A DNA stretch of 35,372 nucleotides from Verrucomicrobiota bacterium (GTDB lineage Bacteria > Verrucomicrobiota > Verrucomicrobiia > Opitutales > Opitutaceae): positions 1 through 35,372 of the forward strand of contig JANXRL010000090.1 in NCBI GenBank assembly GCA_025352985.1. Direction: 5' to 3'. The position numbers were made by a program, and so were the translations under genes. This document shows positions 1 through 35,372 of this stretch, piece after piece. The notes beneath the pieces were generated by a model that was not told the origin of the DNA, did not search any database, and saw nothing but the letters and a program-made list of their open reading frames with translations. Position 1 is the first letter of the stretch. Each line of letters begins with the position of its first letter.

Positions 1-2
1 GT

Positions 3-128
3 CCCAGCCTGACTGGACTAATCAGTGGCGGCCTCTACCGGTTCGACTGCATTGAGGAAACATCAGCTGTGGATGGTAGTGGTAAGGAGAGACGGAAACT
101 ATATTTAGAGGAATACGCTCAGCTCTGA
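3..128 (+). CDS. C-terminal fragment of an unidentified CDS cut by the window edge
   Basis: Frame 3 is open from the window edge to TGA at 126-128 (PSLTGLISGGLYRFDCIEETSAVDGSGKERRKLYLEEYAQL*). It is convergent with dnaE. Confidence 0.4.
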   Translation, partial: PSLTGLISGGLYRFDCIEETSAVDGSGKERRKLYLEEYAQL

Positions 129-186
129 TTAGGCCAGATTAGAGCGTGTTGAGGGTCAGCGCGTCAGGCGATCACGTCTTACATCA

Positions 187-3100
187 TCAGAATTTCTTAG
201 ACCACTTGCGGTCGTCGGCGATTTCGAGGGGCTTGGTTTCGAGCTGGACGCCGGCGACGGCCGGGTGGGTTCGGAATTCCTGGAATTTGGCGGGGGTTAA
301 TTTCCAGCCCAACGCGCCGCTGATGTCGGAGAGGGCGGTGATGCGGTCTTCGAAGAGGAAGCCGAGGCTCGTAAGCGTGGAGCCGGCGGACTTGTCGAGA
401 GTTTGGCGGAGCGTGCGGAGGAAGTCGTTGAGCTCTTTGTGCTGCGGGTGGAGGAGCCAGGTCACGCGCTTGATGTGGCCCATGACGTAGGCTTCGAGCG
501 GGCGGCATTCCTTCACGTTGATGCGCGGGCCTTCCTGGCCGACGATGATGTTGCCAAGGATGACGACCTGCGCGTTTTCGGCGAGGTTGACGGCCCATTT
601 CGCGGTGGCGTCGGCAAACATGTTGAGCTGGAGCGACGCGTTCTTGGTCGAGAGCGTAAACATGAACCACGGGCGGTTGTCCTTCTTCGCGAGTTTTTTC
701 ACGAGGTTGCTGGCGATGCCGCAGAGGCGGAATTCGACGCGGTCGCCTTGCTGGAGGAGTTCGTCGGGGGCGAAGGTGTCGAGCGCGTCAGCCAGGCCGA
801 GGTAAGCGTTCATCGGGTGGCCGGTGACGTAAAAACCAAGGAGCTCTTTTTCGAACTGGAGGCGGTCGGCGGAGGCGAAATCGTCCTGCTGCTCGGCTTG
901 GCGGTCGCGCGGGGCGGATTTTTTGGCGGCGGGAGCTTCCTCGGCGAGCATGTCGAAGAAGCCGCTCTGGCCGGCGGCGCGGTCGCGGGCGTTGGCGACG
1001 GCGGCGGCGAGGGAAGAGTCGATGTTGTCGAAGAGTTTTTTGCGGGAGGCGCCGCTGAAGTCGAAGGCGCCGGTTTTCACGAGGTGCTCGAGCACGCGTT
1101 TGTTGAGGGCCTTGGCGTCCACGCGGGAAACGAAGTCGTCGAAGTCGGCGAACGGGCCGGTTTTCTCGCGTTCTTCGATGACTTTGAGCGCGGCGCCTTC
1201 GCCGACGCCTTTGATGCCGGCCATGCCGAAGCGGATTTTCTGGCCGACGGGGGCGAACATGTCGCGGGATTCGTTCACGTCAGGGCCGAGCACGACGAGG
1301 CCCATCGCTTCGCACTCGGCGACGAAGTGGGAGACTTTTTCGGAGTTGCCGAGTTCGGAGCTGAGCATGGCGGCCATGAACTCGGCGGGGTAGTTGGCTT
1401 TCAGGTAGCCGGTCTGGTAGCTGAGAATCGCGTAGGCGGCGGAGTGAGATTTGTTGAAGCCGTAGCCGGCGAATTTGTTGAGGATGTCGAAGATGGCGTC
1501 GGCGGTTTTTTGCGGGATGGCGTTCACGCGGAGCGCGCCTTCGACGAACTTGGTGCGTTCCTTGGCCATGGCCTCGGCGTCTTTTTTACCCATGGCGCGG
1601 CGGAGCATGTCGGCGCCGCCGAGGGTGTAGCCGGCGATGACCTTGGCGGCTTCCATGACCTGCTCCTGATAGACCATGATGCCGTAGGTTTCCTGACAGA
1701 CGGCTTCGAGAAGCGGATGCGGGTAGGTGACGGTGGACGGGTCTTTTTTGCCGCGAACGTAGTCGGGGATCCACTCCATCGGACCGGGGCGGTAGAGGGC
1801 GATTAAGGCGACGATTTCGTCCACCGAGGAGAGGCTGATCTGGCGGCAGAGGTTTTGCATGCCGCCGGACTCCAGCTGGAAGACGCCGGTGGTGCGGCCG
1901 GAGTTGAGAAGGGCGAAGGTCTTGGCGTCGTCGAGGGGGATTTTCTCGATGTCGAAATCGGGGGCTGAGGAGCGGCGGATGTTGGCGACGGCGTCGGCGA
2001 TGACGGTGAGCGTCTTGAGGCCGAGGAAGTCCATCTTGAGGAGGCCTAGCTTGCCGACGGCGTTCATGTCGAACTGCACGGTGACGTCGCCTTCCTGCAA
2101 GGTGAGGGGGACGAACTCGTCGAGGGGTTTGTCCGTGATGATGATGCCCGCGGCGTGTTTGCCGGTGTTGCGGACCATGCCTTCAAGGACGCGGGCGGAC
2201 TCGAAGATTTTTTTGGCGACGGGATTGCGGTCGAGCTCGGTGCGGAGCTCGGCGGATTTCTCGACGGCTTTTTCGAGGGTCATCTCGAGCTCGTCGGGGA
2301 TCATCTTGGCGAGGCGGTCGGCGTCGGCGTAGGGGAGGCTGTTGACGCGGGAGACGTCGCGGATCACGGCCTTTGCGCCGAGCGTGCCGTAGGTGATGAT
2401 GTTGGCGACGCAGTCGTTGCCGTATTTCTGGCGGACGTAGTCGATGACCTCGACGCGGCGGCGCATGCAGAAATCGATGTCGAAGTCGGGCGGGGAAACG
2501 CGCTCGGGATTCAGGAAACGCTCGAAGAGGAGTTTGAAGCGGAGCGGATCGAGATTGGTGATGCCGAGAACGTAGGCGACGAGACAGCCTGCGCCCGAAC
2601 CGCGACCGGGGCCGACGGGAATGTTTTTAGTGCGGGCCCAGGCGATGAAATCCCAGACGACGAGGAAGTAGTCCACGAAGCCGGTGAGGCCGATGATCGC
2701 GAGTTCGTAGTGGAGGCGGAGAACGAGTTCTTCGTGCTGGGTGAGGCCGGTGTAGTCGGGCGGCGTCGGTTTCTGGCCGGGGGCGGGCGTGAGGAGCGGC
2801 GCGAGGCGGGTGGCGACTACGGGATGCGTGGCGATTTCGGCGGGGTCGAAGCCGTAGCGTTGGGTGAGGCCCACGGCGCAGAGTTCGGCGAGGTAGGCGA
2901 GGGGAGCGAGTTGGCGCGAAGTGATCTCGACGGGGAGCGGGTAGCGCGGGTAACGCTCGGAGCCTTTCGGAAAAGGGATCGTGAGGTCGCACATATCTGC
3001 GACGAGTTGGGTGTTGTCGAGGGAGTCGGGGCGCTCGCCGAAGATCGTGAGCATCTCTTCGCGGGACTTCAGGTAGAACTGGGAACCGGTGAACTTCATG

Positions 3101-3888
3101 CGGTTCTCCTCCTCGATTTTCGCGCCGGTCTGGATGCACAACATGGCGTCGTGCGGGGCGGCATCGGAGTGGTTAACGTAGTGAACGTCGTTTGTGCAGA
3201 TGACCTTGAGGCCGAACTCCTCGGCGAGTTTGAGGAGGTCGGGGATGATTTTAACCTGCTCGGGAATGCCGTGGTCCTGAATTTCTACGAAGTAATTTTC
3301 GCGTCCGAAGATTTCGACGAAGCGACCGCAGGCTTTGCGGGCTTCTTCGTAGCGGTCGTGAAGCAAGTGCTGAGGGACGATGGCGGCGAGGCAGCCGGTG
3401 AAGCCGATGAGGCCGTCGGCGTATTTGGCGAGGGTTTCGAGGTCGGCACGGGGCTTGTAGTAAAAACCCTTGAGGTGGGCGTCGGAGACGAGCTTGAGGA
3501 GATTTTGGTAGCCGGTGAGATTTTTCGCCAGCAGGCCCATATGGTAGTAACTCTTTCCGTCCTCGGATTTGCCGGTCTTTTCGAGCCGGGAGCTCTCGAC
3601 TATGTAGATCTCGCAACCGATCAGGGGCTTGATGCCTTTGGATTTGGCGGCGTTGTAGAACTCGATTGCGCCAAACATGTTGCCGTGATCGGTGAGGGCG
3701 AGGGCCTTCATGCCCATGTCACACGCGCGCTGCATCAGGCGGTCGATCCGGCAGGCGCCGTCGAGCAGGCTGTAATCGGTGTGGACGTGGAGGTGGACGA
3801 AGTTCGAATCGGCAGACGGCACGACGGCTAGCCAACCCTGAGCGGATGGCTTCGCAAGCCCCAAGCGGACGCACCGGAAAAAAGCCAT
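187..3888 (-). CDS. dnaE: DNA polymerase III subunit alpha
   Basis: 1233 aa ORF with PHP-domain start FVHLHVHTDYSLLDGA, PDFDIDFC and GFNKSHSAAYA polymerase motifs, and a C-terminal OB-like region. The true start is probably around 3810-3825, just before SNFVHLHVH. Confidence 0.97.
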   Translation of the reverse strand: MAFFRCVRLGLAKPSAQGWLAVVPSADSNFVHLHVHTDYSLLDGACRIDRLMQRACDMGMKALALTDHGNMFGAIEFYNAAKSKGIKPLIGCEIYIVESSRLEKTGKSEDGKSYYHMGLLAKNLTGYQNLLKLVSDAHLKGFYYKPRADLETLAKYADGLIGFTGCLAAIVPQHLLHDRYEEARKACGRFVEIFGRENYFVEIQDHGIPEQVKIIPDLLKLAEEFGLKVICTNDVHYVNHSDAAPHDAMLCIQTGAKIEEENRMKFTGSQFYLKSREEMLTIFGERPDSLDNTQLVADMCDLTIPFPKGSERYPRYPLPVEITSRQLAPLAYLAELCAVGLTQRYGFDPAEIATHPVVATRLAPLLTPAPGQKPTPPDYTGLTQHEELVLRLHYELAIIGLTGFVDYFLVVWDFIAWARTKNIPVGPGRGSGAGCLVAYVLGITNLDPLRFKLLFERFLNPERVSPPDFDIDFCMRRRVEVIDYVRQKYGNDCVANIITYGTLGAKAVIRDVSRVNSLPYADADRLAKMIPDELEMTLEKAVEKSAELRTELDRNPVAKKIFESARVLEGMVRNTGKHAAGIIITDKPLDEFVPLTLQEGDVTVQFDMNAVGKLGLLKMDFLGLKTLTVIADAVANIRRSSAPDFDIEKIPLDDAKTFALLNSGRTTGVFQLESGGMQNLCRQISLSSVDEIVALIALYRPGPMEWIPDYVRGKKDPSTVTYPHPLLEAVCQETYGIMVYQEQVMEAAKVIAGYTLGGADMLRRAMGKKDAEAMAKERTKFVEGALRVNAIPQKTADAIFDILNKFAGYGFNKSHSAAYAILSYQTGYLKANYPAEFMAAMLSSELGNSEKVSHFVAECEAMGLVVLGPDVNESRDMFAPVGQKIRFGMAGIKGVGEGAALKVIEEREKTGPFADFDDFVSRVDAKALNKRVLEHLVKTGAFDFSGASRKKLFDNIDSSLAAAVANARDRAAGQSGFFDMLAEEAPAAKKSAPRDRQAEQQDDFASADRLQFEKELLGFYVTGHPMNAYLGLADALDTFAPDELLQQGDRVEFRLCGIASNLVKKLAKKDNRPWFMFTLSTKNASLQLNMFADATAKWAVNLAENAQVVILGNIIVGQEGPRINVKECRPLEAYVMGHIKRVTWLLHPQHKELNDFLRTLRQTLDKSAGSTLTSLGFLFEDRITALSDISGALGWKLTPAKFQEFRTHPAVAGVQLETKPLEIADDRKWSKKF

Positions 3889-3953
3889 TGACGTGCCGGA
3901 CGCGGTTTGGCCTATTCCTCAGTTTTTCCCCGTAAACTTACGTCATTTTCACC

Positions 3954-4151
3954 ATGTCCATCGAAATCAAGATCCGTAAAAACGAGCCCGTTGATCGCGC
4001 CCTGCGCCGCCTTAAGAAAAAGCTCGAGCGCGAAAACATCATCAAGGATGTCCGCGCAAAACGTTATAACGAGAAGCCCACCGAGCGCCGTCGCCGCAAA
4101 GTCAAGGTCATGGCCTTCACCCAGATGCTCCGCGACCGCCACTCCAAGTAA
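3954..4151 (+). CDS. rpsU: 30S ribosomal protein S21
   Basis: 65 aa, MSIEIKIRKNEPVDRALRRLKKKLERENIIKDVRAKRYNEKPTERRRRK, typical bS21. Confidence 0.96.
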   Translation: MSIEIKIRKNEPVDRALRRLKKKLERENIIKDVRAKRYNEKPTERRRRKVKVMAFTQMLRDRHSK

Positions 4152-4177
4152 TCGGCTTCGGTCCGTCTCTTTCCACG

Positions 4178-4215
4178 ACCGCGTCAGCCGAAGTCATTCG
4201 GTGACGCGGTTTTTT
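4178..4215 (+). terminator. Rho-independent terminator downstream of rpsU
   Basis: ACCGCGTCA-g-CCGAA gtca TTCGG-TGACGCGGT followed by TTTTT. Confidence 0.85.
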
Positions 4216-4259
4216 GTGGTTGTGCGCCACAATTTGTCTGCGCTTTTGAAAGTCGCCGT

Positions 4260-5216
4260 ATGGCAAAGCCCATTCTCGCTTTATCAACCAGTTGGAATTC
4301 GTTCCGTCACACCGACGGAATGGAGATGCTTCGTGAAATCGCCGGTCTCGGTTTCACGCATGCGGAGCTTAGTCATGGTATTCGCATAGTGCTCCTGCCC
4401 GGAGTTATCCGCGCGGTCGAGGAGGGGATCATCAAGATCAGTTCCACGCATAATTTTTGTCCTCTGCCGACGGGAATCAGCCAGTCGGCGCCTAATCTTT
4501 TCGAACCGTCCGCCACGGAGCATCGTGAACATGAGCAATGGGTCCGGCACACCAAGCGTTCGATCGATTTCGCGAAGCAGATGCAGGTCAAGGTCCTCGT
4601 GATGCACCTTGGGAGCGTCAAGTTTTGGTGGCTCAACCCCGCTCAAAACCTCAAAGCCTTCGTGCGCAAAAATCCCACGGTTACCGTGCCGGAAGACAAG
4701 GCATACCGCGACCTGCTTACAAAATGCTGCGAGAAGCTCCGCAAGCGCATGCCGCCGTATTGGGAACAGGTGAAGGCAAGCATCGAAGAGGTTCGTGTAT
4801 ACGCATGGGAGCGAGGCTTAGTGATCGGTTTGGAAAACCGGGAGAAATTTGACGAACTGCCCCTTGATGACGATTTTCCGGCGTTGCTCGAAAGCATCGC
4901 GCAGCCGAATACCTTTGGTTACTGGCACGACACCGGCCACGCGGAGATCAAACATAGCATGGGCATGATCGAGCATCGTCTGCATCTGGAAAAAAACTCC
5001 CCTCGGTTGCTTGGTTTTCACCTGCACGACGTGACGCCTGACGGGAAAGATCATCAAGGCATCGGCTCCGGCCGCATTAATTTCAACATGATTAGCGAAT
5101 TCTGGCGCCCCCATCATCTACTTACGCTGGAACTGAGCCCGCGGGTTAAGGTTGAAGACGTAATTTCCTCCAAGCAGCGCATCGATGCCCTGATCGTGAA
5201 GCGTTTTGCGGAATGA
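4260..5216 (+). CDS. Sugar phosphate isomerase/epimerase-like TIM-barrel protein (AP endonuclease 2 family fold)
   Basis: 318 aa; SWNSFRHTDGMEMLREIAGLGFTHAELSHG, GLVIGLENREKFDELP, GYWHDTGHAEIKH and GFHLHDVTPDGKDHQGIGSG motifs. Confidence 0.85.
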   Translation: MAKPILALSTSWNSFRHTDGMEMLREIAGLGFTHAELSHGIRIVLLPGVIRAVEEGIIKISSTHNFCPLPTGISQSAPNLFEPSATEHREHEQWVRHTKRSIDFAKQMQVKVLVMHLGSVKFWWLNPAQNLKAFVRKNPTVTVPEDKAYRDLLTKCCEKLRKRMPPYWEQVKASIEEVRVYAWERGLVIGLENREKFDELPLDDDFPALLESIAQPNTFGYWHDTGHAEIKHSMGMIEHRLHLEKNSPRLLGFHLHDVTPDGKDHQGIGSGRINFNMISEFWRPHHLLTLELSPRVKVEDVISSKQRIDALIVKRFAE

Positions 5217-5282
5217 AAAATGCGTAAGTCTCCCCGGCTCGGCGCTTGTTTTCACACGGGTTTCGGCGTAACGTCTACTTCC

Positions 5283-5858
5283 ATGTTGAAAACAGTTTAT
5301 TTTGGTGCGGCGCTGGCCTGCCTTACGATGACAGCGGTCGCGCAGACTGCCGGCACGCAAACCCTGAATTCCGAAGTGGCCAACATGCGTGCCGACATGA
5401 CCCTGCTCACGCAGCGCGTGGGCGAGCTTTCCCTCCGTGTCGAGCAGCTCGAGCGCGACAATGCCGCCTTGCGCACCCAGACCGCCAGCTCGGCCCAAGC
5501 CTACGCCACCGTCCAGCAGCTGAACAATGCAATTGCCGATTTGAACCGTGACATCAAGGCGGGTGATGCCGCCGTCGCCGAGCGCACCGCCGCGCAGATT
5601 AAAAAACTGGGCGATGCGACCAACGCCGCGCTCGAGTCACTTTCCAAAAGTCCGGTCCAGCGTGCGACTTCGCCCAACACGTTCAGCACTAACTTTCCGT
5701 CCGAGGGCATCAGCTACACCGTGCAAAAAGGCGACACGCTGGCCGTGATCGCCCGCAAAACGGGCAGCAAAACCGCAGACATCATCAACGCCAACAAAAT
5801 CACCGATCCCTCCCGAATCATGCTGGGGCAGACGCTCTTCATTCCCGGAGGTAAATAA
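5283..5858 (+). CDS. Secreted LysM-domain protein with coiled-coil region
   Basis: Signal peptide MLKTVYFGAALACLTMTAVAQ, coiled-coil middle, C-terminal LysM (ISYTVQKGDTLAVIARKTGSKTADIINANKITDPSRIMLGQTLFIPGG). The ORF track extends the start to 5220, but 5283 begins the signal peptide. Confidence 0.85.
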   Translation: MLKTVYFGAALACLTMTAVAQTAGTQTLNSEVANMRADMTLLTQRVGELSLRVEQLERDNAALRTQTASSAQAYATVQQLNNAIADLNRDIKAGDAAVAERTAAQIKKLGDATNAALESLSKSPVQRATSPNTFSTNFPSEGISYTVQKGDTLAVIARKTGSKTADIINANKITDPSRIMLGQTLFIPGGK

Positions 5859-5864
5859 AACATC

Positions 5865-6779
5865 ATGGCTGTTTCCAAATCCCGACTTGGCCGAGGTCTC
5901 GGCGGTCTCATCTCAGGCTCTTCTCCCGCCAAACCGGCCGTCGCGGCGACTCCGGCTCCTGCGGCCGCCCTTGCGTCGGCCCCCGGCTTCGCCGAGGTGG
6001 CGGTGAACCTCATCGCGCCCAGCCCCTATCAGGCCCGCCGTGAGATTTCTCCCGAGCAGTTGAGCGAGCTGGCCGAGAGCATCCGCAGCGAGGGACTCCT
6101 GCAGCCCATCGTGGTGCGCAAGCTCGGCGACAAGTTCCAGCTCATCGCGGGCGAACGCCGCTGGCGCGCATTCCAGCTTCTCAAAATAAAGGTCATCCCA
6201 GCCCGCGTGGTCGAGGCGAGCAACGCCTCCTCCGCTGCCCTCGGACTGATCGAGAATCTGCAACGCGAGGGACTGAACCCAGTTGAAGAGGCCTACGGCT
6301 ACGCCAGTCTAATCCGTGATTTTGACCTTACCCAGGAGGCCGCCTCCGAGCGCGTAGGCAAGGGCCGGGCGACCGTGGCCAACGCCCTGCGCCTGCTCTC
6401 GCTCGATGTGGAAATCCAGGGCTATCTGTCGAAGGGACTGCTTTCAGTCGGTCATGCCAAGGTGCTTCTCGGCATAGCCGACGTCGCGCAGCGCGCGGTG
6501 CTCGCCCGCCGCGTGCTTGAGGAAGGATTGAGCGTGCGCGCCACGGAAAAACTAGTGCAGGCGAAGAAGGCGGGGACACCTGTTCCCGCTGGCGCTGCGA
6601 ATCGCAAGGTGCCCGCCGTGGAGGCTGCCGCCATCGCTGGCATCGAGAAAAAGCTCACTTCGTATCTTGGCGCCCGCGTCGCGCTGAAGCATTCCGGCAA
6701 GCGCGGCAAGATCGTGATCGACTACACGGGTAACGAGGATCTGCAGCGCATCTTGGAAAAACTCGGCGTGCAAGCCTGA
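5865..6779 (+). CDS. parB: ParB/RepB/Spo0J family chromosome partitioning protein
   Basis: SRLGRGLGGLI N-terminus, NPYQARR-like box (SPYQARREI), GERRWRA, helix-turn-helix AASERVGKGRATVANALRLL. Confidence 0.95.
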   Translation: MAVSKSRLGRGLGGLISGSSPAKPAVAATPAPAAALASAPGFAEVAVNLIAPSPYQARREISPEQLSELAESIRSEGLLQPIVVRKLGDKFQLIAGERRWRAFQLLKIKVIPARVVEASNASSAALGLIENLQREGLNPVEEAYGYASLIRDFDLTQEAASERVGKGRATVANALRLLSLDVEIQGYLSKGLLSVGHAKVLLGIADVAQRAVLARRVLEEGLSVRATEKLVQAKKAGTPVPAGAANRKVPAVEAAAIAGIEKKLTSYLGARVALKHSGKRGKIVIDYTGNEDLQRILEKLGVQA

Positions 6780-6787
6780 GTGCGGGC

Positions 6788-8692
6788 ATGAGCGCGACCG
6801 ACGAGCTCAAGCACACGTTGGGCGAGGCTGCCGATGTGCGCGCGCGCATGTTCAAGGTGCGGGTCCCGTTCGTTGCGGAGCTGAAGGATTATTCGTGGGG
6901 CAAACTTCGCGCTGATCTGATCGCCGGGGTCACGCTCACGCTCGTCTCCATCCCGCAGGCGGTCGGGTTCTCGATCATACTGGGGGTTTCGCCGATGCCG
7001 GTCATTGCATCGGTCGTTGTGGGAGGAGTGGTGGGCGCGCTTTTTTTCTCGTCACGGCACCATGTTTTCGGACCAACGAGCTCGATCAGCCTGATCATCG
7101 CGGCGACCGTTGCCGCGAACGCCACGCCGGAATTTAGCGCGCTACCTTTGGCCATTTTGATGGCGCTGCTGATCGGGCTCATCCAACTGGTGGCGGGTTT
7201 GGTCAACTTTGGGGAAGTGACCAAGTTCATCTCTCGCTCGGTTGTGATCGGTTACAGCACGGGCATCGGCCTGCTTCTCATTTCCAGCCAGTTTCATAAT
7301 TTGCTCGGCTATGAAGTGACCGCAGGCCAATCGTTCGCGGCCAATCTTTATCAGGCTGCGTTGCACATCGGGACCGGTCAGGTTTCATTGTGGGCGATCG
7401 GCCTAGGCGCGCTCACTTGGATGATTTTTGAGCTGGTGAGGAGGCTGCGCAAAACATGGCCCGAGGCGCTCATCGGATTGGCGGTGCTGGCGCTGGTGGG
7501 GAAAGTTTACACTGCGGGTATCGGCGTGACGAGCGCACCTTTCCAAATGATCAAGGACGAGGGCGCGCTTCACGCCATGCTTCCGTCTTTCATGGGGCTC
7601 CATCTGGGAGCGAACGAGTGGCGCCTGCTGCCGTCGCTGGTGGGCACGGCAATAGCAGTCGCCATCCTGGGTATGCTTGAGGCGGCCTCGATCACCAAAT
7701 CGCTTGCCGCCAAAAGCGGCCAGAAAATCGAGCCCAATCAGGAACTCATCGGGATGGGCGCGGCCAATATCGCGTGCTCGCTTTTCGGCGCTGTGCCCGG
7801 CTCGTCTTCTTTTGCGCGCTCGGTGGTGAATTATCAAAGCGGCGGGGCCACCCAGCTGTCGTCGATGTTCAGCAGTGCGGCGGTGTTGCTCGTGCTGCTG
7901 TCAATCACGCCGGTTTTTAATTTCATCCCGCTGGCGGCGTTGGCGGCACAGTTGATCCGCGTCGGGATACGCATGATCAACCGCAAGCAGATCCGCGTGG
8001 CCTGCCGCTCGACGCGGTCGGACGCGGTGGTTTTTGTAGTCACGCTCGGCTCGTGTCTGTTGCTGCCGCTCGACACCGCCATTTACGTGGGCATCGGCGT
8101 GGCCCTCGCGCTTTTTCTCCAGAAAACCAGCATGCCCACGCTCGTCGAATACGGGTTCAACGACCAGGGGCAGCTTTCCGAACTCGCAGACCCGACCAAG
8201 CGAACGCATTCGCAGATCTCAATCATCCACGTGGAGGGCGAATTATTCTTCGGCGCGGCGGACCTTTTTCAGGACGAAGTGCGGCGGCAAGCGGAGGACC
8301 AAAATATACGCGTTTTCATCCTGCGCATGAAAAACGCCCGCCATCTCGACGCCTCTACCGTCATGGCGCTGGAGAGCCTCCACGATTACCTCAGGGATAC
8401 CGGTCGCCACCTCTTGATTAGCGGCAGTAACGCCGATGTCACCCGTGTGCTCGAACGAAGCGGATTGCTGGCGCAGATGGGCCGTGAGAACGTGTTTCCC
8501 GCCGAGGCCAACCTCACGATGAGCACGAAAAAAGCGCTTACGAGGGCTTCGCAGCTTCTCAAACAGGAAGGCATCGGCCAAAAGCCCGAGGTGCGCATCT
8601 TCTACGATCGCAAGCAGGGCAAGACGACAGACGGGCAACTCTCGCCGGCCTCTGCGGGTGATCACGACCAGGTGGATGATTATGAAATTTGA
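6788..8692 (+). CDS. SulP family anion/sulfate transporter with C-terminal STAS domain
   Basis: 634 aa multi-TM; DLIAGVTLTLVSIPQAVGFSIILGVSP, PGSSSFARSVVNYQSGG, STAS region RVFILRMKNARHLDASTVMALESL. Confidence 0.93.
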   Translation: MSATDELKHTLGEAADVRARMFKVRVPFVAELKDYSWGKLRADLIAGVTLTLVSIPQAVGFSIILGVSPMPVIASVVVGGVVGALFFSSRHHVFGPTSSISLIIAATVAANATPEFSALPLAILMALLIGLIQLVAGLVNFGEVTKFISRSVVIGYSTGIGLLLISSQFHNLLGYEVTAGQSFAANLYQAALHIGTGQVSLWAIGLGALTWMIFELVRRLRKTWPEALIGLAVLALVGKVYTAGIGVTSAPFQMIKDEGALHAMLPSFMGLHLGANEWRLLPSLVGTAIAVAILGMLEAASITKSLAAKSGQKIEPNQELIGMGAANIACSLFGAVPGSSSFARSVVNYQSGGATQLSSMFSSAAVLLVLLSITPVFNFIPLAALAAQLIRVGIRMINRKQIRVACRSTRSDAVVFVVTLGSCLLLPLDTAIYVGIGVALALFLQKTSMPTLVEYGFNDQGQLSELADPTKRTHSQISIIHVEGELFFGAADLFQDEVRRQAEDQNIRVFILRMKNARHLDASTVMALESLHDYLRDTGRHLLISGSNADVTRVLERSGLLAQMGRENVFPAEANLTMSTKKALTRASQLLKQEGIGQKPEVRIFYDRKQGKTTDGQLSPASAGDHDQVDDYEI

Positions 8693-8749
8693 AGGTGTCA
8701 CCGGGGCATTGACAACCGTCTCTCTGTCCGGCTGTCTGACCGTTTATTC

Positions 8750-9085
8750 ATGAGCATTCTCATCATAATTTTCACTGTCGTTCTCCTCTTCACGTCTGTT
8801 TTCCTCATTCTCGTCGTGCTGGCCCAGAAGGCCAAAGCCGACGGCGGCATGGGTGCCGCCTTGGGCGGCGGTGCGACCGAGGCCGCCTTTGGCGCCGACA
8901 CCGGCAACGTGTTGACCAAGCTCACCATCAACGCCGCCATTGTGTTCTTTGTGCTCTGTTTCGGCCTCTATCTTGGCCAAATCTATGTCGTTAAGCACCA
9001 GAAGGCAGACGCCCGCGCTGCTTTGCCGACGATCGCGGCTCCCGCCGCCGCGCCCGCGACTGCTCCGGTAGCCGCCAAGCCCTGA
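8750..9085 (+). CDS. secG: Preprotein translocase subunit SecG
   Basis: 111 aa; [59 protein letters not shown] is characteristic of SecG. Confidence 0.93.
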
Positions 9086-9090
9086 TTTCT

Positions 9091-9993
9091 GTGCAACCTG
9101 CGTCCCCTTGGACGATTTTCTCAAGGCAGACGGGCTTGCTCGTCTGCCTTGTTGTTTTTGGCGGTCTGCTTACGACCCAATCTTTCGGACAGTCTCGACG
9201 TTATCGACCACCCGCTCAATACGTCCAGATTAGCAAACCGGATCAGGCGGAGGGACGGAAAATCCTTGAGGAGTTCCGGCTCAAGGGCATCGCGGGAGAT
9301 TATTACTTGGAATTTGTGCTCCGCGTTCTACCTCGTCGCGGGGAGGAGCGCACGGTGTCCGGTCGCATGTGGGGCGCCCGCAACGAACGCGGTCCGGTTG
9401 CACGCGTAATCTTGCAGCCTGGAGAGATTGGTGCCGAGCGTCGTCTGCTCATTCAAAACGGCCCCCAAAGCGCCCTGTGGGCCTGGCCCGGCGAGAACGG
9501 CCAGGTTTTGACACTCGGTGCGACGGCCTTGTTTGCCGCATTGGCCGGCACCGACCTGACCGCCTTCGACCTGCAGATGCCGTTCATTTATTGGAATGAT
9601 TTTGTGTTTGAAGGTGTGGCTCCGGTGCGCGGACGTCCGGCCCATGTCTTTCTGCTTTATCCTCCGGCGGACATCGCCGGGCAGAAACCGGAACTTTCCG
9701 GCGTGCGTGTTTTTATCGACACGCAGTTTGGAGCACTCGTGCAGGCGCAGCAGATCGGCGATGGCAACCGAACGCTCAAGACGATCACGGTTCTCGACCT
9801 CAAAAAAATCGATTCCCAGTGGATCGTGAAAACTATCGAAGTCCGCGACGATGGAACGCGCAATAAAACCCAGTTTGAGATCACCGGGGCGGCGCTGGGG
9901 CTAGATTTTTCCGGCGGGCTTTTCGATCCCGCCGCGCTTCCGGATGCTATTACGCCTCCTTTCCCGGCGCGCGTTCGCCATTTGAGCCCATGA
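9091..9993 (+). CDS. Exported protein, outer-membrane lipoprotein-sorting-like
   Basis: 300 aa from a GTG start; signal-peptide-like TGLLVCLVVFGGLLTTQSFGQ. C-terminal TLKTITVLDLKKIDSQWIVKTIEVRDDGTRNKTQFEITGAALG resembles outer-membrane lipoprotein-sorting domains. Confidence 0.65.
   Translation: MQPASPWTIFSRQTGLLVCLVVFGGLLTTQSFGQSRRYRPPAQYVQISKPDQAEGRKILEEFRLKGIAGDYYLEFVLRVLPRRGEERTVSGRMWGARNERGPVARVILQPGEIGAERRLLIQNGPQSALWAWPGENGQVLTLGATALFAALAGTDLTAFDLQMPFIYWNDFVFEGVAPVRGRPAHVFLLYPPADIAGQKPELSGVRVFIDTQFGALVQAQQIGDGNRTLKTITVLDLKKIDSQWIVKTIEVRDDGTRNKTQFEITGAALGLDFSGGLFDPAALPDAITPPFPARVRHLSP
9123..9159 (+). terminator. Terminator-like hairpin 38 bp after the secG stop, inside the next ORF
   Basis: AAGGCAGACG ggcttgct CGTCTGCCTT (10-bp perfect stem) followed by GTTGTTTTT. 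Confidence 0.6.
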
Positions 9994-10685
9994 GCGCGGT
10001 CAAAGCCTCTTCGGCTGGTATGAAGGCCGTGGTTTTTGATCTTGATGGCACGCTCATCGACTCGATTCCGTTGGTGCTCCGCGCCTTCATCCATGCGCTT
10101 GAGCCCTTTCGCCCCGAGCTGACGGAAGCGGATATTTTCATGCGTCTGGGGGGCCCGCCTGAACGCACCATGGCCGAGCTGGTCGGTGATGACGAGGCGA
10201 GGGTGATGGAGGCTTTGCGGCGGCTGGAGACTTTCGGTTTCGCCAATGCTCATCTGGTGCAGCCGTTTCCCGGGATGCGCGACATGCTTGTGGAGTTGCG
10301 CGCGCGCGGGCTCAAAATCGCGGTGTGGACCGGCCGTGATCGCACGACCACCGAGGCCATCCTGCGAATTCATGAACTGGCTGGTTTTTTCAATGCGGTG
10401 ATTTGCGGTGACGATTTGCCCACGCACAAACCTCATCCGGGCGGACTGGAGGAAATTTTTACAACCCTGTCGGTTTCGGCGGGCCAAGCTTTTTTGGTGG
10501 GTGACGCCGATGCGGATGTGCTGGGAGGAAGCGCGGCGGGCGTGGATACCTTGCTTATCCGGCATGCGCGTGAACCGGACATGGCCGTTGTCGCCAAGGT
10601 GTGGGGGATGGTCGATACGCCGGCAGAGGCCTATCGTATCGTAATGGACCGTGTGGGGCGGGGCCGGGTTGATTTCGTCCGCTGA
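9990..10685 (+). CDS. HAD family hydrolase, phosphoglycolate phosphatase-like
   Basis: VFDLDGTLIDSIP, TGRDRTTTEAIL, CGDDLPTHKPHPGGL and LVGDADADVLGG HAD motifs. Start overlaps the upstream stop (ATGA). Confidence 0.93.
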   Translation: MSAVKASSAGMKAVVFDLDGTLIDSIPLVLRAFIHALEPFRPELTEADIFMRLGGPPERTMAELVGDDEARVMEALRRLETFGFANAHLVQPFPGMRDMLVELRARGLKIAVWTGRDRTTTEAILRIHELAGFFNAVICGDDLPTHKPHPGGLEEIFTTLSVSAGQAFLVGDADADVLGGSAAGVDTLLIRHAREPDMAVVAKVWGMVDTPAEAYRIVMDRVGRGRVDFVR

Positions 10686-10770
10686 AATTTAGCGTTGCCC
10701 AACGCTTAGGGCTGGGCCTTGTATCGAACAAGTCAGTCCCCAGCATTGCTTTGCTCCAGCACTTATCGCC

Positions 10771-11103
10771 ATGGCTAAAAAATTTGCCCCTACGCCCACC
10801 CCGCTTACGTTTGACCTGCCTATCTCGTTGATAGAGAAGATAGAAGCGCATCGTAAGAGGCATAGTCTCAAGTCCACCAGTGAAGTTGTTCGTCTTGCGA
10901 TCAAGGAATTCAACTTGGATCGATATGAGTCTGACGTGTCGGAACATCGCCAGATTTCCGTTCGCCTGACTGCCCAGACGAAATCAACCCTCGTGAAAGC
11001 GGCCAAGAAAAAACATGTCAGCGTGGGGGAGCTTCTCCGCGTGGCGATCGATTCGCTTTCAAGCAAGGCCCCCGCCGGGCCCGCGAAAAAAGGGAAAAAA
11101 TAA
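10771..11103 (+). CDS. Small ribbon-helix-helix-like protein
   Basis: 110 aa; TFDLPISLIEKIEAHRKRHSLKSTSEVVRLAIKEF resembles an RHH module, with a second similar segment ISVRLTAQTKSTLVKAAKKKHVSVGELLRVAIDSL. Confidence 0.6.
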   Translation: MAKKFAPTPTPLTFDLPISLIEKIEAHRKRHSLKSTSEVVRLAIKEFNLDRYESDVSEHRQISVRLTAQTKSTLVKAAKKKHVSVGELLRVAIDSLSSKAPAGPAKKGKK

Positions 11104-11145
11104 CGGCCAACGGCGTCCCTTCTTCTACCAGTCAGTTATTTTCAC

Positions 11146-11180
11146 AAAGCAAGTTCCGACTAGAGCGGGGCTTGCTTTTC
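11146..11180 (+). terminator. Possible terminator downstream of the RHH-like gene
   Basis: AAAGCAAG ... CTTGCTTT inverted repeat followed by a T-rich stretch. The long loop makes it weak. Confidence 0.35.
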
Positions 11181-11214
11181 GTTTTCCCGCCCCTTTGTTT
11201 TAAAGCTCTTATCC

Positions 11215-12408
11215 ATGAGCCAAGCACCCGCGTCTCTCTCGTCCTGGGCACTCAACGTTTCGCCTTCCCCGACGCTAGCCGTCGATGCCAAGGCCAAGGC
11301 TCTCGCAGCCGCCGGTGAAGATGTGTGTGGTTTCGCCGCCGGCGAACCCGACTTCGACACTCCCGAGCACATCAAAGAGGCGTGCATCGCCGCCCTTAAG
11401 GCCGGCAAGACCAAATATGCGCCGACGCCCGGCATCGAACCGCTCCGTCAGGCCCTCGCCGACAAATATCTCGCCGACTACGGCCTGAAGGTCGCCCCGT
11501 CGCAGGTCATCGTTTCGCCCGGCGGCAAGTTCTCCTGCTATCTCACGATCCTCGCGGTGTGTTCGCCCGGCGACGAAGTCATCATTCCCGCTCCGTTCTG
11601 GGTAAGTTATCCCGAGATGGTGAAGCTCGCCGGAGCCGTGCCGAAGCTCGTCCTCGCCGACGACTCCACCGCCTTCAAGCTCACGCCCGCCCAGCTCGAG
11701 TCCGCGATCACGCCGAAGACGAAGCTCCTCATCATCAACTCGCCCTCGAACCCGACCGGCGCGGTTTACACCAAGCCCGAGCTCGAGGCCATCGTCGCAG
11801 TCGCGCTTAAGCACAACCTTTACATCATGTCGGATGAGATCTACGAGCATCTCACCTATGATGGTGCGAAGCACTACAGCCCGGCCACTTTCAGCAAGGA
11901 GGCCGAGGCCCGCACCATCATCGTCTCCGGCTTCGCTAAGACCTACGCCATGACCGGCTGGCGCCTTGGCACCACCATCGCCCCCGCGCCCATCGCCAAG
12001 GCCATCGCCGAGCTGCAAAGCCAGACCACGTCCAACGCCACCACTTTCGCACAGTTCGGCGCACTCGCCGCCCTCAAGGAAAAGGACAAGACAGATGCAG
12101 CCCTCAAGACAATGCTTGTTGCCTTCGACCGTCGCCGCAAATTCCTGCACGTAGAGCTCAACAAGATCCCCGGCGTCAAGTGCCTGCTTGCCGAGGGTGC
12201 GTTCTATCTTTTCCCAAACATTTCCAGCTTCGGCCTCAGCTCTGCGGAATTTTGCTCGCGCCTTCTTGAAGCTGAAAAAGTTGCCGCCGTCCCCGGCAGC
12301 GCGTTCGGCGCTGAAGGTTACCTTCGACTCAGCTACGCGACCAGCGACGAGATCATCGCCAAGGGCGTCGGCCGCTTGGTGAAGTTCTGCGCTTCGCTAA
12401 AGAAATAA
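11215..12408 (+). CDS. Pyridoxal-phosphate class I aminotransferase (aspartate aminotransferase-like)
   Basis: 397 aa; [64 protein letters not shown] (PLP lysine motif). Confidence 0.95.
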
Positions 12409-12444
12409 TCGGCGTCGGCCGTGTTTTCGCTGGATTCAATTAAG

Positions 12445-12531
12445 GTGAGAACCGGTGTCTTGTTCGTATGCATGGGCAACATTTGCCGTTCTCATGCAGG
12501 CGAGGGAGTCATGCGGGCATCTCTGTCATGA
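12445..12531 (+). pseudogene. N-terminal stub of a low-molecular-weight protein tyrosine phosphatase
   Basis: GTG-started 28-codon frame VRTGVLFVCMGNICRSHAGEGVMRASLS* carries the LMW-PTP P-loop signature V-C-x(5)-R-S and then stops. No later LMW-PTP sequence follows. Confidence 0.7.
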
Positions 12532-12619
12532 ACATTTGTCGGGTGGGGCAACTGACTCCCCCGCGCGAATACAAGGCGGCCTTGACCTTGGCTGAAGCGC
12601 CGCCCAACTCGATCACACC

Positions 12620-12841
12620 ATGAGCGACCTTCCCGATGACGAAACCTTGTTCCTGAAAACCCTCGTCAAAGCTTCCCGCCAGCGGTCGCATCAAGTGAAA
12701 TGGGCCGATCGTGACGGCACGGATCGTCTCACGGTGCTTACTCCTGCAGAAGCCTCGCGACTTAACGCTATCGCGCATGCACGAAAGCTCTCTAAATCTG
12801 AAGTGCTACGGCAGACGGCGCATATCCCCGTGAATAGCTAA
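12620..12841 (+). CDS. Small hypothetical protein (73 aa)
   Basis: MSDLPDDETLFLKTLVKASRQRSHQVKWADRDGTDRLTVLTPAEASRLNAIAHARKLSKSEVLRQTAHIPVNS. Open frame with a plausible start; no family recognised. Confidence 0.45.
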   Translation: MSDLPDDETLFLKTLVKASRQRSHQVKWADRDGTDRLTVLTPAEASRLNAIAHARKLSKSEVLRQTAHIPVNS

Positions 12842-12901
12842 GAGGTCCGAGCCCCAACGATTCTGGTTGCTCGCCGCCCGCAATGTTGACGGCCTTGACA
12901 T

Positions 12902-13036
12902 ATGGCGCAGAAATACGTTCCCAGCATCAAAGATTTGAAGGCCAACCAACGCTTCCAGCAGAAGCAAAACCTTCCCAAGTCCGCGTTCAAAAAGGCGTCC
13001 ATCGTTCAGGCTGTTAAGCAGGATAAGAAAAAGTAA
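12902..13036 (+). CDS. Very small basic protein (44 aa), not in the ORF track
   Basis: ATG at 12902, TAA at 13034-13036: MAQKYVPSIKDLKANQRFQQKQNLPKSAFKKASIVQAVKQDKKK. Strongly Lys/Gln-rich. Confidence 0.5.
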   Translation: MAQKYVPSIKDLKANQRFQQKQNLPKSAFKKASIVQAVKQDKKK

Positions 13037-13215
13037 GGTAGGGACGAATTCGGTTCGATAGGAGAAGCGGATATGGTCTGCAATTTGAGACCGTTTGAGG
13101 TGATGCCGTTTTGGTCGGGTTTCACCCCATACAACCGACTTGGTTTGTCAGGTATGCTCAGCGGAGGCGGGCATTGACGGCGAAAAGCCGTCCTTCCACG
13201 CGAACCCACGAACCC

Positions 13216-14283
13216 ATGATCCTGAAATCCAAACTCCTCGCGCTTGCGGTTATCGCCGCCTGCGCCTCGCTCTCAACATTGATCGCCGCCGAACCCACGC
13301 ATGAAAGCTTCGGTTCGGAAAAGACGGTTAAGGAAATCAATCGCATAGAAATTAAAAACATGCAGGGCGAGCATCTCGGGCACATCAAGGAAGTGGCCGT
13401 CGATCTGAGCAATGGCGTGATCGTCGAGGTGCTCGTGGTGTCGGGTGATTTCATGGGTATTGGCGGCAAGATCGTGGCGGTGCCTCCGCTTGCGCTGTCA
13501 TTTGAGCCGATGACTCAGGTTTACCTGCTCGATGTAAGCCTCGCTGTTTTTCAATCAGCCCCGGCGATTGATCGTTCCGAGTGGCACGACACTGGGCGTA
13601 GCGAGCATATCGCAGCAGCTTACAGACTTTTCGGTCAGGAGCCTTATTTTTTGGAGGTGGGGGAGAGGGCTAGCAAAACTGCCAGCCGTCCCAAGGTGTC
13701 ACTTGGCCACGTTATGCGATCCAATAAAGTTACGGGCATGCCTGTTAAGAATTTTCAGGGTGAAACATTGGGCAAGGTGTTCAGCATGAAGCTAAATATT
13801 ATCGCCGGTCGCATTCTTAGCGTAGTCATTGTAGCACCAGACACCTCTAAAACTAAGAGCATCGTCCCGGCCATGGCGCTGCGCTTTAACGACACGCGGG
13901 ATACGCTTCTGCTCGACGATACAAAGGAGGAGTTTGCGAATGAACCGCGCTATTCCTTCACCGTGGCGGCGTATGGCAAAGAACCTCACTCCAAGGAAGA
14001 ATCCTATGCGGGGCCGCGCACCTCGATGGCGCTCGAGCAGGGTGCCAGTTACTGGGACGCGGATCGCACCGCACGTATCAGCCGGAAAATTTTAGGCGCG
14101 AAGGTCAATGCGACAAACGTGCAAATCGCCACCATCAATGGCCGCGTCACCTTGCGTGGTTGGGTAATCACAGACGAAGACCGGCGGTTGATAGGCGATA
14201 TTGCCATCGCCGCTTCGCGTCTGGAGCTGGTTGACAACCAGATCACGGTTGGCAAGCCAGTTGCCGGCGAAGTCGTTCCCTGA
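13216..14283 (+). CDS. Exported protein with two PRC-barrel-like segments and a C-terminal BON-like domain
   Basis: Signal peptide MILKSKLLALAVIAACASLSTLIAAE; EIKNMQGEHLGHIKEVAVDLSNGVIVEVLV and MPVKNFQGETLGKVFSMKLNIIAGRILSVVI repeat a PRC-barrel pattern; NVQIATINGRVTLRGWVITDEDRRLIGDIAIAASRLELVDNQITV resembles BON. True start is probably 13216 rather than 13111. Confidence 0.75.
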   Translation: MILKSKLLALAVIAACASLSTLIAAEPTHESFGSEKTVKEINRIEIKNMQGEHLGHIKEVAVDLSNGVIVEVLVVSGDFMGIGGKIVAVPPLALSFEPMTQVYLLDVSLAVFQSAPAIDRSEWHDTGRSEHIAAAYRLFGQEPYFLEVGERASKTASRPKVSLGHVMRSNKVTGMPVKNFQGETLGKVFSMKLNIIAGRILSVVIVAPDTSKTKSIVPAMALRFNDTRDTLLLDDTKEEFANEPRYSFTVAAYGKEPHSKEESYAGPRTSMALEQGASYWDADRTARISRKILGAKVNATNVQIATINGRVTLRGWVITDEDRRLIGDIAIAASRLELVDNQITVGKPVAGEVVP

Positions 14284-14318
14284 CTAATCCACAAACCGTC
14301 AGTTTCTCATTCCCAAGC

Positions 14319-15161
14319 TCATCTTGTTTTGCGCTTCTCTTGGTCGTGTTGGATCTGCGTATCGATCAACGGAAATAACGGTTTTCGCACGCGGATGTGC
14401 AAAAAATAAGCGGCGACCCGCGCATCCTGAAGCATCGGTTGCGCCCGCACGGTTTCTGGAGAGGGATAAGGTTCCTCAACGCGCTCCAACGTGAATCCGG
14501 CGGCGATGAGCAGGTTCAGCCATTCGCCGATCGGGCGGTGAAAGCGCGGAACCTTAAACTTTGGCAGGCGCGCGCGCATCGCGGCGGGAGCGGTGCCGAA
14601 AATCCATTCATCAACATGGCCTCGCGCATCCACGAAGTAATCGCCCACCTCGACGGCATGGACGTTGTCGTCCTCGTCGCGGCAATTGCGGCGGTGCGGT
14701 GGATTGAAGCACGGGTGCAGGATAGAGAACTGCAAAAAACCGCCGGGCTTGAGCACGCGGAACGCCTCGGCCAGCGCCAGCTCCGTCTCGGGAATGTCGT
14801 GCAGACTCATGAAGGCCGTGGCGAAAGCGAATGAGCCCTCGGCAAATGGCAGCGCGACCGCGCTTGCTTCGCGGTAAACGATTCCCAGAGGCGCGCGCGT
14901 CTCCTCGGCCTGGGCTAGGCGGACGAAAACCGGGGCGATGTCGATGGCGGTCATAATGGCGCCTAGCTGGGCTAGCAGACGCGTGTTATGGCCTTCGCCA
15001 CAGCCGATATCGATGCCGTGCAGCCGGTTCACGGGCGGCAGTATGGTAAGGAAAGCGGGCGTGTTGAGATGGTCGCGGTAAACATCGTATCCGGCCCGCG
15101 CCAGTTTCGACCACGCCTCGGCGTTGCCATTCCAATATTCTCCTGCGGTCACGTGATTCAT
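14319..15161 (-). CDS. SAM-dependent methyltransferase (class I)
   Basis: HGIDIGCGEGHNTRLLAQLGAIMTAIDIAP, ASAVALPFAEGSFAFATAFMSLHDI, EAFRVLKPGGFLQFSILHPCF. Probable start MNHVTAGEYWNGNAEAW at 15161 (the ORF track extends to 15230). Confidence 0.88.
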   Translation of the reverse strand: MNHVTAGEYWNGNAEAWSKLARAGYDVYRDHLNTPAFLTILPPVNRLHGIDIGCGEGHNTRLLAQLGAIMTAIDIAPVFVRLAQAEETRAPLGIVYREASAVALPFAEGSFAFATAFMSLHDIPETELALAEAFRVLKPGGFLQFSILHPCFNPPHRRNCRDEDDNVHAVEVGDYFVDARGHVDEWIFGTAPAAMRARLPKFKVPRFHRPIGEWLNLLIAAGFTLERVEEPYPSPETVRAQPMLQDARVAAYFLHIRVRKPLFPLIDTQIQHDQEKRKTR

Positions 15162-15299
15162 GCGATGGCCTGATTGTGCCGCCTTCCGCCTTCTCGGCAA
15201 CCTCTGGCCGTCCGCAGCCGCAGCGTTCACGGGGTGGATTTCACGCCGATTTCATATCCGCTTCATTCGGTATTCTTTCAACAGGCGCAGAGTAGGGAC

Positions 15300-16648
15300 A
15301 CGAAGGTTAAACTTATCCTGCCTTCCTTGACCGAGGCGACGTCGCCTTTTTTTCGTCCGATCAAGTATTCGCTCTTTCCTTCGCTCGGCCTGGCAACACT
15401 GGCTGGTTACATCTCGCCGGAGGACGAAATCGAGCTGCAAGACGAGCACGTCAAAAAGTTGTGCTTGATGACCGGCCCGACTTGGTGGTCATCCAAGTTT
15501 ACATCACTTCCGCGCGCCGTGCCTACCAGATCGCCGACCACTACCGTGCGTCCGGTGCTTATGTCGCCATAGGAGGGTTGCATGTGACGTCGCTGCCGGA
15601 CGAGACCGCACCACACGCGGATTCCATTTTTTTGGGGCCGGGGGAGGATGTCTGGTCGCAGTTTTTAAACGATTTCAGCCAAGGGGGACCAAAGCCTCTT
15701 TACATCTCGACTGTGCGCTCGCTCATCGGAGTGCCGCCTGTGCGTCGCGACCTGATCAAGCGTCATCTCTATCTGGTGCCCAACTCGATCGTGGTTTCGA
15801 GGGGATGTCCGCATTCCTGTGATTTTTTCTACAAGGAGGCATTTTTTGAAGGCGGCGCTTCGTTTTATACCCAGATAGTCGATGCGGCGCTTGCGGAGAT
15901 AGACCGGCTGCGTGGGCGGCATCTTTACTTTCTCGACGACCATCTGTTCGGAAACCGGCGTTTTGCAGGCGCGCTTTTCGACGGGATGACCGGAATGGGG
16001 CGGCTATGGCAGGCCGCCGGCACGGTGCAGTCGTTGCTGGCTCCGGGCCTGCTCGAAAAGGTGGTCGCATCCGGTCTGCGCAGTCTCTTTGTGGGTTTGA
16101 AACGCTGAGCGTGGTTAATCTGCGTGAACAGGGCAAATCGCAGAATCTCGGGCGCGATTACGGAGCGGCCATTAGGCGGCCTCACGGTCTCGGGGTCATG
16201 ATCAACGCAAATTTCGTCTTTGGCATGGATGACGATGATCCGTCGGTTTTTGACCGCACGGTGGACTGGGCGGGGGAGAATGGTATCGAAACCGCGACCT
16301 TTCACATCCTGACGCCTTATCCGGGGACGATGCTGTATAAACGCATGGCTGCCGACGGACGCCTGCTGCATTCCGACTGGGACCGCTACGATACGCGGCA
16401 CGTGGTTTTCGCCCGGCGAGGCTACGGCGGATCAGTTGGAGTCGGGCTACTGGAGGGCTTACGAACGCTTCAATTCGTGGAGGGCGATCGCTCGCGGGGC
16501 CTCGAAGAAATCCAGTCCGATGGCCGGACTCCGGCATTTTGCCTATGCGGCCGGATGGAAGAAGTTCGAGCCGTTGTGGGACGTGGCGATCCGCACACGG
16601 AAGGTGATGCATTTACGCCCCGAGCTTGAACGGGTGCTGGGGGGCTAG
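15300..16648 (+). pseudogene. Degraded radical SAM protein (B12-binding-type N-terminus)
   Basis: One protein family can be followed through frames 3, 2, 1 and 2: KVKLILPSLTEATSPFFRPIKYSLFPSLGLATLAGYI / LDDRPDLVVIQVYITSARRAYQIADHYRASGAYVAIGGLHVTSLPDE...SRGCPHSCDFFYKEAFF...GLRSLFVG / FETLSVVNLREQGKSQNLGRDYGAAIRRPHGLGVMINANFVFGMDDD / ESGYWRAYERFNSW. No usable start codon. Confidence 0.88.
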
Positions 16649-16728
16649 CCGCGCGGGAACGCGCCTGAGCGGAACTCCTGACTTTGGCTGGCCGTGGCCC
16701 TCGCTCGTCGATTCACTGCTGGGTGATG

Positions 16729-17640
16729 ATGTTTCGTTTCATTTTTCTTTCGCTTGCCGGGTTACTGCCCATTGCCGCCACCGTCCAGACCGCGCCGGCC
16801 GCACCGCGCACTCGGGTGCTCATTGTGGATGGTTACAGCAACCACGATTGGAAGCGCACCACGCAATACATAAGGCTGATTCTTGACCGCGCCGGGCTTT
16901 TTGAGACCACGGTGACCACTTATCCGCTTCACCAAGACGCCGAAACTGTGGCGCAGTGGGACCCGCATTTTTCGAGCTACGATGTCGTGATACAAACCTG
17001 CAACGATCTCAACGGAAACGGGCCGCGTTGGTCTCGCGTCATCGAGAAGGAACTCGAAAGCTACGTTTCCAAAGGGGGCGGCCTTTATGTTTTCCACTCC
17101 GGCAACAACGCCTTTGCGGCCTGGCCGGAATACAACCGCATGATCGGCCTTGGCTGGCGCAGCAAAGACTTCGGCCCGGCCCTAACGATCAGCGATACCG
17201 GCGCCGTCGTGCGCGTGCCGGCAGGCGAAGGGCCGGCCACCGGCCATGGCAACCGTATTGACGCGCTGATCACGCGGCTGGGAGACCATCCCATCGAACA
17301 AAATCTCCCCCGCCAATGGCGCGCCGCCGACATCGAGGTGTATCGCTATTCCCGCGGGCCTGCAGAAAACCTGACCGTGCTTTCCTACGCGACGGACCCG
17401 GCGACGAAGCTTAATTTTCCTATCGAGTGGGTTGTGGCCTACAAACGCGGCCGGGTTTTTAACGCCACCTACGGCCACCTGTGGGCCAACCAGGTCACAC
17501 CTACGGGACTCGAATGCGCGGGTTTTCAGACGATCTTCGTTCGAGCCCTCCAATGGCTGGCGGGCAAGGATATCCCCGCGACTTGTCCGGCTGATTTTCC
17601 CGGTGTGGACCAACCGGTGCTGCATTCCTTCGCGCAGTAA
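16729..17640 (+). CDS. Secreted ThuA-like domain protein
   Basis: Signal peptide MMFRFIFLSLAGLLPIAATVQTAPA, then TRVLIVDGYSNHDWKRTTQYI...SYDVVIQTCND...YVSKGGGLYVFHSGNNAFAAWPEYNRMIGLGWR...KRGRVFNATYGH, typical of ThuA domains. Confidence 0.88.
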   Translation: MFRFIFLSLAGLLPIAATVQTAPAAPRTRVLIVDGYSNHDWKRTTQYIRLILDRAGLFETTVTTYPLHQDAETVAQWDPHFSSYDVVIQTCNDLNGNGPRWSRVIEKELESYVSKGGGLYVFHSGNNAFAAWPEYNRMIGLGWRSKDFGPALTISDTGAVVRVPAGEGPATGHGNRIDALITRLGDHPIEQNLPRQWRAADIEVYRYSRGPAENLTVLSYATDPATKLNFPIEWVVAYKRGRVFNATYGHLWANQVTPTGLECAGFQTIFVRALQWLAGKDIPATCPADFPGVDQPVLHSFAQ

Positions 17641-17694
17641 CAAATCAACGGTGCAAAGTTCGCAATCGCGCACTGATCACTCATTTTTCAGTTT

Positions 17695-19041
17695 ATGCCG
17701 TTTTCCTCCCTCGGTCTCTCCGAGCCTCTCCTTCGTGCCATCGCCGATTGTGGCTACACGATACCGACTCCCGTCCAGATTGCCGCAATTCCTGCGGTGC
17801 TGCGGGGCAAGGATGTGTGGGCCTCGGCGCAGACCGGCTCGGGCAAGACTGCCGCCTTCGTCCTGCCGATCATCGAGCGCCTCGTGGCCGACGGCCCGCG
17901 CGGGCGTGGACGCTTCGTGCGCGCGCTCATCCTCGTGCCCACGCGCGAACTCGCCGCGCAGATCGCCGGGGAGATCCATGATTACGGGGTTCACCTTTCG
18001 CAGGACGCCGGCCTCAAGACCCTCGTCGTAGTTGGCGGCGTGTCCATCAATCCGCAGATGATGGCTCTGGGCGGCGGCGCGGACATCATTGTGGGCACGC
18101 CTGGGCGCCTGCTCGATCTCATCGAACACAATGCCGTTTCGCTCTCTTCCGTCACCACGCTCGTCCTCGACGAGGCCGACCGGCTGTTTGCGCTCGGCTT
18201 TGCCGACGAACTCGCGCGCATCATCGCCCTGCTGCCTGCCCGCCGGCAGACGCTGCTGTTCTCCGCCACGTTTCCCGCCGCCGTGCAGACGCTCGCTGAA
18301 AACCTACTGCGCAATCCGGTGCGCATCGCCATTGCGTCTAAGCCAGAGGACAAGCCCGATATCCACCAGCGCGCTATCGAGGTGGACGTCGCGCAACGCA
18401 CCCAACTTTTACGCAATCTCATCGTGCTTCACGATTGGTCGCGCGTGCTGGTCTTCGTCGCCTCGAAATACGCCACCGAACACGTCGCCGAAAAACTCTG
18501 CCGACTGGGCATCGAGGCGGCGGCCTTTCACGGCGAGCTGAGCCAAGGCGCGCGCACGCAGGCGCTGAGCGATTTCAAGGCGAGCCGTGTGCGCGTGCTC
18601 ATCGCCACAGACGTGGCCTCGCGTGGCATCGACATAGAGCAACTGCCCGTGGTGGTGAACTACGATCTGCCGCGTTCACCCGATGATTATACGCACCGCA
18701 TCGGCCGCACCGGGCGGGCGGGGGAGAGCGGGGTGGCGGTGAGTTTCATCAGCGCCGAGACCGACGCGCATTTCTGCCTGATTGAGAAGCGCAACCGGCT
18801 TCACATCGAGCGCGAGCAGATCGCCGGCTTCGAGCCGCTGGAGACGATCATGCCCGCTCCGGCGCCAACCGGCGGCATCAAGGGAAAACGCAAGAGCAAG
18901 AAGGACAAACTTCGCGAAGCCGCCGGCCTCACCCCGACCGCTCCGGCCAACGCCGCGAAACCGTTTGTGCCTGCGCCGGTGGTGGAGTCGGGCGAGCTTT
19001 TCCCTTTTTCACGCCGCCCGTCGCAGCCGAGGCGGAGCTAA
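17695..19041 (+). CDS. rhlE: DEAD/DEAH box RNA helicase, RhlE-like
   Basis: FSSLGLSEPLLRAIADCGYTIPTPVQ (Q motif), AQTGSGKTAAF, PTRELAAQI, VGTPGRLLD, LDEADRLF, SATFP, HRIGRTGRAGESG. Confidence 0.93.
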   Translation: MPFSSLGLSEPLLRAIADCGYTIPTPVQIAAIPAVLRGKDVWASAQTGSGKTAAFVLPIIERLVADGPRGRGRFVRALILVPTRELAAQIAGEIHDYGVHLSQDAGLKTLVVVGGVSINPQMMALGGGADIIVGTPGRLLDLIEHNAVSLSSVTTLVLDEADRLFALGFADELARIIALLPARRQTLLFSATFPAAVQTLAENLLRNPVRIAIASKPEDKPDIHQRAIEVDVAQRTQLLRNLIVLHDWSRVLVFVASKYATEHVAEKLCRLGIEAAAFHGELSQGARTQALSDFKASRVRVLIATDVASRGIDIEQLPVVVNYDLPRSPDDYTHRIGRTGRAGESGVAVSFISAETDAHFCLIEKRNRLHIEREQIAGFEPLETIMPAPAPTGGIKGKRKSKKDKLREAAGLTPTAPANAAKPFVPAPVVESGELFPFSRRPSQPRRS

Positions 19042-19100
19042 CCAAGTTCAAATAGCACTGGTTTTCGCGGAGCGGATGCATTGAGTCGGGTTAACGAACG

Positions 19101-20528
19101 ATGAAAATCTACTTCATGGGCATTTGTGGGACGGCTATGGGTAATGCGGCGCTGCTGGCGCGCGCGGCCGGGCATGAGGTGCTGGGGGCCGATACGGGTG
19201 TTTATCCGCCGATGAGCACGGTTTTGGCCGACGCGGGCATCACTTTGCACGAGGGTTATGATCCGGTGCGGCTCGCGAAGCTGGCACCCGATCTGGTTGT
19301 CATCGGCAATTCCATGTCGCGCGGGAATCCCGAGGTGGAGTGGCTCCTGGATGAGCGCACGCTTCCGTTCACGTCGTTGCCGGCGCTCCTGCACGAAACG
19401 ATTCTCAAGGCGCGCAAGAATATCGTAGTCGCAGGCACGCATGGTAAAACCACGACGACTTCGCTCACGGCATTTCTACTGCGCGAGAACGGGCGCGATC
19501 CGGGGTTTCTCATCGGCGGTGTGCCGATTGATCCGCCGATGGGCAATCACCTCGGCACGGCGAGCGATTCGTTTGTGATCGAAGGAGACGAATACGACAG
19601 CGCGTTTTTCGATAAGCGCTCGAAGTTCATCCACTACGCGCCGCACATCGCAGTGTTGAACAATCTGGAGTTTGACCATGCGGATATCTTCCGTGATCTG
19701 GCCGATGTGCAGCGGACGTTTTCCCACCTGACGCGCATCGTGCCGCACAACGGCGTCGTGGTGATGAACGGCGACGACGAGAACCTGAAGGCGCTCGGCC
19801 CGCTGCCGTGGACACGCGTGGTGCGCGTCGGAACGGGTGAGGCCAACGATGTGCGCATCGTGGATTTTTCGGAGAGGCCGGACGGCGTGAGCTTTAAGCT
19901 GCTCTGGCGGGGAACGGTCTGGCACGAGGTGAAGTGGACGACCCCGGGGCTCTACAACGCTCGCAACGCGGCGATGGCGGCGACGGCGGCGGGGCTTTCG
20001 CTCGACGCTACGAATCCCACGGTGCTGAAGCTGGAGGCGTTGGCGCGTTTTCGCGGCGTGAAACGACGGCAGGAGGTTTTAGTGAACACACCCGCTCTGA
20101 CTGTGATCGAGGATTTCGGGCATCATCCGACGGCGCTGGCGGAAACGCTCCGGTCATTCCGCAACCGGTTTCCGGGCGCGACGCTGACGGCGGTCTTCGA
20201 GCCGCGCAGCAATACCGCACGCACGAACACGCTGCAGGCGGGGTTCATGACGGCTCTGGCGCTGGCAGACGAAGTTTACCTCGGGGCGGTGAATCGTGCG
20301 GGCACGCTCAAGGCGGAGGAGCGGTTCGACACAGAAGCGGTGATTACCCATGTGCAGGCGGCGGGTGGAAAGGGCATGAGTGCGGCGACGAATGCGGATC
20401 TGCTGGTGAAACTTACCTCTGCGACGCTGCCGGCGGGAGCGGGCGGGGCCCGCGTGGTAGTTTTCTTCTCCAACGGGAGTTTCGACGGCATCATCGCAAA
20501 GTATGTGACGGCGGCGAGGGCCGGGTGA
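19101..20528 (+). CDS. mpl: UDP-N-acetylmuramate:L-alanyl-gamma-D-glutamyl-meso-diaminopimelate ligase
   Basis: MKIYFMGICGTAMGNAALLARAAGHEVLGADTGVYPPMSTVLADAGI, GTHGKTTTTSL, EGDEYDSAFFDKRSKFIHYAPHIAVLNNLEFDHADIF, DFGHHPTA. Confidence 0.95.
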   Translation: MKIYFMGICGTAMGNAALLARAAGHEVLGADTGVYPPMSTVLADAGITLHEGYDPVRLAKLAPDLVVIGNSMSRGNPEVEWLLDERTLPFTSLPALLHETILKARKNIVVAGTHGKTTTTSLTAFLLRENGRDPGFLIGGVPIDPPMGNHLGTASDSFVIEGDEYDSAFFDKRSKFIHYAPHIAVLNNLEFDHADIFRDLADVQRTFSHLTRIVPHNGVVVMNGDDENLKALGPLPWTRVVRVGTGEANDVRIVDFSERPDGVSFKLLWRGTVWHEVKWTTPGLYNARNAAMAATAAGLSLDATNPTVLKLEALARFRGVKRRQEVLVNTPALTVIEDFGHHPTALAETLRSFRNRFPGATLTAVFEPRSNTARTNTLQAGFMTALALADEVYLGAVNRAGTLKAEERFDTEAVITHVQAAGGKGMSAATNADLLVKLTSATLPAGAGGARVVVFFSNGSFDGIIAKYVTAARAG

Positions 20529-20543
20529 GCGCCGGCGAGCGGA

Positions 20544-22510
20544 TCACGCCGGCTTGCGCATTGCGTCGAGGGCGGCGCGGAGACGGTCGATCTGAATGGG
20601 CTTCGTGAGGTAGATATCCATGCCGGCGGCGATGCATTTTTCCCTCGTGCCGATCATGGCGTTGGCGGTGATGGCAATGATGGGGATGCGGCGACCGGCC
20701 GGCTCCGAAGCGCGAATGACCCGGGCCGCCGACAAGCCGTCGAGTTCGGGCATCTCGCAGTCGAGCAGGATGACATCGTAGGCACCGTCGGTCGCCATGC
20801 GGACGGCCTCGTGGCCGTTGCCGGCGATGTCTATCCGGTAACCGAGTTTTTTCAGCATGAACTCGGCGAGTTTTTGGTTGGTGGCATTGTCCTCGGCCAG
20901 CAGGACGTGTCCGCGGCTGCCGTCGGCGAGTCGGGCCGAGATGATGGCGACGGGCGTGGACGGAGGAGCGGTTAACTTGCCAAGTCTGGCGGGGATTTCC
21001 ACGGTGAAGGTCGAACCCTTTCCAGTAGTGCTGACGACACTAATCTTGCCGCTCATCAAGCGTGTAAGCTCCTGCGAGATGACGAGCCCCAGCCCAGTGC
21101 CGCCGTAGCGGCGGGTGGTGGAGGCATCCACCTGTGAAAACTTCCTGAACAATCGGTCTAGTTTTTCGGGAGGAATTCCGATGCCGGTGTCGCGCACGGC
21201 GCAGCGAAGCAGACCGTGGGAGGGAGCGTCAGGCATGGGCGTCCAGGTCACGTTGAGCACGACTTCGCCGTGCGAGGTGAATTTAAGGGCGTTGCCGATC
21301 AGGTTGAGCATAATCTGGCGGACGCGGAGGGGATCTCCGATGAGGACGAGACCCGGCGAGTGGTTCTAGATGCGGAATGCCAGTTTTTTGTCACGGGCGC
21401 CGGGCATGAGCAGCACGTGGAGGTTCTCCAGAGCCTCGTCGAACGAGTAGGGGATATGCTCCAGCACCACGTGGCCGGACTCGATCTTGGAGAGATCGAG
21501 GATGTCGTTGATGAGAACGAGGAGGGAGTCGGCCGACTTGGACAGGGTGAGGACGAAATCGCGTTGCTCGGCGTTGAGGGGGGGTGTCGAGCAGGAGGCT
21601 GGCGAAACCGATGATGCCGTTCATCGGGGTGCGGATTTCATGGCTCATCGAGGCGAGGAAATCGCTCTTGGCCCGGTTGGCGCGGTCGGCTTCTTCCTTG
21701 GCAGCGGTGAGGGCGAGCTCGGTGCGTTTGCGCTCTTCGATCTCGGCGCCCATGAGAATATTGAGCGAGCCGCTGGAGATGAGGACGAGAATGAGGATGT
21801 AGGCGATGACAAGGCTGGTGACGCGGGCCGTAAGAATGGAGGCGACCCAAGCGCCCGCAGGGAAGTCTACGCCGAGCACGGCTTCGACGTTGCCCTGGTT
21901 GTCGAACATAGGCTGGTCAAAGCTGACCCAGGTGCCCCATTCGTCGGTGATGATTTCCTGATCAAAGGACCGGCTGGCCGGCGAGGGCCTTGAGAGTGTT
22001 TTCGGTGGGGGTGCCGTAGGGCTCGCCGATGGCGGTGCGCTGTTCGCGTTCGCCCTCGTATTTGCCGTCGTGGTTGTAGTCGGTTTCTGAGTCGGCGATG
22101 AACACGATTTTTCCGTCGGGCAGGCGGCGATAGGTGTAGATGTCGGCGACGTCGGGATTGAATTTTAGCCAGGCTTTTTCGCGTTCGATGATAGCGAGGT
22201 AAGCGGGGTCGTCGGGAGGGGTTTCCGGGGTGATCTTGGAGTGACCCATCGTCTCAAGCTCGGAAGCGAAAGTGGGGGCGAGGCCGGAGACCAGCTGGCG
22301 GATTTGTTCGCGCTCGTTCTTTTCCGAATACGCGGCGAACACCAAACCGCCGGCGACGAGCAGGACTATTAGCGTCAACAGCGAGGTGGGGAATTTCCCG
22401 CGACTATTTTTACGACGGATAAAGCGCCGGCTGACCCACAGGGTGAGCAGCGTGAGAACCCCAAAAATCGCCGTATCGATGTGGTAGTTGAGGAAAAAGA
22501 TGGCGATCAT
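20544..22510 (-). pseudogene. Disrupted membrane hybrid sensor histidine kinase (TM sensor - HisKA - HATPase - REC)
   Basis: Consecutive fragments: 22510-21962 (TM/sensor), ~21960-21580 ([30 protein letters not shown]), 21311-20544 (NLIGNALKFTSHGE, DTGIGIPPEKLDRLF, GGTGLGLVIS, REC domain VLLAEDNATNQK...ILLDCEMPELDG...TKPI). Broken by a frameshift near 21964-21970, a frameshift at the G7 tract 21578-21584 and an in-frame TAG at 21366-21368. Confidence 0.85.
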
Positions 22511-22588
22511 CGGACTTAGCTCAAGCGGAAGAACTCAATCCGCGATGTGACTTAAATACAACCTTTGGCTGCCGGCATCACTTTCGGA

Positions 22589-23155
22589 TCAAACACTCGA
22601 TGGCGGTGGCAGAGGTAAAAGCGAAGCCAGTCTTAGGGCATAAGCGCGATCATCCAAAACTGGGTCGGAGTGGCCTGCGTTGAAATCACACGGGAGTTCA
22701 ATCCATGATTTGCAGCCGCCCATTTCCGGTGTGAGCGAGAGGGTGAGCGGTGCGCGCAAGCGGTGAACGCGGACGACGAGCACGTGGAGTCCGGATGGCT
22801 GATCCCACTCGAATTTTTCACGGACGGCTGCTTCGGTCCAGAAGTGATGCGCATCGAGGGAGGCGACGTCTTCCCACCGAGTCAGGAAAGCAGTGTGGGT
22901 GATGTCGGCGAAATAACGCAGGGTGATCGCAGCGGGCGCGCCGGCATCGATGACGGGTGAAAACCACTTCGGCGCGGAGGGTTTTATCTTTTCACTCTGG
23001 GCGTGGAATTGGCTGGGGAACAGCCAGAAGCGATTCGCCTCAACCTGAAAACTGGCGCGGCCCTCGGCGATGCCGCCCTTGCGCAGGATGATGGTTTGCT
23101 CGCCGGAACCGAGCGCCTCGATGATGACCAGCCATTCTTTGAAGGCGGGGGACAT
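22589..23155 (-). CDS. DUF1802-like protein
   Basis: 188 aa; MSPAFKEWLVIIEALGSGEQTIILRKGGIAEGRASFQVEANRFWLFPSQFHAQSEKIKP resembles DUF1802. Confidence 0.72.
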   Translation of the reverse strand: MSPAFKEWLVIIEALGSGEQTIILRKGGIAEGRASFQVEANRFWLFPSQFHAQSEKIKPSAPKWFSPVIDAGAPAAITLRYFADITHTAFLTRWEDVASLDAHHFWTEAAVREKFEWDQPSGLHVLVVRVHRLRAPLTLSLTPEMGGCKSWIELPCDFNAGHSDPVLDDRAYALRLASLLPLPPPSSV

Positions 23156-23167
23156 GGGCGGAGGGAA

Positions 23168-23295
23168 GTAGTGGGTAGCGAGTCGCCCCGACGAGTCGGG
23201 GTAAACTGGGTAGCGAGTAGGCAGAAGTATGAGCGGGTGGGGTCCAGGTGGTTCGGATGCTCGCTACTCGCTACCTACTCATCGATACTTCTCCA
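23168..23295. repeat. Compound inverted repeat with GGTAGCGAGTAG modules and a CCCCGACGAGTCGGGG hairpin
   Basis: gtgGGTAGCGAGT-cgCCCCGACGAGTCGGGGt-aaactGGGTAGCGAGTAGgcAGAAGTAT ... gCTCGCTACTCGCTACCTACTCatcgATACTTCT: the right arm is the reverse complement of the left modules. Confidence 0.75.
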
Positions 23296-23298
23296 GAA

Positions 23299-24711
23299 TC
23301 ACTGCGCCTGTTTGGCGACCTTGTATTCCTTGGGCTCGACGCCTTCGGGGAGGGCGAGCAAGTCGTAATCGTGGTGGCCGGTGATGGTCACGTCGATGAA
23401 CTCTCCTACGGGCAGTTCGCGGGGAATGTAAACGCGTCCGTCGATGTCGGGGGCGTCCGCTTCGCCTCGAGCGACGCCGGGTTCCTCGACGAGGACGCGG
23501 AGTGTCTTGCCGACGAAGGTGGCGCTGACCGCACCGGAAACCTCCTGCTGAAGAGCCATGGTCTTGTGCCAGCGGGCTTCCTTGATTTTGGCGGGAATTT
23601 GGTCGGGCATCTTGGCGCCGCGGGTGCCGTCTTCTTGCGAATAGCGGAAGACACCGAGACGCTCGAACTTGGTCTCGCGGATGAACTGGCAGAGTTCTTC
23701 GACGTCGGCGTCGGTTTCACCGGGAAAGCCGACGATGAAGGTGGTGCGGACGGCGATGCCGGGGATGCCGGCGCGGATGCGTTTGATGAGGTCGCGGATG
23801 TAATCACCGCTGGTCTCGCGCTGCATCAGGCCGAGCATGCGGTCGCTGATGTGCTGGAGGGGAATGTCGATGTAGCGTGCGACCTTCGGGCATTCGGCGA
23901 TGGTCTTGATAAGTTCGTCGGACCAGTGGGCGGGATGCGTGTAGAGAAGACGGATCCAGAAGTCGCCCTCGATGGCATTGAGCTGGCGGAGGAGGGTGGT
24001 GAGGGCGGTGCCGCGCGAGGAGTCGACGGGCGTGCGCGGGTTGGGGCGCTGCTCCCAGGTGTCCATGCCGAAGTAGGTCGTGTCCTGGGAAATCAGGTTG
24101 ATCTCCTTCACGCCCTCGGCGACGAGACGGCGGGCTTCGGCGACAACGCTCTCGACGCTGCGGGAGCGGTGGCGCCCGCGGATCTGAGGGATGATGCAGA
24201 AGGTGCACGGGTGGTTGCAGCCCTCGGCGATCTTGAGGTAGGCGAAATGTTTTGGCGTGAGGCGGAAACGGGGCGTGTCGTAGTCGGGAATCCAGGTGGA
24301 CTTGCCCTCGATGAACGAGACGGGGGCGTCGTTCTTGCCGCGTTCCTTGGCGTAGATTTCCTCGATGATGGGAACGATCTTGGTGATCTGGTCGAGTCCG
24401 ATGAAGGCGTCCACTTCGGGGAGGGAGCCGGGGAGGTCCTTCGAGAAACGTTGGGACATACAGCCGGCGACGATGAGCTTCTGGTTCTTGTTCCGCTTCC
24501 GCATGCCGCGGTTCTTGTTCACCTCAAGAATGTGGCCGATGGATTCCTCCTTGGAGGAGTCAATGAACGAGCACGTGTTGACGATGACGACGTCAGCCTT
24601 CTCGGCGTCGGGGATTACGCTCATGCCGGCCTGATGGAGGTGGCCGATCATCATCTCGCTATCGACGAGGTTCTTGGCGCAACCGAGGGAAATGAGACTG
24701 ACTTTGAGCAT
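23299..24711 (-). CDS. rimO: Ribosomal protein S12 methylthiotransferase RimO
   Basis: MLKVSLISLGCAKNLVDSEMMIGHL, EGCNHPCTFCIIPQIRGRHRSRS, TFIVGFPGETDADVEEL, C-terminal TRAM-like region. Confidence 0.96.
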   Translation of the reverse strand: MLKVSLISLGCAKNLVDSEMMIGHLHQAGMSVIPDAEKADVVIVNTCSFIDSSKEESIGHILEVNKNRGMRKRNKNQKLIVAGCMSQRFSKDLPGSLPEVDAFIGLDQITKIVPIIEEIYAKERGKNDAPVSFIEGKSTWIPDYDTPRFRLTPKHFAYLKIAEGCNHPCTFCIIPQIRGRHRSRSVESVVAEARRLVAEGVKEINLISQDTTYFGMDTWEQRPNPRTPVDSSRGTALTTLLRQLNAIEGDFWIRLLYTHPAHWSDELIKTIAECPKVARYIDIPLQHISDRMLGLMQRETSGDYIRDLIKRIRAGIPGIAVRTTFIVGFPGETDADVEELCQFIRETKFERLGVFRYSQEDGTRGAKMPDQIPAKIKEARWHKTMALQQEVSGAVSATFVGKTLRVLVEEPGVARGEADAPDIDGRVYIPRELPVGEFIDVTITGHHDYDLLALPEGVEPKEYKVAKQAQ

Positions 24712-24763
24712 GGCGAGGCGGCGTGGGCGGACGGGACTTGAGCAGGAGCGGACGAAAAATGGA

Positions 24764-24791
24764 AAAACCGCGGCTGGAGGGCCGCGGTTTT
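24764..24791. terminator. Bidirectional-looking rho-independent terminator
   Basis: AAAACCGCGGC tggagg GCCGCGGTTTT perfect 11-bp stem, between the 38-aa ORF and rimO. Confidence 0.8.
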
Positions 24792-24816
24792 AAAAGGAGA
24801 TCAAATAACGGTCAGG

Positions 24817-24933
24817 TTACTTCTTCGCCTTGGGGGCGGCTTTTTTGGCGGCCACGGCGGCGGCGGCCTTGCGGCGTTTGTGGTAGGCGATGCGACGCTT
24901 CTTCTTGATGTGCTTGTTGGATTGTTGGCCCAT
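24817..24933 (-). CDS. Very small highly basic protein (38 aa)
   Basis: ATG at 24933, stop at 24817-24819: MGQQSNKHIKKKRRIAYHKRRKAAAAVAAKKAAPKAKK. It has its own strong terminator downstream. The ORF-track version (24817..25056) carries a spurious N-terminal extension. Confidence 0.75.
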   Translation of the reverse strand: MGQQSNKHIKKKRRIAYHKRRKAAAAVAAKKAAPKAKK

Positions 24934-25023
24934 AGGTTTTGTAAAGTTAGTCGGTGAGAGTGCAGGAAGGGATTGGGGCGAGTCAAGCGCGGCGGTCAGG
25001 TTGTTCGTGAATGGTTTTGCACC

Positions 25024-25731
25024 ATGGCGATCGCTCCCGCAAATCCATTCATTCAATCACTCATGACCCAGGAAAACATCCTCTCTTTCACGCCTGAACC
25101 GTTTCCGTCCATGCCTTCCGCAGTGAAGGAAATCTTTGCGCCGGAGGTCGTGGCGAGGCTGGAGACTTATGGGCGACAACTGGCCACCGAGGGCGTGATG
25201 CGGGGATTAATCGGGCCGCGCGAGGTGCCGCGGCTGTGGGACCGGCATCTGCTGAACTGCGCGGCGATGGCGGAGTTGATCCAGCCCGGTGAGCGCGTGG
25301 CGGACATCGGCACAGGCGCGGGGTTGCCGGGGCTGGTGCTGGCGCTGGTGCGGACAGACATCCAGGTGATTCTGGTCGAGCCGTTGCAGCGGCGGTGTGA
25401 TTTTTTGCAGGAGATGATCCTGCGGTTTAGATTCGGCGCGCGCGTGACGGTGCGGCGCGGGAAGTCGAATGTGATCAAGCCGTGCGAGGCTGACGTGGTG
25501 ACGTCGCGGGCGGTGGCGACGCTGGACAAGCTCGCGGGCTGGAGTCTGCCGCACGCGAAGATCGGCGGGCGGTTGCTGGCGATGAAGGGTGACCGCGCGG
25601 TCGAGGAGTTGGCGGCGGCGGGGGAGGCGTTGAAGCCGTTTGGCGCGGATGTCGGTGCGACGGTGCTGACGTGCGGCCAAGGCTGGCTGGAGACGTCGGT
25701 GCAGGTTGTGTGCGCCGTGCGGCGAAAGTGA
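25024..25731 (+). CDS. rsmG: 16S rRNA (guanine(527)-N(7))-methyltransferase RsmG
   Basis: GPREVPRLWDRHLLNCAAMAELIQPGERVADIGTGAGLPGLVLALVRTDIQVILVEPLQRRCDFLQEM...VVTSRAVATLDKLAGWSLP. Start may be 25024 or 25063. Confidence 0.94.
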   Translation: MAIAPANPFIQSLMTQENILSFTPEPFPSMPSAVKEIFAPEVVARLETYGRQLATEGVMRGLIGPREVPRLWDRHLLNCAAMAELIQPGERVADIGTGAGLPGLVLALVRTDIQVILVEPLQRRCDFLQEMILRFRFGARVTVRRGKSNVIKPCEADVVTSRAVATLDKLAGWSLPHAKIGGRLLAMKGDRAVEELAAAGEALKPFGADVGATVLTCGQGWLETSVQVVCAVRRK

Positions 25732-25858
25732 AAGACGGACTTCCGCGGCTCGGAGTTTTTTAGCACTAATAGAATCGCCCAATAGGGGGATTCGGTTAAA
25801 TCGTTTAAGGCCAATGGCCTCCACGATTATGCAGAGGGGTGGTTGATGCCGCCGAGGT

Positions 25859-26839
25859 TCAAACCTGCTCTGCGGCGGTGATGCGACCGCGATCGTCACG
25901 GGTCCAGCGGTAGAGGGGATAACTGGAGTCTTTTTTCAAGATATTGAAGAGGTCGGTATCGGCGCGTTTTTGGAGTTCTAGCGAGGAGACTCCGGCAGCT
26001 TCGCATGAGAGGATGCGGGCGAAGCCTTTGAAATGTTCGGCGCGGCCGACGATACGGGAGACGTTGTCGGGCAGCGGCGTGGAGGCGGGCTTTTTTTCGA
26101 GGACCAGATAGGCGTAGGCCTGACTGCGCAGATCGACGCCGGCGCGGTGGCCGAAGCGGACCCAGTCGGAATCGTTTTGCACGCCGGGCGGAGGGGCGGC
26201 GAAGAAGTGGCACCAGTGGCGCTCGTTGCCGGCGGCGAGGAGTCCGCAGGCGCCTTGGTGCGGACAGGGGGCGACGATGGTAAAGGAGGAAGTGAGTGTC
26301 TCGCGGATGGTGATGAGCTGGCGGCTCACGGCATGGTTGCCTGGTTCGACCCAGAGGACGGCTTCGGCGCGGGCGACGAGGCCGAGAAGTTGGGCGAGGG
26401 CTTCGGGTGGGAGTTCGTTGAGCACGTGGCTGACCACGAGCAGACCGACGGGCTGGCCGGTGTCTGCGAACGGTGCGACGGCTAGGGTGGCGAACTCGGT
26501 GTGGGCGCGTTCGGCGGCAAACTCACGGGCGAGCGGCGAGTGATCCCAGACGTGGAGAGAGTCGAACTTATCCGCGCCGAAGAAGGAAAGGACGCGGCGG
26601 CCGGCGACGCCACTGCCGCAGCCCCAGTCGAGAATCGAGCGGGTGCGCGGACGCCAGTGGCGACGGATGAGTTCGTGTAGGACGGCGTCCCATTTCCAGC
26701 CGATGCGTTCGGCGTAGGTGGCGTCGTAGTGGGCGAGGTCGGCGTGCGACTGCCAGTAAGGGCCGATGGCGGTGGCGCCGCCCAGAAAACCGGCGCGGAG
26801 GCGGTCAAGAATGGCCCAGTCGAGTGTTTCGCAGTTCAT
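25859..26839 (-). CDS. Rsm22-like small-subunit rRNA methyltransferase family protein
   Basis: SILDWGCGSGVAGRRVLSFFGA, VVSHVLNELPPE, LWVEPGNHAVSRQLITIRETL, CPHQGACGLLAAGNERHWCHFF (Cys-rich Rsm22 signature). Confidence 0.82.
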   Translation of the reverse strand: MNCETLDWAILDRLRAGFLGGATAIGPYWQSHADLAHYDATYAERIGWKWDAVLHELIRRHWRPRTRSILDWGCGSGVAGRRVLSFFGADKFDSLHVWDHSPLAREFAAERAHTEFATLAVAPFADTGQPVGLLVVSHVLNELPPEALAQLLGLVARAEAVLWVEPGNHAVSRQLITIRETLTSSFTIVAPCPHQGACGLLAAGNERHWCHFFAAPPPGVQNDSDWVRFGHRAGVDLRSQAYAYLVLEKKPASTPLPDNVSRIVGRAEHFKGFARILSCEAAGVSSLELQKRADTDLFNILKKDSSYPLYRWTRDDRGRITAAEQV

Positions 26840-26850
26840 CGCAGAAGCTA

Positions 26851-26918
26851 TTTGTCACTTAATAAGTGACAAATGTGAAGTGTGGAGGACTTAGAATTGT
26901 CACTTATTAAGTGACAAA
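26851..26918. repeat. Pair of mirrored palindromes, GTCACTTA-n-TAAGTGAC
   Basis: 26851-26873 TTTGTCACTTAATAAGTGACAAA and 26897-26918 TTGTCACTTATTAAGTGACAAA. Each is a palindrome, and the second equals the reverse complement of the first apart from one flanking base. Confidence 0.9.
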
Positions 26919-26936
26919 AGGTGGGGAGTCTTTGGG

Positions 26937-28166
26937 TCATGCCAAAACGAAGCCGAGGTGGGCGGCGAGGGCTTGGTGGCGGATGCCGTAGAAGGCGGCG
27001 AAGGCGCGGATGCGACCGGCTAGCGGCGAGTTGACGTCGCGGGTGCCGCTCGGTGACGGCGTGGTCTTGATCGCGGCGAGCATGAGGTTTTTCGCGGTAT
27101 GCTCGGTGGAGATGAACTCGAAGACTTTGGTGCGGTAGCCGGCCCACTCCAGGAGCATGGCGCGGAGGGCGTCGGTCACGAACTCGGCCTGGCGTTCCTG
27201 GAAAATCCCATGGCGCAGGGCATCGGCGAGGATGGCGGGCGCGGTGAGTTGCGGGCGGAGTTCCTTCTGGCAACAGGGGGAAACCACGAGGAGGCGCGCG
27301 CCGGCGGCGAGGCCTTTGGCGAGGGCGTCGTCGGTGGCGGTGTCGCAGGCGTGGAGGGCGACGAGGACGTCGGCGCGGTCGAGGGGCGTGGAGGCGATGT
27401 CGCCGGCGGCGAAATGGAGGTTGGCGAGGCCGTTGTCGCGGGCGTGGCGGTTGCAGAGTTCGACGAGCTCGGGGCGGAACTCGATGCCGGTGACTTCGGC
27501 GCGCGCGCGGAGGTGGGCGGCGAGGGCGAAGGTGAGGTAGCCTTTGCCGCAGCCCATGTCGGAGATGCGGAGGGGGCGGAAGTCCGGCGGCGTGAACGGA
27601 GAGCCGGTGTCGGTATCCGGGGGAAGGAGGGTGGCTTCGACGAGGAGGTGGGCGAGGAGTTCGGTGAACTTTTGGATTTGGCGGAACTTGGCGGCCATGC
27701 CTTCGCGGGGCTGGCCGCGGTCGTTGGTCACGCCGAGGGCGCGGAGCCAGGGGGCGTCGGCGGGGACGAGGTGTTCCTTGGCGCGGTCGTGGTGTTCTAC
27801 GGCAGGGGAGGGAGCGCTGGCGGCCAGCTTCACGTGGAGACGGGCGGTGCCGTCGGAGCGGCTTTCGAGCTGAGCGGTCTGGACGGGCGTGAAGAGGTGG
27901 GCGTCGAGGAAGTCGCGGCCGATGAGGGATTCGAGTGTCACGAGTGCGTCGGCAGGCGGGTGGTTTTTGACGATGTCGCGGGTGGCATGGCGCCAGGTGA
28001 AGGAGAGGTGCGGACCGGCCTTGAGGGTGACGGGACGGACGAAAAGGTTTTGTAGGGTGGCGTCGGTGCCGCGGTGTTTGCCGAGGGTGAGTTTGACGAG
28101 CGTGCCGTCGTGGACGGAGGTGCGGAGAAGGGTGTGGAATTTTTCCACTGAATCTGAGGAGGACAT
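26937..28166 (-). CDS. SAM-dependent methyltransferase with large N-terminal domain (Methyltransf_32/RRNAD1-like)
   Basis: RISDMGCGKGYLTFALAAHLRARAEVTGIEFRPELVELCNRHARDNGLANLHFAAGDI...DVLVALHACDTATDDALAKGLAAGARLLVVSPCCQKELR. Confidence 0.85.
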   Translation of the reverse strand: MSSSDSVEKFHTLLRTSVHDGTLVKLTLGKHRGTDATLQNLFVRPVTLKAGPHLSFTWRHATRDIVKNHPPADALVTLESLIGRDFLDAHLFTPVQTAQLESRSDGTARLHVKLAASAPSPAVEHHDRAKEHLVPADAPWLRALGVTNDRGQPREGMAAKFRQIQKFTELLAHLLVEATLLPPDTDTGSPFTPPDFRPLRISDMGCGKGYLTFALAAHLRARAEVTGIEFRPELVELCNRHARDNGLANLHFAAGDIASTPLDRADVLVALHACDTATDDALAKGLAAGARLLVVSPCCQKELRPQLTAPAILADALRHGIFQERQAEFVTDALRAMLLEWAGYRTKVFEFISTEHTAKNLMLAAIKTTPSPSGTRDVNSPLAGRIRAFAAFYGIRHQALAAHLGFVLA

Positions 28167-28198
28167 GATCGCGGAGGCGCGGAAGGAGAGAAACGGAT

Positions 28199-28293
28199 TT
28201 TAACGCAAAGGCGCAAAGAGCTGCGAAGGGCGCAAAGGTTCGGAGGGGATGCTTTGCGTTCTTGGAATCTTTTCTTGGGGTCTTTGCGTTAAA
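28199..28293. repeat. AACGCAAAG-type inverted repeat element
   Basis: 28199-28210 TTTAACGCAAAG and 28282-28293 CTTTGCGTTAAA, with internal copies GGCGCAAAG, GGGCGCAAAG and CTTTGCGTTC. Confidence 0.8.
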
Positions 28294-28307
28294 GGTTTGA
28301 TGGGCGG

Positions 28308-29297
28308 TTAAGGCAGGTAACTCGTGGTCATGACTTGAGGGACGGTGACTTTGCCTTTGGGGAGGATGCCTAGGTCTTCGAGTTGGGCGATTTGGGTGGC
28401 GAAGCGTTGCGCGGTGATGCGGCCAATGGTGGCGGGGCCGTCGCCGGGGGCGCGGCCGGTGACGAGCTTGCCGTCGAGGATCATGTTGCGGGAAAACAGC
28501 ATGAATTCGTCGGTGTTTTCGGGGTTTGCTTGCTTGAGGAGGGCGTGGGCGGGCGAGGGGTCGTGGGCGAGATAATCCTGCCAGCCGTGGATGTAGGCGC
28601 GCATGAAGGCGCGGACTTGGTCGGGGTGCGAGGCGGCCCAGGGCTTGTTGGCGACGAGCACGGTGTAGGCGTCGAAGCCGGCGTCCCAGGCGTAGAGGAA
28701 GCGCGGCATCCGGCAGCCGGCGTTGATGATGTGGTAGGGCTCGGCGATGTAGAAGCCTTGTTGGATGAGATTTTTATCGGCGACAAAGTTGGCGACGGAG
28801 AAATTTTGGGGGATGAGCTGGAAATCGATGCCGTATTTTTTCTTCAGGTAGGGGAGGAAGGCCCATTCGGGGCGGGCCATGATGGTCTTACCGTTGAGGT
28901 CCTCGAAGGTTTTGACGGGGTTTTCGTCGTGGAGCATGAGGACGGAGGGGTCGTTCTGGAAGACGGCACCGATCTGGATGACGGGAATGTCTTGGGCGAT
29001 GGCGAGCAGGGTGTTGGTGCTGTCGGCCTGGCCAATGTCAGCCTTGCCGGTGGCGAGCTTCGGCATGACAAAGGCGTTGGGGCCGCCGGGGACGAGTTCG
29101 ACGTCGAGGCCTTCGGCTTTGAAGTAGCCTTTGGCCTGGGCTTGGTAGAAGCCGCCGTGCTCGGGTTCGGCAATCCAGTCGAGCTGGACGGTGATCTTGA
29201 AGGGGGCGGTGGGCGAGGGGGGCGCGGAGCTGGTGGCGGTTTTCTTGGCGCAGCCGGCGAGGGCGATCAGGGAGAAGAGGGGGACGAGGAGTTTCAT
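28308..29297 (-). CDS. ABC transporter substrate-binding lipoprotein (NMT1/THI5/SsuA-like)
   Basis: Lipobox MKLLVPLFSLIALAGC; FKITVQLDWIAEPEHGGFYQAQAKGYFKAEGLDVELVPGGPNAFVMPKLATGKADIGQADSTNTLLA. Confidence 0.9.
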   Translation of the reverse strand: MKLLVPLFSLIALAGCAKKTATSSAPPSPTAPFKITVQLDWIAEPEHGGFYQAQAKGYFKAEGLDVELVPGGPNAFVMPKLATGKADIGQADSTNTLLAIAQDIPVIQIGAVFQNDPSVLMLHDENPVKTFEDLNGKTIMARPEWAFLPYLKKKYGIDFQLIPQNFSVANFVADKNLIQQGFYIAEPYHIINAGCRMPRFLYAWDAGFDAYTVLVANKPWAASHPDQVRAFMRAYIHGWQDYLAHDPSPAHALLKQANPENTDEFMLFSRNMILDGKLVTGRAPGDGPATIGRITAQRFATQIAQLEDLGILPKGKVTVPQVMTTSYLP

Positions 29298-29326
29298 GCT
29301 CAGGGAAGGAGGCGTTTTTATCTGGA

Positions 29327-29394
29327 ACTCAGGAAATCAGGAAACGGATTAAAGGCACGGATCAGGAACGGGATTGGTTCCTGATTTCCTGAGT
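29327..29394. repeat. 17-bp perfect inverted repeat between pabC and the substrate-binding protein gene
   Basis: 29327-29343 ACTCAGGAAATCAGGAA and 29378-29394 TTCCTGATTTCCTGAGT; the spacer holds a further ATCAGGAACGG variant. Confidence 0.85.
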
Positions 29395-29400
29395 CTCAAA

Positions 29401-30228
29401 TTAAAGGGATTGGGTGGTTTCGCGAGTGCGGTAGGCGGATTGGAGGTCGCGGGTGAAGGGCTGGGGGATGGCGAGCGTGCGGTCGTCGATGCGGCTGACG
29501 GGCATGACGCCGAGGAGGGCGTTGGTCACAAAAACCTCTGAGGCGGCGAGGAGGTCGGCGGTCGTGAGGATGGTCTCGCGGGCGCGGGCGATGCCGAGGA
29601 GGGCGAGGACTTGGGCGCGGGCGATGCCGGGGAGCGGGCCGCTGGCGAGCGGCGGGGTGAGGGCGACGCCGTCGCGGACGATGAAGAGGTTGGTGCCCGC
29701 GCCTTCGATGACGGCGCCGGTGGTGTCGATGAAGAGGGCTTCGTCGTGGCCGGCGGCGAGGGCGGCGCGGCGGGCGCGGATGTTTTCCAGGTAGTTGAGG
29801 GTTTTGTGTCCGCTCAGACCGGAGATGCGTTGACCGATGGGGCGGGTTTGCAGGCGGAAGCCGCGGGCGTAGGTCTCGGGAGAGTAGAGGAATTCGCGGG
29901 TGGTGATGAGTTCGCCGATGGTTTCGCCGTTGTTGAAGACGGTGAGCTTGGCGCTGCCGTTTTTGACATCGGTGGCCTTGATGATTTTGGCGAAGCGGTC
30001 GCGGAGTTTTTCGAGGGGGAGTTTGTAGGGGAGGTCGAGGGCGTGGGCGCTGGCGGTGAGGCGGGCGTGGTGGGCGGCGAGAAAGACGGGGCGGCCGGCC
30101 TGGATTTTTATCGTTTCAAAGAGTCCGTGGCCGTAGAGGAAGCCTTCGTTCTGGGGAGAGATGCGGGCGAAGAAGCTGGAGCGGAGCTTGCCGTCGAGCA
30201 TGACTTTGACGTCGGAGATGATGGGCAT
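29401..30228 (-). CDS. pabC: Aminodeoxychorismate lyase (class IV aminotransferase)
   Basis: GFLYGHGLFETIKIQAGRPVFLAAHHARL, DEALFIDTTGAVIEGAGTNLFIV, GPLPGIARAQVL. The assignment to pabC is supported by adjacency to pabB. Confidence 0.88.
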   Translation of the reverse strand: MPIISDVKVMLDGKLRSSFFARISPQNEGFLYGHGLFETIKIQAGRPVFLAAHHARLTASAHALDLPYKLPLEKLRDRFAKIIKATDVKNGSAKLTVFNNGETIGELITTREFLYSPETYARGFRLQTRPIGQRISGLSGHKTLNYLENIRARRAALAAGHDEALFIDTTGAVIEGAGTNLFIVRDGVALTPPLASGPLPGIARAQVLALLGIARARETILTTADLLAASEVFVTNALLGVMPVSRIDDRTLAIPQPFTRDLQSAYRTRETTQSL

Positions 30229-30309
30229 GATTGGGAAATAGTTCTCGGGCTTCGTTCTCTTACGGGATCGCGGGTTGAATGGATCAATCGGAAAGGAGAA
30301 CGAGAACGT

Positions 30310-31743
30310 TTAGATTGCGGTGAGGGCTTCGTGCATGGCGCGACCTTTATCGAGGGTTTCCTGGTATTCAGAGGCGGGGTCGGAGTCCCACACGATGCCG
30401 CCTCCGACGGAGTAATAGGCACGGCCGCCGGTGCAGGTGAGGGTGCGGATGGCGATGTTGAGGTCGCAGTCGCCGTCGAAGCCGATGTAGCCGATCGCAC
30501 CGGTGTAAACGTGGCGGCGGCGGGGTTCCAGTTCGTCGATGATCTGCATGGCGCGAATTTTGGGGGCGCCAGTGATGGAGCCGCCGGGGAAGGTGGCGCG
30601 GAGACAATCAATGACGTCGCAATCGGGGCGGAGGGTGCCGGAGACGTTGGCGACGAGGTGGTGGACGGTGGGGTGGGATTCGAGGTGCCAGAGGTCGGTG
30701 ACGCGGACGGAGCCGTATTCGCAGACACGGCCGAGGTCGTTGCGTTCGAGATCCACGATCATGAGGAGTTCGGCGCGGTCTTTGGGGCTGGCGAGGAGGT
30801 CGGAGGCGAGGCGGGCGTCGGTGGTCGCGTCGGGGTCGCGGCGGCGGGTGCCTTTGATGGGGCGGGTTTCGACGTGGCGTCCGTGGATGCGGAGGAAGCG
30901 TTCGGGGGAGCTGCTGGCGATCTGGACGGGGCCGAAGTTGAGGTAGGAGGCGAAGGGGGCGGCGCTGCGAGCGCGGAGGCGTTCGTAGAGGGCGAAGGGC
31001 GGGCAGGGGAGCGGGGTGGAGAAGCGTTGGGTGAGGTTGACCTGATAGACGTCGCCGGAAGCGATGTAGGATTTTATGCGGGCGATGGCGGCGGTGTATG
31101 AAGCGGGAGTGTAGTTGGAGGAAGGAACGGCAGGGACGGGCAAAGGCAAAGTGTCACCTAATGGGTGACACTTTGGGTTGGGTGAGGGGGGGGTAGTGAC
31201 GACGGCGCGAAGGCGGGCGAGGATGGCGGGGGCGGGGGTGGTGTGGACGGGGTTGGCGACGAGCCAGGTGCGGGCGGTGGCGTGTTCGTGGGCGATCACG
31301 CCGTCGTAAAAGGCGAACGCGAGGTCGGGGACTTCGGGAAGATCGTCGGGCGACGTGCGCGGAATTTTTTCGAGCTGGGTGCAGAGTTCGTAGCCGAAAA
31401 AGCCGACGGCGCCGCCGGTGAAAGGGATGGCATGCGTAGGAATGAAAGTGTCACCTATTAGGTGACACTGTGCTTGGGGGCGGTGGTAGCGGCGGAGGAG
31501 TGACTGGAGTTCGGCGAGGGGATCGCCTAGGTGAATCTCGGTATGGCCGTCGAGGGTGATCGTGATGGCGCGGCCTTTGGCGGTGAAGACGAGGAATGGG
31601 TCGAAACCAATAAACGAATACGCACCAAGGCCGCCGACGGAGAGTCCGCTGTCGAGGAAGAAGGCGTGCGGGAGACCGTGCAGGCCGGCGAAGAGCGCGG
31701 CGGGCGTGACGGCGAGCGGGAGTTCTTCGATGATGACGGACAT
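30310..31743 (-). CDS. pabB: Aminodeoxychorismate synthase component I (chorismate-binding)
   Basis: GAVGFFGYEL, SGDVYQVNLTQRF, SSSPERFLRI, TRPIKGTRRRD, LMIVDLERNDLGRV, FPGGSITGAPKIRAMQIIDELEP. Confidence 0.93.
   Translation of the reverse strand: MSVIIEELPLAVTPAALFAGLHGLPHAFFLDSGLSVGGLGAYSFIGFDPFLVFTAKGRAITITLDGHTEIHLGDPLAELQSLLRRYHRPQAQCHLIGDTFIPTHAIPFTGGAVGFFGYELCTQLEKIPRTSPDDLPEVPDLAFAFYDGVIAHEHATARTWLVANPVHTTPAPAILARLRAVVTTPPSPNPKCHPLGDTLPLPVPAVPSSNYTPASYTAAIARIKSYIASGDVYQVNLTQRFSTPLPCPPFALYERLRARSAAPFASYLNFGPVQIASSSPERFLRIHGRHVETRPIKGTRRRDPDATTDARLASDLLASPKDRAELLMIVDLERNDLGRVCEYGSVRVTDLWHLESHPTVHHLVANVSGTLRPDCDVIDCLRATFPGGSITGAPKIRAMQIIDELEPRRRHVYTGAIGYIGFDGDCDLNIAIRTLTCTGGRAYYSVGGGIVWDSDPASEYQETLDKGRAMHEALTAI
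31147..31175. repeat. Palindromic element inside pabB (copy 1)
   Basis: CAAAGTGTCACC taatg GGTGACACTTTG, 12-bp perfect arms; translated in the pabB frame as K-C-H-P-L-G-D-T-L. Confidence 0.9.
31447..31469. repeat. Palindromic element inside pabB (copy 2)
   Basis: AGTGTCACCTA t TAGGTGACACT, 11-bp perfect arms; translated in the pabB frame as Q-C-H-L-I-G-D-T. Confidence 0.9.
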
Positions 31744-32240
31744 CAGGCGAGCGCGGCGAGGTTGATGTCGGTGCGGTGCACGCCGGTTTGGTCTGCGCGG
31801 GCGAGGTGGGTGCGGATAGGTTCGCCGTGGAGGAGGAGGTCGGGGGCGAGGTCGGCGAGGGGGGCGAGGACGAAGGCGCGTGTTTTCATGCGCGGGTGCG
31901 GGAGCGTGAGGCGGTCGTCGTGGAGCGTGGTTTCTTCGTGGAGGAGGAGGTCGAGGTCAACGGTGCGCGGGCCCCAGCGTTCGCGGCGGATGCGGCCGAG
32001 TTGTTGCTCGATGGCGAGGCAGAGATCGAGGAGGGCGAGAGGAGCGAGGTCGGTTTCGAGGCGGACGACACAGTTGAGGAAGTCTGGCTGGTCGGTGAGG
32101 CCGACGGCCTTGGTCTCGTAAACGGGGGAGACACCGGTCAGCCGGTTCTGCGGGTCGCGGGCGAGCGCGGCGAGGGCGGCGGCGAGCAGGTGGCGGCGGT
32201 CGGCGAGGTTACTGCCCAGGGCGAGGTAGGCGGTCGGCAC
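31743..32240 (-). CDS. folK: 2-amino-4-hydroxy-6-hydroxymethyldihydropteridine pyrophosphokinase
   Basis: VPTAYLALGSNLADRRHLLAAAL, RWGPRTVDLDLLLHEE, LPHPRMKTRAFVLAPLADLAPDL. Probable GTG start at 32240 inside the end of folB; stop overlaps the pabB ATG (TGATG). Confidence 0.92.
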   Translation of the reverse strand: MPTAYLALGSNLADRRHLLAAALAALARDPQNRLTGVSPVYETKAVGLTDQPDFLNCVVRLETDLAPLALLDLCLAIEQQLGRIRRERWGPRTVDLDLLLHEETTLHDDRLTLPHPRMKTRAFVLAPLADLAPDLLLHGEPIRTHLARADQTGVHRTDINLAALA

Positions 32241-32598
32241 GGGTTTGGCTGGTTTCGACGGCGACGTAATCGAGGATGCCGGCGATGGGCACGGAGGGTT
32301 TTTTGACGGTGATCTCGACAGCGTCAACGACGGGGCTGGCGGCGAAGACTGAGTCGATGATGTGGCCGGCGAGGGATTCGATGAGTTTGAAGCGGTCGGT
32401 CTCGACGCACTTGCGGCAGACGTTGTAGATGCGGGTGTAATCGACGGTCTTGCCGAGGGCGTCGTTGGCGGCGGCGGCGGTGATGTCGAGGGTGAGGACG
32501 AGGTCGATGATCCAGCGTTGGCCGAGCGTGCCTTCTTCGGCCATGGCGCCGTGGTAGCCGTAGAAGACCATGTTTTTGAGATGAATGCGGCCGGTCAT
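32209..32598 (-). CDS. folB: Dihydroneopterin aldolase
   Basis: MTGRIHLKNMVFYGYHGAMAEEGTLGQRWIIDLVLTLD...VDYTRIYNVCRKCVETDRFKLIESLAGHI...VEITVKKPSVPI. Confidence 0.92.
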   Translation of the reverse strand: MTGRIHLKNMVFYGYHGAMAEEGTLGQRWIIDLVLTLDITAAAANDALGKTVDYTRIYNVCRKCVETDRFKLIESLAGHIIDSVFAASPVVDAVEITVKKPSVPIAGILDYVAVETSQTRADRLPRPGQ

Positions 32599-32650
32599 GG
32601 GAAGGAAGGTAAGAGGAGAACGAGAAAGAGTAAGAGAACGAGAACGATTT

Positions 32651-33487
32651 TTAGCGGGCGGCGATGAGGGCGGCGGCGATGAGGGCGGCGCGGTGGTTGG
32701 CGCGGACGTCGTGGACGCGGTGGAATTGCACGCCCTGGGAAACGGCGAGGGCGGTCAGAGCGAGGGTGCCTTCGAGACGTTCGTCGGGTGGGAGGTCGAG
32801 GACGTGGCTGATGACGGATTTGCGGGAGACGCCGAGGAGGAGCGGATGGCCGAGGGCGAGCAGTTCGGAGAGGCGGGCGAGGATGGCGAGGTTTTGAGGC
32901 TGGGTTTTGCCGAAGCCGATGCCGGGGTCGAGGATGATGCGTGCGGGGTCGATGCCGGCGGCGGCGGCGCGGGCGAGGGTGCGGGCGAGGAAGGTTTTGA
33001 TTTTTTCGATGACGTCGCCGGGTGTTGAGGGGAACGACGGGTCGTTGTGCATGAGGATCGCGGCGGCGCCGCTTTCGGCGATGACGGCGGCCATAAGCGG
33101 GTCGCCTTGGAGTCCGTGAATGTCGTTGACGATGTGGGCGCCGGCTTCGAGGGCGGCGCGGGCGACGGCGGGTTTATAGGTGTCGATGGAGAGCGGGACG
33201 TCGAGCGAGCGGGAGAGCGCGCGGATGACGGGGACGATCCGGGCGATTTCGTCGTCGGGGGAGAGTTCGGTGTAGCCGGGGCGGGTGGATTGGCCGCCGA
33301 TGTCGAGGATGGCGGCACCTTCGGCGACGAGGCGGCGGGCGTGGGCGAGGGCGGCGGCGGGCGCGAGCAAATGGCCGCCGTCAAAGAAGGAATCGTCGGT
33401 GATGTTCAGGATGCCGACGATGAGCGGTTCGGCGCCGAGGGTGAAGCGGCGGTCACGGCAGAGGAGTTCGCGGGGCGGATGAGGCAT
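32651..33487 (-). CDS. folP: Dihydropteroate synthase
   Basis: LIVGILNITDDSFFDGG, GAAILDIGGQSTRPGY, VPLSIDTYKPAVARAALEAGAHIVNDI, ILDPGIGFGKT. Start MPHPPRELLCRDRRF at 33487 overlaps the permease stop (TGATG). Confidence 0.94.
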   Translation of the reverse strand: MPHPPRELLCRDRRFTLGAEPLIVGILNITDDSFFDGGHLLAPAAALAHARRLVAEGAAILDIGGQSTRPGYTELSPDDEIARIVPVIRALSRSLDVPLSIDTYKPAVARAALEAGAHIVNDIHGLQGDPLMAAVIAESGAAAILMHNDPSFPSTPGDVIEKIKTFLARTLARAAAAGIDPARIILDPGIGFGKTQPQNLAILARLSELLALGHPLLLGVSRKSVISHVLDLPPDERLEGTLALTALAVSQGVQFHRVHDVRANHRAALIAAALIAAR

Positions 33488-34281
33488 CAGAGGTCTTTGC
33501 GTTGATAGGAATCGTGCCACTGGCGCAGGGCAAACCAGCTCAACGCGACGACGGCGCCCGCGAAGAGGAAGCCGAGGAGGCAGGCGACGGCGGCGGTGGC
33601 GAAGAGCGCGGGCAACTGGAACTGCGCGCTGTAGATGATGGTGAGGAAGCCGAGTCCGCCCTGGCCGCCGGCGGAGTTGCCCGCATAGGCGTCGCCCACG
33701 ATGGCGCCGATGGGCGCAAGCGTCGCGGCGATGCGCAGGCCGGTGAAAAAATAGGGCAGGGCGGCGGGCACGCGGAGAAAGAAAATTTCCTGAAGGCGCG
33801 AGGCGCGGCCCATGCGAAAGAGTTCAACGAGGGCGTGGTCGGTGGAGATGAGACCCTGGGTGGTGTTCACCACGAGCGGGAAAAAACAGATGAGGAAGGT
33901 GATGATGACCACGCTTTTCAGGCCTGGGCCGACCCAGAGGATAAGGATGGGGGCGAGCACGATCACCGGGGTGAGTTGCAGCATCATCAGGTAGGGGTAG
34001 AGGCCCGCGCGGACGAGGGGCGACAGCGAGAGTCCGAGGGCGAGCGCGAAGCTCACGAGGGTGGCGGTGCCGAAGCCAAGGAGTGCACCAGTCGCGGTGG
34101 TGAGCGTGGCGGAGGCGAGGGCGGGGGCTTTTTCGACGAGTGAGCGGAGGATGGCGTCGGGGGTGGGCAGGAGGAAGCGCTGGTCGGACGCGAGCACATG
34201 CAGGCGGAAGGCATACCACAGGCCGATCATGAGCGCGCCGACGGCCACGGGCAGCAGGATGGTGAGGACGCGGCGGTTCAT
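33487..34281 (-). CDS. ABC transporter permease (SsuC/TauC/ThiX type)
   Basis: 264 aa with EAA-like loop LVELFRMGRASRLQEIFFLRVPAALPYFFTGLRIAATLAPIGAIVGDAYAG. Confidence 0.92.
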   Translation of the reverse strand: MNRRVLTILLPVAVGALMIGLWYAFRLHVLASDQRFLLPTPDAILRSLVEKAPALASATLTTATGALLGFGTATLVSFALALGLSLSPLVRAGLYPYLMMLQLTPVIVLAPILILWVGPGLKSVVIITFLICFFPLVVNTTQGLISTDHALVELFRMGRASRLQEIFFLRVPAALPYFFTGLRIAATLAPIGAIVGDAYAGNSAGGQGGLGFLTIIYSAQFQLPALFATAAVACLLGFLFAGAVVALSWFALRQWHDSYQRKDL

Positions 34282-35063
34282 GCGGCGGAGGAAGCGGACG
34301 GGGTGTCCACCGAGCGAAGCAGTCGGGAAACGTCGGCCACGAGTTTCAGGTAGCGGGGGGCGAGGCGGGTGTCGGCGGTGCGCGGGTAGGGCAGATCGAC
34401 GGCGATCTCATGGGCGATGCGGCCGGGATGGGCGGCGAGCACGACGATGCGGTTGGATAGGAAAACCGCCTCGGCAACGGAGTGGGTCACGAAAAACGCG
34501 GTCCAGTGCTGGCGTTCGCGGATGGCAAGAAGTTCCTCGTTGAGACGGTCGCGCGTCATTTCGTCGAGCGCGCCGAAAGGCTCGTCGAGCAGGAGCAGGG
34601 ACGGTTGCAGTGTGAGGGCGCGGGCAATGGAGACTCTCATTTTCTGGCCGCCGGAAAGCTGGCGGGGGTAATGCGCGGCGAACGGGTCGAGTCCCACGAG
34701 CGCGAGCATCTGGTCGGCTAGGGCGCGGCGTTTGTTTGCGGGCGTGCGCCGAAGGCGGAGCATGACCTCGACATTGCGGCGAACGGTCAACCAAGGCAGC
34801 AGGGTGGGTTCTTGAAAAACAAAGGCTAGGTCACCTGCTTCTTGAATGACGGGGCGCCCGCCGACCTCGAGCTGTCCTTCACTTAAAGGAGTGAGGCCGG
34901 CGATCAGCCGAAGAAGGGTGGATTTGCCGCATCCACTTGTTCCGATTAAACTTACAAAATCTTCTTTGCACACGTCCAAGGTGATATTCGTCAACACGGC
35001 TTGGCCGTTGCCGAAGCGCTTGGTGGCTTTTTGAAATGTTACGATGGATGAAGACAGGCTCAT
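34278..35063 (-). CDS. ABC transporter ATP-binding protein (nitrate/sulfonate/taurine/ThiZ type)
   Basis: LIGTSGCGKSTLLRLIAG (Walker A), QLSGGQKMRVSIARAL signature, LLLLDEPFGALDEMTR (Walker B), FFVTHSVAEAVFLSNRIVVL. 4-nt overlap with the permease start. Confidence 0.95.
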   Translation of the reverse strand: MSLSSSIVTFQKATKRFGNGQAVLTNITLDVCKEDFVSLIGTSGCGKSTLLRLIAGLTPLSEGQLEVGGRPVIQEAGDLAFVFQEPTLLPWLTVRRNVEVMLRLRRTPANKRRALADQMLALVGLDPFAAHYPRQLSGGQKMRVSIARALTLQPSLLLLDEPFGALDEMTRDRLNEELLAIRERQHWTAFFVTHSVAEAVFLSNRIVVLAAHPGRIAHEIAVDLPYPRTADTRLAPRYLKLVADVSRLLRSVDTPSASSAA

Positions 35064-35241
35064 GTATCGATTTGATATTAAGATAGCATATTACCCATCG
35101 GCAAACGCTAAGCCTTGTTTGCCTGTTCAGATTTGAGCACGGAGGGGCATTTTAAGTCAAATTGCCCTTGGTTTCTAGAGTTGGTATGAACACTGCTCAT
35201 ATCGTAACTGTTAAGTCTCACCAAACAAACAACCTATATCT

Positions 35242-35372
35242 ATGATCACAAACTTACTACGAATCACCCGAGCAACGATGTTTGCTGCGGTCGCCGTCTG
35301 CGCCATGGCGCAGGTGAAGGCGGAAGACACCCCGGCGGCAGCGCCAGCGCCAGCGGCGGTCGCGGCGGCCGT
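35242..35372 (+). CDS. N-terminus of an exported protein, truncated by the window end
   Basis: MITNLLRITRATMFAAVAVCAMAQVKAEDTPAAAPAPAAVAAA: signal-peptide-like, then Ala/Pro-rich. Confidence 0.55.
   Translation, partial: MITNLLRITRATMFAAVAVCAMAQVKAEDTPAAAPAPAAVAAA

Follow-up and report, generated by a model that had tools for sequence, protein, structure and literature searches.

The window analysed here is a stretch of 35,372 nucleotides from a genome of the Opitutaceae (Verrucomicrobiota). Positions 30310-31743, on the minus strand, encode pabB, the gene for aminodeoxychorismate synthase component I. Its product is an intact protein of 477 amino acids, in which a Pfam search recovers PF04715 (Anth_synt_I_N, E 1e-32) and PF00425 (Chorismate_bind, E 1e-91), and which has relatives of known structure in the PDB (7qu9, 7pi1, 1k0e). 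The first-pass annotation had described two near-identical palindromes inside this gene, and both are indeed present and near-perfect: CAAAGTGTCACCTAATGGGTGACACTTTG at 31147-31175, in what is here called linker 2, with one half-centre mismatch (TAATG), and AGTGTCACCTATTAGGTGACACT at 31447-31469, in linker 1. The cores of these type I palindromes start 297 bp apart with 276 bp in between, and their pattern has no match in 100 dinucleotide shuffles of the window. As also claimed, they share a reading, being translated as KCHPLGDT and QCHLIGDT in the single open frame of pabB. Two of the three frames through a type I palindrome contain a stop, and the open one encodes CHL[I/L]GDT from either strand; any copy tolerated within a gene is therefore read in this way.

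The placement of both octapeptides in variable linkers is borne out by alignment, where they correspond to gaps relative to E. coli PabB (1k0e). Among relatives from the same genus the inserts are lineage-specific, and the same linkers carry different octapeptides (CHLISDK, CNLISDK, CNLISY, SNPIGYF), an observation that led to the general pattern TGTNACNTANTANGTNACA. We propose that CHLIGDT and CHPLGDT in PabB are by-products of tolerated palindromes.

Palindromes of the general form N7-TAWTA-N7, 19-43 bp in size, are dispersed across the Opitutaceae, either between genes or in-frame within them. The repetition expected from the first-pass annotation is found in the window's own genome, with 7 copies of the strict palindrome GTGTCACCNANTNGGTGACAC and 33 of the broader family TGTNACNTANTANGTNACA, against none for a reversed control pattern. 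The strict type reaches 54 copies in one relative from the genus; outside the genus, the 24 genomes sampled from the family and order have none. When 85,462 species genomes were scanned for the exact type, the matches were nearly all metagenome-assembled genomes labelled Opitutae, Opitutaceae or Verrucomicrobia; a pattern search of viral contigs returned none. One exact type I palindrome occurs outside the Verrucomicrobiota, in Mucilaginibacter sp. JRF (L097), where it may have arisen by chance or come by transfer. The general form is found in 55 of 120 genomes of the family, representing 30 of 49 genera, again with no match to the reversed control. The window itself contains a further pair, ATTTGTCACTTAATAAGTGACAAAT at 26850-26874 and TTGTCACTTATTAAGTGACAA at 26897-26917, 45 bp apart from start to start, which belongs to another subtype (CTTAWTAAG, type II) than the palindromes in pabB. 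Elsewhere in the window, positions 24764-24791 form a terminator-like stem-loop, AAAACCGCGGCTGGAGGGCCGCGGTTTT, that is common to the sister genome G005.

In a related genus, two pairs of palindromes were found around a small gene that encodes a helix-turn-helix (HTH) protein. The product, of about 117-131 amino acids, has a C-terminal XRE/Cro-like HTH and a conserved LRPGxDTPLWN motif. Pfam, NCBIfam and PADLOC contain no family that matches it above cut-off. The best Pfam match is YdaS_toxin (PF15943; E 1.5e-4, 22.0 bits against a gathering cut-off of 30 bits), a weak similarity that extends over the HTH; unlike YdaS, the family described here has about 55 additional N-terminal residues bearing the LRPGxDTPLWN motif. 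An AlphaFold2 model, built from a shallow alignment of 5 sequences (mean pLDDT 71), predicts a long N-terminal helix and an HTH bundle. Its Foldseek matches are weak (none with E below 0.001), the top ones being mostly XRE-type regulators, antitoxins and controller proteins. The window's own genome has two such genes; type I palindromes flank the one at about C185:16538-16888, and type II palindromes the one at about C140:8672-9064. HTH genes of this family occur in 55 of the 120 family genomes and, among 241 sampled genomes of the phylum, are confined to the Opitutaceae except for one weak match. An origin from phages or plasmids was considered for both the palindrome and the HTH gene and rejected, as neither has a match in phages, plasmids or viral contigs at the sensitivity of the pattern and tblastn searches.

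The association between HTH gene and palindrome is general. Matching 19-bp palindromes lie on both sides of 65 of the 90 HTH genes with usable flanks, compared with 12 of 600 control windows; the other 25, some of them at incomplete loci, have no matched pair. A divergent clade (PQRLSDY) in G007 (L340) and G011 (L348) has flanks without recognisable matched palindromes. The arms around HTH genes vary widely (TGTCAC, AGTAACC, TTTCAC, ATGTTCG, AAGTCCG, TTTGCCG and others) around a nearly constant TAWTA centre, and they vary with the protein. The recognition-helix motif PRQR[VI] goes with a TGTCA arm in 28 of 31 cases, [PS]RQRL with TGTA[AG] in 8 of 8, PKQR with [AG]GTA[AG] in 8 of 8, [PS]PQRV with TTTCA in 4 of 4, and HR[AG]R with A[AT]GTT in 5 of 5. 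Motif and arm share 2.34 bits of mutual information, whereas none of 5000 shuffles exceeded 1.59 bits; the statistic is not corrected for phylogeny.

Presence across genomes follows the same association. The HTH gene is present in every one of the 30 genomes that have 10 or more generic palindromes (Fisher p 1.8e-13). In another 13 of the 120, which have 1-8 generic palindromes, no HTH gene was detected; 13 have an HTH gene and no generic palindromes, several of these having other palindrome types. The flanks of HTH genes also proved predictive: a dispersed TTTCAC type was predicted from them in G015, G093 and G130 and was found 37, 33 and 28 times, respectively. Elsewhere, TTTCAC palindromes occur 17 times in G055, 23 times in G053 and 1-7 times in seven other genomes, and are absent from the remaining 108 of 120. 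These covariations suggest that the palindromes are very likely the cognate sites of the HTH protein whose gene they flank.

The pabB locus, which was fetched without selection for palindromes, allows the association to be followed at fixed positions across the genus. At linker 2, type II occurs in G008, G009 and G004, a TGTAACT type in G010 and an AGTAACC type in G005. At the same offset in linker 1, type I is found in G001, G009 and G011, type II in G008 and G004 and a TGTAACT hybrid in G010, and the palindrome is absent in G005 and G003. The type present usually matches the HTH genes kept by each genome. Type I in pabB accompanies HTH I in G002, HTH I and II in G000, and HTH I among others in G011; type II accompanies HTH I, II and others in G004 and HTH II together with an AGTAACC HTH in G008; G009 has both types and both HTHs; and the AGTAACC type of G005 and the TGTAACT type of G010 each match the only HTH of their genome. 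G003, without a palindrome in pabB, and G006 have neither HTH nor palindromes. G001 has type I palindromes and no type I HTH was found in its genome, which is 77% complete. In G007, a partial pabB locus without palindromes accompanies an HTH without recognised palindromes. No HTH was found in G012, where the pabB palindrome is degenerate and the site orthologous to one in G002 is no longer symmetric. The pabB gene of G004 (C6, L113/L115) is split across two frames, an apparent frameshift that may be a sequencing error or a real disruption.

The sister species G000 and G005 are 90-95% identical around linker 2, and the palindrome type differs at that very position. Such differences between orthologous sites speak against simple insertion followed by decay, and the other reading offered by the first-pass annotation, that of a palindromic DNA-binding site kept within a gene, is the better supported, since palindrome type matches the flanks of the HTH genes and covaries with the recognition helix. 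The palindromes in pabB are thus probably landing sites of a small HTH protein, tolerated even within working genes.

Other genes host palindromes in the same manner. According to a codon model that was trained on the loci retrieved, 41 of 256 copies clearly fall within genes. When their phase is tabulated, as had been suggested, 38 follow the CHL frame, and the other 3, all of the CGTA type, use a frame that no other type leaves open; the count is a consistency check and no test, because openness enters the in-gene classification. A further 9 copies contain a stop and have coding sequence of the same frame on either side; some of them resemble gene ends. Besides pabB, recurrent hosts with differing types at the same position across species are allophanate-hydrolase-like, urea-carboxylase-like and methyltransferase genes, the names of the last three coming from reading the sequences without a family search. 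Overall, 373 comparisons of orthologous sites, counting both directions of each pair, gave the same type in 107, a different type in 146 and no palindrome in 120, proportions that are biased because most loci were fetched for carrying a palindrome.

Copies likely arise by insertion. This we infer, since no clean filled and empty pair was found: a search for an empty site between sister species recovered no clean insertion boundary, in part because G005, in the stretch fetched from it, lacks an equivalent of the window's second pair at 26850-26917 and has about 2 kb of other DNA in its place. The first-pass annotation had likened the pabB palindromes to Rickettsia palindromic elements (RPEs), and much of that likeness stands. 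RPEs also occur in-frame in protein-coding genes and at the same site in orthologues, and RPE groups are reported to differ at some orthologous sites (PMC2229807, PMC3767692); the present palindromes are likewise insert-like, repeated across the genome and situated in variable linkers. Membership in the RPE family is not supported, because RPEs are stem-loops of 105-146 bp (PMC2229807), compared with palindromes of 19-43 bp here. In addition, RPEs have no known partner protein, unlike the present elements with their matching HTH gene.

Pairs of palindromes show a characteristic spacing. Most neighbours lie at distances of 45-47, 53-60 or 65-67 bp, each step being roughly one turn of the helix; three are at 42-44 bp and none at 48-52 or 61-64 bp. 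The best period is 10.25 bp (p 1e-5 against a uniform distribution over 37-67 bp), with related pairs treated as independent and some genomes supplying many of the pairs. Spacer sequences differ in most pairs, so the majority do not represent copies of a single unit. G167 (L285, L286, L287) has short arrays of three palindromes at steps of 53-55 bp with unrelated spacers.

The whole is best explained, and in our judgement with good confidence, by dispersed palindromes that are cognate binding sites of a small dedicated HTH family. An HTH dimer would contact two symmetric N7 half-sites around the TAWTA centre, each clade having its own half-site, borne on both sides of its own gene. Tens of further copies per genome, single or paired about 45, 55 or 66 bp apart, may then be bound, the pair spacing placing the dimers on the same side of the helix. 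Copies would start as small insertions and persist in intergenic regions or, in the sole stop-free frame, at tolerant linkers within genes. If a lineage replaces or modifies its HTH, palindromes at old positions would change type to match.

An ordinary transcription-factor regulon, in which the palindromes are operators of neighbouring genes and the HTH protein an autoregulated repressor or activator, is an unlikely account of the same data. The XRE/Cro-like HTH would suit it, as would the palindrome found just upstream of the HTH gene start in many copies and the helically phased pairs, which recall cooperative operators. Yet the second palindrome lies downstream of the HTH gene, and inserts of about ten codons in enzyme linkers are unusual for operators. 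Moreover, location lacks the promoter bias expected of operators: 51 copies lie in tandem, 19 in divergent and 14 in convergent gaps and 49 in genes, where the gaps themselves number 98, 21 and 24. With about a third of copies (49 of 137) in genes and the intergenic ones not strongly concentrated at promoters or terminators, a simple regulon loses weight. Species of one genus also differ in copy number, which runs from 0 to 83.

A chromosome organiser like Noc or SlmA, whose protein bridges scattered sites and so shapes the nucleoid or times division, is equally improbable. In favour of it are the tens of sites that each genome has both within and between genes and a phasing of pairs that would let dimers meet, and Noc with its NBS, SlmA with its SBS and the mycobacteriophage stoperators do provide precedents for one DNA-binding protein with many scattered sites (PMC4331003, PMC7468209, PMC9283540). 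An organiser sits poorly with a patchy presence in 55 of 120 family genomes and with several paralogues that have different sites in one genome. Noc, SlmA and the stoperator-binding proteins also belong to other families; here, by contrast, site types differ between paralogues and species, and sites flank their own gene and sit in-frame within others.

Dedicated HTH proteins with cognate palindromes are most closely paralleled in layout by REP/REPIN-RAYT systems, without the associated transposase that defines these. Shared features are dispersed palindromes, single and paired, a dedicated gene that bears those palindromes at its flanks (here 65 of 90 HTH genes), a palindrome specific to each protein clade and several systems per genome (PMC3116915, PMC2817692). 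The present partner differs in being XRE-like, with no recognisable transposase domain and no Pfam match to a Y1/HuH tyrosine transposase. Further differences are the conserved TAWTA centre, the occurrence in genes as well as between them, differing spacers and a helically quantised spacing. Inspection of the listed copies and their flanks found neither the GTAG nor the CGTC tag of REP at the palindrome end.

The resemblance raises the idea that a transposase (for example a RAYT) or an insertion sequence with its MITEs moves the palindromes, the HTH gene being incidental; we regard this as very unlikely. As partner, a RAYT/Y1 transposase was rejected for want of association between Y1_Tnp and palindromes (p 0.76), and two genomes at least 93% complete have 9-10 palindromes and no Y1_Tnp. 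Arm sequence, too, follows the HTH and not a transposase. At some sites in G002 (L233, L234, L235, L238, L242), an insertion-sequence-like element of about 1.8 kb with ends CTGGAGTTTGGCC, together with derivatives of about 450-500 bp, sits flush between two palindrome copies, as though the entire palindrome had been duplicated as the target site. This element is not favoured as the source, being seen only there and palindromes occurring without it; it probably targets palindromes.

Less probable still is a purely structural origin, in which the palindromes are kept as hairpins or cruciforms, such as terminators, or owe their symmetry to template-switch correction during replication. In its favour, symmetry continues a few bases past the core: in G000 and G010 it extends to offset 3, and in G002 it reaches offset 9 in patches. 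A first impression that the outer arms covary for at least 10 bases was confirmed only in part. A plain hairpin or terminator role is not favoured given the centre conserved where a loop needs no complementarity, the arms that follow the HTH motif, the coding locations, the orientation and the helical spacing of pairs.

Dedicated HTH proteins and their palindromes may together form a two-part genomic element, in which the gene of a non-catalytic HTH protein is flanked by, and specifies, a palindrome that spreads along the chromosome, enters genes in-frame and is retyped site by site as the protein changes. Such an analogue of REP/RAYT, with a DNA-binding protein alone defining and maintaining the repeats, is a tentative reading that we rate slightly below even. 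A host function for the bound network and a selfish, REP-like population carry roughly equal weight. Searches of the open-access journal literature returned no description of the HTH-palindrome pairing.

The finding accounts for octapeptide inserts in conserved Opitutaceae proteins. It also raises the question of how a protein without a recognisable nuclease or transposase keeps dispersed repeats matched to itself. An undescribed protein family is here tied to a readable DNA recognition code, the arm sequence being largely predictable from four or five residues of the recognition helix. Its paralogues offer a natural series in which DNA-binding specificity may be followed as it co-evolves with dozens of genomic sites.
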